Below, in pieces: positions 1 to 64,000 of a stretch of 64,000 bases of DNA. Position numbers and translations under genes: made by a program. Below the pieces are notes generated by a model. It was not told the DNA's origin. It searched no databases and worked only from the letters and a program-made list of their open reading frames with translations. Where the stretch lies: contig NZ_QEQK01000009.1 in assembly GCF_003151135.1 (NCBI RefSeq), forward strand, positions 1-64,000. Reading direction: 5' to 3'. Source of the stretch: Abyssibacter profundi (GTDB taxonomy: Bacteria; Pseudomonadota; Gammaproteobacteria; Nevskiales; OUC007). Each line of letters starts with the position of its first letter. Position 1 is the stretch's first letter.

Positions 1-93
1 CGGACGGCCGCAGGCCGGCCCGAAGGGCGAAGCGCATGGACGCGCTTCGCAACGCAGGATCGCGGGAAAACCGGCCCGTTCCGTCTGGATTGC

Positions 94-182
94 GCCTGCA
101 AACAGGCCAGACTGCGTTGCTCGTCGTTCATTTGGAATGACCAAACTTAGCTCCTCGCGCCTTGCCTGGCCTGTTTGCAGGC
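94..182. repeat. Palindromic non-coding element with 17-bp arms
   Basis: Positions 94-110 and 166-182 are perfect 17-base inverted repeats that enclose 55 bases. The interior holds a smaller dyad (TCATT...AATGA around 127-139). A separate short hairpin, GCGAAGCGC with its complement, lies at 27-35 and 42-50. No convincing gene covers bases 1-234. The layout resembles dispersed intergenic palindromes found in many gammaproteobacteria, but only one copy is visible here, so dispersal is inferred. Confidence 0.6.
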
Positions 183-234
183 AGCAACTTGGCGGCGCGA
201 ATAGATCAGTGTTTCCCCTAGGTGCGCCATTGCC

Positions 235-1614
235 ATGAATACACTCGACTGCTTGGTCATTGGCGGCGGCTTCGCCGGCCTGCAATGTGCCAATCGACTG
301 CAGGCGGCGGGGCTTGCCGTACACCTGCTGGAAGCCAGGGACCGCCTCGGCGGCCGGACCCGTGTCGCCCCGCTAGCGGGGCGCACCGTGGACATCGGCG
401 GCCAGTGGATCGGGGCTGACCACGCCGAACTGACGGCGCTGGCCCAGGCAGCGGGCGCGAACATCGTTCCGCAATATGCCCAGGGCGCGCGCCTGCTCCA
501 CCTGGCCAGCGGCGGCCGGGACCGTCTTAAGCGGTATCGCGGTCTCATCCCCAATGCCAATCCGCTCGCGCTGCTGGAACTCGACCGGGCGATCCGGCGC
601 ATCAACCGCGCCAGCCAGACGCTGAATTTGGAGACCCCCTGGGAATCGGCGAAAGCCCGGGACTGGGATCACGAAACCCTGGCCACCTGGAAACAGCGAC
701 ATCTGCGGACGCGGACGGGGCGCGAGATTTTTGACATCGCCGTGCGATCCGTCATGACAGCTGAACCCGGCATGCTGTCCTTGCTCGGCTTTCTGTTCTA
801 CTGCGCCTCAAACAAGGGCTTCGAAGCGCTGACCTCAGTCGACGGCGGCGCGCAGGCCGCCACGGTGGACGGCGGCATGGTGCAACTGGCTGAGCACCTG
901 GCCGCCCCGTTGCGCGCCGATGACCGTGTCACGCTACAGGCTGATGTCAGCCGGGTGACGCTGACCGAACAGGGCTGGCGCGTCGAGGATCGCGAACAGC
1001 GCAGCTGGCATGCCCGGCGACTGGTTTGCGCTCTGCCGCCTGCACTCCAGGATCGCATCGCGTTCGAACCCGCGCTGCCCGCCAACCGCGCGCAGCTGGC
1101 CAATCGCATGCCCATGGGCTCGGTCATCAAGGTGGTCGTGGCGTATCCAACACCGTTCTGGCGACAGGCCGGTTTATCGGGCGAGGCCGTCAGCCACAGC
1201 CTGCCGTTCAACACCGTGTTCGATGCTTCACCGCAAGACGGCTCATCCGGTGCGCTGGTGGGGTTCATCGATGGTGGTCCGGCACGCATCTGGTCTGCGC
1301 ACACGCCGGACGAACGACGCCGTGCGGTGCTGGACAGCTTGGTCCGCTACTTCGGCCCGGACGCGGCTGACCCGTTGGATTACGTCGAACACGACTGGAT
1401 TAGCGACCCCTGGTCGCGCGGCTGCTACGTGGGGCTCATGACCCCAGGGCTGCTCACCGAACTGGGCCCTGCCCTGCGCACGCCATGGTCGGGCATCCAC
1501 TGGGCAGGCACGGAAACCGCCACCGAGTTCTGCGGATATATCGAAGGCGCCATCCGATCCGGCCAGCGCGCCGCGGATGAAGTGCGGATCGCGCTGGCCG
1601 ATCGTCGCCGCTAG
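235..1614 (+). CDS. FAD-dependent amine oxidase family protein
   Basis: This 459-residue protein has the layout of a flavin monoamine oxidase. The N-terminal Rossmann dinucleotide-binding motif (VIGGGFAGL at about residues 8-16) is followed by the acidic residue binding the ribose (LLEARDRLGGRT). The C-terminal FAD contact, IHWAGTETATEFCGYIEGA, lies near residue 420. Such enzymes oxidise primary or polyamine substrates with oxygen; the substrate here cannot be told from sequence. There is no signal peptide, so it should be cytoplasmic. The stop codon shares the tetranucleotide CTAG with the stop of the convergent next gene, so no terminator can sit between them. The length is normal for the family. 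Confidence 0.85.
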   Translation: MNTLDCLVIGGGFAGLQCANRLQAAGLAVHLLEARDRLGGRTRVAPLAGRTVDIGGQWIGADHAELTALAQAAGANIVPQYAQGARLLHLASGGRDRLKRYRGLIPNANPLALLELDRAIRRINRASQTLNLETPWESAKARDWDHETLATWKQRHLRTRTGREIFDIAVRSVMTAEPGMLSLLGFLFYCASNKGFEALTSVDGGAQAATVDGGMVQLAEHLAAPLRADDRVTLQADVSRVTLTEQGWRVEDREQRSWHARRLVCALPPALQDRIAFEPALPANRAQLANRMPMGSVIKVVVAYPTPFWRQAGLSGEAVSHSLPFNTVFDASPQDGSSGALVGFIDGGPARIWSAHTPDERRRAVLDSLVRYFGPDAADPLDYVEHDWISDPWSRGCYVGLMTPGLLTELGPALRTPWSGIHWAGTETATEFCGYIEGAIRSGQRAADEVRIALADRRR

Positions 1615-2435
1615 TCTTCCGTCAGCATCGCCGCGGCGGCCAGATAACCCAGTACCAGCTCAGCCCCCGCCCCGGCCACGTCATCAGCCGCCAGACGATT
1701 CATGGCGTTGATCACCTGCTGGCCGAGGATGTCGAAGCTGTCGGCACTCACGCGACCCGTGCCGGTAATGTCTCGGTTGACCTGCAACGCTGCTAGTCGC
1801 TCCATGACCGCATCGAACCCGGTGCCGGTAATATCCCGCTCCTCACGCATCGACTCACCAAGGTCCAGAATCAGATCGAAACCTGTACCGGTGATGTCCC
1901 GGTCCTGGGTCATCGACCGAGTCGCCCGCACACTCAGGTCGAATCCGGTTCCGGTGATATCACGTTCACCGTACATCGGCGTCTGCCATAGGTAAGGCCC
2001 GATCCAACCGGTGCCACTCAGATCCTGAAATGCCGGTCGAGCCGTTTCAAACTGATCGCCCGACCCTTCAACAGCGGCGAAGTCCAGCAGATCGAGCCGA
2101 CCATCAGCGTTGGTATCAAGCTGCAGAGCAGCCGGTGACCGCCCTGGGGCCTGCGCATCCTGCAGTAGTGTCAACATCGAAAGCGTCGAAATGGCGAGTC
2201 CCTGAAACGCACTCCGGTAGCCGATGTACTCCAGCTGGTACAGCTCCGCGGTCGTTGCCGGCACAGCGTCGCCACCCGCGTACTGGGTGGCCAAGGTTTC
2301 GGCCAAGGGTTTAGCAGCCACGACGATCGACTGAAGGGCCAGTTCATCCAACGGAGCGCTAGGCGACGCGACTGTCGATCCTACTGACGCGAAGCAAACG
2401 AGTGCCGCTGCACACGCGCGGTTCAGAGCATTCAT
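1611..2435 (-). CDS. Secreted protein with five 21-residue DITGTG repeats and a Ca-binding-like loop
   Basis: No family is recognised. The 274-residue product begins with a signal peptide (cleavage near VAS, residue 24). A calcium-loop-like segment, DTNADGRLDLLDF, lies near residues 106-118 and resembles a dockerin or EF-hand loop. Residues from about 138 on hold five consecutive 21-residue units, each opening with D-[IL]-[ST]-G-T-G: DLSGTGWI, DITGTGFD three times, then DITGTGRV. The rest of each unit varies but usually ends in a charged stretch closing with Arg. It is divergent from the DUF6502-like gene, with a shared 132-base promoter region. The DUF4382-like lipoprotein two genes away has the same DITGTGF peptide, suggesting a related function. 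Probably exported; role unknown. Confidence 0.75.
   Translation of the reverse strand: MNALNRACAAALVCFASVGSTVASPSAPLDELALQSIVVAAKPLAETLATQYAGGDAVPATTAELYQLEYIGYRSAFQGLAISTLSMLTLLQDAQAPGRSPAALQLDTNADGRLDLLDFAAVEGSGDQFETARPAFQDLSGTGWIGPYLWQTPMYGERDITGTGFDLSVRATRSMTQDRDITGTGFDLILDLGESMREERDITGTGFDAVMERLAALQVNRDITGTGRVSADSFDILGQQVINAMNRLAADDVAGAGAELVLGYLAAAAMLTED
1749..2024 (-). repeat. Tandem 63-bp repeat encoding D-I-T-G-T-G units
   Basis: The conserved core of the units lies at 2007-2024, 1938-1961, 1875-1898, 1812-1835 and 1755-1772, an exact 63-base period. The DITGTG codons differ almost only at third positions (GGT/GGC/GGA, ACA/ACC/ACG, GAT/GAC) while the amino acids stay the same, so the peptide rather than the DNA has been conserved. 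Confidence 0.85.
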
Positions 2436-2567
2436 GTAATTCCCCAGATGTATTCAATGTGACGACCTGCCAGCACGATTGCATTGATCGCGCGTTGTGC
2501 GAGGTCTGTGCGACCAGTATACGGATACGAGTTGCACAGGAAAGTATTTGGCATCACACTGCCAATT

Positions 2568-3416
2568 ATGGACTCGATGACGCAATTCGACCCTGCGGCA
2601 CAGAGCCGGGTGCAGCGCGCGCTTGAGCGCATCCTGACCGCGCTGGCGCGTGTACTGCTCCGCCAGGGCATTGGCTATACCGCATTTGCAGAAACCGCAA
2701 AACGCGTCTTCGTAACGGTCGCAACCGAAGAATTCGGCCTGCGATCACGGCCGGCAAGCAAGTCGCGTGTGGCATTGATGACCGGGCTGAATCGTCGAGA
2801 CGTTGCCCGCGTACAGCGGCTCGCGACAACCGACAGCCCGCCTCAGATGTACAACCCGGCGTTGCGCATTGTGTCGACCTGGATTCGCGACCCGGCGTAC
2901 CAGGACTCGGAGGGGCACCCACGGGAGTTACCGGTCCTCGGCCCTGCTCCATCTATCGAGGCGCTGCGTAGCACGGTTTGCCCGGACGTCCCGATCACGG
3001 CGGTGACGCGTGAGCTACTGAACACCGGCGTCGCCCGATCGGCTGATGATGATGCGACCCGTCCTGGCCGGATCGCGCTGCGCGTCGACGGTTACGTGCC
3101 ATACCAGGACTCCTCCGCGAAACTCGAGTTCATGGGCACGGACGTGGCCGCTCTTCTGGAAACCATCGGCTGGAATCTTGAGCACCCGCAGTCACCAAAA
3201 TTTCAGCGAAAGGTCAGTTTTAACGACCTTACTCCCGCTGGCGTCGCGGCACTAACTGCCGCTGCTGCCAACCAGGGAATGGATTTATTACGACACCTGG
3301 ATTCGGAACTGGCTCAGCACAGAACCGAAACCGGTGGAGAGTTTGCGGGGATGGGGATCTACGTATTCAGCGAGTCCGGCACGGACGTTCCGACCAGTAC
3401 CGTTGAATCCAGTTAA
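2568..3416 (+). CDS. DUF6502-like protein, possible regulator
   Basis: A product of about 282 residues starting MDSMTQFDPAAQ; the upstream extension to 2484 lacks plausible coding character, and ATG at 2577 is an alternative start. The N-terminal half is helical, with a segment around SKSRVALMTGLNRRDVARVQ that reads like a helix-turn-helix, and no signal peptide or membrane segment follows. From memory it resembles the DUF6502 family, whose function is not established. The gene sits 19 bases before the DUF4382-like lipoprotein, likely as one transcript, and is divergent from the DITGTG-repeat protein. A regulatory role for the cluster is an inference from the HTH-like segment and the divergent layout. 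Confidence 0.65.
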   Translation: MDSMTQFDPAAQSRVQRALERILTALARVLLRQGIGYTAFAETAKRVFVTVATEEFGLRSRPASKSRVALMTGLNRRDVARVQRLATTDSPPQMYNPALRIVSTWIRDPAYQDSEGHPRELPVLGPAPSIEALRSTVCPDVPITAVTRELLNTGVARSADDDATRPGRIALRVDGYVPYQDSSAKLEFMGTDVAALLETIGWNLEHPQSPKFQRKVSFNDLTPAGVAALTAAAANQGMDLLRHLDSELAQHRTETGGEFAGMGIYVFSESGTDVPTSTVESS

Positions 3417-3435
3417 CAGTTCTCGGAGAGTCATC

Positions 3436-4419
3436 ATGAGCAGCACACGCTTCATCCTGCCGACCGCTTTCGCCTTCGCCCTATCTGCGTGTGGCGGCGG
3501 CAGCAGCAGCGCCGATATCACCGGCACCGGTTTCGTCTCCCTTGGCGTCACCGACGCGCCAGTCGACAATGCCGATGCGGTGGTGGTGACCTTCACCGAA
3601 GTCCAGTTGCTGGGCGACGATGATGCTGTCCGTCAGACGTTTACCCTCGACACCCCACAGCAAATCGATCTGCTGGCCCTGCAGGGCAACAACAGCGCAT
3701 TCCTGGTCGAGGGCGAGGAAGTTCCGGTCGGCACATACGAGCAGGTGCGGCTCATCGTTGATGCCGTGGCCCCGAGCTGCAACAACATTCCGGACCCGCT
3801 ACCGTCGTACATCACCATCGACGGCGTCGACTACCCGTTGGTGGTCCCGAGCGGCGCGCAATCCGGCCTGAAATTCCAGGGGCCGATCACTGTTGCAGCC
3901 GGCCAGTCGGCAGCCTACACGGTGGATTTTGATCTGCGTCAATCCATCGCCGAGCGTGGGGCAACCAACTGCTACAACCTGCGCCCAGTGGTGCGGGTGG
4001 TCGACAATGCCGAGGTGGGTACTTTGACCGGCACCGTCGATCCCGACCTGTTCGCCGACGCTGCCTGTGCCAGCGCAGACCCGACGACGGGTGACGGTGG
4101 AGCCGTGTACGTCTTCGCCGGCGGGACCACCGTGCCGGATGACGTCGACACCTCAACCGAGGAGGATGTCGATCCGCTCACCACGGCGCTGCTCACGCCC
4201 GTCACCGACGAATCAGACGCGGTCGTCGGCTATGAGTACGAGGTCGGCTTCCTGCTGGCAGGCGAGTACACGGCGGCTTTCACCTGCCAGGCCCGTGATG
4301 ACAATAGCGAGCAGGACGACGCGATTGGATTTGGTGACGTCGCGAACAACATCACCATCAATGCCGACGGCGAAACCACGGTCAACTTCGAGGCCGCAGC
4401 CGAAACCAGCCCGGAATAG
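3436..4419 (+). CDS. DUF4382-like lipoprotein with DITGTGF motif
   Basis: The start at 3436 is chosen because GGAGAG precedes it and it yields a clean lipoprotein signal (FAFALSACGGGSSS, lipidated Cys near residue 19). Directly after the Gly/Ser linker comes ADITGTGF, then SLGVTDAPVDNADAVVVTF, typical of the DUF4382 beta-sandwich family. The following 150 residues keep the family pattern, including a DGVDYPLVVPSGAQSGLKF stretch. The acidic C-terminal part (residues about 200-327) resembles a carboxypeptidase-regulatory-like beta domain. The product is 327 residues and should be anchored in the outer membrane. DUF4382 proteins have no settled function. A hairpin terminator follows. Confidence 0.75.
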   Translation: MSSTRFILPTAFAFALSACGGGSSSADITGTGFVSLGVTDAPVDNADAVVVTFTEVQLLGDDDAVRQTFTLDTPQQIDLLALQGNNSAFLVEGEEVPVGTYEQVRLIVDAVAPSCNNIPDPLPSYITIDGVDYPLVVPSGAQSGLKFQGPITVAAGQSAAYTVDFDLRQSIAERGATNCYNLRPVVRVVDNAEVGTLTGTVDPDLFADAACASADPTTGDGGAVYVFAGGTTVPDDVDTSTEEDVDPLTTALLTPVTDESDAVVGYEYEVGFLLAGEYTAAFTCQARDDNSEQDDAIGFGDVANNITINADGETTVNFEAAAETSPE

Positions 4420-4452
4420 GCGGCAGCCCAGTGGCCTAATGCCACGCCCAAC

Positions 4453-4482
4453 AAAGGCGGCCCTGCCCGGGTCGCCTTTTTC
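4453..4482 (+). terminator. Rho-independent terminator after the DUF4382-like gene
   Basis: Stem AAAGGCG at 4453-4459 pairs with CGCCTTT at 4473-4479 around a 13-base GC-rich loop and ends in a T run. It closes the DUF6502/DUF4382 transcript. Confidence 0.75.
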
Positions 4483-4544
4483 TATGGGTGAACGGTCGCC
4501 TGGGGGTGCGTTAGTCTGCGGTTAGTCATTCATGGAGCTGTCGC

Positions 4545-5288
4545 ATGCGTCATCGCCGATTCATTGCCTGCCTGCTGTTGGCCCCTGGCCTGGCCCTCGC
4601 CAGCGTGGGCCAACCCGCGCAATACAGCGTCGATCAACAGCCGTATGAAGGCTATTTCGTCACCCCCGCGCCCGATGCGCCATTGGTGCTGCTGCTACAC
4701 GACTGGGATGGACTGACAGAGTATGAAATCCGTCGTGCCGACATGCTGGCTAGCCAGGGCTATGCCGTATTCGCCGCCGACTTATTCGGCCAGGGCAAGC
4801 GCCCAACCACAGTTGAAGACAAGCGTGCGCATACCGGCGAGCTGTATCAGAACCGGGAGAAACTCCGCGCACTGATGCAAGGCGCCCTGAGAGCAGCGCG
4901 GGGATTAGGGGCCGACACCCGTCGAGCCGTGGCCATGGGCTATTGTTTCGGCGGTGCAGCGGTGCTGGAACTGGCGCGGTCCGGCGCCGACCTGGAAGGC
5001 TTTGCCACCTTCCACGGCGGGCTGGGGACACGACAGGGCCAGAACTATGATCGTGCCAAGGGCGCGTACCTCATCCAACACGGCACAGCCGACTCGCATA
5101 TCAGCATGGCGCAGTTCGCCGCGCTGGCCGAGGCGCTGGAAGCCGCCGGTCTGCCGCACAGCATGACGACCTATGGCGGCGCCCCCCATGCCTTCACCGT
5201 GTTCGGGCAGGACAGCTACCGCGCCGACGCTGATCAGCATTCATGGGACGCTTTTCTGACATTCCTCGAGCAAAGGTTGGCGCGTTAG
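4545..5288 (+). CDS. Exported dienelactone hydrolase family protein
   Basis: This 247-residue alpha/beta hydrolase has an N-terminal signal peptide (cleavage after ALAS, about residue 20). The nucleophile elbow reads GYCFGG (Cys at about 133), as in dienelactone hydrolases, which use Cys in place of Ser. The acid residue is in HGTADSHI and the base in GAPHAFTVF near residue 215. Substrate is unknown; members of this family act on lactones and small esters, and the signal peptide places this one in the periplasm. Its end overlaps the start of the next gene by 46 bases. Confidence 0.82.
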   Translation: MRHRRFIACLLLAPGLALASVGQPAQYSVDQQPYEGYFVTPAPDAPLVLLLHDWDGLTEYEIRRADMLASQGYAVFAADLFGQGKRPTTVEDKRAHTGELYQNREKLRALMQGALRAARGLGADTRRAVAMGYCFGGAAVLELARSGADLEGFATFHGGLGTRQGQNYDRAKGAYLIQHGTADSHISMAQFAALAEALEAAGLPHSMTTYGGAPHAFTVFGQDSYRADADQHSWDAFLTFLEQRLAR

Positions 5289-5716
5289 CCTGGAGCCACC
5301 GGCTGTTCGTCTACGGCAGCCTGCAACCGGATACGAGCTGCCCGATTCGATCGTTGATTGGCCGCCCCGTCCGCTGGGTGGGTCGCGCACGCGTCCGTGG
5401 CCGGCTCGTCGATCTGGGGCGCTATCCAGGGCTCATCGACGCGGTGCGACTCGATCAATGGGTGGAGGGTTGGGTCTGCCTGCTGCCCGATCACCGCGCG
5501 CTTGCCCGGGTTGATCGGTACGAGCAGGCGGGACCCGGCTTCGTGCGCTTCGGCGAGTACCGAAGAGTGCTGGAAACCGTCTGGTTAGATTCAGGCGAAG
5601 CCCTGCGGTGTTGGATGTACCGCTACAACCGCAACAGCCGGCGGCGCCCGGTCGTCAAACGCCTCGCGGCCGGATGCAAGTCAGACTTGTTTGCATGGCG
5701 TCAAAGCAGCCGATAG
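5243..5716 (+). CDS. Gamma-glutamylcyclotransferase-like (AIG2/GGCT) protein
   Basis: A 157-residue protein with the hallmark FVYGSLQPD near residue 23, in the place of the substrate-binding YGSL loop of the GGCT/AIG2 fold, and RVRGRLVDLGRYPGL next. The catalytic acidic residue is probably the Glu in VDRYEQAG. The only in-frame ATG is 5243, which overlaps the preceding gene by 46 bases; a rarer start nearer residue 20 would remove the overlap, so the N-terminus is uncertain. The reaction is presumably cyclisation of a gamma-glutamylamine or peptide. Confidence 0.7.
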   Translation: MGRFSDIPRAKVGALAWSHRLFVYGSLQPDTSCPIRSLIGRPVRWVGRARVRGRLVDLGRYPGLIDAVRLDQWVEGWVCLLPDHRALARVDRYEQAGPGFVRFGEYRRVLETVWLDSGEALRCWMYRYNRNSRRRPVVKRLAAGCKSDLFAWRQSSR

Positions 5717-5774
5717 CGCGCGTTTGAGTACCGGGCACCTCGACTCGATCGACAGTCCCAGACATCATCTCGCC

Positions 5775-6299
5775 ATGTTTTCGATCCGCTTCGCCCAACC
5801 CAAGGACTGGCCCAGCATATGGGCCATCCTCGAACCCGTCTTTCGCAGCGGTGAGACCTACGCGGTTGATCCGCGGATTGACGAACAGTCGGCCCGTCGC
5901 GACTGGTTTAGCCGACCGCTCCGTACGTTTGTGGCCTGCGATTGCGATGGTCGGGTGCTCGGGACCTCCATCATCAAGGCTAACCAGGATGGCGGCGGGG
6001 CCCACGTGGCCAATGCCGCATTTGCGGTCGACCCGGCTGCGCGGGGACGCGGCGTGGCCTCAGCCTTGTGCGTCCATGCCCAGGATCACGCCCATGCCTT
6101 GGGGTTTACCGCGATGCAGTTTAACTTTGTCGTGGCAACCAACCTGGGTGCCCTGCGCTTGTGGAAACGGCTGGGTTTCGCAATAGTCGGAACCCTGCCG
6201 GACGCATTCGACCATCCCGTGCACGGGCGGGTGGATGCGCATGTCATGCACAAGCCGCTCACCGGCAACGAATCGCTCTTCACGGAAACACCATCGTAG
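5775..6299 (+). CDS. GNAT family N-acetyltransferase
   Basis: The start at 5775 gives MFSIRFAQPKDWPSIWAIL, the usual first strand and helix of a GNAT domain; the frame upstream lacks family resemblance. The acetyl-CoA pyrophosphate loop is visible as VDPAARGRGVASALC (about residues 84-98), and the C-terminal part, NLGALRLWKRLGF, matches the family's motif B. The product has 174 residues. The acceptor substrate is unknown. The gene lies 8 bases before the carbonic anhydrase gene. Confidence 0.8.
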   Translation: MFSIRFAQPKDWPSIWAILEPVFRSGETYAVDPRIDEQSARRDWFSRPLRTFVACDCDGRVLGTSIIKANQDGGGAHVANAAFAVDPAARGRGVASALCVHAQDHAHALGFTAMQFNFVVATNLGALRLWKRLGFAIVGTLPDAFDHPVHGRVDAHVMHKPLTGNESLFTETPS

Positions 6300-6307
6300 G
6301 ACCACCG

Positions 6308-6937
6308 ATGATCTCAGCCACAGAAGCTCTTCAACGCCTGCAGGCAGGTAATGAACGCTTTGTCCAGACCGACCCCGGCATGGCGGCCAGCCAGCTCAGC
6401 AGCCCGGAGCGTCGTGCCGCCCTGCTCGCCGGTCAGGAGCCCTTTGCCATCGTGCTCGGATGCTCCGACTCCCGTGCACCTGCGGAACTGATCTTTGATC
6501 AGGGGCTTGGCGACCTGTTCGTCATTCGCGTGGCCGGCAATGTCATCGCGCCGTCGCTGGTCGGCAGCGTCGAATTCGCAGCCGAACACTTTGGCACCCG
6601 GTTGGTCGTGGTAATGGGCCATACGCAGTGCGGCGCCGTCACCGCAACCCTGCAGCAGCTGGACGAACCGCCAGAATCCCGTTCGCCGAATCTGCATGCC
6701 ATCGTGGATCGGATTCGTCCGGCCGTGGCGCCGCTACGCGACGCCTACCCAGATACCCCGCCCGGTGACCTGGTCGGCCGCGCCGTGCGTGCAAACATTG
6801 CCGCCTCTGCCAACCAGCTGCGCCACGGCTCGAGAATCCTGGAAACATTGATTCGCGATGACGGGCTGATGGTCGTCGGCGCCGAGTACTCGCTGGAAAC
6901 CGGGCAGGTCGACTTTTTTGATGGGATGCCGGGCTAG
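6308..6937 (+). CDS. Beta-class carbonic anhydrase
   Basis: The enzyme interconverts CO2 and bicarbonate. Zinc ligands are visible in order: Cys and the catalytic Asp-Arg pair in LGCSDSRAP (about residue 52), then His and Cys in MGHTQCGAV (about residue 105). The start at 6308 gives MISATEALQRLQAGNERFV, typical of this family. The product is 209 residues with no signal peptide, so cytoplasmic. It follows the GNAT gene closely and precedes the FMN reductase by 17 bases, so the three may share a transcript. Confidence 0.9.
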   Translation: MISATEALQRLQAGNERFVQTDPGMAASQLSSPERRAALLAGQEPFAIVLGCSDSRAPAELIFDQGLGDLFVIRVAGNVIAPSLVGSVEFAAEHFGTRLVVVMGHTQCGAVTATLQQLDEPPESRSPNLHAIVDRIRPAVAPLRDAYPDTPPGDLVGRAVRANIAASANQLRHGSRILETLIRDDGLMVVGAEYSLETGQVDFFDGMPG

Positions 6938-6954
6938 GCCCCCGGCTGCACCGC

Positions 6955-7524
6955 ATGCGAGTACTCGGCTTCGGCGCCAGCAACAGCCGCCGCTCCATCA
7001 ATGCGCGTCTGGCGCGATATGCATTGCAGCGGTTGCGCAGCCATCACGTGCCCGACGCCGAGATCGATATGCTCGATCTCAACGACTTCGAGATGCCGAT
7101 CTACAGCATCGACCGGGAACACAGCAGCGGCGTGCCGGCGCTGGCACAGCGGTTTCTCGACCGGTTGGCCTGGGCCGACCGCGTGATCATTTCGTTTGCA
7201 GAGCACAACGGCGCCTATACCGTTGCGTTCAAGAACGTGTTCGACTGGGCCTCGCGCATCGAAACCAAGCTGTACCAGGGCAAGCCACTGCTCATGCTCT
7301 CCACCTCACCGGGTGGGCGCGGCGGCGCCAGTGTGCTCAAGATGGCCAGCGAGCGCGCGGGATTTCAGGGTGGCGAGGTTCGGGCGACTTTTTCCTTGCC
7401 ACGCTTTGAGCAGGCCTTCTCAGAGGCTGACGGACTTACCGACCCGGCGCAGCAGCAGGCGCTGGATGAAGCCCTGCGCCACTTGATGGCACCGAAGGCC
7501 GCCGCTGCGGACACGGCCCCGTGA
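6955..7524 (+). CDS. NADPH-dependent FMN reductase family protein
   Basis: This 189-residue flavodoxin-like protein begins MRVLGFGASNSRRSINARLA, where the SNSRRSIN loop binds the FMN phosphate. The second FMN loop reads EHNGAYTVAFKNVFDW (about residue 83), and LSTSPGGRGG (about 116) forms the third contact. These features match the NADPH:FMN/quinone reductase family (ArsH/ChrR/AzoR-like fold). Likely role is reduction of flavin, quinones or azo compounds in the cytoplasm. It ends convergently with tadA, 27 bases away. Confidence 0.82.
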   Translation: MRVLGFGASNSRRSINARLARYALQRLRSHHVPDAEIDMLDLNDFEMPIYSIDREHSSGVPALAQRFLDRLAWADRVIISFAEHNGAYTVAFKNVFDWASRIETKLYQGKPLLMLSTSPGGRGGASVLKMASERAGFQGGEVRATFSLPRFEQAFSEADGLTDPAQQQALDEALRHLMAPKAAAADTAP

Positions 7525-7551
7525 CGCAACCTATCCTAGGGAAACGCTGAT

Positions 7552-8049
7552 CTAGCGCCGCTGACGCCGCGCGCGGAAAAAATTCCTCAACATCTGCGCC
7601 GAGGCATCGGCCTCCAGGCCCGCCCGTAGTCCGCAACGATGGTTGAGCTGTTCGCCGGGTAGCACGTTGAATACCGAGCCGGCCGCGCCAGCTCGCACAT
7701 CATCAGCGCCGTACACAACGCGGCGAATGCGTGCCGTGATGATGGCCCCGGCACACATGGCACAAGGTTCCAGCGTCACATACAAATCGCAGTCGACCAG
7801 CCGGTAATTACCCATCTTGGCGGCCGCGGCCCGCAGGGCCTGGATTTCGGCGTGGGCCGTCGGGTCGGACAACTCAATGGGTCGATTCCAGCCCTCGGCC
7901 AGCAACTGGCCGTTGTGCACGATCACCGCTCCGACAGGGACCTCGCCCGCTTCGGCCGCCCGCTCGGCAAGCGACAGCGCATGCTGCATCCAGCGCTGGT
8001 CGATCGCCTGCTGCGCGTCTGCCTCTAAAGCATCCGGCTGCTCAGCCAT
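7552..8049 (-). CDS. tadA: tRNA adenosine(34) deaminase TadA
   Basis: TadA converts the wobble adenosine of tRNA-Arg(ACG) to inosine and is essential in most bacteria. Zinc and proton-shuttle residues are present: HAE in DPTAHAEIQAL (about residue 67) and PCAMC in TLEPCAMCAGAI (about residue 97). The product is 165 residues, normal for the family. The sequence between its ATG and the left island junction shows that tadA originally started 18 bases after a TAG stop of guaA. The island has separated it from guaBA, so it must now depend on a promoter in the island end or on read-through from copS, which lies upstream on the same strand. Confidence 0.93.
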   Translation of the reverse strand: MAEQPDALEADAQQAIDQRWMQHALSLAERAAEAGEVPVGAVIVHNGQLLAEGWNRPIELSDPTAHAEIQALRAAAAKMGNYRLVDCDLYVTLEPCAMCAGAIITARIRRVVYGADDVRAGAAGSVFNVLPGEQLNHRCGLRAGLEADASAQMLRNFFRARRQRR

Positions 8050-8069
8050 AGCCGCAGGGCTCGCGGCCT

Positions 8070-8082
8070 ATTCCCACTCGAT
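8070..8082. other. Left attachment site (att core)
   Basis: 13-base copy of the guaA 3' end, followed leftward by native sequence reading into tadA. It forms a direct repeat with 26308-26320. Confidence 0.85.
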
Positions 8083-8138
8083 TATCAATAAGCCATTTTT
8101 ATCTTTTGTATTCAACGACTTATTTTCCCGCTAATCGG

Positions 8139-8161
8139 TAATACCATGAAAAATACCATGC
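8139..8161. repeat. Left subterminal repeat, candidate arm-type site
   Basis: ATACCATGAAAAATACCATG at 8141-8160 is itself a double ATACCATG. A near-identical copy in the same orientation is at 26158-26177. The pair sits inside the two island ends, where arm-type integrase sites usually lie; this role is inferred. Confidence 0.5.
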
Positions 8162-8167
8162 TCAGAA

Positions 8168-8206
8168 ATTTATTAAAAATAAATCCTTTTTTTGAAAACG
8201 GGTCAA
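8168..8206 (-). promoter_or_regulatory. Candidate promoter reading toward tadA
   Basis: The 228 bases between the left att site and copS hold no gene and are AT-rich. On the minus strand TTGACC (8201-8206) is followed by a long AT-rich stretch (about 8168-8187) offering -10-like TTTATT or TTTAAT. It could supply the transcription that tadA lost; weak evidence only. Confidence 0.3.
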
Positions 8207-8310
8207 TTCAAAGGCCGCGAGCCAACCAGCCTTGACCAAAATCCTACCAGCACTATAGAAATGCTCCATCCCTATTGAATATCAACAGCCTAATACTGAC
8301 GTTCACAATT

Positions 8311-9774
8311 TTACAGTTCTCTCGACACGAGCCTTCGATGCAAACCACGCATCGCAATATTCCCTGCATCACCTGTTCTGGGAAATCTGATCGTAAAGCG
8401 CGTGACGCCGCGTTCGGAGATCACCGCGATGTTTCCTTCATGGGCCTCGACTATGGACTTGACGATAGCCAGCCCCAAGCCAGCACCTTCGCTTTGGCGT
8501 TGCCGGGAAGGATCGACCCGGTAAAACCGGTCGAAAATCCTGAGCAAATGCTCGGCTGGAATTTCTGGCCCCGGATTCTGTACGCTGAGTAACGCCCTAC
8601 CCTCACCCGATGAATCCAGCCGGATCAGCACACTTGCCCCCGCGGGCGCATGACGTAGGGCATTGGACAGCAGATTAGATAACGCGCGCCTCAGCATGGC
8701 GCGGTCACCCTGTATGATCGGCGCCTTTCCCTCCAATACCAATTCGATGTGTTTTTCCTCCGCCAGCGCCTCGAAAAAATCGAACAGCTCGCGCACTTCA
8801 CGAGCCAGATCCAGCGGTTCCCAGACAGGCTTGAGCAGGCCGTGTTCGCTCTGGGCCAGCCAGAGCATGTCATTAACCATTTTGGTCAGGCGCTCCTGTT
8901 CTTCCAGGTTTGAATATAACAGTTCGCGATATTCTTCCAGGCTTCTGGACTTACCCAAACCCACCTGGGTCTGGGTGATCAGGTTGGTTAGCGGTGTGCG
9001 CAATTCATGGGCGATATCAGCAGAGAAATGAGAAAGTCGAACAAAACTGTCCTCCAATCGCCCAATCATATGGTTGAACGAATCAACCAGCGTTTTCAGC
9101 TCCCCCGGTACGGTATCGGGATCGAGACGCACATGCAGCCGATCCGCCTGGACATTACCCATAGACTCACTGAGAGTACGTATTGGGGCATACCCCTGAT
9201 GCACGCCATACCAGGCCGCCAGGAGAGTGATGGCCCCTGCCGCCACCATGATCATCCACAAACTGCGACGAAAATTTTCCAGAAAGTGGATGTGGAAATC
9301 CATATCGATGGCAGCAATGATGCGATAGTCCTGACCACCGATACGAGCTTGGGTGGCAGTGCCACGGTAGGTTTTGCCATCAGATTGCCAGGTGTAAAGA
9401 TTGTCTACCTGGATGCGGGCCACAGGGGCATAGGTGTTCGCCTGTAGCAAAGATCCGGTATCCACGGAACTATAGACCAAACGTCCAGTATCATCCCAAA
9501 CTTGAAAATAGACGCCGTGATGGCCAGACACAGCTCGCGCAAGGGCGTCCTCCGGAGCCAGACCCTGATCCTTCGCCGTTTGCAGGGCCTTCTCAACAGC
9601 ACGGGTAATCACCACCAATTCGTCGGCATCCTGTTCAGCAAAATGGCGCTCTACCTCGTTTTGCACCAGATGGCCGATCATCAGCAGACTCAGGCTGATG
9701 GCGATCGCGACAAACAACATCACCCGGCTGTTGAGTGACAGCGGTCGTCTCCGGACGAGGCTAACCTTCGTCAT
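8311..9774 (-). CDS. copS: Heavy-metal sensor histidine kinase (CopS/CusS type)
   Basis: A 487-residue membrane kinase, starting [10 protein letters not shown] and overlapping the regulator gene by 14 bases. Two membrane segments (about 16-36 and 173-193) enclose a periplasmic sensor domain. A HAMP region follows, then the phospho-acceptor His in [16 protein letters not shown] (about residue 255), the N box [13 protein letters not shown] and the G box [12 protein letters not shown]. The layout and the long periplasmic loop match CusS/CopS sensors for periplasmic Cu(I) or Ag(I). It should phosphorylate the adjacent response regulator. On the minus strand it lies directly upstream of tadA. Confidence 0.88.
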
Positions 9775-10453
9775 GGTCGTCTTCAACCTCCAGCTTGTAA
9801 CCCATGCCACGCACGGTGTGAATCAGCTTGGGCTCAAAATCGTCATCGATTTTTGCTCTTAGGCGCCGTATGGCCACATCAATCACATTGGTGTCGGAAT
9901 CGAAGTTCATGTCCCATACCTGGGAGGCGATCAAGGAGCGCGGTAATACTTCACCCTGCCGCCGGACCAACAGTTCCAGCAGGCAAAACTCCTTGTGGCT
10001 GAGATTGATCCTGCGACCGGCGCGCGTGGCCCGGTGCCGCGGCAAATCCAGGGTGAGGTCGGCGACCCTGATCTGATCCGTCATCACCGGCACCGCACTG
10101 CGGCGCAACAGAGTGCGCACCCGGGCCAGCAGTTCGGCAAAAGCGAAGGGCTTGACCAGGTAATCATCAGCCCCCAATTCAAGGCCTTTAACGCGGTCAT
10201 CCACGCTGTCGCGGGCGGTCAGGAACAGCACTGGTGTCTGACGGCCAGCCTCGCGCAACGACTGCACGATTCGCCAGCCGTCAACATCCGGCAGCATGAC
10301 GTCCAGCACCAGCAAATCAAAGGTCTCGGTCATCGCCAAATGATGGCCGTCGAGGCCATTGCGCACCAGCGTGACCAGAAAGCCCGCCTCGGTCAGTCCC
10401 TGCTGTAAATAATCGCCGGTCTTGATTTCGTCTTCGACCACCAATAGCCGCAT
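9761..10453 (-). CDS. copR: Copper response regulator (CopR/CusR type)
   Basis: A 230-residue OmpR-class regulator. The receiver domain has the acidic pocket (VVEDEIKTG), the phospho-acceptor Asp in [10 protein letters not shown] (about residue 51) and the conserved Lys in [10 protein letters not shown] (about 101). The C-terminal winged helix contains [11 protein letters not shown] and [18 protein letters not shown], close to CusR, CopR and PcoR. It is expected to bind the dyad in the 184-base gap to copA and to activate both directions. It overlaps copS, so the two are translationally coupled. Confidence 0.9.
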
Positions 10454-10531
10454 CGTTGCACTGCTCCGTATGTTCAGAATGCGTTTGGAAACAGCCTAAA
10501 CCTGGCTAACCCACAAGAAGATGACGACTAG

Positions 10532-10547
10532 ATTACAACTTTGTCAT
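10532..10547. promoter_or_regulatory. Putative CopR/CusR operator (cop box)
   Basis: ATTACAA-CT-TTGTCAT is an imperfect 7+2+7 dyad with six of seven pairs, close to the known cop/cus box core (TGACAA-nn-TTGTCA). It lies between the divergent copR and copA genes, about 90 bases from each start. Confidence 0.6.
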
Positions 10548-10637
10548 TTTGAAGTCATGCGGGTGACAGGCTCGGCTCGCTAGTATGCGGAGTCAGAACG
10601 TGGAACAACCATCACTTATTCGAAAAGAGATTGACTC

Positions 10638-12512
10638 ATGACCCATGGTTTCCCCCGACCCAAGCAGCCCTGGCAGCTTAGTCGCCGCCGCTTCGTGCAG
10701 GGCCTGGCAGCCGGTGGCGTGCTGGCCGCCACACCGTCCTGGTTGCAGGCCGCCGCAAAAGGCGCGACCGCGCTGGGCTCGGCACCGGTACTCAGCGGCC
10801 GTGAAATCGACCTGGTAATCGCCGCAACACCTGTCAATTTTACCGGTGTCACACGTATGGCTACCACCATCAACGGCTCCATTCCGGCACCGACGCTACG
10901 GCTGCGCGAGGGCGATGACGTCACCATCCGCGTCACCAACCGATTACCTGTTTCTACCTCTATTCACTGGCACGGCATCTTGCTGCCCTATCAAATGGAT
11001 GGTGTGCCGGGGATCAGCTACCCAGGCATCGCACCGGGAGAAACCTTTGTTTATCGCTTTACACTTCGGCAGAGCGGCACCTATTGGTACCACAGTCACT
11101 CCGGCTTTCAGGAGATGACCGGGATGTACGGCGCCCTGATCATTGAGCCGCGGGCAGGCGAAAGACACCGTGCCGACCAGGATTATGTGGTGCAGCTGTC
11201 CGACTGGACCGACGAAGATCCAATGCATACCTTCAGCAAGCTGAAAGTACAAAGCGATGTCTACAACTTCAATCAGCCCACCTTTTTCGATTTCACAGCC
11301 GATGTTTCAAAGATGGGCTTACAGGCAGCCCTGGAAAAGCGCCAGATGTGGAACCAGATGCGGATGAACCCGACCGATCTGGCGGACCTGTCGGCGGCCA
11401 CCCTCACCTTCCTAATGAATGGCACCACCCCGGCGGGCAATTGGAGCGGGTTGTTCCAGCGCGGTGATCGCGTACGGCTGCGGTTTATCAATGCCGCCAG
11501 CAATAGCTTTTATGATGTTCGCATTCCCGGCTTGAAGTTAACGGTGATCCAGGCAGATGGCCAGGATGTCGAGCCGGTCACTGTGGATGAATTCCGCTTT
11601 GGCCCCGGCGAAACCTACGATGTCATGGTCGAGCCACAGGACGACGCTTATACGATCTTCGCCCAGAGCATGGAACGCAGCGGCTATGCCCGCGGCACCC
11701 TGACCGTGCGGCAAGGCTTAACCGCTCCAGTACCAGATCCTGACCCGGTTGAGTGGTTGACCATGGCTGACATGATGGGGGCTATGAGTCATGGCACTGG
11801 TCACGAAGGCATGAATCATAGCGGTATGGATCAGGGGTCCATGAGCATGGGTGCCATGGATCACAGCACCATGGATCATTCCCAGATGCACGGTGGCATG
11901 GCCATGGATCACAGTATGCACGGCATGCAGCGGGCTTCTGATAACCCTCTTGCCAAACCCTCATCCACCATACGCCACGCACGAACTGAATACGCTGCTT
12001 CGGTGGATATGCGAGTGGACATGCCACGCACCAATCTCGACGACCCGGGTATTGGCTTGCGCAACTTAAGCCAGCGTGGGTTGCGCCCACAGGGTCACCG
12101 AGTGCTGACGCTGGCCGACCTGAAATCCATCGATGGTGTGCTGGATGACCGCCGCCCGCCCGCGAGGGAGCTGGAACTACACCTTACCGGCAATATGGAA
12201 CGCTATAGCTGGTCTTTCGACGGACTCGAATTCGGTAAAAGCACACCGGTCTCCCTGCGCCACAATGAACGCGTTAGAATCATTCTGCAAAACGACACCA
12301 TGATGACCCACCCAATGCATTTACACGGCATGTGGAGCGAACTGGAAACCGATCAGGGTAAATTGCGGGTTCGCCGCCATACCATTCCCGTGCAACCAGC
12401 GCAGCGTATCAGTTATCTGACCACACCCCATGACTTGGGCCGCTGGGCCTGGCATTGCCATTTGCTGTTTCATATGGATGCGGGCATGTTCCGCGAAGTG
12501 GTGGTGTCATGA
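10638..12512 (+). CDS. copA: CopA-type multicopper oxidase
   Basis: A 624-residue periplasmic oxidase that probably oxidises Cu(I) to less toxic Cu(II). The N-terminus has a twin-arginine signal (SRRRFVQGLAAGG). All four copper motifs are visible: HWHG (about residue 114), HSHSG (about 154), HPMHLHG (about 556) and HCHLLFHMDAGM (about 608). A Met/His-rich insert with repeated MDHS and GMxH units spans about 377-430, typical of CopA and PcoA. It is divergent from copRS and followed by copB with an ATGA overlap. The symbol is shared in common use with the P-type ATPase, which is a different protein. Confidence 0.93.
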   Translation: MTHGFPRPKQPWQLSRRRFVQGLAAGGVLAATPSWLQAAAKGATALGSAPVLSGREIDLVIAATPVNFTGVTRMATTINGSIPAPTLRLREGDDVTIRVTNRLPVSTSIHWHGILLPYQMDGVPGISYPGIAPGETFVYRFTLRQSGTYWYHSHSGFQEMTGMYGALIIEPRAGERHRADQDYVVQLSDWTDEDPMHTFSKLKVQSDVYNFNQPTFFDFTADVSKMGLQAALEKRQMWNQMRMNPTDLADLSAATLTFLMNGTTPAGNWSGLFQRGDRVRLRFINAASNSFYDVRIPGLKLTVIQADGQDVEPVTVDEFRFGPGETYDVMVEPQDDAYTIFAQSMERSGYARGTLTVRQGLTAPVPDPDPVEWLTMADMMGAMSHGTGHEGMNHSGMDQGSMSMGAMDHSTMDHSQMHGGMAMDHSMHGMQRASDNPLAKPSSTIRHARTEYAASVDMRVDMPRTNLDDPGIGLRNLSQRGLRPQGHRVLTLADLKSIDGVLDDRRPPARELELHLTGNMERYSWSFDGLEFGKSTPVSLRHNERVRIILQNDTMMTHPMHLHGMWSELETDQGKLRVRRHTIPVQPAQRISYLTTPHDLGRWAWHCHLLFHMDAGMFREVVVS

Positions 12513-13354
12513 GGCTTAATACGGTGAAATATCTCACAACACTGGTTTTTATTGTCGGCGCACTTCAAGTGAATACGGTACTGGCACAAATGGATCACGG
12601 CGAGATGCAAATGCAAGGTGGCAAAGCGCCTGCCGATGCCCGCGATCCCCACGCTTATTCCGATGGTTACACCTTGACCGAAGGCCCCTATGCACAGCCG
12701 GGGCCGCGGCAACTGAAACTGGCGGACGAGCACGCCTTCTGGTCCGTTCTGGGCGATCGCCTGGAGTATCACGAAGACAGCGAGAGCACGGTTTACGATA
12801 TACAGGCCTGGTATGGCACCACCTACAACCGCTTTGTCATCAAAGCGGAGGGTGATATCGCAGACGGCACGCTGGAAGAAAGTTCAACCGACCTGTTGTG
12901 GGGCCATGCGCTTAATGCCTATTTCGACACTCAGCTCGGCGTTCGACTCGACCAGTATAACGAAGGTAAGGATCGCCAGTGGCTGGCAATTGGTATCCAA
13001 GGCCTGGCACCCTACTGGTTTGAGCTGGATGTGACTGCGTATGTTGGCGACGACGGTCGGACCGCATTCTCTGCCGAGACCGAGTACGAGTTGCTGCTGA
13101 CACAGCGGCTCATTTTACAGCCCCGCGCGGAACTGAATCTGTATGGCAAGGATGATCTTGATAATAGATTGGGGTCGGGCCTCTCGGATCTCGCGGTGGG
13201 CTTGCGCCTGCGTTACGAATTCAGCCGTCAATTTGCACCCTACATCGGTGTGGAATGGACAGACACCTATGGCGACACAGCCGATTACCGCCGTGCGGCA
13301 GGCGAAGATACGTCAGGCACCCAATTCGTCGCAGGACTGCGATTCTGGTTTTAA
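12509..13354 (+). CDS. copB: Copper resistance protein B, outer membrane
   Basis: Start ATG 12509 overlaps the copA stop by four bases and gives MRLNTVKYLTTLVFIVGAL, a signal peptide. The mature protein begins with a short Met/His segment (QMDHGEMQMQGG), then the CopB domain with family hallmarks such as DIQAWYGTTYNRFVIKAEG and the repeated amphipathic strands of a small outer-membrane barrel, ending in a C-terminal Phe (GLRFWF). The product has 281 residues. It acts with CopA in periplasmic and outer-membrane copper sequestration. Confidence 0.9.
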   Translation: MRLNTVKYLTTLVFIVGALQVNTVLAQMDHGEMQMQGGKAPADARDPHAYSDGYTLTEGPYAQPGPRQLKLADEHAFWSVLGDRLEYHEDSESTVYDIQAWYGTTYNRFVIKAEGDIADGTLEESSTDLLWGHALNAYFDTQLGVRLDQYNEGKDRQWLAIGIQGLAPYWFELDVTAYVGDDGRTAFSAETEYELLLTQRLILQPRAELNLYGKDDLDNRLGSGLSDLAVGLRLRYEFSRQFAPYIGVEWTDTYGDTADYRRAAGEDTSGTQFVAGLRFWF

Positions 13355-13411
13355 CAATAACCAAGTTGATACGGAAACTTTTCAAACACCTATGAGGAAC
13401 ACCTTATTACT

Positions 13412-13699
13412 ATGAAAACACTAGCCACTGTCATCGTGCTCTCCACACTGGGCATCGCTTTATCTGCACAGGCCCATGATCCTAAAGAGCATATGAAAGA
13501 CGCTGAAAAGCCGGATTGTGCAGCCATGACAAATATGGATCACAGCAAGATGGATATGAATGATCCCGTGATGCAAGCCATGATGAAACAATGCATGAAT
13601 GACATGCATCATAACGACTCTAAAAAGGATCAAGCGCAGGCTGATCATCAGGACAACGAAAAAAGCTCAGGCGAGCAACATTCAGAACACCAACACTGA
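13412..13699 (+). CDS. Small exported His/Met-rich metal-binding protein
   Basis: A 95-residue protein with a signal peptide ending at SAQA (about residue 21). The mature 74 residues are rich in Met, His and Asp (MDHSKMDMNDP, MKQCMNDMHHND, EQHSEHQH) and look like a soluble copper sponge. No named family is recognised. It sits between copB and the cytochrome gene on the same strand, so co-regulation by CopR is likely. Confidence 0.8.
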   Translation: MKTLATVIVLSTLGIALSAQAHDPKEHMKDAEKPDCAAMTNMDHSKMDMNDPVMQAMMKQCMNDMHHNDSKKDQAQADHQDNEKSSGEQHSEHQH

Positions 13700-13717
13700 T
13701 CAACCCAAGGAGTTTTC

Positions 13718-14299
13718 ATGTCGGCGCTCACCACCTTTATCAAAAGTCTGGTCATTACCGCTGTCATCGCGCTGGTGGGTGGTGGGCTGTTTCTCTATTC
13801 AGGTCTCTACCCCATGGGAGCCGATGTACCACACAATCGGCCGACCTACTGGCTACTGGAAACCTTGCGTGAACGTTCAGTTGCACGTGCTGCCAGTGAC
13901 ATTAAGGTTCCTGGCGACCTAAACGCACCGGAGCGGTTACTGGCGGGTGGCGCCGACTACAATGATATGTGTGCAGGGTGCCATTTGAAGCCGGGTAAAA
14001 CCGAAAGTGATTTCACCCTGGGGTTATATCCCACACCACCCAACCTAACTCTAGCGGGTGATGAACATGGACACGATCATACCGGTAACACCGAAAATGA
14101 CGACGAGGCCAGTAAACGACAATTCTGGATTGTTAAACATGGCATCAAGGCCTCGGGCATGCCCGCCTGGGGACCGGGGCATGACGATGAACGTATCTGG
14201 AACATGGTGGCGTTCCTGAAGCAGTTGCCGGAACTGTCTCCCGACCAATACCAGATACTCACCGCACGTGGGCAAGACTCGGAAGGGCATGGTCACTGA
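13718..14299 (+). CDS. Membrane-anchored monohaem cytochrome c
   Basis: A 193-residue protein with an N-terminal membrane segment (about 10-30) and one haem-binding motif, CAGCH (about residue 87), followed by KPGKTESDFTLGLYPTPPNL. A likely axial Met lies in ASGMPAWGPGHDDERIW (about 148). A His/Asp-rich loop (GDEHGHDHTGN) sits between them. Such cytochromes are common beside copper genes and may take electrons from copper oxidation; that role is inferred. It ends the plus-strand copper operon. Confidence 0.85.
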   Translation: MSALTTFIKSLVITAVIALVGGGLFLYSGLYPMGADVPHNRPTYWLLETLRERSVARAASDIKVPGDLNAPERLLAGGADYNDMCAGCHLKPGKTESDFTLGLYPTPPNLTLAGDEHGHDHTGNTENDDEASKRQFWIVKHGIKASGMPAWGPGHDDERIWNMVAFLKQLPELSPDQYQILTARGQDSEGHGH

Positions 14300-14323
14300 T
14301 ATGGCACCTCATAATCCTTCGGC

Positions 14324-14578
14324 TTACTGCAAGCGGTTGTAAATAGCCGCCAGCAACCACCCGGCGATACCCGCTGACACTGACCAAGCCACCAGTCCCA
14401 CAACAACGCCAGTGAATGTCAAATGCCAACCCATCTCATTCAGTTGCATATGCACCATTTCCCCAGACATGGATAACATCATGGCGGGCATTAACATCAC
14501 CAACAGGCTGCAAGCCAGCCACAGTATCGCCGCGGTAATCGCGCTGGCTATCCCGAATTTGAACGCATTAAGTGTCAT
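14324..14578 (-). CDS. DUF5676-like small membrane protein
   Basis: An 84-residue protein with two membrane segments (about 8-33 and 53-78) joined by a short loop rich in Met (MLSMSGEMVHMQLNEMGWH). The pattern matches small DUF5676-type proteins often seen beside heavy-metal genes. Function unknown; the Met-rich loop would face the periplasm and might touch copper. Confidence 0.7.
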   Translation of the reverse strand: MTLNAFKFGIASAITAAILWLACSLLVMLMPAMMLSMSGEMVHMQLNEMGWHLTFTGVVVGLVAWSVSAGIAGWLLAAIYNRLQ

Positions 14579-14625
14579 GACTATTCCTCCGTTTATGGTG
14601 GTGTATCTGCAATAAATTAGTGTCT

Positions 14626-15084
14626 CTACATATCCCCGAACCGGTTGGCAGACTGCACCATACGCATCATTTCGTGTTCCTCCAGCGACCGGAGTGATTC
14701 TATCAACTCCTTGGCAGAGGGGATATCCGCCCTTGAGGCGAGATAGCGATACAGCTCAATCACCTGCTGATGCTGATCGACAATCACCTCCATGATTTGC
14801 GCGGCATCAAGCTCGGCAAAAGGCGCGTCGCAATGTGCATGTCGGACGATAGGATGCTTTGCCACATATTCCATACACCAGGTGTTCAGCGCATGTTCAT
14901 CGCCCGAGGTTTCGAAGCCATTGACAACTTTTGTGAGACTTTTTTCGTGATCGGACAGGTAAGCAAGAATCATCCGGGCCCGTTCATCCGTATTCTTGTC
15001 TGCGCAATGGGATAAGCACTGACTGAGATGTTGGTGAAATTCCCGGGTCCAGTGCAGCACATCTTTTAAGGTTTCAATTTGCAT
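14626..15084 (-). CDS. Helical-bundle protein, ferritin- or hemerythrin-like
   Basis: No family is firmly recognised. The 152-residue product is entirely helical in character, with His, Glu and Cys on several helices (WTREFHQHLSQCLSHCADKN, LSDHEKSLTKVV, HPIVRHAHCDAPFAELD, LEEHEMMRMVQ). That spacing suggests a four-helix bundle that could hold a metal or a di-iron site. No signal peptide, so cytoplasmic. It lies in the metal island between DUF5676 and a permease gene. Confidence 0.6.
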   Translation of the reverse strand: MQIETLKDVLHWTREFHQHLSQCLSHCADKNTDERARMILAYLSDHEKSLTKVVNGFETSGDEHALNTWCMEYVAKHPIVRHAHCDAPFAELDAAQIMEVIVDQHQQVIELYRYLASRADIPSAKELIESLRSLEEHEMMRMVQSANRFGDM

Positions 15085-15116
15085 AATTTTTTCTCAGTTG
15101 TGGATTGACTCATCGA

Positions 15117-15218
15117 TTAGAGTCTCAAAAAGTCACGATAGCTGCGCATACACACCACCAGTTCCTGGTGGGTGTCGATGCCCATATAGATCGCTTTAAG
15201 TGTGCTAACTTGATCCAT
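15117..15218 (-). CDS. Possible 33-residue small protein
   Basis: A short reading frame, MDQVSTLKAIYMGIDTHQEL onward, ends in TAA 32 bases before the helical-bundle gene. GGAG precedes the ATG by seven bases. It fills most of an otherwise empty 208-base gap. No homology is recognised; it could be a real leader-sized protein or the remnant of a longer gene. Confidence 0.35.
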   Translation of the reverse strand: MDQVSTLKAIYMGIDTHQELVVCMRSYRDFLRL

Positions 15219-15292
15219 TACCATTCTCCAAACAACAAAAGTTAACCACTAGAGTCCCGTTCTGTGCCTGGCAGGCTTCCTCCACATGATTT

Positions 15293-16645
15293 TTAATGAT
15301 GATGTTCATGCGCCTGACTTTGGGACACAGCTTGCTTTCGTTTTTCAGATCCAAGGAATAGTTGCTCTCCGATCGCGATTAGCATCATTGTGACAACGGC
15401 CACACCCAACACAAATGGATCTGAATTCAACTTCACCCAAACGAACCCGCTTAGTGCAAGCGAATCTAATATAATCGCGGTAACGGGGACCCAGCTTTTG
15501 GCTTTAACATCGTCCAACAAGTAGCGCAGAACACCCCAGTGAATGGCGATATCCATCACCAGATAGAATATGATGCCAAGTGCTGCTATACGGGAAAGAT
15601 CAAAGAACGCGGTGAGCACAAGTCCAAGAACCACGGTGTACACCAATGTATGTTTCTGAATGCTACCCGGCATACCGAAATGGCTATGGGGCACCAACTT
15701 CATTTCCGTTAGCATCGCCAGCATTCTGGAGACCGCAAAAATACTGGCAAGAATCCCTCCCGCCGTCGCCAGCATGGCAATCGCAACGGTGAACCACACG
15801 CCGTACTCACCGAGTGCAGGTCGAGCGGCCGCAGCCAGGGAATAATCTCGAGTTTGAATAATCTCCCTGAGTGAGAGGTTACTGGCCACCGCAAAACCAA
15901 CCAATGTATAGATAACGACACAGGCAGCAATCGAAATAACAATGGCGCGACCAACATTGCGGTGTGGATCGATCACCTCGGAACCACTATTGGTAATAGT
16001 GGTAAAGCCTTTGAATGCCAGAATCCCCAGCGCTGTGGCGCCGAGGAAATTACTGGCTGAACCGGTCTCGCTTACATGGTCAAAGTCCACTGCCAGGCTA
16101 TCAGCTAACCAGATGCCGACGAGACCAAAGATTAGAATTCCACCAATTTTCAGTAGGCCGATAAACCCTGCAACCCCTTGAATCAACCGATTACCCAACA
16201 GGTTCACAATGAACGCCGCCAGAATTAGGGAGACGCCGAGTATAGGAGTCATTTGCCCTGAAGGGTCACCGCCAAATAATTGCATGGTGTAAGAACCGAA
16301 CGTACGCGCTAGAAAACTCTGCGCGATGACCATCGAAAAATACATAAGTAGTGCATTAAACGCAGTGGGCAACCGGTCGCCATAGGCCTTATGCAGATAC
16401 ATGCCGATCCCCCCTGCTGATGGGTAGGCATTGGATATTTTGATGTATGAGTAAGCACTGAAACCAACGATGATCGCGGCCGCGAGGAATGCCAATGGGA
16501 ATAATGCACCAGTCATCTCTGCCATTTGCCCGGTTAGCGCAAATATTCCTGCGCCGATCATCACCCCAGTCCCGAGCATCACCGTACCTGACAGAGAGAG
16601 GCTACCCTCGTCATAATGTGTCGAACGATCGTCTTTTTCCTTCAT
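15293..16645 (-). CDS. APC-superfamily amino acid permease
   Basis: A 450-residue transporter with about twelve membrane segments. The N-terminal signature GTGVMIGAGIFALTGQMAEM matches the first helix break of the APC family, with YPSAGGIGMYLHKAYG next. The C-terminus ends in a His cluster (QAHEHHH). The substrate is unknown. Related permeases occur in other metal islands; whether it moves an amino acid or a metal complex cannot be told. Confidence 0.8.
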   Translation of the reverse strand: MKEKDDRSTHYDEGSLSLSGTVMLGTGVMIGAGIFALTGQMAEMTGALFPLAFLAAAIIVGFSAYSYIKISNAYPSAGGIGMYLHKAYGDRLPTAFNALLMYFSMVIAQSFLARTFGSYTMQLFGGDPSGQMTPILGVSLILAAFIVNLLGNRLIQGVAGFIGLLKIGGILIFGLVGIWLADSLAVDFDHVSETGSASNFLGATALGILAFKGFTTITNSGSEVIDPHRNVGRAIVISIAACVVIYTLVGFAVASNLSLREIIQTRDYSLAAAARPALGEYGVWFTVAIAMLATAGGILASIFAVSRMLAMLTEMKLVPHSHFGMPGSIQKHTLVYTVVLGLVLTAFFDLSRIAALGIIFYLVMDIAIHWGVLRYLLDDVKAKSWVPVTAIILDSLALSGFVWVKLNSDPFVLGVAVVTMMLIAIGEQLFLGSEKRKQAVSQSQAHEHHH

Positions 16646-16756
16646 TCAGGACTCCTAAAAATAATGGTTAATCCCCTTTCTGGGCTTTCGGTGCAAGGTA
16701 TGCAGGCTGCTTAACTGCAATTCTCTATTTATCGACATTCACCATGGAGGTATACA

Positions 16757-17125
16757 CTAGCGCTTGCGGCCAGCGCCCGGGGGTATTTGATGACAGCTCC
16801 ACGGTTCGTGACTGGCGTTGTTTTTAACGTTCTGATCGACAAATTTGTAATAATCTTCTTTAAAATGCGTCCACCAATCATGGCTTACTTCGACGCCATG
16901 CTTTTTCAACACATCTTCGATACCATCCAGACAAATCCTGGAGGCGTCATAAGCAAGATTCAGCACATGACTTTTTTCATCAAAGGAAATGGCGTCGAGC
17001 CCGTAAAGCTGATCGACTTCAGCAACCACTGCTTGCAGGTTGTTCTGATCGGCAGGTTCCAGTTTTAAATGGCGTACCACAAGATTGATTTCTGATACGC
17101 CCAGCCGATGCTCTTTTTTGCTCAT
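16757..17125 (-). CDS. HMA-like protein with Cys/His tail (paralogue 2)
   Basis: A 122-residue protein with a ferredoxin-like HMA pattern (SEINLVVRHLKL, LNLAYDASRICLDGIEDVLKKHGVEV) but no MxCxxC metal loop. The tail reads NNASHEPWSCHQIPPGAG, with His and Cys that could form a metal site. It is a clear paralogue of the gene 12 bases upstream, sharing the YDAS, KHG, WW and HE...C...PP landmarks. Such proteins are sometimes annotated as cation transporters without evidence. Confidence 0.65.
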   Translation of the reverse strand: MSKKEHRLGVSEINLVVRHLKLEPADQNNLQAVVAEVDQLYGLDAISFDEKSHVLNLAYDASRICLDGIEDVLKKHGVEVSHDWWTHFKEDYYKFVDQNVKNNASHEPWSCHQIPPGAGRKR

Positions 17126-17137
17126 TTTCGATTTCCT

Positions 17138-17497
17138 CTAATGAGGCGGCATCTTGTTGCAACAATGCGCTTCATGCCTGGCGTTATCCTTGATATTTTC
17201 ATCCGTCTGTCGCTGCCAACTAAGCCTTGTACGGTTCCACCAACTATCTTTAATAACCGCGCCATGTTTTTCGACAATGGCGATCATTTCATCGATATTG
17301 TGGTGAGAGGCGTCATAGGCGATTTTGAGAGTACCTTTCGTCATGTTCAGCCAAACACGGTCAACACAAGGAAGTCCATCCAACTCCGCTGTGATAGCAT
17401 GCGCGTTACTTTCATTCACCCCGCGCAAACTTAAGCTGTGCTTGGTTAGAAAACCCGGATTGATACCCAGTCGATGCTCTGCCACCACTTTCTCCAA
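17138..17497 (-). CDS. HMA-like protein with Cys/His tail (paralogue 1)
   Basis: A 119-residue protein of the same type as its neighbour: a beta-alpha-beta HMA-like core (HSLSLRGVNESNAHAITAEL, LPCVDRVWLNM, LKIAYDASHHNIDEMIAIV) without the usual CxxC, followed by a Trp-rich helix and the tail DNARHEAHCCNKMPPH. The shared tail points to a conserved function, perhaps metal binding. The two genes follow each other with 12 bases between and were probably formed by tandem duplication. Confidence 0.65.
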   Translation of the reverse strand: MEKVVAEHRLGINPGFLTKHSLSLRGVNESNAHAITAELDGLPCVDRVWLNMTKGTLKIAYDASHHNIDEMIAIVEKHGAVIKDSWWNRTRLSWQRQTDENIKDNARHEAHCCNKMPPH

Positions 17498-17532
17498 ATT
17501 ATCGATTACTAACGATCAATAGTCCGCTTTGC

Positions 17533-17958
17533 TTATTTCTTAATGTGTTCAGGACGACTCTTGCGAGCTTCGACCATGTTGTCCATCATCTGCCCCATCA
17601 TCATCTGCATCATCCCCATACGCTCTTCCATCATTTTCATGCGCTCTTCGGTAGAGCTGGATGCCATGTCGCCTTCACCCTGATTTAGCGTCATCATGCA
17701 TTGCTGCATCTCTTTCATATGTGCTTCGATGAGTTCATCCCGTTTGCCTTGGTCTGCTTCCTTTTTCAGCTGACCCATCAGGCGCTCCATGGATTTTTTG
17801 TGTTCTTGCATCATTGGCATCATTCGCTCATGGCTCATCATCATGCTGCCTTGCTTACCCTGTGTGTTCGGGTCACCGTCATGTTGATGCTCACCTTCGG
17901 CGAAGACTGGAGATGCCAATAATGCGGAAATAGCGAGTGCTGACATTAAATTTTTCAT
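17533..17958 (-). CDS. Exported Met-rich protein
   Basis: Start 17958 is chosen because GAGGATAAAACA precedes it and it gives a signal peptide (MKNLMSALAISALLASPVFA). The 120-residue mature part is very rich in Met and charged residues (MMMSHERMMPMMQEH, MKMMEERMGMMQMMMGQMMD) and helical, recalling Spy-like or periplasmic copper-binding proteins. It starts with EGEHQHDGD. Probable role: periplasmic copper binding. It begins 11 bases after the methyltransferase-like gene. Confidence 0.75.
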   Translation of the reverse strand: MKNLMSALAISALLASPVFAEGEHQHDGDPNTQGKQGSMMMSHERMMPMMQEHKKSMERLMGQLKKEADQGKRDELIEAHMKEMQQCMMTLNQGEGDMASSSTEERMKMMEERMGMMQMMMGQMMDNMVEARKSRPEHIKK

Positions 17959-17968
17959 TGTTTTATCC

Positions 17969-18619
17969 TCAGACAGTTTCAGGTTCATTGATTTTAAATT
18001 TCGGAATCCACGCTGGCGTAGATTCCATATAATGGCGATATATTTCGCCAAATTCTTCCAGCGCCATCCGCTCCTCTCGCTTAGCGAGTCGCACGTAGAC
18101 CACTACCAGTATCGGGAACATCACGAGCGTTGGAATGGTTGGCCACTGCAACAGGAAGCCGAACATAATCAGAATAAAAGCAATGTATTGCGGATGACGA
18201 CAGCGGGCATACCAGCCTGTGGTCGCCAGCGACCGGGTCTGCTGCGCCTTGTGCAGTACACCCCACGCCGAGGCCAGCAAAAAGAAACCCAAAACGATCA
18301 GAACATTACTGGCGATATGCAGCGGATCCCAATGTGGATTACCTTCAAAACCAAGCAACGTGTGCAACAGGTGGCCGTTTTCGTGGGACAGAAAATCAAT
18401 GCCAGGATATTTTTCCGCCAACCAGCCGGAGAGAAAATAAATGGTTAATGGAAAGCCATACATCTCAGTAAATAGGGCAATAACAAACGCCGAGAAAGCG
18501 CCAAAGCTTCGCCAATCGGTTTTGGTTTGCGGCTTGGTAAAGCTGAAGGCAAAGAAGATAAATATCGCCGAATTGAGTATCACCAGCGTCCAGAGGCCGT
18601 AAGCAGATTCACCGTGCAT
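17969..18619 (-). CDS. Isoprenylcysteine carboxyl methyltransferase-like membrane protein
   Basis: A 216-residue protein with about five membrane segments. Near residue 137 it has TTGWYARCRHPQYIAF, and near 185 REERMALEEFGEIYRHYMES, the paired SAM-binding motifs of the ICMT/PEMT superfamily. Bacterial members have unknown substrates and recur in heavy-metal islands. It lies between the Met-rich protein and the DUF2933-like gene in one minus-strand run. Confidence 0.78.
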   Translation of the reverse strand: MHGESAYGLWTLVILNSAIFIFFAFSFTKPQTKTDWRSFGAFSAFVIALFTEMYGFPLTIYFLSGWLAEKYPGIDFLSHENGHLLHTLLGFEGNPHWDPLHIASNVLIVLGFFLLASAWGVLHKAQQTRSLATTGWYARCRHPQYIAFILIMFGFLLQWPTIPTLVMFPILVVVYVRLAKREERMALEEFGEIYRHYMESTPAWIPKFKINEPETV

Positions 18620-18643
18620 AGCTTTTCTCCTGTTAATATTCTG

Positions 18644-18913
18644 TTAGTGATGATGCTCATTTTCTTTGCGACCATCTTCCAGCCCACGCTGATAGGCAGC
18701 CTTGTCGGATTCATCCTCGTGCTGGCCATGTCCACCATGCCCCCCGTGCATAAACAGATGCATAAACGGACAGGCTAAGAGAATCAAGAAAGGCAAAAAC
18801 TGCCAGACGTGCTGCCGGTGCTCGATCAATAGGAAATAGCTTGCTACTGCAATTAAACCCAGAGCGGCGAGACCTTTTGGGGTCAACCAGAATGATGATT
18901 TTTGGGTTGCCAT
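18644..18913 (-). CDS. DUF2933-like small membrane protein
   Basis: Start 18913 follows GAGGTGTGAC and gives MATQKSSFWLTPKGLAALG, a product of 89 residues. Two membrane segments (about 12-28 and 36-50) end in CPFMHLFMHGGHGGHGQHED, the His-rich signature of DUF2933. A polar C-terminus ends in EHHH. The family is common in heavy-metal operons and has no proven function; the His cluster suggests metal binding. Confidence 0.78.
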   Translation of the reverse strand: MATQKSSFWLTPKGLAALGLIAVASYFLLIEHRQHVWQFLPFLILLACPFMHLFMHGGHGGHGQHEDESDKAAYQRGLEDGRKENEHHH

Positions 18914-18979
18914 GTCACACCTCACCAATAGAATTGAAATGTTCCGCCTGCTGGGCGGCACTGTTTACCGGTTGTCGGA

Positions 18980-21526
18980 TTACTTATCCACATTCAGTTT
19001 TACCCGCTTGAGACGCAAAGAGTTGCCGATCACTGACAGGGAGCTGGTTGTCATAGCGATCACCCCGATCATGGGATGGAGCAGGCCCACCGCGGCAATG
19101 GGGATGGCCGCCACGTTGTAGAACCAGGCCCAGAACAGGTTTTCGACAATCTTGCGGAAAGTGGCGCGGGACAGGCGAATGGCCTCCACCACCTTGGACA
19201 GCTCGCCTTTCACCAGGGTGACATCCGCCGCTTCGATGGCGACATCCGCGCCGGCGCCGATGGCGATACCCACATTAGCCTGTTTCAGTGCCGGGGCGTC
19301 GTTGATGCCATCACCCACCATAGCCACCTGCTGCCCGTATTTTGTCTGCAGCTTTCTGATGGCCTCCACCTTGCCTTCAGGCAAGACACCCGCGAGTACC
19401 TCGTCGATGCCTACCTGATCCGCGACGTGGCGTGCGGTGCGTTCGTTGTCACCCGTGATCATGACGGTGTGAATGCCCAATCGGTGAAGAGCGGCAATAG
19501 CAGCTTTCGAGTCCTCCTTGATGGTGTCGGCCACGGCGACAATGCCAGCGGCGCGGTCTCCTGCGGCCACCAGCATGGCGGTCTTGCCCTCATTTTCCAG
19601 CCGGACCAGCGCCTCTTCCAGGTCGCCCAGTTCGATATCTGCCTCATTGAGAAGCCGGCGGCTGCCGACGCGAATGAGTTGGTCGTCCACCCGGCCCTCC
19701 ACCCCGCGGGCGGTAATGGCCCGGAAGTCGGCGACGGTCGGAACATCCAAGCCCTTTTCTCGCGCACCGGCTACGATGGCTTGCCCCAGAGGGTGTTCGG
19801 AGCCCGCTTCCACCGACGCCGCGAAACGGAGCACGTCGCCCTCATCGAAGTCGGCGGTGGCAATCACGTCGGTGAGTGCCGGCTCGCCTTTGGTGATGGT
19901 ACCGGTCTTGTCGAGGACCACGGCCTTGATGTCCTTGAGGGACTGAATGGCTTCGCCAGAGCGGATCAACACGCCGCTCTCAGCGCCCAAACCCGATCCC
20001 ACCATGATGGCAGTGGGGGTGGCCAGTCCCAAAGCGCAGGGGCAGGCGATGACCAGCACGGAAATCGCCGAGAGAATCCCCAACATTAAAGGTGAAAGCT
20101 CCGGGTTGACCCAAGGCAGGAACTCGGCGCCCCAATAGAGAATCGGTCGCAGCGGCTCGGCGAACAGCACCCACACCACCAAGCTTGCCAAACTGATGAC
20201 AATAACTCCCGGGACAAATTTCGCGGTCACCTTGTCGGCAAATTCCTGTATGGGCACCTTTGAACCCTGTGCCTGCTCCACCAACCGGACGACCTGTGAC
20301 AGGAAGGTATCGGCACCCACCCGGGTGGCACGCACCTTGAGCATGCCCTCCTTGTTGATGGTCGCACCAATCACGGCATCACCGGGCCCTTTTTCCACCG
20401 GCACTGACTCGCCGGTGGCAATGGATTCATCCAAATGACTGTTACCCTCGACGATCTCGCCGTCGGTGGGGACCTTGGCGCCGGGCCGAACCACCATGAT
20501 GTCTCCCACTTGTAATTCTGCCACCGGGACTTCAACTTCTTGCCCGTCCCGCAACACAGAGGCAGTCTTGGCGCCGAGCTTCAGCAGCTTTTTGATCGCC
20601 TGTGACGCTCTGCCCTTGGCCCGGGTTTCCAGATATCGTCCGAGCATGTGGAAGGTCATGATGGTAACGGCCATCTCGATAAAGGACGTCATGGGATAGA
20701 CAAAGCCCACCAGCCCGATCAGGTAGGGTGGCAGGCTGCCCATGGAGATCAGCACGTCCATGTTGGCGGTACGGTTGGTCAGGGAGCGCCAGGACGAGCG
20801 GTGGGTGGCCCAGCCGCCCTTGAAAAAGACCACGGGGAAACCGAGAATGGCCACCCACACAAGGTATCCCGGTATTGGTATCCAGAACATGTCCACCATC
20901 ATCAATATCATGATGATGGTGGTGGGTACGGCGGCAAACCAAACGCGATGCCAGGCCTGGTCGAGATAGCGCTCCTCGACAGCTTCATCCACTGTCGCGT
21001 CCGCTTGCGCCCGGCTTTCACTGACGCCTGCCACTTCGTATCCCGCCTTCTCAATGGCGACTTTGATTCTTTCCGCATCCACCGTTGCCACATCAAAACG
21101 AACCGTCACCTTGTGATTGGCAATGTTGGTGGAAATGTCAGTGATGCCGGCGAGACGCTTGATGGAGCTGGAGACCAGTCCGGCACAATGATCGCTGCCC
21201 ATGCCGGGGACAGTGAGACTGGCCTCACCTCCGGTCTCCGGTGTTGCAGATGTCGTGCTGGTCACGTCGTAGCCAGCTTTTTCAATGGCGCCTCGGATCT
21301 GGTTGTCGCTGGTCAGGTTGGCGTCGAATTCAACCTCGACACGGTGATTGGCGATATTGGTGGTGAGGTTGATGATACCCGGCAGCCGCTCAACCGAAGT
21401 GGTGATCAGACCAGCGCAGTGGTTACTCCCCATGCCAGGCACTATCAGTTGAACGGACTTGCTCATCGGGCTGTTGACTGATTTCGACGAAGGAAAAGTT
21501 GTGGGGTGATCCATGTATTTCTCCAA
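18980..21526 (-). CDS. copA: Cu(I)-exporting P1B-type ATPase
   Basis: An 848-residue pump that should export cytoplasmic Cu(I). Two N-terminal HMA domains come first (about residues 25-90 and 103-165). Both have GMGS[ND]HCAG in place of the usual GMxCxxC, so the first metal-binding Cys is Ser in each. The membrane metal site CPC is in VIACPCALGLATPTA (about 497). The phosphorylation motif is DKTGTITKG (about 541), the hinge is MVGDGINDAPAL (about 741), and the last helix ends in MTTSSLSVIGNSLRLKR. It lies downstream of the MerR regulator and the chaperone on the same strand, so CueR-like control is likely. This CopA is unrelated to the oxidase of the same name. Confidence 0.93.
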   Translation of the reverse strand: MEKYMDHPTTFPSSKSVNSPMSKSVQLIVPGMGSNHCAGLITTSVERLPGIINLTTNIANHRVEVEFDANLTSDNQIRGAIEKAGYDVTSTTSATPETGGEASLTVPGMGSDHCAGLVSSSIKRLAGITDISTNIANHKVTVRFDVATVDAERIKVAIEKAGYEVAGVSESRAQADATVDEAVEERYLDQAWHRVWFAAVPTTIIMILMMVDMFWIPIPGYLVWVAILGFPVVFFKGGWATHRSSWRSLTNRTANMDVLISMGSLPPYLIGLVGFVYPMTSFIEMAVTIMTFHMLGRYLETRAKGRASQAIKKLLKLGAKTASVLRDGQEVEVPVAELQVGDIMVVRPGAKVPTDGEIVEGNSHLDESIATGESVPVEKGPGDAVIGATINKEGMLKVRATRVGADTFLSQVVRLVEQAQGSKVPIQEFADKVTAKFVPGVIVISLASLVVWVLFAEPLRPILYWGAEFLPWVNPELSPLMLGILSAISVLVIACPCALGLATPTAIMVGSGLGAESGVLIRSGEAIQSLKDIKAVVLDKTGTITKGEPALTDVIATADFDEGDVLRFAASVEAGSEHPLGQAIVAGAREKGLDVPTVADFRAITARGVEGRVDDQLIRVGSRRLLNEADIELGDLEEALVRLENEGKTAMLVAAGDRAAGIVAVADTIKEDSKAAIAALHRLGIHTVMITGDNERTARHVADQVGIDEVLAGVLPEGKVEAIRKLQTKYGQQVAMVGDGINDAPALKQANVGIAIGAGADVAIEAADVTLVKGELSKVVEAIRLSRATFRKIVENLFWAWFYNVAAIPIAAVGLLHPMIGVIAMTTSSLSVIGNSLRLKRVKLNVDK

Positions 21527-21654
21527 TTTTCAGGCCATTTTTTACGGAAGGGGTAATCTCTTTTCAATTTATTAAGCAGCTAACAAACCAGATTTCACGC
21601 CTGTAACATGCTTAGGCTTACCAACTGCTAATTACTCCAACCATCAGCCATAAA

Positions 21655-21972
21655 CTAATTGATTTGGGTCGAAGGAAAACCCGCTCGATCCAACGCCTCT
21701 ATCAGAGCGTTAGACTCGACCATGCCAACGACCGAAGCGACACCCGTCGCCAGATCCATACACGCATCGCTTACGCCGGAAACAGAGCGTAGCGTTTGCT
21801 CAATACTTCTTACACAACCACCGCACGTTGCGCCCTGCACCTGTAGCCGCTGCAGCGGGATATCGCTATCTGAGTCAACACTGCTCCGAGTGTTAGCTGC
21901 AGTGGATGACTTGCTGGCGCAACAGCAGCCGCCCCGGTGATGAGTAGGGCTCTCGAATTTCTGTGTATTCAT
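21655..21972 (-). CDS. CopZ-like copper chaperone with CCC motif
   Basis: A 105-residue protein with an N-terminal HHRGGCCCA cluster, a Ser-rich linker and a C-terminal HMA domain whose metal loop is intact (GATCGGCVRSIEQTL, about residue 50). It presumably carries Cu(I) to the ATPase. Its stop is 128 bases before the ATPase start, with no gene in that gap. It starts 20 bases after the MerR-type gene and is probably co-transcribed with it. Confidence 0.8.
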   Translation of the reverse strand: MNTQKFESPTHHRGGCCCASKSSTAANTRSSVDSDSDIPLQRLQVQGATCGGCVRSIEQTLRSVSGVSDACMDLATGVASVVGMVESNALIEALDRAGFPSTQIN

Positions 21973-21992
21973 GGCAAATCCTCTATGTTGAT

Positions 21993-22397
21993 TTACTGGG
22001 CAAACTCTTCAATCAGGTGACAGATCATATGGCCGGTCGGCACCTTATCCGGCTTTTGGCTCCACTCAACCACGGCCTGCTGCATGCGTTCCCGCAGTTG
22101 CTGAGTTTCCGCGAACCGTTGTTCAGTTTCGCCCAGACGTTGGTCAATCAAGCGGCGCACCGTCGGGCAAGGCGATTTCTTCTTATCCGCGTGGTTCAAA
22201 ATTTCCTGAATATCCTCAACGGAAAAGCCCAGTTGCCGTGCACTCAGCACGAATCGCAAGCGGTTGTAATCATTTTCGCTGTATTCCCGATATCCATTGG
22301 TTTTGTTCTTCCCCGGTTTCAGAATCTTGATCCGGGTATAAAACCGCACCGTATCGGCCGTAACCCCTAAACGCCTGGCCATTTCGATAACTTTCAC
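21993..22397 (-). CDS. MerR-family heavy-metal regulator
   Basis: The start is GTG 22397, because GAGGAGGGCT sits at the right spacing and the protein then opens VKVIEMARRLGVTADTVRFY, the normal MerR helix-turn-helix; the longer upstream frame has no family character. The product has 134 residues. Metal ligands would be Cys in KSPCPTVRR (about residue 78) and Cys in GHMICHLIEEF (about 127). CueR lacks the first of these and has two Cys in its loop, so the metal is uncertain, though its neighbours say copper. It should control its own promoter and the downstream chaperone and ATPase. Confidence 0.82.
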   Translation of the reverse strand: MKVIEMARRLGVTADTVRFYTRIKILKPGKNKTNGYREYSENDYNRLRFVLSARQLGFSVEDIQEILNHADKKKSPCPTVRRLIDQRLGETEQRFAETQQLRERMQQAVVEWSQKPDKVPTGHMICHLIEEFAQ

Positions 22398-22533
22398 ACA
22401 GCCCTCCTCGCAGCTCAGTCTGACTATCGCAGGATTCAGATTAACCCCGAAGATCTGTTCCTTGCCTTGATATGAGTCAATCATCAGTTCTAAACCCGAG
22501 AGAAAATCCAAAGAATTTGTCCGGCTTTTTGTC

Positions 22534-22564
22534 ACCTTACACCTGTGTCCAAGACACAGGTCAA
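22534..22564 (-). promoter_or_regulatory. MerR-type promoter with 19-bp spacer and operator palindrome
   Basis: On the minus strand -35 TTGACC (22559-22564) and -10 TAAGGT (22534-22539) are 19 bases apart, the overlong spacing typical of MerR-regulated promoters. Within and beside the spacer ACCTGTGTC and GACACAGGT form a perfect 9+3+9 palindrome (22541-22561). It faces the MerR-type gene, so the operon is probably autoregulated. Confidence 0.85.
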
Positions 22565-22889
22565 GCAATTTTCATTAACAGGTATCAGGCCTCTCGTACT
22601 CACTATTACACGCACCTCGATCTGTAGCCTGTACGCCGTCAACCGTTAATATTGGCCAGATATCCTGTCGCGGCGTTTCTGCATTGAATCGACCCGTACA
22701 CAACTCCCAAGCTGCACCTGGACTTATCCATTGTCATAGTAGAGCGGCGTTTCTGACCTTAAGATGACCCGTGTATTACATTGCTGTAATGGATGTGTAA
22801 TCCTGTTTACCCTGGCTAGTCTAGTCGGAACATGCGTTGCTCCCAGCACAAAGCGGGAGAACCGCCAGCAGGGATTTCAAAGGTTCAGG
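22565..22889. other. Intergenic stretch without a gene
   Basis: No coding sequence is supported between the MerR promoter and the IS3 element. It contains two copies of GCGGCGTTTCTG (22670-22681 and 22744-22755), each followed within about 15 bases by GACCCGT. This resembles the repeated subterminal boxes of IS21-type ends and may be debris of an older insertion. Confidence 0.4.
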
Positions 22890-22952
22890 TGAATCGCCAC
22901 GGATTCTGTAGACACCTCGAAGCCATACACTTTGGCACTTCAGGAGGTGTTC

Positions 22953-23231
22953 ATGAGCGGCAAGCGGTACACGGACGAGTTCAAGATTGAAGCGGTCCGA
23001 CAAGTCACAGATCGGGGTTATTCGGTGGTCGACGTGGCCGAGCGACTCGGTGTTACGACCCACAGCCTCTACGCGTGGCTGAAGAAATTCGGGCCTAAGG
23101 CTTCGGACAAGCAGGAGCTGGACGACGCGCAGCAGGAGCTGCGTCGCCTGAAGGCGGATCTTCGCCGGGTCACAGAGGAGCGCGACATCCTAAAAAAGGC
23201 CGCAACGTACTTCGCCAAGCAGTCCGGGTGA
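22953..23231 (+). CDS. IS3-family transposase OrfA
   Basis: A 92-residue helix-turn-helix protein (RYTDEFKIEAVRQVTDRGYS) with a leucine-zipper-like coiled coil (ELRRLKADLRRVTEERDILKKA). AGGAGGTGTTC precedes ATG 22953. The stop overlaps the GTG start of orfB (GTGA), the usual arrangement for making the OrfAB transposase by frameshift or coupling. Confidence 0.88.
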   Translation: MSGKRYTDEFKIEAVRQVTDRGYSVVDVAERLGVTTHSLYAWLKKFGPKASDKQELDDAQQELRRLKADLRRVTEERDILKKAATYFAKQSG

Positions 23232-23370
23232 AGTACGAATTCGTGCGAGATCACCAGCACCAGTTTCGCGTACGCACGATGTGCCGTGTGCTGAATGTTC
23301 ATCGCAGCGGCTATTACGCCTGGCTTCGCAATCCGCTCTCACGCCGGGCTCTGGAGGATCGCCGTCAGAC

Positions 23371-23463
23371 CTGCTTGATCAAGCAGGCCTGGCTGGAGAG
23401 TGGCGGTGTGTACGGCTACCGCAAAGTCCATGACGACATGCGCGACCTTGGCGAGATGTGCGG
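23371..23463 (+). repeat. 93-bp direct repeat, left copy
   Basis: This stretch of orfB is identical to 25403-25495. The two copies abut the IS21 termini exactly. IS21-family insertions normally duplicate only 4-8 bases. Confidence 0.9.
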
Positions 23464-23526
23464 TGTCAACGGACAAAAATAATTGACCCACTTCGCGACA
23501 GAAATATTGACCCACCCCCATGGCAC

Positions 23527-25313
<1,787 letters not shown>

Positions 25314-25402
25314 CGGACCGACCTCCTAGCGGCCGGCCCAGTGAATCAAAGGTGGGTCAATAATTTCGTCCGAAGTGGGTCAGTTTCGGGTGTCCGGTGA
25401 CA

Positions 25403-25495
25403 CTGCTTGATCAAGCAGGCCTGGCTGGAGAGTGGCGGTGTGTACGGCTACCGCAAAGTCCATGACGACATGCGCGACCTTGGCGAGATGTGCGG
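25403..25495 (+). repeat. 93-bp direct repeat, right copy
   Basis: Identical to 23371-23463. Recombination between the two copies would remove the IS21 element cleanly and restore orfB. Confidence 0.9.
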
Positions 25496-26157
25496 CAAGA
25501 ACCGTGTCTATCGGCTGATGCGTATCGCCGGAATTAAAGCGGAGGTCGGCTACAACCGCCGACGAGGGCACTATGGCGGCAAGCCAGCTGTCGTGGCACC
25601 GAACTCGCTGGACCGGCAATTCGACCCGACGGGCCCCAATCAGGCTTGGGTCACCGATATCACCATGATTCGCACTTACGAGGGCTGGCTTTATCTTGCA
25701 GTCGTCGTGGACTTGTACTCGCGCCAGGTGGTGGGATGGTCAATGCAGTCGCGCATTCATGCCGACCTGGTGCTCAAGGCGCTACTGATGGCCGTGTGGC
25801 GCAGAAAGCCGGAACCCGGCGTGCTGGTCCACTCCGATCAAGGTAGCCAATACACCGGCTACGAGTGGCAGAGATTCCTCGAGGATCACAAGTTGGAGTG
25901 CTCCATGAGTCGGCGAGGCAACTGCCACGACAATGCCGTCGCGGAAAGCTTTTTCCAACTGCTCAAGCGCGAACGGATCAAGCGAAAGATCTATCCGAGC
26001 CGCGACGCGGCTCGCGCGGATGTCTTCGATTACATCGAGATGTTCTACAACAGGAAACGGCGGCACGGTTACAACGACGGGCTGTCGCCGGTACAGTTTG
26101 AACAGCGGGCTACTAAGCGGCTCGAGAGTGTCTAAGAAATCCGTAGCGATTCAAACA

Positions 26158-26177
26158 ATACCATCAAAAATACCATG
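26158..26177. repeat. Right subterminal repeat, candidate arm-type site
   Basis: ATACCATCAAAAATACCATG differs by one base from the copy at 8141-8160 and has the same orientation. It lies 131 bases inside the right att core. The rest of the 26154-26305 stretch is AT-rich and holds no gene. Confidence 0.5.
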
Positions 26178-26305
26178 AAAAAAGTTTGCTTGAGGGTGCT
26201 AGGGAGTGCCTGACATTGCCAGAAAAAATAAAGAAAAACCCATTGATATCAATGGGTTAATAGAGGTTTACTGCTTGTGAATGCCAGCCAGTGCCAGACG
26301 TGGAA

Positions 26306-27877
26306 TCATTCCCACTCGATGGTGGCTGGGGGCTTGCCGGAGATGTCATAGACCACGCGAGATATGCCATCGACTTCGTTGACGATGCGACGGGCCACGT
26401 GATCGAGGAATTCGTAAGGCAGATGCGCCCAGCGTGCGGTCATGAAATCGATGGTCTCGACCGCCCGCAAAGCGATGACATGCTCGTAACGACGCCCGTC
26501 GCCCATGACACCGACGCTACGCACGGGCAGGAACACGGCAAAGGCCTGGCTCACGCTGTCGTAATGACCGTGATTGCGCAGTTCCGAGATGAAGATGTCA
26601 TCGGCCTCGCGCAGCGGATCGGCGTAGGCCTTTTTGACCTCGCCCAGAATGCGTACACCCAGGCCCGGCCCAGGGAACGGGTGCCGGTAGACCATTTCGC
26701 GGGGCAGCCCCAGTTCCAGGCCGATCTTGCGGACCTCGTCCTTGAACAGCTCGCGCAGCGGCTCCACCAGATGCAGCTTCATGTGCTCGGGCAGGCCGCC
26801 TACGTTGTGATGCGACTTGATGACATGGGCCTTGCCCGTGGCCGCACCCGCCGACTCGATCACGTCCGGGTAAATCGTGCCCTGGGCGAGAAAATCGACT
26901 TCGGTGAGCTTGCCGGCTTCCTCATCAAACACATCGATAAAGGTTTTGCCGATGATCTTGCGCTTAGCCTCGGGATCGGATTCTCCAGCGAGGGCGGACA
27001 GGAATCGGTCCTCGGCGTCGACGCGAATCACCTTCACGCCGAGATGCTGGGCGAAGGTTGCCATGACCTGGTCGCCCTCGTCCTTACGCAGCAGGCCATT
27101 GTCGACAAACACGCAGGTGAGCTGGTCGCCAACGGCCTGATGCAGCAGTGCAGCGACGACCGAGGAGTCAACGCCACCGGATAGCCCCAGCAGCACCTTA
27201 CCGGCGCCGACTTGATCACGCACTCGCTCGATGAGCGACTCGATGATGTTGCCGGGCTGCCAGGCATTGCCGCAGTTACAGATGTCGTGGATGAAACGAC
27301 CGAGAATCCGTGCGCCCTGCAGCGTATGGGTCACCTCGGGATGGAACTGCAGGCCATAAAAGCCACGCCCATCGTCGGCAATACCGGCCACTGGGGCCGA
27401 CTCGGTACCAGCCACGACGCTAAAACCGCTGGGCGGTGCCTCGACCCGATCACCATGCGACATCCATACGTCGAGCTGGGCCAGCCCGTCGGTGGTCACG
27501 GCGTCCTCGATATCGTCCAGCAGCCGACAGGGACCCGTGCGCGCGACCCGGGCATAGCCGAATTCACGCTTGCTGGAGGGCGCCACACGCCCGCCCAACT
27601 CGGCCGCCATGGTCTGCATGCCGTAGCAAATGCCCAGCACCGGCACGCCCATGGCGTAGACCTCGGGGTCAGCCTTGGGGCCGCCATCCACCGAAGCCGT
27701 CTCGGGCCCACCGGACAGGATGATGCCCTTGGGCGCGAATCCGCGGATTTGCTCTGCCGTCCAGTCCCAGGGATGGATCTCACTGTAGACGCCCAGTTCG
27801 CGCACGCGGCGCGCGATGAGCTGGGTGTACTGGGAACCGAAATCCAGAATCAGGATTTTTTCGTCACTGGGCTGCAT
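26306..27877 (-). CDS. guaA: GMP synthase (glutamine-hydrolysing)
   Basis: GuaA amidates XMP to GMP with glutamine and ATP. The 523-residue protein has an N-terminal class I glutamine amidotransferase domain (GICYGMQ with the nucleophilic Cys near residue 83; FHPEVTH near 178) and an ATP-pyrophosphatase domain with the P-loop [15 protein letters not shown] (about 234). The C-terminal [13 protein letters not shown] is standard. The last codons overlap the right att core; the original TAG stop has been replaced by TGA after integration with no change to the protein. It lies 39 bases after guaB on the same strand. Confidence 0.96.
26308..26320. other. Right attachment site (att core) in guaA
   Basis: ATTCCCACTCGAT, encoding the last Ile-Glu-Trp-Glu of GuaA on the minus strand. 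Direct repeat of 8070-8082. Confidence 0.88.
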
Positions 27878-27916
27878 GCTGTTCTCTGTCGAGCGATTCG
27901 AACGTCGGTGGCGAAA

Positions 27917-30804
<2,888 letters not shown>

Positions 30805-30808
<4 letters not shown>

Positions 30809-31713
30809 CTACAGAGCTGCTGCAATTCGTCGACGCTGTACCGGCGACTGGCGCCCTCACTTTCGAGGACAAACACACCCTGCTCCACCCGGACCTGCAC
30901 GACCCGGTCGTCTGACAAGAGCAGGTTCAATGCCCCCGCAACCAGGGCATTGCTGGCATCAAACTGGATGGGAGTGGTCGTTTCGAAGCTGACCGCGCCC
31001 TGGCCGCAGCCCGGTGAGATCGCGCCAGCATTGGCCGTGAAGGCACCGTCGATCTCCAGTGAATAACCCGTGGAGGTCTCGACCTCGGCAAATCGGGTCT
31101 GCTGATAAACAAGCCGCAATTCCGGCCCGCCCCGGGCGCGATCCCGGGTGGTCACGACACCATCCAGCACCGAGGTGTAGGCCGTGCCGTCGGCCAGATC
31201 CGTGATCGAATACTGATCGTCCAGCAACAGGGTCGAGATCACGTCTTCACCGTCGCTGTCGGCAGTCTGAGCGGTGAGTGGCTCACCGTTCTCGCCGTAC
31301 TGATCCAGGTAGTAACGCGTCTGTGCCTCGCAGCCACTGTCGGGACAACCGGTCTCGCGAATGATCTCGACACCGTCAACAGTCGACGTCAGGACGTAGT
31401 CGCCCTGGACGTATCGTGTCACGCACTGGCTGTACTCGGTGCGTCCGGTCTCCGCATCGTGGCTGACGGTGCCGCCGGCATCACAGTGGGTGGTGACAGC
31501 CGTCTTGCGACCTGCGCTGGCCGTTGCAAAGCCCAATGATTTGCCTGCAGCCACATCGCTATCGGACAGCAGCGTGGCCACCAATCCAACAAACCCGGCC
31601 CCTTCCGACAAGACATCGGCCTGGGTGGCGTTATCCGTCGTCTCCGACCCACAGGCAACCAGCCCAAGTGCCAGCATGCCCGCCATGAGTCCCCGCATCT
31701 GCCCTATCGACAT
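30805..31713 (-). CDS. Lipoprotein of unknown function
   Basis: Start 31713 (after AAGGACG) gives MSIGQMRGLMAGMLALGLVACGSE, a lipoprotein signal with Cys near residue 21; a start six codons later is also possible. The 302-residue product has several paired Cys (TGCPDSGCEAQ) and short beta-rich segments, and ends DELQQLCS. No family is recognised. It should be an envelope lipoprotein, probably outer-membrane. Its stop overlaps that of xseA. Confidence 0.7.
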
Positions 31714-31804
31714 GGCGTCCTTCCTTGACCTGCCATCGCATACGAAGGGTTGAGAATACCACCCACACCGGGTTTGCGGCCCGCGGCCATCTGCAATTGC
31801 AGCC

Positions 31805-31836
31805 AAAAAAAACGCGCTGGCCCGAAGGCCAGCGCG
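31805..31836 (-). terminator. Strong rho-independent terminator
   Basis: A perfect 10-base stem (31813-31822 with 31827-31836) around a CGAA/TTCG tetraloop is followed on the minus strand by eight T. It ends the EF-hand gene transcript. Confidence 0.92.
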
Positions 31837-31859
31837 CTGGGTATCCGCCCGATCAGGGC

Positions 31860-32378
31860 TTATTCGCCGAACTCTTCCTCGGCCTCTTCTTCCGCTTCGT
31901 CGAACTCGCTTTCGGCTTCGTCACCGGCGTCCGAGTCATCACCCATGTTGTCTCCCAGCGAGGCAACGAACTCATCGAACTCGCCACTGGACAGCTGGGC
32001 ATTGCCGTTGGCATCGGCGCGTTCGAAACGATCCGCCAGCGGGGTGTCCTCGGTTTCCAACTTGCTGAGGACGCCATCGCTGTCTTCGTCCATGCGGTTA
32101 AAGGCCTGGTCCGGGGCATTGACCATGTCGCCCAGGTTCAGGTTGCTCGACAGCGCGGTGCTGGAGCTGGCCTGCCCGCGGGGACCGGAGTACTCGGCCT
32201 CGCGGTTCAATTCGGTGGAAATACCATCGCGCGAAATGTCGCCCGAGCCGCTGGTGCTGGATTCATAGCTGCGCTGTTCGGTTTCGAACGAGGTTTCCGT
32301 GTCGACGGAACCCGAACCAGCAAGCGCGGCACCACTGGCCATCAGTGCGGAACTGATCAAGGCAATCTGCGTTTTCAT
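31860..32378 (-). CDS. Exported acidic protein with two EF-hand-like loops
   Basis: A 172-residue protein with a signal peptide (cleavage after ALAG near residue 21). A low-complexity Ser/Gly/Thr region precedes two calcium loops, DEDSDGVLSKLE (about 96-107) and DANGNAQLSSGEF (about 120-132), as in EF-hand proteins. The C-terminus is nearly all Asp and Glu. It is probably periplasmic or secreted and calcium-binding. GGAGAG precedes the start. Partner genes are not evident. Confidence 0.8.
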   Translation of the reverse strand: MKTQIALISSALMASGAALAGSGSVDTETSFETEQRSYESSTSGSGDISRDGISTELNREAEYSGPRGQASSSTALSSNLNLGDMVNAPDQAFNRMDEDSDGVLSKLETEDTPLADRFERADANGNAQLSSGEFDEFVASLGDNMGDDSDAGDEAESEFDEAEEEAEEEFGE

Positions 32379-32838
32379 GGTTCATCTCTCCATTTGAAGT
32401 GGAATGCAGCTTTTCAGCTGACAAACCACATGTCGCAGCGAGCGTGCCAATATTTTTCATTTAAATTTCAATAACTTACGATTGCACCCCTGTCTCCTAA
32501 TGGTTACACCCACCCCCGCCGCAAGTTGACTGATCTGGTCAATCTTCATATTTATCAGTCACTTATGCGTGTTGCCGGCTGGGGACGACTTTCGCCCAGC
32601 CACCAACACGCCGGCGGGGACTTAGGCGAGTCAGGGGTCAAGCCGACGCATGCCGGCCGCAAACGGGGCGAGGCTTCGATCGATGGGGCCGGGGGCAACA
32701 GGCGTGCATGTACACGCGCTTCGCGCCTGTCGCCAGGCCGGATCGTGTCATGCAGCAGCCGTGCGAGCGGCCCAAGTCTGGCGAGGGGAGATGGATGATT
32801 CCAGCTGGGCATTGCAACCGCGCGCCCGATGAGCCGGC
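32379..32838. other. Intergenic stretch without a supported gene
   Basis: 460 bases between the EF-hand gene and der. The left 120 bases are AT-rich and should hold the EF-hand promoter. Short frames exist on both strands in the right part, but they overlap each other, are Arg/Pro-rich and look like GC-driven noise. I see no RNA gene. Confidence 0.5.
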
Positions 32839-34266
32839 TTACTTCTTTTTGCCGAACCGTTTGATCGTACGCTTGCGCTTGCGCTCCTGACGGGGCGTCA
32901 GCGTATTGCGCCGGCCTTCGTAGGGGTTGTCGCTGCTCTTGAAAAGGATTTCCACGGGCGTGGCAAACAAGTCGAAGGCTTCTCGGAACCGGTTCGACAA
33001 ATACCGCTTGTAGTCGGTACTCACCCGTGCGGTCTGGTTGCCGTGGATGACAATCTTCGGCGGCCGGCGCCCTCCCTGATGGGCGTAGCGCAGCTTGATC
33101 CTGCGCCCGTGAACAGCCGGCGGCGCATGGGCGCGGACAGCGTCCTCCAGCACCTGGGTGAGCCGCGAGGTGCTGAGATCGGCATTGGCCGCATCAGAGG
33201 CGCGGATCACCGAGCGCATCATTTCGCCCAGCCCTGAGCCGCGCAGGGCAGAAATCGTGTGAACCGGCGCGAACTCCAGATAGGGCAGCTTGTAGTCGAG
33301 GTCTTCGCGAATCTGCTTGCGAACGTCTTCCTCCAGCTTGTCCCACTTGTTAACGGCCACGATGATCGACCGCCCTTCTGCCGCGGCCAGACCCAGCACC
33401 CGGGCATCCTGGGCGCCAATATCGGATCGGGCATCGACCACAACAATCGCCACGTCGCTTTGCTCGATGGCCTGGAGTGTCTTGACCCCGCTGAACTTCT
33501 CGGCAATACCGTCTCGCTTGGAACGACGCCGCAGGCCTGCGGTGTCGATGAGCCGGAACGAACGGCCCTGCCATTCGAAGGCCACTTCCACGCTGTCACG
33601 TGTGGCCCCAGGCGCATCGGCTGCAACGACACGGTCCTCACCGATCAACCGGTTGACCAGCGTCGACTTGCCAACATTCGGCCGACCGATGACGCAGATA
33701 CGCGGAATGCCCGGGTCTCTCGGCGGAGCCTCGAACGCCTCCATGGCCGGGACATGCGCCGCCAGGCGTTCGCCCAGCGAGGCCATACCCCGGTTGTGGG
33801 CAGCGGCAATCGGTAACGGCTCGCCCATGCCCAGCGCATAGAAATCCGCATTGGCCTCGATGCTGGTCAGCCCTTCGGACTTGTTCACCACGAGCACGAC
33901 CGGCGTGTCTTGGCGGCGCAGACGCCGGGCAATCTCCTGATCGGCCGGGTCCAGTCCGGCACGGGCATCGACCAGGAACACCACCACATCCGCCTCTTCC
34001 AGCGCGGCCGTGGCCTGGGCCTCGGTCATCTCACGGAAGTCGGGATCCTGGTCCGGCCCGATGCCGCCCGTATCGACCACGATGAAGCGCTGCTCTTCCA
34101 GCCGGCCGATACCGTATTGGCGGTCACGGGTCAGCCCCGGAAAATCAGCGACCAGCGCATCGCGCGTGCCGGTGAGCTGGTTGAACAGCGTCGATTTGCC
34201 GACATTGGGACGCCCGATCAGGGCGACCACCGGCAACGCGCCGGTTTCTGCCGGAGGCGTGGACAT
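32839..34266 (-). CDS. der: Ribosome-assembly GTPase Der
   Basis: Der (EngA) assists 50S subunit maturation. The 475-residue protein has two consecutive GTPase domains, each with GRPNVGKSTL (about residues 18 and 188), DTGG/DTAG switch motifs and NKxD-type specificity motifs (NKSE, NKWD), then a KH-like C-terminal domain. The basic tail (RKRKRTIKRFGKKK) is typical. It is the last gene of a minus-strand run starting at ndk. Confidence 0.97.
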   Translation of the reverse strand: MSTPPAETGALPVVALIGRPNVGKSTLFNQLTGTRDALVADFPGLTRDRQYGIGRLEEQRFIVVDTGGIGPDQDPDFREMTEAQATAALEEADVVVFLVDARAGLDPADQEIARRLRRQDTPVVLVVNKSEGLTSIEANADFYALGMGEPLPIAAAHNRGMASLGERLAAHVPAMEAFEAPPRDPGIPRICVIGRPNVGKSTLVNRLIGEDRVVAADAPGATRDSVEVAFEWQGRSFRLIDTAGLRRRSKRDGIAEKFSGVKTLQAIEQSDVAIVVVDARSDIGAQDARVLGLAAAEGRSIIVAVNKWDKLEEDVRKQIREDLDYKLPYLEFAPVHTISALRGSGLGEMMRSVIRASDAANADLSTSRLTQVLEDAVRAHAPPAVHGRRIKLRYAHQGGRRPPKIVIHGNQTARVSTDYKRYLSNRFREAFDLFATPVEILFKSSDNPYEGRRNTLTPRQERKRKRTIKRFGKKK

Positions 34267-34289
34267 GACGGTAGGCTGCGTCGAAGGGC

Positions 34290-35438
34290 TTAGCGCGACA
34301 CCGGCGCGCCTTCCAGGGCGGCCAGGGTGCCATCGCTTGCCAGCACGTAGAGGCGCTCGCCCTGCACACGCGGCGCCGTGAGCATGGCGTCGCGGGCCGG
34401 CCGTGTCCGACCGATGATGCGTCCGTCGGCTGGCGATAACGCGTGCAGATAGCCTTCGTAGTCGCCCACAATGAGGTTACCGCGGTACCAAACGGGCTGC
34501 GTCAGGCCGCGAAAAGCCAGTTCGGACTGATCCCAGATCGCCGCGCCCGTCACCACATCCAGCGCCCAGACTTTGCCCTCGGCGTCGGTGACATAAAGCT
34601 GGTCACCCTGAATCGCCATGCCGGTGTAACTGCGCAGATTGCGTCGCCAGATCTCACGGCCGGTAATCGCGCTCAGCACGACCAGTTCCCCGCCGTAGCT
34701 CGCCGTGAACAAACGACCATCGTCAATGAGCAGCTGGGCGTCGACGTCGACGATGCGCTCCAATTCGGATCGACCCGTCGGCTCGCGAATCAGTTGCTCC
34801 CATTCGACTTCACCGGTGCGCGTGTCCAAGGACACGACATGACCGGTGTCCAGGCCGACGATTACGCTGGAACCGCGCAGCACCGGGTTGGACAGTCCGC
34901 GCAGCGTCAGTGCCGGCGCGGTCCGGGTAAACTCCCATTCGGCGTCCCCGGTGTCCGCATCCAGGCCCACGACGCGACCATCCACTGTTCTTGCGATCAC
35001 ACGGTTACGGTCTTGCACCGGCGCAGCGAGCACCTCGGCATCGACCATTGCCCGCCAGCGCTGTTCGCCGGTGACGGCGTCCAACGCCACGACCTCACCA
35101 TCAAGCGTGCCCAGCAGAATCTGATCCGCGCCCATTCCGGGACCGGCGACAAAACGGTATTCGGTATCCTGCGTCCACAGGGTCGCACCGGCGCCCGTGT
35201 CGAAGGCCCGTACGCGCCCTTTGGCATCAGCCGCGAAAACCCGCGTGTCCACGATGAGCGGCGCAAGTGCAGCAAACTTGCCTGCGGTGCCGGCACCGAC
35301 ACGCTTGCTCCAGACCCGCTCGAACTGCAGTTCAGCGCGCTCAACAGCTGTGAGTTCCGCCGGCTTGTTCACCACCTTGTTACCAGAACAGGCGGCCAGG
35401 CTTGCCAGCAGGGCCAGAATCAGGACAGAACGCATCAC
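34290..35438 (-). CDS. bamB: Outer membrane assembly lipoprotein BamB
   Basis: BamB is the beta-propeller lipoprotein of the BAM complex. The 382-residue protein has a lipoprotein signal (LALLASLAACSGN, Cys near residue 18) and repeated PQQ-like blades (VVALDAVTGEQRWRA, VVGLDADTGDAEWEF, VVSLDTRTGEVEWEQ, VWALDVVTGAAIWDQ). It overlaps yfgM by four bases and precedes der by 23, the usual order. Confidence 0.95.
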   Translation of the reverse strand: MMRSVLILALLASLAACSGNKVVNKPAELTAVERAELQFERVWSKRVGAGTAGKFAALAPLIVDTRVFAADAKGRVRAFDTGAGATLWTQDTEYRFVAGPGMGADQILLGTLDGEVVALDAVTGEQRWRAMVDAEVLAAPVQDRNRVIARTVDGRVVGLDADTGDAEWEFTRTAPALTLRGLSNPVLRGSSVIVGLDTGHVVSLDTRTGEVEWEQLIREPTGRSELERIVDVDAQLLIDDGRLFTASYGGELVVLSAITGREIWRRNLRSYTGMAIQGDQLYVTDAEGKVWALDVVTGAAIWDQSELAFRGLTQPVWYRGNLIVGDYEGYLHALSPADGRIIGRTRPARDAMLTAPRVQGERLYVLASDGTLAALEGAPVSR

Positions 35439-36088
35439 GAGGCCTGCTCATCCTGTGCCGGGCCACCGAGCTCAGCCAGCTTGCGATCCACGGCCGCGCG
35501 CGTCGGAGCGTTCACATCCATGGCGGCCAGTGCGTCCGCATAGGCCTGGCGCGCCGCCGCCGACTCACCTTTGGCGGACTGCAAGTCCCCCTGGAGTTCG
35601 AGATAGGCCGCCTGGAAGGACTCCGGCGGCTCCGACGAGGTCAAGGTGGCCAGCGCAGCATCGGCATCACCCTCGGCCCATTGCACCCGAGCCAGCCGCA
35701 GAGTGGCCAGCGCGCGTGTCGGGGCGTCCTGGCCGTAGTTGGCCACCCAGGACAAGGCGTCGGCGGCTTCCTGATAGCGTTCGACATCCGCATAGGCCTT
35801 GGCCAGCGTCAGATTGGCCAGCGAGGCATACAGCGTGCCCTTGTAGTCACTGGTCAGCGCGTCGACGCCCGCTGCCGCGGCATCAAGATCGCCGGACTCG
35901 ACTGCCTCGGTCACAGCATCAAACTGCCCCGAAGCCGCACGGGCTTGCTGCTCCTGGTGGCTGCCCCAGCCCTGCCAGCCCAACACGGCGGCCAAGCCGA
36001 CCACCACACCGCCGACGACCGGCTTCCAGTACTCGCCCACCCATTCGCGCAGGCGCTGGACTTGTTCTTCGTCTGTTCTCTGTTCCAC
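35435..36088 (-). CDS. yfgM: YfgM-like inner-membrane TPR protein
   Basis: A 217-residue protein with a short cytoplasmic N-terminus, one membrane segment (VVGGVVVGLAAVLGWQGW, about 21-38) and helical repeats in the periplasm. YfgM is an ancillary subunit of the SecYEG translocon with PpiD and acts as a periplasmic holdase. The position between hisS and bamB is diagnostic. Confidence 0.9.
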   Translation of the reverse strand: MEQRTDEEQVQRLREWVGEYWKPVVGGVVVGLAAVLGWQGWGSHQEQQARAASGQFDAVTEAVESGDLDAAAAGVDALTSDYKGTLYASLANLTLAKAYADVERYQEAADALSWVANYGQDAPTRALATLRLARVQWAEGDADAALATLTSSEPPESFQAAYLELQGDLQSAKGESAAARQAYADALAAMDVNAPTRAAVDRKLAELGGPAQDEQAS

Positions 36089-36112
36089 GTGTCTTCCCGT
36101 TCTCTGTCTCGC

Positions 36113-37393
36113 TCAGCTCGCCGGCGCTGCCGACCACTGCTTGCGAATGAAGTCGGCCAGCGCCGCTTGCGCCACCGCCTGTTGATCCTCACGAACCCGA
36201 AGCGGCTTGACCTGGACGGTCCCACTTTCGACCTCGGCATCACCCAGCACCAGCGCGAACTGCGCACCGCTACGATCTGCGCGTTTGAGCTGGGCTTTGA
36301 AGCTGCCCCCGCCGGCGTTGACCAGCAGGCGCAGGCCTGGCAGCGCATCGCGCAGCTGTTCGGCCAACACCGGTGCCTGGGCCTCGGCTGCGCCGCCTAG
36401 CGCCGCCAGGAACACATCCGCCACGGGCTCTGGCGCCGCACCCGCCGCCTCCATCAAGGCAACCAGGCGCTCGACGCCGATGGCAAAGCCCACGGCCGGT
36501 GTCGGTTTACCACCAATCTGCTCCACCAGTCCGTCATAGCGACCACCGGAACAAACGGCGTTCTGGGCACCCAGCTCCGTGGTCGTCCACTCGAACACCG
36601 TGCGCGAATAGTAATCGAGTCCGCGCACCAGTCGGGGATTCAACGTCCACGCGATCCCCAGGGCATCCAGACGGGCCGTCAGCGTCTCGAAGTGCTCGCG
36701 CGACTCGGCATCCCAGAAATCCGGCAACTGCGGGGCGCCGGCCAACATGGCCTGCATGTCAGGGTTCTTGGAATCCAGCACCCGCAGCGGATTGGACTCA
36801 AGACGCCGGGTGGCATCCGCATCCAGCACATCCGCATGACCGCGCAGATACTCCACCAACGCCGCCCGATGCCGTTGTCGGCCCTCGCCGTCACCCAGCG
36901 AGTTCAGTTCCAGGGTGAGTGCATGCGACACGCCCAGACGCTTCCACAGCCGGGCGCCGATGGCGATCAGTTCAACATCGATGTCCGGGCCCGCCAGACC
37001 AAAGGCCTCGACGTTGATCTGATTGAACTGACGATAGCGTCCCTTCTGCGGACGTTCATAGCGGAACATCGGCCCGGCCAGCCACAGCTTCTGGGCGCCA
37101 CCGTGAGCCAGTGAATGCTGGACCACCGCACGGACCACACCGGCCGTGGCTTCGGGCCGCAGCGTCATGGACTCACCGTTGCGGTCGTCGAAGGTATACA
37201 TCTCCTTCTCGACGATATCGGTCACCTCGCCGATAGAGCGAGCGAACAGCTCGGTCTTCTCCAACAAGGGCAGGCTGATCTCGCGGAAGCCGTAGCTCTC
37301 GATGATCTCGCTGGCGGCACGCAATAACTGCGCGCGCAGGTTACAGGCATCCGGCAACACGTCCGGCATGCCACGGATGGCTTGAATACTCAC
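36113..37393 (-). CDS. hisS: Histidine-tRNA ligase
   Basis: HisS charges tRNA-His. The 426-residue protein opens [14 protein letters not shown] and has class II motif 2 ([20 protein letters not shown], about residue 112), the histidine-binding [15 protein letters not shown] (about 259) and a C-terminal anticodon-binding domain. It overlaps ispG by four bases. Confidence 0.96.
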
Positions 37394-38478
37394 GATGCGG
37401 TTTCGGTCAGTTTCTGGCGGACCAGCTTTTCCAGCGTGTCCACCAGATCCTCGTTATTGGTTTTGTGTTGGATGGAGCCGTCGATAAAGATGCTGTTCGG
37501 CTTGCCGCCGGTGACACCGACCTGGGCCTCCCGCGCTTCACCCGGGCCGTTCACCACGCAGCCGATGACCGCGAGGTCCAACGGCGCATCGATGTCGTCC
37601 AATCGGGACTCCAGCTCATTGACGGTCTTGATGACGTCGAAGTTCTGACGTGAACAAGACGGACAGGCCACCAGGTTGATGCCCCGGGTCCGCAGATGCA
37701 GCGACTTGAGCATGTCCCAGGCCACTTTCACCTCTTCGACCGGATCCGCTGCCAGCGACACACGCACGGTGTCACCGATGCCGTCGGCCAGCAGCATCCC
37801 GAGCCCGATGGCGGATTTCACAGCCCCGGATCGTACGCCGCCGGCCTCGGTGATACCCAGGTGCAACGGCTGTTCGATGCGGTCGGCCAGCTTGCGGTAG
37901 GCCTCGACTGTCATGAAGATCTCGGACGCCTTCAGGCTGACCTTGAAATCGGGAAAGTCGTGACGCTCGAGAATGTCGATATGCCGCATGGCCGACTCGA
38001 CCAACGCATCGGAGTTGGGCTCGCCGTACTTCTCCTGGAGCTCACGCTCCAGCGAACCGGCATTCACACCGATCCGAATCGGAATCTGGTGCTCACGGGC
38101 ACAGGCCACCACCTCGCGCACACGATGCTCACCACCGATGTTGCCGGGATTGATCCGCAGGCAGTCGGCGCCGTTGGCTGCGCTGGCAATCGCCACTTTC
38201 CAGTTGAAATGGATATCGGCAACCAGCGGAACCTCAACCTGCTGCCGGATCTCCTTGAACGCCTCCGCCGCCTTCAGCGTGGGCACGGAGACGCGCACGA
38301 TGTCGGCCCCGGCCTTCTGAATACGTTGGATTTGCTCAACCGTGGCATCGACATCCTCGGTCTCGGTATTCGTCATGCTCTGCACGGAGATCGGCGCATC
38401 GCCGCCCACAGGCACATCGCCAACATGGATCTGGCGCGATACGCGTCGCGTGATTCTGTGCTTGCTCTGCATTGCCAT
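37390..38478 (-). CDS. ispG: 4-hydroxy-3-methylbut-2-enyl diphosphate synthase
   Basis: IspG catalyses the penultimate MEP-pathway step with a [4Fe-4S] cluster. In the 362-residue protein the cluster ligands are CPSC (in [13 protein letters not shown], about 270) and Cys in [13 protein letters not shown] (about 307) with the following Glu. The N-terminal TIM barrel begins with [20 protein letters not shown] plant-type insert is absent, as in other proteobacteria. Confidence 0.96.
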
Positions 38479-38519
38479 GAGAGAAACTCGGTGGGCTGCG
38501 CTCGTTCTGAGCGCGCTGG

Positions 38520-39440
38520 CTACTCGACCGTGAACCGGGCGGTGTTGTTCCCGCGCACGTAGGCGGAGACGTCGACGGGCTCACCCTGGTAGCGCACCTC
38601 GACACCCGGCGCGTAGCCGAGAAAGACCGCATAAGGGCCCTGTTCGTCGATCTCGCGCAGCTCACCACCCTGGACCAGGCCATTGAGCACGCGACGGCCG
38701 GACCCATCTTCGACGCGAACCCAGGACGCCTCGCGGAAACGCAGCACCAACGGTGGCTCCGGCTCTGGTTCTGGCTCAGCTTCAGGCTCGGCGGCCGCTG
38801 CAGGCTCCACAGGCTGCGGGGTCGACGCGATACGCGTTTCCAGCGCCAAGCGTCGCGGCCCACCCGCACTGCTGCTGGACCGGGCCCCTGCCGTCGGTGC
38901 CTCCGGCTCAGCATCTGTGGACTCTCCGGCCGGCGGCGTCACCGCCGGTTGGCGCGAAATAGCCGGCTCGCTGACTCGCGGCACAGCCTGACTACTGGTC
39001 GGCGACGTGCTTGTCTCGGCATCCGATGCCAGCAGCCACCACGCCAAGCCGATGACACCCAACATCAGAAGCAGGATGAGCAGGATCAGCGGCCAGCGCC
39101 GACGCTCACGCATCGGCTCGTCCTGTAGCAGGACCGGAATTTCCAGCTTCGGCAGCTCGCCACCGGCATGGGCCTCGTAGGCCGCGATGACCATGGCCTC
39201 ATCCGCACCGACGACACGTGCGTACTTACGGTAATAGCCGCGAACGTAGACCGGCTCCGATAACAGCGCGAAGTTGTCGCCTTCGATGGCATCGATCATC
39301 GAGCGCGGCAGCTTCGTCTGCACGACCAGCTCATCCAGACTGAGCCCGCGCGCCTCACGTGCGGCCTTGAGCAGCCCCCCCGGCTTCGGCGGCAAGCTGC
39401 TTGGTTGCTCAGCCGGCTCCATCGGCTCTTGTTCAGCCAT
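38520..39440 (-). CDS. rodZ: Cytoskeletal cell-shape protein RodZ
   Basis: RodZ links MreB to the cell-wall machinery. The 306-residue protein has an N-terminal helix-turn-helix ([21 protein letters not shown], about 18-80), one membrane segment ([22 protein letters not shown], about 111-132, split here across TM limits), a low-complexity Pro/Ala/Glu-rich linker and the C-terminal DUF4115 domain ([20 protein letters not shown]). It overlaps pilW by eight bases. Confidence 0.92.
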
Positions 39441-40200
39441 TCCGTTCAGATCTCAATAATGAGTAGGTTTCCTCGGACTCCGGGTACCGCTGCTTCAACT
39501 GATCGGCGTAGCGCCGCGCTGCTGCTTGATCCCCCAGGGCCCGCTCGGTCCGCACACCTAGCCAAAGCGTTTGCGGGCTGTGCGCCGCCGACTGCGTGTA
39601 ACGCTGCAAAAATGCGCGAGCCCGCAGGTAATCCCCGCGCTCGTAGGACAACAGGGCGATTTGCGCCAACGCGCTCGCAAACGTGCCGTTTTCTCGAAGT
39701 GCCCCACGAAAATACTGCTCTGCCTGGGCGATGTTCCCCGCCTTGCGTGCACACACACCGGCATTCGTCATGGCCACCTCGGGTGTCCGGTAACCGGTTA
39801 CACGAAGTGCCCGTTCGAACGCGGCCAGCGCCTCATCGTAACGCGACTGACCACACAGAAACACACCGTAGTTGTTCTGTGTGTCAGGACTGTTGGGCTG
39901 CAAGGCCAAAGCCTTGCGGTAATGCCGGTCGGCCGAAACGGCATCGCCCCGGCTCTGATAGACAAAAGCGATGGACGAATGGGCCAGTGCCAGCGACGGA
40001 TCCTGCTCCAGCGCGCGCTGCAGCTTGGACAAAGCCCGCTCGGATTCACCCTTGCGCATGTAATCGATACCCAACTGGGTATTGATGCGGGCGGCTTCGG
40101 TGTAATCGGCCTGGGACTGCGAGTAAAGGCCCTGCGGCGATTCCGTCACGCAACCGGCCAATAACAGCAGTGCAATCACCCCCCCCGCGAACTGCCTCAT
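39433..40200 (-). CDS. pilW: Type IV pilus biogenesis TPR lipoprotein PilW/PilF
   Basis: This TPR lipoprotein assists PilQ secretin assembly. The 255-residue product has a lipoprotein signal (IALLLLAGCVTES, Cys near residue 17) and about six tetratricopeptide units (QLGIDYMRKGESERALSKL, LALAHSSIAFVYQSRGDAVS, TQNNYGVFLCGQSRYDEAL). Its location between rlmN and rodZ is typical of gammaproteobacteria. No other pilus gene is in the window. Confidence 0.9.
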   Translation of the reverse strand: MRQFAGGVIALLLLAGCVTESPQGLYSQSQADYTEAARINTQLGIDYMRKGESERALSKLQRALEQDPSLALAHSSIAFVYQSRGDAVSADRHYRKALALQPNSPDTQNNYGVFLCGQSRYDEALAAFERALRVTGYRTPEVAMTNAGVCARKAGNIAQAEQYFRGALRENGTFASALAQIALLSYERGDYLRARAFLQRYTQSAAHSPQTLWLGVRTERALGDQAAARRYADQLKQRYPESEETYSLLRSERNG

Positions 40201-41306
40201 GCGCCCGTCACCCTCACCGGGATGTCAGACAGTCGGCGCTGCTGCCGGCTGGCGACCCGCCCCACCAACTGGCCACAGGCCGCATCGATGTCGTCACCCC
40301 GCGTCCGGCGGGTGGTCACCAACAGGTTCTCCTTGCGAAGAATGTGGGCAAACGCTTCGATTCGTTCGGCACTGGAGCGGCGAAACCGCGTTTCCGGAAA
40401 CGGATTGAACGGAATCAGATTGATTTTGGCCGGCATGTGCTTGAGCAGTTGCGCAAGCTGCCTTGCCTCGGCATCACCATCATTGACGCCATCCAGCATG
40501 ACGTACTCATAGACGATGTGCATTTTGCGATCCCGCTGCGTGTAGCGCTTGCAGGCCGCCATGAGTTCTGCAATCGGATACTTCCGGTTGATCGGCACCA
40601 ACTCATTGCGCAGCGCATCGTTCGGCGCATGCAACGAAACCGCCAGCGCCGTATCGACATCCTCCGCCAGCCGGTCCATGAACGGCACCAGCCCGGAGGT
40701 GCTGACCGTCACCCGTCGTTTGGACAGACCGAAACCCAGGTCGTCCTGTAGCAGCCGAATCGCGGTGATCACCTGCTGGTAATTGGCCAGCGGCTCTCCC
40801 ATCCCCATGAACACGACGTTGGAAATGGGGCGGTCATTGCCCAGCTCATCCACCAATGTGCGGATGGCAAACCAGACCTGGCTGACGATCTCGGCAGCTG
40901 TCAGATTGCGCTGCAGCCCCTGCTGCGCGGTCGAACAAAAGGCACAGTCCAGCGCGCAACCCACCTGGGAAGAAATACACAACGTGCCCCGGTTCGCCTC
41001 CGGGATGAACACGGTTTCGATGGCGCCGCCGCTATCCAGCCGCAACACCCACTTGCGGGTGCCATCGGCCGACAGCTGCGAGGCCTCCAGTGTCGGCAGG
41101 CGCACATCGGCAATCTGGGGCAGCCTCGCGCGGAACTTCTTGCTGACATCGGTCATGTCCTCGAAGGACGTGACACGCTTCTGGTAAAGCCACTGCATGA
41201 GCTGGCGAGCCCGAAAGGTGGGCTCGCCATGCGATTGGACAAACGCTTCCAGGGCCGCGCGGTCTAGGCCAAACAGATTGACGGGTTGTGCGGCCGTGGA
41301 AGTCAT
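40197..41306 (-). CDS. rlmN: 23S rRNA/tRNA adenine-C2 methyltransferase RlmN
   Basis: RlmN is a radical-SAM methylase of A2503 in 23S rRNA and A37 in tRNAs. Start 41306 gives MTSTAAQPVNLFGLDRAAL, 369 residues; the longer frame upstream lies inside ndk. The radical-SAM cluster is CALDCAFC (about residue 118). MGMGEPLANY and VSTSGLVP follow. It begins four bases after ndk and overlaps pilW by four. Confidence 0.95.
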   Translation of the reverse strand: MTSTAAQPVNLFGLDRAALEAFVQSHGEPTFRARQLMQWLYQKRVTSFEDMTDVSKKFRARLPQIADVRLPTLEASQLSADGTRKWVLRLDSGGAIETVFIPEANRGTLCISSQVGCALDCAFCSTAQQGLQRNLTAAEIVSQVWFAIRTLVDELGNDRPISNVVFMGMGEPLANYQQVITAIRLLQDDLGFGLSKRRVTVSTSGLVPFMDRLAEDVDTALAVSLHAPNDALRNELVPINRKYPIAELMAACKRYTQRDRKMHIVYEYVMLDGVNDGDAEARQLAQLLKHMPAKINLIPFNPFPETRFRRSSAERIEAFAHILRKENLLVTTRRTRGDDIDAACGQLVGRVASRQQRRLSDIPVRVTGA

Positions 41307-41310
41307 GTCC

Positions 41311-41742
41311 TTATCGGGTGCGCGGGCAGAGTTCGGTCGTGCTGAAGAAGTACGCGATCTCGACGGCCGCGGTTTCAGGGCTGTCCGAACCATGGACGGC
41401 GTTCTCGTCGATCGACTCGGCGTGATCTGCACGGATCGTGCCGGCGTCGGCATCCTTGGGGTTGGTGGCGCCCATCAGCTCACGGTTCTTGGCGATGGCG
41501 TTCTCGCCTTCCAGCACCTGGATCATGACCGGACCCGAGGTCATGAAGTCGACCAGGTCGTTAAAGAACGGGCGCTCGGCGTGGACCGCGTAAAAGCCTT
41601 CGGCTTCCGCTTGCGACAGATGCTTCATCTTGGCCGCGACAATGCGCAGACCGGCCTGCTCGAAGCGGGTGTAGATATCACCGATAACGTTCTTGCCAAC
41701 GGCATCCGGCTTGATGATGGAAATGGTTTGCTCGACGGCCAT
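41311..41742 (-). CDS. ndk: Nucleoside diphosphate kinase
   Basis: Ndk balances NTP pools by phosphotransfer through a His. The 143-residue protein starts [15 protein letters not shown] and has the active-site His in [13 protein letters not shown] (about residue 117). The length is normal for the family. It is probably the first gene of the ndk-to-der minus-strand run. Confidence 0.97.
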
Positions 41743-41810
41743 GCGTGCTCCTACGCGTAGTATTCGGGGGATGGCTGGTCCGGACTCGCGTTCGATTCCG
41801 GACCTATTCA

Positions 41811-41840
41811 GAAAGAAACGCCGTCACAAAGGACGGCGTT
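41811..41840 (-). terminator. Terminator after iscA
   Basis: A perfect 9-base stem (AACGCCGTC 41817-41825 with GACGGCGTT 41832-41840) precedes a T-rich stretch on the minus strand. It separates the isc operon from ndk. Confidence 0.75.
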
Positions 41841-41896
41841 AACCCATATATTCTAAAGACCGGCGTCGCTTGCGGCAATGCAGCACCGCCCTGCGG

Positions 41897-42238
41897 TCAA
41901 CTGGCAACGGCAAAGCTTTCGCCGCAACCGCAGTGATCGACCACGTTGGGGTTCTCGAAGTGGTACATCTGGTTCAAGCCCTCGCGCCGGAAATCAAGCC
42001 GCAGCCCTTCCAGCAGGGCCAGATGCTCGCGCGAGACAACCACCGTCGCGCCATGCGCCTGGATGGTCACGTCGTCCGCTTCAACCGCATCGGCGTAATC
42101 CAGCGCATACGCATAACCGGAGCATCCGGAGCTGCGCACACCCACACGCAACCCCAGTCCATGTCCTCGTTTGGCCAGCTGCTCCTGGATCCGGGTAGCC
42201 GCAGCCTCGGTAATTTCGATGTTCGCTGTTTCGCTCAT
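41897..42238 (-). CDS. iscA: A-type Fe-S carrier, IscA-like
   Basis: A 113-residue A-type iron-sulfur carrier. The three conserved Cys are present in RSSGCSGYAYALDY (about residue 39) and in NVVDHCGCGESF (about 102 and 104). It probably hands clusters to target enzymes. It overlaps the IscU-like gene by four bases and is the last gene of the operon. Confidence 0.9.
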   Translation of the reverse strand: MSETANIEITEAAATRIQEQLAKRGHGLGLRVGVRSSGCSGYAYALDYADAVEADDVTIQAHGATVVVSREHLALLEGLRLDFRREGLNQMYHFENPNVVDHCGCGESFAVAS

Positions 42239-42621
42239 ACTCTGCTGACCGTCCTGGACGTCTGATGTTCCATCGCGTGCTGACGCGCGGCGTCCAGCGC
42301 GTCAACCGCAAGTAAGGCGGCCGGCATCTGCACACGCGGCAGCGCCAGTGCCTTCATGATCTCGGCTGGGACAGGCGGCGCTGCCGCCAGCTCCCGACCC
42401 TCGCAATACTCGCAAAGCCAGTCGGCTGCGCACAGCACCGCAGGTCCACCATGGGCCCTGAAGCGAGCCGTTTCAATGCGCCCGTCGACCACCGCCAGCC
42501 AGATTTCCACACGATCATCACCGGCCGGGGTGGTGGCCTGCCCAACAAACCGGGCCCGATGCGCGATTCGGTCATCTGCCGCCCAGCGCAGGGCATCGAA
42601 GCGTGCACGTAGCCCGTCCAT
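42235..42621 (-). CDS. IscU-like protein lacking the canonical cluster ligands
   Basis: ATG 42621 overlaps the stop of the upstream desulfurase gene (TGATG), which fixes the start and gives 128 residues, the length of IscU. An alignment by eye to E. coli IscU holds along the C-terminal two thirds, yet every cysteine ligand is gone: Cys37 is Gly (TPAGDD), Cys63 is Gly (HGGPA), and His105-Cys106 is Pro-Ala (QMPAALLA). Asp39 remains. Three new Cys appear as CAADWLCEYC (Cys-x5-Cys-x2-Cys). It sits between a desulfurase and IscA, so a role in sulfur or cluster transfer is likely, but by a different chemistry. It could also be a non-catalytic adaptor. Confidence 0.7.
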   Translation of the reverse strand: MDGLRARFDALRWAADDRIAHRARFVGQATTPAGDDRVEIWLAVVDGRIETARFRAHGGPAVLCAADWLCEYCEGRELAAAPPVPAEIMKALALPRVQMPAALLAVDALDAARQHAMEHQTSRTVSRV

Positions 42622-43775
42622 CAGGCTGACCGTTGCATGGGGGGGCATAGCGGCGCGAGCCCGCGCAAACGTCGGACGGCTCCGCAGATCCGCTGTCCGA
42701 CCGCATCAACATCGGCGGCAGTGGTCCCACGTCCCAGGCTCAGCCGCAGGCTCGCGCGCGCCTCGGCATCACTGCGACCCAGCGCACGCAGCACGTAGGA
42801 GGCCTCATCGCCGCCCGCAGTGCAGGCGGAGCCTTGTGACATCAACACGTCAGGCAGGCTGTAAACCAGACTCTCGCCCTGCACGCCGGTCAACGTCACA
42901 TTGAGAATATGCGGCGCGCAGGTCTCCCGGTCACCGTTACGCAGCACGCCCCCCACATCCGCTAACCCAGCCCACAAGCGCTCTCGCAGGCTGGCGACCC
43001 GGGCGGGTGCATCGGGATCGGCATCCAGCCGCTCCACCGCCTTGGCAAAGCCGAGTAGCTGGTGGACGGGCAAGGTCCCGGGCCGTAGTCCACGTTCCTG
43101 CCCCCCGCCGAACAGCAGCGGCCGCAGCCTCGCCCGCCCCCGCCGGTGGACTAGCGCGCCCACGCCGGCGGGGCCGTGACACTTGTGAGCAGACAGCGCC
43201 AGCAAATCGATGCCCATGGCCTGGACATCAATCGGCAACCAGGCCAGCGACTGCGCCGCATCAACATGAAACACGGCCGGATGATCAGCCAGTGCCTGAC
43301 CGATGCGACCGATGTCCTGCACGGCCCCGGTCTCATTGTTCACGTGCATGACCGTCACCAGCCGGGTATCTGGCCGCACGGCATCGAGCACCGTTGCCGC
43401 ATCCACCACCGCATCGGCACCGGGCTTGAGCCAACTCACCCGCCAACCGGCCCGCTCCAGCTGCCGCACCGGGTCCAGCACAGCCTTGTGCTCCGTGCGT
43501 GCACAGACGATGTGACCGGGATCATCCAGTGACTGACTGCCCAGAATCGCCAAGTTATCTGCCTCGGTCGCCCCGCTGGTCCAGGTCAGCTCTTCAGGCC
43601 GAGCACCGACCCGCGCCGCAACCCGGGCCCGCGCGGCCTCGACCTGGCTCGCCGCCTCCCGCCCGGCGGCATGCGGCGACGCTGGATTGGCCAAGCGCAA
43701 CGCGGCCAGCATGGTCTCAGCCACGACCGGATCGACAGGCGTGGTCGCCGCGTGATCGAAGTACAGCGGGTTCAC
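42621..43775 (-). CDS. Cysteine desulfurase, second copy
   Basis: A 384-residue PLP enzyme of the IscS/NifS fold. It starts MNPLYFDHAATTPVDP. The PLP lysine is in LSAHKCHGPAGVGAL (about residue 199) and the mobile catalytic Cys in SQGSACTAGGDEASY (about 319). It overlaps the upstream iscS by four bases and the IscU-like gene by one. It has diverged strongly from the first copy, so it is not a recent duplicate. It may serve a separate acceptor. Confidence 0.88.
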   Translation of the reverse strand: MNPLYFDHAATTPVDPVVAETMLAALRLANPASPHAAGREAASQVEAARARVAARVGARPEELTWTSGATEADNLAILGSQSLDDPGHIVCARTEHKAVLDPVRQLERAGWRVSWLKPGADAVVDAATVLDAVRPDTRLVTVMHVNNETGAVQDIGRIGQALADHPAVFHVDAAQSLAWLPIDVQAMGIDLLALSAHKCHGPAGVGALVHRRGRARLRPLLFGGGQERGLRPGTLPVHQLLGFAKAVERLDADPDAPARVASLRERLWAGLADVGGVLRNGDRETCAPHILNVTLTGVQGESLVYSLPDVLMSQGSACTAGGDEASYVLRALGRSDAEARASLRLSLGRGTTAADVDAVGQRICGAVRRLRGLAPLCPPMQRSA

Positions 43776-44929
43776 GCGGACGCGCCCACCGAGCGCATGA
43801 GCCGGGAGCTGGCTGGGTTCAGGCGCTGCAACGCCTGGAGCAAGCGCTCGACGTCATCAGGCTGATTGTCCCGACCCAGGCTGACCCGAATCGCCCCCTT
43901 CGCCACCTCCGGATCGATCCCCATTGCCAGCAGCACATGGCTGGGCTCGCCCCGGCCGCTGGCGCAGGCAGACCCGGAGGACACCGCGCAGCCGGCCTGA
44001 TCCAGGGCCATCAACAGCGATTCGCCATCGAACCCACTCAACCGGAACTGGGTGGTATTGCAAAGCCGTGGCGCGGCAGCCGCAAACCGCTGGACACCTG
44101 GCATAGCGTCAAGGCCCGCCTCCAGCTGCTCGCGCAGCGCCTGCAAATGGGCCATGCGCGCGGACAACTCTTCCCGCGCCAGTTGGGCGGCCGCACCGAA
44201 TCCGGCGATCGCCGGGACATTCTCGGTCCCACCGCGTAAACCGGCCTCCTGCCCGCCGCCATGCATTTGCCGGTGCAAGACCACATGGTCCGCGACCACG
44301 AGCGCCCCGACACCCTTGGGTCCGTAAAGCTTGTGCGAGGACAACGACATCAGATCCGCACCGCTGGCGGCCCAGTCCAGCGGATGCTTGCCCGCCGCCT
44401 GCACGGCGTCGCAGTGCAGCCAGGCACCGTGGGCGTGAACGGCTTCGGCGATGGCGGACAAGTCACTGATGACACCCGTCTCGTTGTTCGCAACCATCAC
44501 CGACACCAGGGCCACATCTCCGCGCGCCAGCCGGGCCGACAGCCAGTCCAGGTCGTGCACGCCTTGGCGATCCACCGGAATCTGCTCCATTGCGCCCCCC
44601 TCCCGCACTAACGCTTCTGCGCACTCCAGGACCGCGGGATGTTCGGTCGCACCGATGAGCAAGGTTTTTCCCGGCCGCGCCGACATGACGCCTCGCAACG
44701 CCAGGTTGTTGGACTCCGTGCCCCCCGTCGTGAAGATGAGGCTGTCTGCGCGCGCGCCAATCAGCGCAGCGACCTGCGCCCGCGCCCGCTCGACCACGTC
44801 TCGGGCGTTGCGGCCGCTGCGATGCAGGCTGGAGGCATTGGCGTAGCGCGCCTCGAAGGTGGGCAGCATGGCCTCGAGTACGCGAGGATCCAGTGGAGTG
44901 GTGGCGTTGTGATCGAAATAAAGCGTCAT
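43772..44929 (-). CDS. iscS: Cysteine desulfurase IscS
   Basis: IscS takes sulfur from cysteine for Fe-S clusters and tRNA thiolation. Start 44929 gives MTLYFDHNATTPLDPRVLEAM (385 residues); the upstream frame overlaps iscR. The PLP lysine is in LSSHKLYGPKGVGAL (about residue 201) and the catalytic Cys in SSGSACASGRGEPSH (about 324). It lies two bases after iscR. Confidence 0.93.
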   Translation of the reverse strand: MTLYFDHNATTPLDPRVLEAMLPTFEARYANASSLHRSGRNARDVVERARAQVAALIGARADSLIFTTGGTESNNLALRGVMSARPGKTLLIGATEHPAVLECAEALVREGGAMEQIPVDRQGVHDLDWLSARLARGDVALVSVMVANNETGVISDLSAIAEAVHAHGAWLHCDAVQAAGKHPLDWAASGADLMSLSSHKLYGPKGVGALVVADHVVLHRQMHGGGQEAGLRGGTENVPAIAGFGAAAQLAREELSARMAHLQALREQLEAGLDAMPGVQRFAAAAPRLCNTTQFRLSGFDGESLLMALDQAGCAVSSGSACASGRGEPSHVLLAMGIDPEVAKGAIRVSLGRDNQPDDVERLLQALQRLNPASSRLMRSVGASA

Positions 44930-44931
44930 GG

Positions 44932-45372
44932 TCAGGCTGCAAACGTGACAACGGATTCGCGCGTCTCGAGGCGACCGGCGACCACGTCCGCCAGAGAAAC
45001 ACCGGCAACAAACTGCTGCATGTGATCCGACAGCGCCGTCCAAAGCCCGTGCGTGCGGCAGCGGTCCGAACCGCCCGTGCAGGCCGCCTCGCCGCCGCAG
45101 CGGGTGGCATCGAGGTTTTCATCCAATGCGGCCAGCACCTCGGCGACGGAGATGTCCTGCGCACCACGAGCCAGCGCGTAGCCGCCACAACGACCGCGGC
45201 GGGCGGTAACCAAGCCCGCTCGCCGAAGCGGGGCGAACAGCTGCTCCAGATACGCCACGGAGAGGTTTTGCCGCTCGGCGATATCGCCGATACAAACGGG
45301 ATCTTCGTCGGCATGCTCGGCAAGGTCGACCATGGCCATAACGGCGTAGCGTCCGCGCGTGGTGAGCTTCAT
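44932..45372 (-). CDS. iscR: Fe-S cluster-sensing repressor IscR
   Basis: IscR is an Rrf2-family regulator that binds a [2Fe-2S] cluster and represses its own operon when clusters suffice. The 146-residue protein has the N-terminal winged helix ([20 protein letters not shown]) and the ligand set Cys-x5-Cys-x6-Cys-x2-His in [20 protein letters not shown] (about 91-109). It overlaps cysE by four bases, so it is transcribed behind it. Confidence 0.94.
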
Positions 45373-46172
45373 GACGGTTTATGCGCGGCCCGCTCCGCGG
45401 ACTCGCGCACAATCGACTCGGCCGCCTGCTCCGCCTCATCACGCGCGAATTCCGGCACGTCGAGTCGCGGCAGATCCTGGGCGTCGACATGTTCGCGCAG
45501 CGCCTTGCAAAGCTGCTCGATCCGACTGTCCTGGACGTGAATGTGGTGCAGCATGGAGCCAATGGCCTTGGACACCGGGTCGGGCATGTCGCGTGTCATG
45601 CCGTAGGCATCGAAGCCCATCTTCTCGGCCATGGCGACCATCTCACGTGTCGGCGCCTGCCGCTTGGTCACCACCCGACCGGGAATGCCAACCACCGTGG
45701 CGCCCGAGGGCACGTCGGCCACCACCACCGCATTGGAGCCGATGCGCGCACCATCACCCACTGCCAGCGGCCCCAACACCTTGGCGCCCGCGCCGATAAC
45801 CACATTGTTCGCGAGCGTCGGATGCCGTTTACCCGGCGACCAGGACGTACCGCCGAGAGTGACGCCGTGATAGAGCGTGCAGTCGTCACCGACCACGGCC
45901 GTCTCACCGATGACGATGCCCATGCCATGATCGATAAACAGCCGACGACCAATTTGCGCACCGGGGTGAATTTCGATGCCCGTGAACCAGCGACTGAGAT
46001 GCGACAGTAACCGCGCCAGCCACTTCAGCCCGTGGGTCCAGCACCAATGCGCAATACGGTGCGCCCAGATGGCATGCAGACCGGGGTAGGCTGTCAGCAC
46101 CTCCAGGGCGTGACGGGCCGCCGGGTCGCGGTCGAACACGATACGAATGTCTTCGCGCAGGCGTTGGAACAT
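45369..46172 (-). CDS. cysE: Serine O-acetyltransferase
   Basis: CysE makes O-acetylserine for cysteine synthesis. Start 46172 ([20 protein letters not shown]) gives 267 residues. The hexapeptide-repeat beta-helix is visible ([55 protein letters not shown]). Catalytic Asp and His fall in RLFIDHGMG and LYHGVTLGG. Clustering with iscR and iscS is common in gammaproteobacteria. Its start codon overlaps that of a divergent gene. Confidence 0.93.
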
Positions 46173-46533
46173 GGCAGTTATTCCGACTGAATTACTCAGA
46201 ATTATACGCCGCAAGCTGGCCCTGTGCATGGTGGGCGCTTTGCTACCCGGCGTCGGGGCCCTGGCCAGCGAAGATGCCGACCTGCTGGAACTCGAACCGA
46301 TCACGATCTACGAGCGGGCCAATCCGCTTTACGAAGCCGAGCGCCGTATTCGTGAAATCGGCAAGACACTGCCGGAACTCGACACGCAGGCCACCGAAAC
46401 GCCAACGCGTACCGACGAGGCGCTGGAGGCACTGGGGCTCAAGGGCGAAGGCATTCAGGCCACGCACCCGGACCATCAACGCCGCTGGGCCGAAGCCCTG
46501 GACAAGCTGCAAGGTGCGGACGACTCGCCCTAG
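46171..46533 (+). CDS. Small exported protein of unknown function
   Basis: A 120-residue frame, with a signal-like segment ([20 protein letters not shown]) and a charged helical remainder ([39 protein letters not shown]). No family is recognised. ATG 46171 shares bases with the start codon of cysE (both in CATG), so the two cannot have conventional separate promoters; a start at the internal ATG of the signal segment is less good. It lies between cysE and trmJ on the opposite strand. Confidence 0.55.
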
Positions 46534-46557
46534 CCGCGTCCCGGCGCCCGTGGCGGT

Positions 46558-47289
46558 CTACCCCCGGTCTGGCGGCGTACAGCGCTCGATCTTGGTCAGT
46601 ACACCCCGGAGCAGATTCACCTCATCGCCATCCGGCTGCGCGCGGTGGAACAACCGACGCATGCGCCGCATCAGCTGGCGCGGGTTGTCGGGATCCAGGT
46701 AGCGCACATGCGTCAACGCACGTTCCAAATGCTCGAAGAACCCATCCATGGCCGCCTGCGTCGCGGGCGCAGCGCCCTCCGCCAGATCAATGCGGGGCGC
46801 GAGCAGGCATTGACGCAGTTCATAGGCCATCACCTGTACCGACATCGCCAGATTCAGCGAGCTGTATTCGGGGTTCGCCGGGACGTGAATCAAGCGCTGA
46901 CAAAGATCCAGTTCCGCGTTGGTGAGCCCCGTTTTTTCGCGACCGAATAGCACGGCGGCACGGGTATCGTCCGGCAGCGTCGCGATGCGCTCGGCTGCTT
47001 CGCGTGGCGTGTCGGCCGGCACCGTAATCGCCCGCAGTCGCGCACTGGCGCCCATGACCAGATTGCGATCGGCAATGGCGTCTTCCACGCGCTCGACCAC
47101 CATCGCCTGCGCCAACACATCGGTGGCGCCCGACGCCCGCGCCGTGGCCTTGGCGCTAGGGAACTCACGGGGTGCCACCAGGGCCAAATCACTCAAACCC
47201 ATGGTCTTCATCGCGCGTGCAGCCGCGCCAATGTTGCCGGAGTCGGTAGTGCCAACCAGCACCACTCGAATCGAACTCAGGTCACGCAT
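46558..47289 (-). CDS. trmJ: tRNA (cytidine/uridine-2'-O-)-methyltransferase TrmJ
   Basis: TrmJ methylates the ribose of position 32 in tRNAs. The 243-residue SPOUT enzyme has the motifs VVLVGTTDSGNIGAAARAMK (about 8-27), VLFGREKTGLTNAEL (about 112) and SSLNLAMSVQVMAYELR (about 142). It is divergent from suhB with 66 bases between, the typical order. Confidence 0.94.
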   Translation of the reverse strand: MRDLSSIRVVLVGTTDSGNIGAAARAMKTMGLSDLALVAPREFPSAKATARASGATDVLAQAMVVERVEDAIADRNLVMGASARLRAITVPADTPREAAERIATLPDDTRAAVLFGREKTGLTNAELDLCQRLIHVPANPEYSSLNLAMSVQVMAYELRQCLLAPRIDLAEGAAPATQAAMDGFFEHLERALTHVRYLDPDNPRQLMRRMRRLFHRAQPDGDEVNLLRGVLTKIERCTPPDRG

Positions 47290-47355
47290 GGCAACTCCCG
47301 TGCTAATCTCGCGCGGCCTCGCGCCCCTAATCCCCGCTCTTTACAAGTCACTACG

Positions 47356-48144
47356 ATGCATCCACTAGTCAATATTGCAGTTGGCGCGGCCCGTTCGGCC
47401 GGCAATCTAATCATGCGTCACTATGATCGCGTCGATGAATTGCGTGTACAGACCAAGCAACGCAACGACTTTGTTACCGAGGTCGACCGCTCCGCAGAGG
47501 CGCGCATTATCGAACATATTCATCGCGCCAACCCGAATCACGCGATTCTGGGTGAGGAAAGCGGTGCCTCGGGTTCCGACGAGGTTCGGTGGATCATCGA
47601 TCCGCTGGATGGCACGACCAACTTTCTGCACGGCTTTCCACAGTTCGCGGTGTCCATCGGCATTGAGGTTCGCGGCAAATTGGAGCATGGGGTGGTCTAC
47701 AACCCCTATACCCAGGAGCTGTACACCGCCAGCCGTGGCGCAGGGGCCAGCCTGGACGGTCGACGCATTCGCGTGAGCCGGGCCAGCAGCCTGGACGGTG
47801 CCCTGCTCGGCACGGGCTTCCCGTTCCGCGACGACCAGGACATCGATGCCTATGTCGCCCTGTTCAAGGACGTGATGGCCAATACGGCAGGCGTGCGCCG
47901 CGCCGGCGCAGCCGCGCTGGACCTGGCCTTTGTGGCGGCCGGACGGCTGGATGGCTTCTGGGAACAGGGACTCAAGCCCTGGGACATGGCGGCCGGAATT
48001 GTGCTGGTGCGCGAAGCCGGCGGCATGGTCGGCGACATGGCCGGCCGCGGCGACCCCATGAACACCGGCAACATCGTCGCCGGCAACCCCAAGGTCTATG
48101 AGGCGCTGGGCGGCAAGATCATGCGCCACCTGCGCAAGCGCTAG
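47356..48144 (+). CDS. suhB: Inositol-1-monophosphatase family protein SuhB
   Basis: SuhB hydrolyses inositol-1-phosphate and, with Nus factors, supports rRNA transcription antitermination. The 262-residue protein has the metal-site motifs GEESGA (about 69), WIIDPLDGTTNFLHGFP (about 81) and PWDMAAGIVLVREAGG (about 213). Confidence 0.93.
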   Translation: MHPLVNIAVGAARSAGNLIMRHYDRVDELRVQTKQRNDFVTEVDRSAEARIIEHIHRANPNHAILGEESGASGSDEVRWIIDPLDGTTNFLHGFPQFAVSIGIEVRGKLEHGVVYNPYTQELYTASRGAGASLDGRRIRVSRASSLDGALLGTGFPFRDDQDIDAYVALFKDVMANTAGVRRAGAAALDLAFVAAGRLDGFWEQGLKPWDMAAGIVLVREAGGMVGDMAGRGDPMNTGNIVAGNPKVYEALGGKIMRHLRKR

Positions 48145-48155
48145 CCAGCACCCTG

Positions 48156-48178
48156 GCCAACGCCTACGCGGCGTTGGC
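48156..48178. terminator. Hairpin between convergent genes
   Basis: GCCAACGCC at 48156-48164 pairs perfectly with GGCGTTGGC at 48170-48178. It follows suhB by 12 bases and reaches the stop of the convergent gene. There is no T run on either side, so termination ability is uncertain. Confidence 0.5.
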
Positions 48179-48864
48179 TAAAACAAATTGAAGTCCTTAC
48201 GCAGCCCGACACGCAGGTTGGTCTGGTCCTGCTGCACGTCGTCACTGGTCCGACGATCAAAGTCCTGATTCAGCGACTGGGTTTCCCACTCAGCCGTCAG
48301 GAAGAACTGATAGGGCAATTCAATGGCGGTGCTCAGCGTCACACGAAAACCCTGCGGCTCGCCCAGGTCGACCCAGCCCGCCCCCAGGCCGACTTCCCAG
48401 TACTGGTCGATGTAGCCGCGCAGCTGCCCGATCAGCGAATAGCCGTCCTGGGTGATCTGCTCATTGTCGCCGAACGTGTATTCCTCGTAGTTCAGCCGGC
48501 CGTTGAAGGAGAGTCGCCCCTCCCCGCCTTCACCGATGAAGTATTTGCCCAGTCCGATCCGCGTCGCGGTGACTGCGGTGTCGTTGTCGTACTCGCCATC
48601 GCTGTAGCGCGCCGCCAGAAACAAGGCCTCCAGAGGACCCGCCCGGCGCACGGCCATCGACAGGTCATAGGTCACGGCATCGGCGTCGCCCGTGAGGTTG
48701 ACGGCCTCTGGCTGATCCAGCCCGGAGCCGGAGGTTTCGTAATCAAGCTGGGCATGGCTGACACCCAAACTGGTGTAAACGATGGAGGTTTCGTCAGCCG
48801 CTGCAGGCTGAGTGGCAAGGCCGGCCGCGGCCAAGCCGAGCACGGAAATCATGGTGGTTCGCAT
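48178..48864 (-). CDS. Predicted outer-membrane beta-barrel protein
   Basis: A 228-residue protein with a signal peptide (cleavage near AAADE, residue 24). The mature part shows alternating amphipathic strands (YDLSMAVRRA, LFLAARYSDGEYDND, GRLSFNGRLNYEEYTFG, LRVGLRKDFNLF) and ends in Phe, as barrel proteins do. No named family is recognised. Confidence 0.72.
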   Translation of the reverse strand: MRTTMISVLGLAAAGLATQPAAADETSIVYTSLGVSHAQLDYETSGSGLDQPEAVNLTGDADAVTYDLSMAVRRAGPLEALFLAARYSDGEYDNDTAVTATRIGLGKYFIGEGGEGRLSFNGRLNYEEYTFGDNEQITQDGYSLIGQLRGYIDQYWEVGLGAGWVDLGEPQGFRVTLSTAIELPYQFFLTAEWETQSLNQDFDRRTSDDVQQDQTNLRVGLRKDFNLF

Positions 48865-48939
48865 GGGGTCTCCCTGACGCAGGATGAGTCCGGTCTCCGC
48901 CGAACGTTCGTTTAGGATAACGCCCGCAGCCGCAGGCGG

Positions 48940-50079
48940 CTACAAGCCGAGTTGTCGCGCAGCAAGGTCCTTCATGACCTCGCTGGCCCCGCCGCCGATG
49001 GACAGCACTTTGGTCTCGCGGAAAATACGCTCGGAGCGGCAGCCCGTGAGATAACCGGAGCCACCAAGAATCTGCACCGCCTCGCCAGCCACCTGTTCGA
49101 GCATCGAGGTGGCGCCATTTTTGAGCATGCACAGTTCGGCAATCGGCGCCTCGCCCTGACCACAGCGCCAAGCCAATTCGTAGAGGCAGGCCCGTTGGGC
49201 GCGAATGGCGGTGAGCATGTCCACCAAACGGTGGCGGATCACCTGGCGTTGGATCAGCGGCTTGCCGAACGTTTCCCGCTCCCGAGCCCAGCCCAGGGCC
49301 TCGTCGTACGCACATTGGGCCAGCCCCACGGCCTGGGCAGCCAGTGCGAGTCGTTCGTTGTTGAAGTTGCGCATAATCCCGAGAAAACCGGCATTGACCT
49401 GCCCGATGACACAGTCGGCAGGCACCCGACAGTTCTGGAAGTACAGCGTCGCGGTGTCGGAGCAGCGCCAACCCATCTTATCGAGCGCGCTGCGGTCCAG
49501 CCCCGGCGCGTCACCGGGTACCGCAAACAGGGTAATTCCCTGCATGCCAGCCGGTCCGGTGCGGGCTGCAACGGTCAACCAGTCGGCGCGCATGCCGCTG
49601 GTGATGAATGTCTTGCTGCCGTCGAGTACGTAGTGGTCGTCCTGCAGGCGAGCACGTGTCTGCAGATTGGCGACATCCGACCCGCCCCCGGGTTCGGTAA
49701 TGGCCAGCGCCGATACCGCATCCCCGCGAAGCACCGGTGGCAGCACCCGCGCCTTTAGCGCTTCGCTCCCGAGCGCGACGATCGGCGGCAAGCCAATGCC
49801 CAGGGACAGCAACGAGGCGATTAATCCGCCCGAGCCCGCCCGGCAAAGCTCCTCGATGACGATGAGCTCGTAGAATCCGTCGGGCACCTCGATGCCGCCG
49901 TAGGCTTCCGGGAAGCCGATTTGCAGAATGCCTGCTTCCGCCGCCTGCTGATGCAGCGATACCGGCAAGCGGCCCTCGGCCTCCCAGCCGTCCAAATGCG
50001 GCATGACCGCCTGCTCGGTGAAGCGGCGCACCTGGTCGCGAAAGCGACCGTGCTCCTCGGTCTCCCAGTACATGGGCAT
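48940..50079 (-). CDS. Acyl-CoA dehydrogenase family protein
   Basis: A 379-residue flavoenzyme with FAD and substrate motifs ALAITEPGGGSDVANLQT (about 116) and FITSGMRADW. The C-terminal LSIGGGASEVMKDLAARQ has Gly where MCAD has its catalytic Glu. A Glu in FNNERLALAA (about 233) occupies the position used by isovaleryl-CoA and long-chain enzymes, so that is the likely base. Substrate is unknown. The gene stands alone. Confidence 0.87.
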   Translation of the reverse strand: MPMYWETEEHGRFRDQVRRFTEQAVMPHLDGWEAEGRLPVSLHQQAAEAGILQIGFPEAYGGIEVPDGFYELIVIEELCRAGSGGLIASLLSLGIGLPPIVALGSEALKARVLPPVLRGDAVSALAITEPGGGSDVANLQTRARLQDDHYVLDGSKTFITSGMRADWLTVAARTGPAGMQGITLFAVPGDAPGLDRSALDKMGWRCSDTATLYFQNCRVPADCVIGQVNAGFLGIMRNFNNERLALAAQAVGLAQCAYDEALGWARERETFGKPLIQRQVIRHRLVDMLTAIRAQRACLYELAWRCGQGEAPIAELCMLKNGATSMLEQVAGEAVQILGGSGYLTGCRSERIFRETKVLSIGGGASEVMKDLAARQLGL

Positions 50080-50150
50080 AGGGTCTCCTCGTCGGTCTCG
50101 TCGGCACGGCTCGGCCGATCTTGGTCAGACCACGTATTCGACCATGCCCC

Positions 50151-50194
50151 CAAAACGAACGCGAGCCGATGGTCACGAAGACGCATCGGCTCGC
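50151..50194 (-). terminator. Terminator of the yajC-secD-secF operon
   Basis: Perfect 11-base stem (50161-50171 with 50184-50194) followed on the minus strand by GTTCGTTTT. It lies 33 bases after secF. Confidence 0.8.
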
Positions 50195-50227
50195 ATCGCC
50201 GGGCTAGGGTGACCGGACTTGCCCCCC

Positions 50228-51169
50228 CTAAACCACGGCTCCATCGGCTGGCCGGTCATCGTCATCGGCCGGCGGCAGCACATCATCCCGGCTGACGCGC
50301 AGTGCGATGGACACTGGGCTGGCCACGTACACCGAGGAGTAAGTCCCCACAATCACACCCACGATCAGCGCGGTGGAGAAACCCGCCATGGCCTCGCCAC
50401 CGATCAGCCGCAGCGCGATGAGGGCGAGCAGCGTGGTCATGCTGGTCACCAGCGTCCGGGAAAGGTTCTCGTTCACGGAGCGGTTAATTGTGGCCTTGGC
50501 GTCACCGGAACTCGCCCGCTGGAAATTCTCTCGGCAACGGTCGAACACCACGATGGTGTCGTTCAGCGAGTAACCGATGACGGCCAGCACCGCCGCCAGC
50601 ACCGTGAGGTCGAACTCCAGATGTAAGAAGGAGAAAAACCCCAGCGTGATGATCACGTCGTGACCCAGCGCCGCGACCGCGCCCGCGGAGAACTTCCAAT
50701 GGAAGCGAAACCAGACGTACGCAAAAATCAGGATGAGCGCGATGATCGTCGCCAGCGACCCATCAATGGTCAACTCTTCGCCCACCTGCGGGCCGACGAA
50801 CTCGACCCGTCGCAACTCAGGTGCCAGTTCATCGGCCTGCAGCGCCCGCAAGACCTGGGTGGACAGATCGGCGTTGCTCTCCTCGGCCCGTGGAGCGAGG
50901 CGGATCATCACGTCGTTACGTGCACCGAAGTACTGCACCGTCGCGTCACCGAACTCGGCGTCGGCCAGTTGCGCCCGGACAATGTTCAGGTCAACGGCTT
51001 CCGGATACCCCACCTCGACAATCACGCCGCCGGTGAAATCAATACCGAAGTTCAGACTGCGTGTGGCCAGCGAGGCCACGGAGGCCACCAGCAAGACCAG
51101 GGAAATCGCCAGCGCAATCTTGCGCTGGGCCATGAAGTTGAAGTTCGGCGTTTGGCTGAAAAATTTCAT
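50228..51169 (-). CDS. secF: Protein translocase subunit SecF
   Basis: SecF with SecD uses the proton gradient to complete protein export. The 313-residue protein has six membrane segments and a periplasmic loop. Family marks are LNFGIDFTGGVIVEVGYP (about 50), VIGYSLNDTIVVFDRCREN (about 195) and NRSVNENLSRTLVTSMTTLL. It follows secD by three bases. Confidence 0.96.
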   Translation of the reverse strand: MKFFSQTPNFNFMAQRKIALAISLVLLVASVASLATRSLNFGIDFTGGVIVEVGYPEAVDLNIVRAQLADAEFGDATVQYFGARNDVMIRLAPRAEESNADLSTQVLRALQADELAPELRRVEFVGPQVGEELTIDGSLATIIALILIFAYVWFRFHWKFSAGAVAALGHDVIITLGFFSFLHLEFDLTVLAAVLAVIGYSLNDTIVVFDRCRENFQRASSGDAKATINRSVNENLSRTLVTSMTTLLALIALRLIGGEAMAGFSTALIVGVIVGTYSSVYVASPVSIALRVSRDDVLPPADDDDRPADGAVV

Positions 51170-51172
51170 GGC

Positions 51173-53029
51173 TTAAATCGGTAGCTTGGAGAGGCGACGG
51201 CCGCCGAAACAGGCATTGACCAGCACGCGGGTTCCGAAAATGGCGGTAAACATCGAGCTGACGATGCCAATGGACAGGGTCACGGCGAAACCTTTCACCG
51301 GGCCGGTACCAAAAATGAACAGCACGACGGCCGCGATTAGCGTGGTGATATTGGCGTCGGCAATTGTCGAAAAGGCCTTGTCGTAGCCTCCGGCAATGGC
51401 TTCCTGCGGCTTGGCACCCGCCTTGAGCTCTTCACGAATCCGCTGAAAGATCAACACGTTGGCGTCCACCGCCATGCCCACCGTCAGCAGCATGCCGGCA
51501 ATGCCCGGCAGGGTGAGCGTGGCCTGCAGCATGGACAGGACCGCGACAATCATGACCACGTTCAGCAGCAGCGCGGCATTGGCGATCAGACCGAACGCCT
51601 TGTACCAAACTGCCATGAACAGCACGACCAGGGCGAAGCCGAGCAAGGTGGCATTGCGCCCCTGTTCGACATTGTCCTGACCCAGGCTCGGCCCGATGGT
51701 GCGTTCCTCGACAATGGCGATCGGCGCCGCCAGTGCACCGGCCCGCAGCAGCAGCGCCAGATCATGCGCCTCTTTGCTGGTCAGACCGGTGGTTTGGAAC
51801 CGCTTGCCGAAGACACCGCGGATCGTCGCGACCGAAATGATCTCCTCGATCTTTTCGCGCTCGAATTCCGGATTGCCCTCGTCGTCATACGTGGTCGTGA
51901 TGATGGTCTCTTTGTAGAGCACCGCCATCGGGTTGCCGACGTTCTTCTCCGTGAACTCGAACATGCGCTTGGCGGCGCGTCCATCCAGCGTCACCGACAC
52001 CGCCGGGCTGGCCGTTTCGCTGTCGACCGTGGCCGCTGCATCGACCAGCTGGTTACCGGTGGCGATGATCTTGCGCTTGAGCAGGTAGGGACGACCGGTC
52101 CCACGTTCAAAGAACAGCTGCGTGCCTGCCGGGGCAATGCCCGTGCGTGCCGCGCGCTCGGCATCGCCTTCCAGCGAGACCGCGCGGTACTCCAGCGTGG
52201 CGGTGGCCCCCAGCAAATCCTTGATGCGCGTCGTGTCCTGCACGCCGGGCAGCTGCACCAAGATGCGCGCCGCACCCTGACGCTGCACCACAGGCTCGGC
52301 CACGCCCAGCTGGTTGACGCGGCTGCGCAGCGTGGTGAGGTTTTGCTTGACCGCAAAATCGAGAATCCGCTGCTCTTCCTCTTCGGTCAGGGCGATCGCC
52401 AGCGTGTCTGCGCGGCTCGGCGCCTCGCTCACCGTCAGTTCGTTGAACTCCTGCGTCAACGCCGCTTGTGCGGCCTGCAGCGTCTGCTGGTCACGCAGGC
52501 TGATGATCAGCTGGCCATCGTCCACCTTGCGCGAGGTGTATCGCAGTTCACGCGCTCGCAGAAAGGCGGGAATTTCCTGGAGATACCGCTCCATGGCCGT
52601 CTCGCGCACCGACTGGGCATCGACTTCCAACAGGAAGTGCACGCCGCCGCGCAGATCCAGACCCAGCGACATGGGCTCGGCGCCCAGGCCCACCAGCCAG
52701 CCCGGTGTCCGCGGCGCCAGGCTCAAAGCCACGACATAGTCGCGGCCGAGGACCTCACGCAGCGCCTCAGCGGCTTCCAGCTGGCTGGCATCATCCGGCA
52801 TGCGTGCGAGCAGCTGGCCATCGACGACATCGACCTGCTTGGGCGCGATCTCGGCGCGTTCCAGAATCGCTTCCACGCGCGAGACGAACTGCGCGTCCAC
52901 GGCTTCGCCGGAATCAGCAGAAATCTGAATCGCCGGATCTTCGCCAAAAACATTGGGCAGTGCGTAGATCACGCCCACGGCCACAACGGCCAGCAACACC
53001 AGCCATCGCCACAAGGAGTTCTGATTCAT
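51173..53029 (-). CDS. secD: Protein translocase subunit SecD
   Basis: A 618-residue, six-helix subunit with a large periplasmic domain. LGLDLRGGVHFLLEVD (about 118) and, in the membrane part, TLPGIAGMLLTVGMAVDANVLIF and AGYDKAFSTIADANITTLIA-like segments (about 500-570) are diagnostic. Start overlaps the yajC stop by one base (TGATG). Confidence 0.96.
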   Translation of the reverse strand: MNQNSLWRWLVLLAVVAVGVIYALPNVFGEDPAIQISADSGEAVDAQFVSRVEAILERAEIAPKQVDVVDGQLLARMPDDASQLEAAEALREVLGRDYVVALSLAPRTPGWLVGLGAEPMSLGLDLRGGVHFLLEVDAQSVRETAMERYLQEIPAFLRARELRYTSRKVDDGQLIISLRDQQTLQAAQAALTQEFNELTVSEAPSRADTLAIALTEEEEQRILDFAVKQNLTTLRSRVNQLGVAEPVVQRQGAARILVQLPGVQDTTRIKDLLGATATLEYRAVSLEGDAERAARTGIAPAGTQLFFERGTGRPYLLKRKIIATGNQLVDAAATVDSETASPAVSVTLDGRAAKRMFEFTEKNVGNPMAVLYKETIITTTYDDEGNPEFEREKIEEIISVATIRGVFGKRFQTTGLTSKEAHDLALLLRAGALAAPIAIVEERTIGPSLGQDNVEQGRNATLLGFALVVLFMAVWYKAFGLIANAALLLNVVMIVAVLSMLQATLTLPGIAGMLLTVGMAVDANVLIFQRIREELKAGAKPQEAIAGGYDKAFSTIADANITTLIAAVVLFIFGTGPVKGFAVTLSIGIVSSMFTAIFGTRVLVNACFGGRRLSKLPI

Positions 53030-53358
53030 CAGATCGACTTCAGCGAGCCCTTGGGCAGGACACTGGATACGGACTGACGCTGAACGGTAATCACCACACC
53101 GTCCGCAATCTGCAGCTTGACGTATTCATCACCCAGATCGGTGACCGAGCCGGTCAAACCGCCAGCGGTGATCACCTCATCACCCTTGGACAGGCTGGCG
53201 ATCAGCTGCTTGTGTTCCTTGTTCCGCTTCATCTGCGGCCGGATCAGCATGAAATAGAACAGGACGATCAGGCCGATCAAAGGCAGGAGCTGAACGATGG
53301 GGTTCGGCGCGGCAGCGCCGGCTTGCTGGGCGTGAGCCGTGGAGATCAGAAAATCCAT
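53029..53358 (-). CDS. yajC: Preprotein translocase subunit YajC
   Basis: Start 53358 gives MDFLISTAHAQQAGAAAPNP, 109 residues, as in the family; the longer frame upstream crosses into the divergent cutA gene. One membrane segment (VQLLPLIGLIVLFYFMLIRP, about 24-43) is followed by QMKRNKEHKQLIASLSKGDE and the small beta domain. It is part of the SecDF-YajC accessory complex. tgt and queA, its common upstream partners, are not adjacent. Confidence 0.94.
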   Translation of the reverse strand: MDFLISTAHAQQAGAAAPNPIVQLLPLIGLIVLFYFMLIRPQMKRNKEHKQLIASLSKGDEVITAGGLTGSVTDLGDEYVKLQIADGVVITVQRQSVSSVLPKGSLKSI

Positions 53359-53428
53359 GTTTCCGAGTTCTTTGGGGAGACGAAAGGCGGCGTAGTATGC
53401 CAGAACCCCCCGAACCACTAACGCCCCT

Positions 53429-53761
53429 ATGTCTGATCCCACGCCGACAACGCTCATCGTGTACTGCACCTGCCCCGACCAGACCACGGCGAAACAGATC
53501 AGCGAAACCGTGGTCACCCGGCAGCTCGCCGCCTGCGTGAACAGCATCCCGGGCCTACAGTCGACCTATGTCTGGCAGGGTGCGGTGCAAACCGATCAGG
53601 AATGGCTGCTCATGATCAAGACAACAAGCGCGCGCTATCCGGCGCTGGAAACCGCGATCCGAAGCACGCATCCTTACGAACTTCCCGAAATCATCGCGGT
53701 CGAAGCCGCCCTCGGCCTTCCCGACTACTTGCAATGGGTTCACGACACCTGCTCTCCCTGA
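53429..53761 (+). CDS. cutA: Divalent cation tolerance protein CutA
   Basis: A 110-residue trimeric, PII-like protein. Marks are VTRQLAACVNSIPGLQSTYVWQG (about 31-53, shown in part), EWLLMIKTT and THPYELPEIIAV (about 80). CutA has been linked to copper tolerance and to cytochrome assembly, with no agreed mechanism. It overlaps the next gene by 28 bases. Confidence 0.92.
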   Translation: MSDPTPTTLIVYCTCPDQTTAKQISETVVTRQLAACVNSIPGLQSTYVWQGAVQTDQEWLLMIKTTSARYPALETAIRSTHPYELPEIIAVEAALGLPDYLQWVHDTCSP

Positions 53762-54141
53762 TGCTTTGTGCGGTCCTACCGCTGGCCAGTGCGGCCGGCC
53801 TGTCGCAGACCAGCGCGTTTCTGCCGGCTGACCAGGCATTTGCATCCGATGTATGGAGCGAGGCAGATGGTCATACGGTTGCCTGGACCATTGCACCGGG
53901 CTACTACCTCTACGGCCATGCCCTGGCCTTTGAGATTGACGGGCAAGCTGTCGCCGCCGATGTGCCACCGGGCACGCCCTACCATGACGCCCATTTTGGC
54001 GAGGTCTCCATCTACAGAGACCAGTTGTTCGTCACCCTGCCGGCTGGTAGCGACGGCACGGAACTGGTGATTCACTACCAGGGTTGCGCCGACGCCGGCC
54101 TATGCTACCCACCCCAGCAACGTCGATACCCACTGCCCTAG
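53734..54141 (+). CDS. Stand-alone DsbD alpha-like domain protein
   Basis: Start 53734 gives MGSRHLLSLMLCAVLPLASA, a signal peptide, then a domain matching the N-terminal (alpha) domain of DsbD: FLPADQAFA, WTIAPGYYLYGHALAF and the redox pair Cys-x5-Cys in HYQGCADAGLCYPPQ (about 117 and 123). The protein stops at 135 residues, where DsbD would continue into its membrane (beta) and thioredoxin (gamma) domains. It might accept electrons from another membrane carrier. It is followed three bases later by a TlpA-like gene. Confidence 0.78.
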   Translation: MGSRHLLSLMLCAVLPLASAAGLSQTSAFLPADQAFASDVWSEADGHTVAWTIAPGYYLYGHALAFEIDGQAVAADVPPGTPYHDAHFGEVSIYRDQLFVTLPAGSDGTELVIHYQGCADAGLCYPPQQRRYPLP

Positions 54142-54144
54142 CCC

Positions 54145-54672
54145 ATGAAAACCTGGATCACCCTCGGACTCGTCGCTTTGCTGGCCGCTACCGCCGGCTA
54201 CGGCCTGCAGCGCTACCTGCAGCAAGACCAGACGCTGGGCGACGCGCCCGCCGGACCGCTGCCAACCTTTAGCATCGCCGACCTGGGCGGCGAGCCGGTG
54301 ACCCCGTCCGACTTTCCCGGCAAAACGGTGCTGATCAACTTCTGGGCAACCTGGTGCCCGCCCTGCCGCGATGAGATCCCGGAGCTCATCGAGCTGCAGG
54401 AAGCCTACGGCGACAGCGAGTTGCAGGTGCTGGGCATTGCACTGGACGATCGAGCGCGCGTGGCGGAATATGCAGCTCGCATGGGGATGAACTACCCTGT
54501 GCTGGTCGTCGAAGGCGCCGAGGGATTCGATCTGATGGATGCCTACGGTGCACAGGTGGGCGGCCTGCCCTTTAACGTGCTGATCCACCCGGACGGCTCG
54601 GTCGCCATGCGCCACGAGGGTGCCGTCACGGGCGACGAGATACGCGCCCGGCTCCCCGGCAGCGCTTCCTAG
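54145..54672 (+). CDS. TlpA/ResA-like periplasmic thioredoxin
   Basis: A 175-residue protein with an N-terminal anchor or signal segment (WITLGLVALLAATAGYGL) and a thioredoxin fold with WATWCPPCRDEIPEL (about 67-81) and VGGLPFNVLIHPDG with the cis-Pro near 144. The periplasmic redox role fits reduction of apocytochrome or similar substrates. Its neighbour supplies a DsbD alpha-like domain; no CcdA-like partner is visible. Confidence 0.88.
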   Translation: MKTWITLGLVALLAATAGYGLQRYLQQDQTLGDAPAGPLPTFSIADLGGEPVTPSDFPGKTVLINFWATWCPPCRDEIPELIELQEAYGDSELQVLGIALDDRARVAEYAARMGMNYPVLVVEGAEGFDLMDAYGAQVGGLPFNVLIHPDGSVAMRHEGAVTGDEIRARLPGSAS

Positions 54673-54790
54673 GCCCAACCCTGCTGGAATTTGCGGCTAA
54701 CTGACGCGAAATTTCACATATCTTCCGCGAAAGGGTTCACACCCACACCTAGCTACGGCACACTCCTCCCTGCAAACCGAATGGGGGCTG

Positions 54791-55249
54791 GTGGTGGCCA
54801 CGCTGCTTTTGATCAATGGTCCGAATCTGAATCTGCTCGGCTCTCGTGAGCCGGAGATCTACGGCGCGCGAACGCTGGCCGACCTGGAGTCGTCGCTCAG
54901 CCAAGAGGCTGAGGCGCTTGGCCACGAGCTGCAGTGCTTTCAGTCCAACCACGAAGGCGCGCTCATCGACCGCATTCACCAAGCGGCCACAGACGGGGTC
55001 GCGTTCCTGCTGATCAACCCCGCCGCCTACACCCACACCAGCATTGCCCTGCGCGACGCCCTGCTGGGCGTGGGGCTCCCATTCATCGAGATCCACCTCT
55101 CGAATGTCCACGCACGCGAGCCGTTCCGGCATTCGAGTTTTCTTTCCGACATTGCGGTTGGCGTCATCGCCGGCCTGGGCCCTATGGGCTATAGCCTCGC
55201 CCTGCGCGCAGCCGCATCCCGATTGCAGATAGCCAACCCGAAGGGCTGA
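54791..55249 (+). CDS. aroQ: 3-dehydroquinate dehydratase, type II
   Basis: AroQ makes 3-dehydroshikimate in aromatic synthesis. The 152-residue protein uses a GTG start (54791, or GTG 54794). Motifs: [20 protein letters not shown] with catalytic Tyr near 24, [18 protein letters not shown] near 74 and [18 protein letters not shown] near 100. It lies directly before accB, the usual gammaproteobacterial order. Confidence 0.95.
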
Positions 55250-55250
55250 T

Positions 55251-55709
55251 ATGGATATTCGCAAGGTCAAGAAACTCATCGAGTTGTTGGAAGAATCCAA
55301 CCTCGCCGAACTGGAAATCACCGAGGGTGAGGAGTCGGTGCGGATCAGCCGCTACTCAGCCACACCGGCGGCCGCGCCCCCTGCGCCACCGGCCAGTTAT
55401 GCCGCGCCCGTGGCGCCGGCTGCAGCACCGGAACCTGCGGCTGCCCCTGCCCCCGCGGAGCCGGCACCCAGCAGCGGCCACACGGTCCGCGCCCCCATGG
55501 TGGGCACGTTCTACCGATCGCCGTCGCCGTCGGCGCCGTCCTTTGTCGAGGTCGGCCAGACCGTGCAGGTGGGCCAGACGCTTTGCATCATCGAGGCCAT
55601 GAAGATGATGAACCAGATCGAGGCCGACCGAGCCGGGGTCATTAAGGAGGTGCTTGCGGATAACGAGCAACCCGTCGAATTCGATCAGCCGCTGTTTGTT
55701 ATCGAGTGA
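55251..55709 (+). CDS. accB: Biotin carboxyl carrier protein of acetyl-CoA carboxylase
   Basis: The 152-residue carrier has a short N-terminal domain, an Ala/Pro-rich linker and a C-terminal biotinyl domain with the biotinylated Lys in [14 protein letters not shown] (about 117). It starts two bases after aroQ and shares one base with accC (TGATG). Confidence 0.96.
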
Positions 55710-57058
55710 TGATTGAGAAGCTACTCATCGCCAACCGCGGCGAGATCGCGCTGCGGATACTCCGCGCCTGCCGCGAACTGGGCATCCAGCCTGTCGCGGC
55801 CTACTCCACGGCTGACCGTGACCTCAAGCATGTGCTGCTGGCCGACGAGGCCGTTTGCATTGGCCCCGCACCCGCCACCGGTAGCTACCTGAACATGGCC
55901 GCGCTGATGAGCGCGGCCGAGGTCACGAATTGCACGGCGATCCACCCCGGTTACGGCTTCTTGTCCGAGAACGCGGATTTTGCCGAATCGGTGGAACGCT
56001 CAGGCTTCATCTTCGTCGGGCCGACCGCCGACGTGATCCGCATCATGGGCGACAAAACTGCGGCCATCGCCGAGATGAAGGCCGCAGGCGTGCCCTGCGT
56101 ACCGGGCTCGGACGGCGTGCTGCCAGATGACGATGACGCCATCAAGGCCATCGCCCAGCGCATCGGCTATCCGGTCCTGATCAAGGCCGCAGCCGGTGGC
56201 GGCGGACGCGGCATGCACGTGGTGCACAGCGAAGCCTCGCTGCTGTCCTCCGTCAACATGGCGCAGCAGGAGGCCAAGGCCGCATTCGGCAATGGCGCGG
56301 TCTTCATGGAGAAGTTCCTGCAGACACCCCGGCACATCGAATTTCAGGTGTTGGCCGACAACCACGGCAATGTCGTCCACCTGGGCGAGCGCGACTGCTC
56401 GCTGCAACGCCGCCACCAGAAGGTGGTCGAGGAATGTCCGGCGCCCGGCATCACCGAAGCCCAGCGCCAGGAAATCGGCGAACTCTGCGTCCAGGCCTGC
56501 AAACGCATCGGCTATCGCGGTGCCGGCACGTTCGAGTTCCTCTATGAAGACGGCTCGTTCTACTTCATCGAGATGAACACCCGGATCCAGGTCGAACACC
56601 CGGTGACCGAGATGGTCGCGGGCGTCGACCTGGTCCGTGCACAGCTGCGCATTGCCTCTGGCGAACCGCTGCGCTTTACCCAGGACGACATCCAGATGCG
56701 CGGCCACGCCATCGAATGCCGGATCAATGCCGAGCATCCGCGCAGCTTTGTCCCCTCGCCGGGCGAGATCCGGATGTTCCACCCCCCGGGGGGGCCCGGC
56801 ATCCGGATGGATTCGCACCTGTATTCCGGCTATCGGGTGCCGCCGCATTACGACTCCATGGTCGGCAAACTCATCGCTTATGGCGATTCGCGGGAGTCCG
56901 CGCTGGCGCGCATGCGCCAGGCACTGTCCGAGATGGTGGTCGAAGGCATCCAGACCAACCTGAAGCTGCATGAACAGATCATGCTCGACCCGGGCTTCGT
57001 GGCCGGCGGCGTGCATATCCACCATTTGGAAACGCTGTTACGCCAGTGGCTGGACTAG
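55709..57058 (+). CDS. accC: Biotin carboxylase
   Basis: ATG 55709 (overlapping the accB stop) is preferred over the GTG one codon earlier; the product is 449 residues. ATP-grasp motifs are [15 protein letters not shown] (about 158), [17 protein letters not shown] (about 200) and [16 protein letters not shown] (about 287). It carboxylates the biotin on AccB in fatty acid synthesis. Confidence 0.97.
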
Positions 57059-57060
57059 AC

Positions 57061-57945
57061 ATGCAAACCGCACAGGCCGGCTGGCTGGAAGTCACCGCCA
57101 CGGGCGCCAATCCTGAAGCCCTGGAGGACGCGCTATTGGAGGCCGGCGCATTGGCCGTCACCCTCACCGACGCCGCCGATGTGCCCATCCTGGAACCGGA
57201 ACTGGGCACGCACCCCACTTGGCCCAACACCTGTGTGACCGGTTTGTTCGCGGCAGACGCGGACGAAGCCGCCGTGCTGGCCGCGGTCCAAGCCACCATT
57301 CCAGAAACCGAGATGGGACCGTGGACGGCCTCGCGCCTAGAAGATCGCGAGTGGGTCCGGGCCTGGATGGATCACTACCATCCCATGCAGTTCGGCGACC
57401 GCCTGTGGATTTGTCCGACCGGCCACGAGGCCGAGATGCCCAGCGATGCCGTCACCATCCATCTCGACCCCGGATTGGCCTTCGGCACCGGCACCCACCC
57501 CACCACATCGCTTTGCCTGCAATGGCTCGATGGCATGGACTGCCAGGGACGCGACGTGCTGGATATGGGCTGTGGTTCCGGCGTACTCGCCGTGGCTGCT
57601 GCCCGGCTCGGCGCTGCCCATGTCGATGGCGTGGATATCGACCCACAGGCCGTTCGCGCGACGCAGGAGAACGCCCAGCGCAATGGCGTGAACCTGCGCG
57701 CCTGTCTACCGGATGCACAGCCCGATGGCGATTACGACATCGTGCTGGCGAATATCCTGGCGGCGCCACTCATGGTGATGGCCCCTGCCCTGATTGGCCG
57801 GCTGCGCGCGGGCGGCCACATCGTGCTGGCCGGCCTGTTGGAAACCCAGGCGGACGAGGTGATCGCCGCCTACGCACCGCTGATCCGTCTGCGCATTGGT
57901 GCGGTGCAAGATGGCTGGGCGCGACTGCAGGGACAACTCGACTAA
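57061..57945 (+). CDS. prmA: Ribosomal protein L11 methyltransferase
   Basis: PrmA trimethylates ribosomal protein L11. Start 57061, two bases after accC, gives 294 residues. The SAM site is VLDMGCGSGVLAVAAARLGA (about 165), preceded by LDPGLAFGTGTHPTTSLCL. The NILA-type motif is ANILAAPL near 233. Confidence 0.95.
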   Translation: MQTAQAGWLEVTATGANPEALEDALLEAGALAVTLTDAADVPILEPELGTHPTWPNTCVTGLFAADADEAAVLAAVQATIPETEMGPWTASRLEDREWVRAWMDHYHPMQFGDRLWICPTGHEAEMPSDAVTIHLDPGLAFGTGTHPTTSLCLQWLDGMDCQGRDVLDMGCGSGVLAVAAARLGAAHVDGVDIDPQAVRATQENAQRNGVNLRACLPDAQPDGDYDIVLANILAAPLMVMAPALIGRLRAGGHIVLAGLLETQADEVIAAYAPLIRLRIGAVQDGWARLQGQLD

Positions 57946-58022
57946 TCGGCCCCAAGCCGCTGAGCCACCTAGGCATTCGCCTGCGCCGCCCTAGTCCGTC
58001 GCTGCCGCTGGCCGGCTCAGGC

Positions 58023-58050
58023 TTGCGCTGACAGGCCGCAGCGCTATGAT
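58023..58050 (+). promoter_or_regulatory. Candidate promoter for fis-purH
   Basis: TTGCGC (58023-58028), a 16-base gap and TATGAT (58045-58050) resemble a sigma-70 promoter 81 bases before fis. Confidence 0.45.
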
Positions 58051-58130
58051 CCGCCGTCTTTTCCGCATGCTTTCGCGGGGTGCCAAGACCGGCTCGGCGG
58101 CCCCGTTGGCTGAATTGCGCCACCAGACGA

Positions 58131-58418
58131 ATGCCTGATGAGAACCCGCACGATCACGCTGACCCCATGAACAACGGCTCAGTCCCTCTTCGACCACTGC
58201 GCGAACATGTGGCAGACAGTCTTGCCCACTATCTGGGTCAGTTGAATGGCTCGGCGCCCTGCGACCTCTACCAAATGGTCATCGACCAAGTGGAAGCACC
58301 GCTGCTGCAAGCCGTGCTCGACTACTCGGATGGCAACCAGTCTCGCGCCGCCGCAATTCTCGGACTGAACCGCGGCACCCTCCGCAAGAAACTCAAGGCT
58401 CACGGACTCCACGAATGA
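58131..58418 (+). CDS. fis: DNA-binding protein Fis
   Basis: Fis bends DNA and activates rRNA and other growth genes. ATG 58131 gives 95 residues; ATG 58167 would give 83. The C-terminal helix-turn-helix reads [20 protein letters not shown]. Preceded normally by dusB in this group; here 185 bases separate it from prmA and no dusB is present. It overlaps purH by four bases. Confidence 0.92.
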
Positions 58419-59986
58419 ACGCAGCGCCCACTGTTGTGCGGCGCGCCCTGCTCAGTGTTTCCGACAAGACCGGCATCGTCGATCTTGCACAGGCACTGGC
58501 CGAGCGCGGTATCGATATTCTCAGCACCGGCGGCACGGCACGCGCGATACGCGATGCCGGACTCGCCGTCACCGACGTGTCCGAGGTCACCGGCTTTCCG
58601 GAGATCATGGATGGCCGGGTCAAAACCCTGCATCCCAAGATTCACGGGGGCATTCTTGGCCGACGGGGTCAGGACGATGCCGTCATGGCCGAGCATGACA
58701 TCACCGGCATCGACCTGGTCGTGCTGAACCTCTACCCCTTCGAGGCCACCATTGCGCGCCCCGATGTGACGGACGCCGACGCCATCGAGAACATCGACAT
58801 CGGCGGCCCTGCGATGCTCCGGGCTGCGGCCAAGAACCACGCGCATGTCGCCGTGGTGGTCGACCCCTCCGACTACGCAACCGTGATTGCCACGCTAGAC
58901 GACGGCGGCCCTGACCTCAGCCTGCGCCGCCAGCTCGCCGCAAAGGCCTTCGCGCTCACTGCACGCTATGACGGCGCGATCACCGCCTACCTAACGCGTG
59001 ACGGCGGCGATGAGGCCCGGTCTGAACTGCCGGGCACGCTGACCCTGCAGTTCGATCGCGTGCAACCCATGCGGTATGGCGAGAACCCACACCAGTTCGC
59101 GGCGTTTTATCGTGAACGCGAGGCGCCAGCGGGCACGCTGGCCACCGCACGCCAACTGCAGGGCAAACCGCTGTCATTCAATAATGTCGCCGACACCGAC
59201 GCGGCCGTCAGCTGCGTCCAGGCCTTTGATGCGGCCACACCGGCCTGCGTCATCGTCAAGCACGCCAACCCCTGTGGTGTCGCGGTCGCAGCGTCCCAGC
59301 TGGAGGCCTACGACGCCGCTTACGCCACCGACAGCACCTCGGCATTCGGCGGCATCATCGCGTTCAATCAGCCAGTCGATGCCGCGCTCATCGAAATCAT
59401 CCTGGATCGGCAGTTTGTCGAAGTCATTGCCGCGCCAAGCTTTACCGATGCGGCGGTCGAGGTGCTCACACGCAAGAAAAATGTGCGGGCCCTGGCCGTT
59501 GGCACGCCGGACAGCGGCCTCGCCGCCATGGACTACAAGCGAGTGGCCGGCGGACTGCTGGTGCAGAGCCTGGATAGCGCCGGTGCTTCGACCGACTGGA
59601 CCGTGGCCACCCGACAGCAGCCGGATGATGCCCTTCGACAAGACCTCGCCTTTGCGTGGACGGTGGCCCGCTTCGTGAAGTCCAACGCCATCGTGTACGC
59701 CCGCGACGCACGAACCATCGGCATTGGCGCCGGCCAGATGAGCCGCGTCGACAGCGCGCGCCTGGGGGTCGACAAGGCCGCCAGAGCTGAGCTGTCGGTG
59801 CAGGGTGCCGTGATGGCCTCGGATGCCTTCTTCCCGTTCCGGGACAGCATCGATGCGGCCGCAGCGGCCGGCGTGCAGGCAATCATCCAGCCGGGCGGTT
59901 CGATTCGCGACGACGAGGTCATCGCTGCGGCGGACGAACATGGCCTAGCGATGATCCTGACCGGGCGCCGGCACTTCCGACACTAG
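58415..59986 (+). CDS. purH: Bifunctional AICAR transformylase/IMP cyclohydrolase
   Basis: PurH does the last two steps to IMP. The 523-residue protein has an N-terminal MGS-like cyclohydrolase domain ([40 protein letters not shown]) and a C-terminal formyltransferase domain ([38 protein letters not shown]). A stem (60001-60008 with 60023-60030) follows without a T run. Confidence 0.97.
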
Positions 59987-60111
59987 TCGGAAGCGCGTGA
60001 CTGGATGCTGGGCGCGACAGCCGCATCCAGCGCGAGCCGGGCTGATGCAGCCTGTGACAGGGCAGGACGGAGGTTCTACAGTTGCAGTCGGCACATGCAA
60101 CGGAGCCTCCC

Positions 60112-60387
60112 ATGCGCAGGACTGACATCCTCACCGCGCTGCTGCTCACACAGGCATCGCTGGCTGTCGCGCAACCCGACGCCAGCCGCGGCACGCAGGC
60201 CCATCGAGATCATGGCCCCTGCAACTCGCAGGCCCAACAGGTCATTACCCGGGAACAGTTAGATCGAACCGCGGCATTGACCGTCTCCGAGGCCCTGCGC
60301 CGCGCGCCGCGGCAATCTCCCCGCGCATTGCCCGAATGCAACAATGACGATGCGCCCGCTGATCAGGACGCACCGTCATCAGGCTGA
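60112..60387 (+). CDS. Small exported protein with TonB-plug-like stretch
   Basis: ATG 60112 gives 91 residues: MRRTDILTALLLTQASLAVAQ as signal peptide, then a His/Asn-rich stretch and QVITREQLDRTAALTVSEAL, which matches the first strand-helix of a TonB-dependent receptor plug. The remaining 30 residues are low in complexity and acidic. It could be a remnant of a receptor gene or an independent short protein. Confidence 0.5.
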   Translation: MRRTDILTALLLTQASLAVAQPDASRGTQAHRDHGPCNSQAQQVITREQLDRTAALTVSEALRRAPRQSPRALPECNNDDAPADQDAPSSG

Positions 60388-60415
60388 CCTCTGCGGCAGC
60401 CGGACCCGCGCTGAT

Positions 60416-62356
60416 TCAGGCCGCGCTGGCCAGTGGCTCCCGAGCCGCCTGGTTGCTGTCTGACGATGACTCCAGCGAATGGTGACGCAGCAGCCGCCCC
60501 ATGCGCTCCACACCCAGCCGCGGGCCATGCTGATCGACCGACCAGGCCACCTTGCCAGCGATTAAGGTCAGCCGGACCACCCCATCCGAACGGTTGACCA
60601 TCTGGTCGTTCTGGAATGCCTCGCGATGGATGCGATGCGTGTTGGCGTCCGAGTCATAACGCCGCAAGGCCTCCGGGTCGACCAGAATGACATCGGCCTG
60701 TTCCCCGACATCGATCCGACCGGCCCGCACACCGAAGAAATCGGCCGGATCGCGCGTCAGCCGCTTCACATGCCAGGCCACACGATCCAGCCCATCGGCC
60801 TGCGCAATTTGCAGCCCGCGCAGATTGGCGTCGTAAAAGGCCATGTTGGTCAGATGCGCGCCGGAGTCATTAAAGCCGGGCAGCACATTGGGGTTGAACA
60901 GCAAGGACTTGACCACCTCCGGATCCCGGTTGGCGGAAATCACGTACCAACGCAAGTCCAGGTCATATTGGCGGAACAGGTGCAGCACGAAGGCCGCATC
61001 GTCTTCGATGGGTTTGGGAAAGCCATCGAACACCGCCTCTTCGGCCGAGGAGCGTGCGCCCTGCCCGGTCGCCTGCCAGCGCTGCAGCCGCGCAAACACG
61101 GCTTGGAAGGTCTCGTCCTTCCATAAGGCGTCGACATCACCCGGCACCTGGACAAAGACCATGTCTTCCAGACGCCGGCTGAAAGCCATGCGCTCACGCC
61201 CCAGCAGGCGCGCCAGATTCGCCAGGTTGAACCCCGACTTGCCGTGGCGCCACATCTTGCGGAATCGCTGCTGATACGCCGGATCGTCCAACAAGGCCAT
61301 GCGCGCGGCCTCATCGTCTAGATCCGGCTCGTTCAGCTCGCGTAGCTCGTCGATCTCCTCGGCAAGTGGGTTGATCGGGCCATCCCAATACACCTTGAAC
61401 GGGGCCGCCAGCGCCTGGAAGCGGAAATGCCCCCCGATCAGGCGGGAGTTCAGCAAACGGCTCAGCAGCTTGCCCAGCTTGGCAATGCCCCGATTCGTTG
61501 CGATATCCAGGGCTGCGACCGCGGTAATCTTCAGCGGCTTGCCGAAGATGCGCCCGCTGGTAAGCAGGAAGTTGCGCAACACCTGCGGCGGGCTGTCCTT
61601 GGGCGGCGTGGCCTGCCACACCCGATCGTGACGACGCACGACGCCGGTGAGCCTGCGCAGTTCCTTGAATGACCCCCACTGGCTGGGAATCTTGGTCCGC
61701 CGATGCGGGTCGTTGGCCAGATAGTGAAACGGCAGCGCATCGGTAGAGAAGCCCGCATACCCCTCCTGCATCGCCAGCTCGACCAGCGCCTCCATGCGCT
61801 TGAGTTCCTCATTCGTGGGATAGCGTGTCACCGACTCCCGCAGCCCCATGACCTCGGCCCGTAACATCGAATGCGGAAGCAGCGGCACCACGTTGGGCCC
61901 CAGCGGCAAGGCATCGAAATGCGCGAGGTAACCGGCGGAGTCGCTCCACTGGACCTGGTCCACGACCTTGGCCAGCACCGGCTTGGGAATGTTCTCGACG
62001 CGGGCGAAGCAGTCGACAATGGGGTCCTCACCGTTGCGCCGCTGGGCCCCGTAGGCCAACCCCAGCGAGCAATTACCAAAGACCACCGTGGTCGTACCGT
62101 GGCGGACGGCCTCCGGCAGGCCAGGCGCGAGTTCCACCTCGAGATCAAAATGCGTGTGGATATCCAGCAGTCCGGGCATCAGCCACTGGCCATCTGCCTC
62201 GACCACCTCGCGCGCCTGCTCGGCGGGCAGCGAAGGGCCGCGTGCAGCGATGCGACCGCCCGCGATCGCCAGGTCCTCACGGAGCGGCGGCTGGCCAGTG
62301 CCGTCAAAAATCAGTGCATTGCGAATGAGGGTATCCCAGCTCACCGTCTCGCTCAT
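60416..62356 (-). CDS. N-acyl-D-amino-acid deacylase-type amidohydrolase
   Basis: A 646-residue amidohydrolase. The metal motif HTHFDLE (in LLDIHTHFDLEVE, about 67) and GNCSLGLAYG (about 94) match D-aminoacylase-type enzymes. FNDSGAHLTNMAFYD (about 492) is the C-terminal metal site. LTRDPADFFGVRAGRIDVGE (about 532) is typical of the family. Longer than typical D-aminoacylases (about 480), with an insert around 250-440. Substrate is unknown. Confidence 0.82.
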   Translation of the reverse strand: MSETVSWDTLIRNALIFDGTGQPPLREDLAIAGGRIAARGPSLPAEQAREVVEADGQWLMPGLLDIHTHFDLEVELAPGLPEAVRHGTTTVVFGNCSLGLAYGAQRRNGEDPIVDCFARVENIPKPVLAKVVDQVQWSDSAGYLAHFDALPLGPNVVPLLPHSMLRAEVMGLRESVTRYPTNEELKRMEALVELAMQEGYAGFSTDALPFHYLANDPHRRTKIPSQWGSFKELRRLTGVVRRHDRVWQATPPKDSPPQVLRNFLLTSGRIFGKPLKITAVAALDIATNRGIAKLGKLLSRLLNSRLIGGHFRFQALAAPFKVYWDGPINPLAEEIDELRELNEPDLDDEAARMALLDDPAYQQRFRKMWRHGKSGFNLANLARLLGRERMAFSRRLEDMVFVQVPGDVDALWKDETFQAVFARLQRWQATGQGARSSAEEAVFDGFPKPIEDDAAFVLHLFRQYDLDLRWYVISANRDPEVVKSLLFNPNVLPGFNDSGAHLTNMAFYDANLRGLQIAQADGLDRVAWHVKRLTRDPADFFGVRAGRIDVGEQADVILVDPEALRRYDSDANTHRIHREAFQNDQMVNRSDGVVRLTLIAGKVAWSVDQHGPRLGVERMGRLLRHHSLESSSDSNQAAREPLASAA

Positions 62357-62460
62357 CGGGGTCTCCTTGCCGTGGTGTCATGCGGTGTAGCGAACACTTT
62401 AACGACGCCGACGCGCCTTCGCTGTCGTAGATTCGCCCCAGCGCGTCGCCGAACCACCGT

Positions 62461-64000
62461 TCAGCTGGCGTACATGGCCTCGATTTGCAGCGCGTACTTT
62501 TCCGCGATGATCCGACGCTTTTTCTTCATTGTCGGCGTCAGCTCCCCCCCCTCCACCGAAAAGTCCTCGTCCAGCAAGGTGAACTTCTTGATCGTCTGCA
62601 CACGGGCAAAGTCCGCGTTGGCCAGCTCCACCTGCGACTCGAACCAACGCACGAACACCGGACAATTGGCGGCCTCCTGCGGATGGCGCGCCGGGCTGCC
62701 GGCCGCCTGGACGGCGCCGGGCAGGGTTTCGGGATTCAATGTGAACAAGGCGGTAATGTACTTGCGGCGGTCGCCGATGACGGCCACCTGACTCACGCCG
62801 GGGATCGAAGACAGACGCCCTTCCAGCATTTGCGGACTGATGTTCTCGCCACCGGCGGTGATGATCAGCTCTTTTTTGCGGTCGGTGATGTAGACGAATC
62901 CGTCGTCATCCATGCGACCTACATCGCCGGTGTGTAGCCAACCGTCGGCATCCAGGGTCTCGGCCGTGGCCTCCGGGTTCTTGTAGTAGCCGGGCGAGAC
63001 ATGAGGGCCGCGCAGCAGAATTTCGCCATCGTCGGCAATGGAGACCTCGGTGCCCGGCAAGGCCCGGCCGATCGAGCCCTTCCGGTTGCCCCCCGGCATG
63101 GACAAGGTGCCCCCACCTGTCGATTCCGACTGGCCGTAGACCTCCAGAATGGTGATCCCCAGCGATGCGAAGAAATCCACGGTCCCCTGCGAGATGGGGG
63201 CAGCCCCCGTCATCGCATAAAAGCAACGATCCAGCCCCAGCGCCGCTCGCAGCTTAGAGAAGATCAACTTGTCGGCCACCGGGTAGAGCAAGGGACGCCG
63301 GCGACCGGCCTGATCCGCCTCGGCTGACCGCGCCCCGACGCCACGCGCCCAGCTCAACAAGTGCTTCTTCAGCCCCGTCGCCTCGGCCATGCCGGCCTCC
63401 AGCTTCGCCTGAATTTTCTCCCAGACGCGCGGCACCGCCACGAAGAAATGGGGCCGGACCTCCTTAAGGTTGTCACCCAGTGCCTCCAGCGATTCGGCGA
63501 ACCAGACCGTCTGCCCGGCTGCCAACGAAACATGCAGGGTGATGTTCTGCTCGGCGATGTGGCAAAGCGGCAGGTAGCTGATGACTTCATGGCCACGCTG
63601 GATGCCCACGGTTTCGCGTGCGGTCTCGCCGGTGAAGGTCAGATTGGTGTGCGACATCATCACACCCTTGGGATTGCCGGTGGTACCCGAGGTGTAGATC
63701 AGCGTCGCCAGATCATCCGGCTTCAAGGCATCGATGCGTGACTGCAGCGCGTCCTCGGTCACCTGTTCGGCGTAGGTTTGCAAAGCGCCCCAGGTGAGCA
63801 CGTCCGGCGCGTCGGACTCGCCGTCGACCAGAATGATGGTTTTGAGCTTGGGCAACTGGTCGCGAACGGCCAATACCTTGGCCAGCTGCTCCTCCGAATC
63901 GACGAGCACCATCGAGGCATCGCAATGGTCGATCACAAAGGCGCACTGCTCCGGGCTGGAGGTGACGTACAAACCCGCAGGGACTCCGCCCGCCGCGATT
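62461..64000 (-). CDS. AMP-forming long-chain acyl-CoA synthetase, N-terminus beyond window
   Basis: The gene continues past base 64000; bases 63973-64000 read on in the same frame as AAGGVPAG, which precedes YVTSSPEQCAF as in FadD-like enzymes. The visible 513 residues carry the P-loop LIYTSGTTGNPKGVMM, YGQSESTGGGTLS, the hinge DGWLHTGDVGRMDDDGFVYITDRKKE and the terminal Lys region. It activates fatty acids as acyl-AMP then acyl-CoA. The protein has an insert resembling eukaryotic-type (FAA1) ACSLs with a region around RGVGARSAEADQ. Confidence 0.9.
   Translation of the reverse strand, partial: IAAGGVPAGLYVTSSPEQCAFVIDHCDASMVLVDSEEQLAKVLAVRDQLPKLKTIILVDGESDAPDVLTWGALQTYAEQVTEDALQSRIDALKPDDLATLIYTSGTTGNPKGVMMSHTNLTFTGETARETVGIQRGHEVISYLPLCHIAEQNITLHVSLAAGQTVWFAESLEALGDNLKEVRPHFFVAVPRVWEKIQAKLEAGMAEATGLKKHLLSWARGVGARSAEADQAGRRRPLLYPVADKLIFSKLRAALGLDRCFYAMTGAAPISQGTVDFFASLGITILEVYGQSESTGGGTLSMPGGNRKGSIGRALPGTEVSIADDGEILLRGPHVSPGYYKNPEATAETLDADGWLHTGDVGRMDDDGFVYITDRKKELIITAGGENISPQMLEGRLSSIPGVSQVAVIGDRRKYITALFTLNPETLPGAVQAAGSPARHPQEAANCPVFVRWFESQVELANADFARVQTIKKFTLLDEDFSVEGGELTPTMKKKRRIIAEKYALQIEAMYAS

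Follow-up and report, generated by a model that had tools for sequence, protein, structure and literature searches.

DUF6502 Proteins and Their Tagged Exported Partners: A Widespread Bacterial Gene Pair and a Putative HetR-like Peptide Switch

Genes for DUF6502 proteins and for exported proteins that carry a short N-terminal peptide tag form a pair that is widespread among bacteria and has no name. In the window, i.e., the stretch of 64,000 nucleotides from Abyssibacter profundi analysed here, the locus containing such a pair is probably a peptide-responsive autoregulatory switch, in which the DUF6502 protein would be a HetR-like autoregulator and the tag its peptide ligand. A literature search returned no paper mentioning DUF6502, no described function, and no binding or DNA-protein experiment. 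A family without a described function gains a predicted role, that of an autoregulating DNA-binding protein, together with a predicted DNA site and a predicted likely ligand.

Organization of the locus

The middle gene (positions 2568–3416, plus strand) encodes a DUF6502 protein (PF20112; E value 5.6e-41; bit score 140.6, cut-off 27), the match covering residues 46–297 of the called open reading frame. Its start codon is probably the ATG at 2568 or 2577 rather than the TTG at 2484. The following gene (3436–4419, plus strand) encodes a DUF4382 lipoprotein (PF14321; E value 8.2e-36; bit score 123.7, cut-off 25). Both are full-length profile matches above the gathering score, which was the criterion for family membership. 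The regulators surveyed in other genomes likewise all belong to DUF6502. In the lipoprotein, the tagged exported partner, the lipobox LSAC (Cys at 3490–3492) is followed by GGGSSSA and then by the tag DITGTGF (3514–3534, plus strand) at the N-terminus of the mature protein. The divergent gene (1611–2435, minus strand) encodes a secreted protein with a signal peptide, one dockerin/EF-hand-like loop, LDTNADGRLDLLDF, and five 21-residue D[IL][ST]GTG units. These units are exactly 63 nt long, and the five tag copies (1755–2024, minus strand) comprise one DLSGTG (2007–2024) and four DITGTG (1944–1961, 1881–1898, 1818–1835, and 1755–1772), with first bases on the minus strand at 2024, 1961, 1898, 1835, and 1772; identity among the DNA repeats is merely 75–100%. 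The initial annotation had described a three-gene module with a common heptapeptide and five regularly spaced units. The genes, the heptapeptide and the exact spacing are all where it had placed them; the conserved unit, however, consists of two genes only.

The repeat gene is a local, lineage-specific accessory. It is present in two of the three genus members, its product was found in one of 60 relatives tested, and genome G275 has the pair but no repeat gene, on which grounds the repeat protein was rejected as a conserved third component. No relatives of it were found in viral contigs. We propose that it serves as a multi-copy reservoir of tags. It is quite unlikely that the protein is instead a calcium binder of the dockerin/EF-hand type, whose DITGTGFDLILD units would be loop-helix repeats functionally unrelated to the lipoprotein tag. 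The 21-residue spacing would accommodate a loop plus a helix, a DxNxDGxxDxxD-like loop is common to both homologues, and the homologue in G274, which has five DISGTG units, weakly matches Dockerin_1 over one half-repeat (E value 0.043). However, the repeats have no acidic ligands at several loop positions, and six of their residues equal or approximate the tag of the partner in both species. No Pfam match was obtained for the window protein, nor was Dockerin type I (PF00404; two 22–24-residue Ca-binding loop-helix repeats) found in it, and the AF2 model of the repeat protein alone (pLDDT 36.7) is useless.

Linkage of the tag to DUF6502

The tag marks the partner of DUF6502 and not a domain family. 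A G[TS]G sequence follows the signal peptide in 83 of 87 exported partners of DUF6502 genes, 66 of them in the strict form, and is likewise carried by 72 of 75 exported partners in a second, independent set drawn from 80 named genomes (Nitrospirota, Desulfobacterota, SAR324, Pseudomonadota, and others). The domains of these partners include DUF5666, DUF4382, CarboxypepD_reg/Calx-beta, DUF4397-like and FecR-like types as well as 90-aa proteins; the tag belongs to neither of the two commonest, DUF5666 and DUF4382 (PF18914 and PF14321). Among DUF4382 proteins it is confined to those linked to DUF6502 (six of six versus none of 27 unlinked), and among some 25 non-partner DUF5666 proteins it occurs once, in a gene upstream of a DUF6502 gene that has no downstream partner. 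Similarly, where the downstream partner is missing at loci L090, L104, and L247, the upstream or divergent neighbour is tagged, that of L090 being a FecR-like protein with 13 copies. At five of about 168 DUF6502 loci no neighbour is tagged, and no exported N-terminal tags were seen in genomes without DUF6502. These results also account for the N-terminal IGGTG that is shared by many exported proteins with unrelated domains; a literature search on IGGTG yielded no relevant paper.

Most partners are translationally coupled to DUF6502 (56 of 87 overlap its gene), and a tag on a downstream partner usually lies about 60–350 nt from the DUF6502 stop codon. Such proximity would be expected if the 5' end of the partner gene, with signal peptide and tag, simply travelled with DUF6502 while the downstream domains were swapped and no functional contact existed. 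We regard this as very unlikely, given the tags on upstream or divergent neighbours at the three loci above and on the divergent gene of the window, the conservation of the tag across phyla while the flanking linkers are not conserved, and a copy number that ranges from 1 to 13.

The near-constant distance from the stop codon would also suit a DNA or RNA regulatory element located inside the partner gene, the peptide itself having no function. This reading is largely refuted, and what probability it retains is minimal. In a test of 334 tag codons for Gly and 153 for Thr, codon choice follows the usage of each gene (Gly GGC, 164 versus 149.6 expected; Thr ACC, 71 versus 63.9 expected), by which the reading was ruled out; moreover, the copies in the window differ in their codons and the repeats stand at variable distances. 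Codon choice in the tag shows selection at the level of the peptide.

A search of the 3.74 Mb genome with the pattern GRNATHNSNGGNACNGGN returned five matches at the locus and eight elsewhere. Because none of the eight begins a mature exported protein, the tag at the locus is not attributable to chance. Permuted versions of the motif hardly occur in these N-termini, so that chance composition of Gly/Ser/Thr linkers was also discarded. The feature is kept in close relatives: the lipoproteins of genomes G274, G275, and G276 carry DITGTGF, DISGTGF, and DISGTGS, listed in that order. The conserved core is [ILVF]-x-G-[TS]-G, with "DIT" and "F" as lineage detail.

Several expectations of the initial annotation can be judged from these results. 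The gene-neighbourhood link it envisaged is very strong, and the relative G274, in which the repeat protein is retained, has retained the lipoprotein motif as well. Its view that the DIT and F extension was the less expected part does not hold, the informative residues being those of the core. Nor is GTG part of the DUF4382 background, as it had allowed; for both DUF4382 and DUF5666 this explanation was ruled out by unlinked proteins and by paralogues at the same locus. The suggested shared ligand, sorting or binding element survives as a genuine shared element of the recognition type, linked to the adjacent regulator, while a sorting role is disfavoured by the tagging of non-lipidated exported proteins and by copy numbers of up to 13.

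The predicted operator

A palindrome, which in most lineages reads TTGGGA-N6-TCCCAA, is present at DUF6502 start codons and in front of untagged DUF5666 genes. The pattern TGGG-N8-CCCA was found in 85 of 170 upstream regions, with no other spacing in more than 4, as compared with about 0.4 in shuffled sequences and 1 inside the gene. Across 30 genomes there were 27 exact sites, 18 of which lie at DUF6502 or untagged DUF5666 genes. The version in the window is TTTGGC-N8-GCCAA; this putative operator, TTTGGCATCACACTGCCAA (2547–2565, plus strand), stands immediately upstream of the start codon of DUF6502, and it is kept in G274, G275, and G276. The change of the half-site from GGG to GGC accompanies a change in the recognition helix from RKE to RR[DE]. 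A search of the window's genome for GGC-type operators with one mismatch gave fewer matches than the reversed-pattern control, and no regulon could be read from it. The assignment of DUF6502 as a regulator and of the palindrome as its operator is well supported computationally, and we infer that the protein binds this site.

Structural similarity to HetR

The AF2 model of DUF6502 (pLDDT 86.7) clearly matches, among solved structures in the PDB searched with Foldseek, only chains of HetR: 4j00 (E value 6.1e-5; probability 1.0), 4izz (E value 1.0e-4), and 3qod (E value 6.3e-3). The next match, which is unrelated, has an E value of 0.19. The similarity is modest by VIA-align (Z 7.6, with an rmsd of 10.5 across 222 residues), the HTH part alone resembles many regulators, and the middle part also resembles winged helices. 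A likely regulator beside the repeat gene had been proposed in the initial annotation and is supported, although its fold, the palindromic operator and the accessory status of the repeat gene had been missed.

Homology to HetR at the sequence level was rejected after local and global hhalign comparisons and ungapped register tests with 135 DUF6502 sequences and decoy proteins, none of which was significant. The hhalign probability was 0.2–0.3%, with a score inside the decoy range and a HetR alignment of two sequences only; no further HetR sequences were found in plasmid and phage collections. In a Pfam scan of 74 DUF6502 proteins at E values up to 10, the HetR families (PF03574 and PF18460) were absent among the matches listed (25 of 40 families), and they were also absent from the match list of the window's own DUF6502 protein. 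HetR_C was not found in the same genome and five relatives, the control genomes being likewise silent, and the DUF6502 profile found no relative among the sequences of the PDB. A literature search for relatives of HetR outside the cyanobacteria found no paper describing any. The modelled fold nevertheless suggests that DUF6502 may be kin to HetR.

HetR binds the peptide XRGSGR in its hood domain, after which DNA is released (PMC4649674). Inhibitory RG[ST]GR peptides are used in heterocyst patterning of cyanobacteria (PatS/HetN/PatX); the two arginines dominate the binding of PatS to HetR. The peptide HRGTGR derives from an exported precursor, PatX (PMC12756182). In DUF6502, a tail VxG[TS]GR occurs in 61 of 74 core members, while that of the window has no GTG in its tail. 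When the tag class was compared with DUF6502 alignment columns, 12 of the top 25 covarying columns fell in the hood-like part versus about 9 expected, a comparison confounded by phylogeny.

Proposed mechanism

In the proposed switch, DUF6502, with its predicted HetR-like architecture, would bind the palindrome over its own start and control its own operon as well as, in other genomes, genes for untagged DUF5666 lipoproteins. The co-transcribed exported partner carries [ILVF]-x-G-[TS]-G at the N-terminus of the mature protein, and DUF6502 would read it either from the precursor prior to export or from a fragment that is set free outside the cell and imported again. Because the tag begins a large exported protein, the latter route would need a protease and an importer. 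Reading of the tag would alter DNA binding, as PatS and PatX RG[ST]GR peptides release HetR from DNA; both the binding of the tag by DUF6502 and the direction of its effect are what we infer. The tag-like xG[TS]GR in the C-terminal loop of many DUF6502 proteins, near the peptide site of HetR, may be an internal competitor, and in this genome the divergent repeat protein would add five more tags.

Alternatively, the tag might be read outside the cytoplasm by a processing, surface-display or modification factor (e.g., one adding an O-linked group to Thr/Ser), DUF6502 just regulating transcription of the operon. The location of tags at the mature N-terminus behind a lipobox or signal peptide, often with Gly/Ser linkers and in repeated copies, several of them on the repeat protein, would agree with this, as would the free alternation of T and S. 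It is nonetheless unlikely: the tag tracks linkage to DUF6502 and not the type of export, lipidated and non-lipidated partners both being tagged; untagged DUF5666 lipoproteins share the same operator; no additional conserved gene was apparent next to the pair in neighbourhoods that are annotated in part; and a cytoplasmic regulator by itself leaves the tag on unrelated partners unexplained.

If the tag is indeed the ligand of DUF6502, the mode of peptide sensing found in filamentous cyanobacteria turns out to be widespread, and the question of how the HetR-PatS patterning pair arose becomes open to study outside these organisms. Bacteria with DUF6502 may use a related peptide-sensing switch. 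The chances appear even that HetR-type peptide-gated control of transcription extends beyond cyanobacteria, with DUF6502 as a sister family unrecognisable by sequence, accompanied by cognate exported proteins with peptide tags and by an operator and a small regulon of its own, across Pseudomonadota, Nitrospirota, Desulfobacterota, and other phyla. It could represent either the wider system that gave rise to the heterocyst patterning peptides or a convergent re-invention.

Comparison with known systems

In peptide pheromone systems of the RRNPP type in Gram-positive bacteria, a cytoplasmic regulator is accompanied by a neighbouring exported precursor with a short peptide signal. DUF6502 is likewise paired with a neighbouring exported protein that carries a short peptide, but the fold of the RRNPP regulators differs as far as known, and none is among the PDB fold-search matches listed.

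The comparison with HetR reveals both differences and similarities. DUF6502 has no detectable sequence similarity to HetR and is not cyanobacterial, its tag [ILVF]xG[TS]G is without flanking arginines, and its operator spacing is N8 as opposed to the N5 of the HetR site, GGG-N5-CCC. The proposed ligand stands at the N-terminus of an exported protein that is co-transcribed with the regulator and varies in its domains, and it is often repeated; many DUF6502 proteins carry an internal xG[TS]GR. On the other hand, DUF6502 and HetR are of similar length and share an N-terminal HTH, a helical C-terminal part and a final conserved strand-like segment. The gene of each regulator has a palindromic GGG/CCC operator, a predicted one in the case of DUF6502, for which autoregulation is proposed. 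The ligand core of HetR-PatS/HetN/PatX and of the proposed system is G[ST]G, and as the PatX ligand derives from an exported precursor, so the tag of the DUF6502 system resides on an exported partner.

The locus and its repeat protein

In the window, the gene of a secreted repeat protein (1611–2435, minus strand; gene call) is divergent from the DUF6502 gene (PF20112), which by profile match runs on the plus strand from a probable ATG start at 2568 or 2577 to 3416, followed by a DUF4382 lipoprotein gene (3436–4419, plus strand; profile match). The initial annotation had placed DITGTG repeats in the first product and DITGTGF on the last. Both were found: the repeat protein includes one DLSGTG and four DITGTG units, spaced at exactly 63 nt and differing synonymously, and the lipoprotein has DITGTGF directly after LSAC-GGGSSSA. 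A genome-wide pattern search gave eight matches to the tag-type nucleotide pattern in the rest of the genome, and no mature exported protein begins with any of them.

Of the three-gene module previously suggested, the tagged DUF6502-DUF4382 pair is kept in the close relatives G274 and G275, but the repeat gene is missing from G275. It had also been expected that a relative keeping the repeat protein would keep the lipoprotein motif; G274 has a homologue (50% identity, five DISGTG) and its partner retains DITGTGF. Although a dockerin-like loop was seen in the repeat protein, all family matches in a Pfam-type profile search were non-significant. The protein is best regarded as a local accessory that bears additional tag copies.

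Linkage of the tag to DUF6502

The tag is a short peptide with an [ILVF]-x-G-[TS]-G core near the mature N-terminus of the exported protein encoded beside DUF6502 (the partner). A second DUF6502 gene of the window genome (C8:56308-57084) is followed by a DUF5666-type lipoprotein with AGIEGTGD past the lipobox; its domain differs from that of the window lipoprotein, while the position and core of the tag are the same. Class-wide, DUF6502 is present in 76/274 genomes. In a first survey, about 80 neighbourhoods were retrieved, comprising 105 distinct DUF6502 genes, 93 with sufficient downstream sequence and 87 with an exported partner. Past the signal peptide, [ILVFM]xGTG was found in 66 and G[TS]G in 83 of these 87 partners, and permuted motifs ([ILVFM]xTGG, xGGT, xGAG, xGNG, xGDG, xGVG) in 0–2 of the same N-termini. 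In almost every copy, G (97) or D (12) precedes the motif; 18 partners contain two to six copies, and the partner start overlaps the DUF6502 stop in 56/87, commonly as an ATGA-type junction. An independent replicate employed a named genome collection and a motif set in advance (468 relatives in all); the loci come from Nitrospirota, Desulfobacterota, SAR324, Binatia, Tectomicrobia, Planctomycetota and Pseudomonadota. Among the 80 loci listed, G[TS]G was present in 72/75 exported partners, with the strict form in 51, and the proposed gene-neighbourhood link is thus borne out in both surveys. Of the three replicate failures, L252 has a frameshifted start, yet the GIGGTG tag is present, and in L237 (3225-6601) a transposase-like gene separates DUF6502 from a DUF5666 gene on which the tag persists.

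The smallest partners include those of L118, L120 and L107, which are ~90-residue proteins downstream of DUF6502 whose sequence, beyond the signal peptide and a single IxGTG tag, is acidic/proline-rich. In L112, an exported protein ~91 nt after the second of tandem DUF6502 genes (stop near 5834) has, in place of GTG tags, a run of GISVGD/GITVGD repeats that may be a variant ligand.

It had been cautioned that GTG might be family background in DUF4382 proteins. This does not hold, since the tag occurs in 6/6 DUF6502-linked genes (the window, G274, G275, G276, and two in tandem in G287) versus 0/27 unlinked ones. Fisher's test used nine linked entries, some being the same gene from overlapping loci; the conclusion is unchanged with the six distinct genes. 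At L180:2049-4150 (minus), one DUF6502 gene precedes two tandem DUF4382 lipoproteins with DISGTGN and DISGTGI. Among ~25 non-partner DUF5666 proteins, including same-locus paralogues, one is tagged (L104); its gene lies upstream of DUF6502 at a locus with no downstream partner. The downstream partner is likewise missing in L090, where a FecR-like exported protein directly upstream of DUF6502 (3614-5527, minus) has 13 IxG[TS]G copies, mostly IEGTG and several at 6-residue spacing, and in L247, where a divergent DUF4382 gene carries IGGSG. Because upstream or divergent neighbours carry the tag at these three loci, simple hitchhiking of a 5' cassette is argued against. GIGGTG[IV] is encoded in 32/76 DUF6502 genomes versus 12/198 others (Fisher 9e-12). 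None of 11 sites inspected in genomes without DUF6502 was exported and N-terminal; they fall at the C-termini of methionine sulfoxide reductase-like proteins, in oxidoreductases and an amidohydrolase-like protein, and in doubtful frames.

The partner domains are unrelated, and include DUF5666, DUF4382, CarboxypepD_reg/fn3/Calx-beta, DUF4397-like and FecR-like domains, as well as ~90-residue proteins with little else. The tag codons (334 glycine, 153 threonine) reflect the usage of the gene in which they lie (GGC, 164 observed versus 149.6 expected; ACC, 71 versus 63.9). The tag is maintained as a peptide, and a DNA or RNA element is made very unlikely by this background codon choice.

Operator and regulon

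The palindrome TGGG-N8-CCCA was found in 85/170 regions upstream of DUF6502, versus at most 4 for any other spacing, ~0.4 in shuffled sequence and 1 within the gene itself. An extended consensus, TTGGGA-N6-TCCCAA, starts most often 20–30 bases 5' of the ATG. In the window, the upstream palindrome TTTGGCATCACACTGCCAA (2547-2565), a putative operator kept in G274, G275 and G276, ends two bases 5' of the ATG at 2568; that of the paralogous locus is TGGGCTACGCTGCCCA. The divergent promoter region that separates DUF6502 from the repeat gene contains another, imperfect inverted repeat at 2506-2539 (CTGTGCGACCAGTAT / ATACGAGTTGCACAG). The site of HetR, the cyanobacterial heterocyst-patterning regulator, is GGG-N5-CCC (PMC4649674). 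The half-site change from GGG to GGC in the window clade tracks the recognition helix, RKE (66/70 resolved) versus RR[DE] (4/4), and both changes are probably one evolutionary event. The AT-rich operator centre may overlap the -10 element, in which case DUF6502 would be an autorepressor.

The exact palindrome occurs at 27 sites in 30 DUF6502 genomes, versus two reversed-pattern sites; nine are at DUF6502 genes (G061:C1:932489 and G205:C104:25201 being assigned by coordinates) and nine are 5' of untagged DUF5666 lipoproteins. The putative switch thus seems to regulate untagged exported proteins in trans, with the tag confined to the co-transcribed partner, which is the pattern expected of a feedback ligand. 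A DUF6502-type operator also lies 5' of a 117 aa glycine-zipper-like exported protein, matched by none of the three DUF profiles, at G021:C49:71488 (L340) and G169:C11:6311 (L341).

Comparison with HetR

The computational case for the tag-DUF6502 linkage, for selection at the peptide level, and for the operator and regulon is solid. The AlphaFold2 model of DUF6502 (74 sequences) is confident (pLDDT 86.7), and its top three Foldseek matches in the PDB are all HetR (4j00, 6.1e-5; 4izz, 1.0e-4; 3qod, 6.3e-3), the next match being at 0.19. In VIA-align, too, HetR ranked near the top (Z 7.6 over 222 residues), but with an rmsd of 10.5 that implies either differently placed parts or a partial match; for the HTH part alone, sigma factors are similar as well. 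With the HetR sequences of PDB entries 3qod and 4hri, HetR was undetected from DUF6502 by profile-profile alignment, as it was by PDB sequence search and among the 25 of 40 matching families listed in a Pfam scan; in an ungapped register test, two DNA-binding segments fell in the expected register, but the score was non-significant. For these reasons the modelled DUF6502 is termed HetR-like and is not placed in the HetR family. Common ancestry with HetR and binding of the tag by DUF6502 are the most likely, though unproven, readings.

HetR, a dimeric regulator, lets go of DNA once XRGSGR is bound in its C-terminal hood. The bound peptide extends a sheet by one strand, its Ser contacting Glu253 and its Arg residues Glu253, Asp270' and Asp278' (PMC4649674). 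In HetR, the loop joining the last helix to the last strand adjoins this site (PMC4649674). In DUF6502, the C-terminal loop from the last long helix to the final conserved segment has the sequence VxG[TS]GRKRAGxGIYYFEE in 61/74 core members, in which only five G[TS]G lie outside it in 16,434 residues; class-wide, GTG is in the tail of only 21/97 sequences, and the window's clade is without it. By analogy, the tail would sit at the site equivalent to the HetR peptide site. PatS, HetN and PatX have only RG[ST]GR in common (PMC7761841), and PatX is Sec-exported, its HRGTGR peptide inactivating HetR (PMC12756182). Although it is without the arginines of these peptides, the DUF6502 partner tag shares their G[ST]G core and, like the PatX peptide, belongs to an exported protein.
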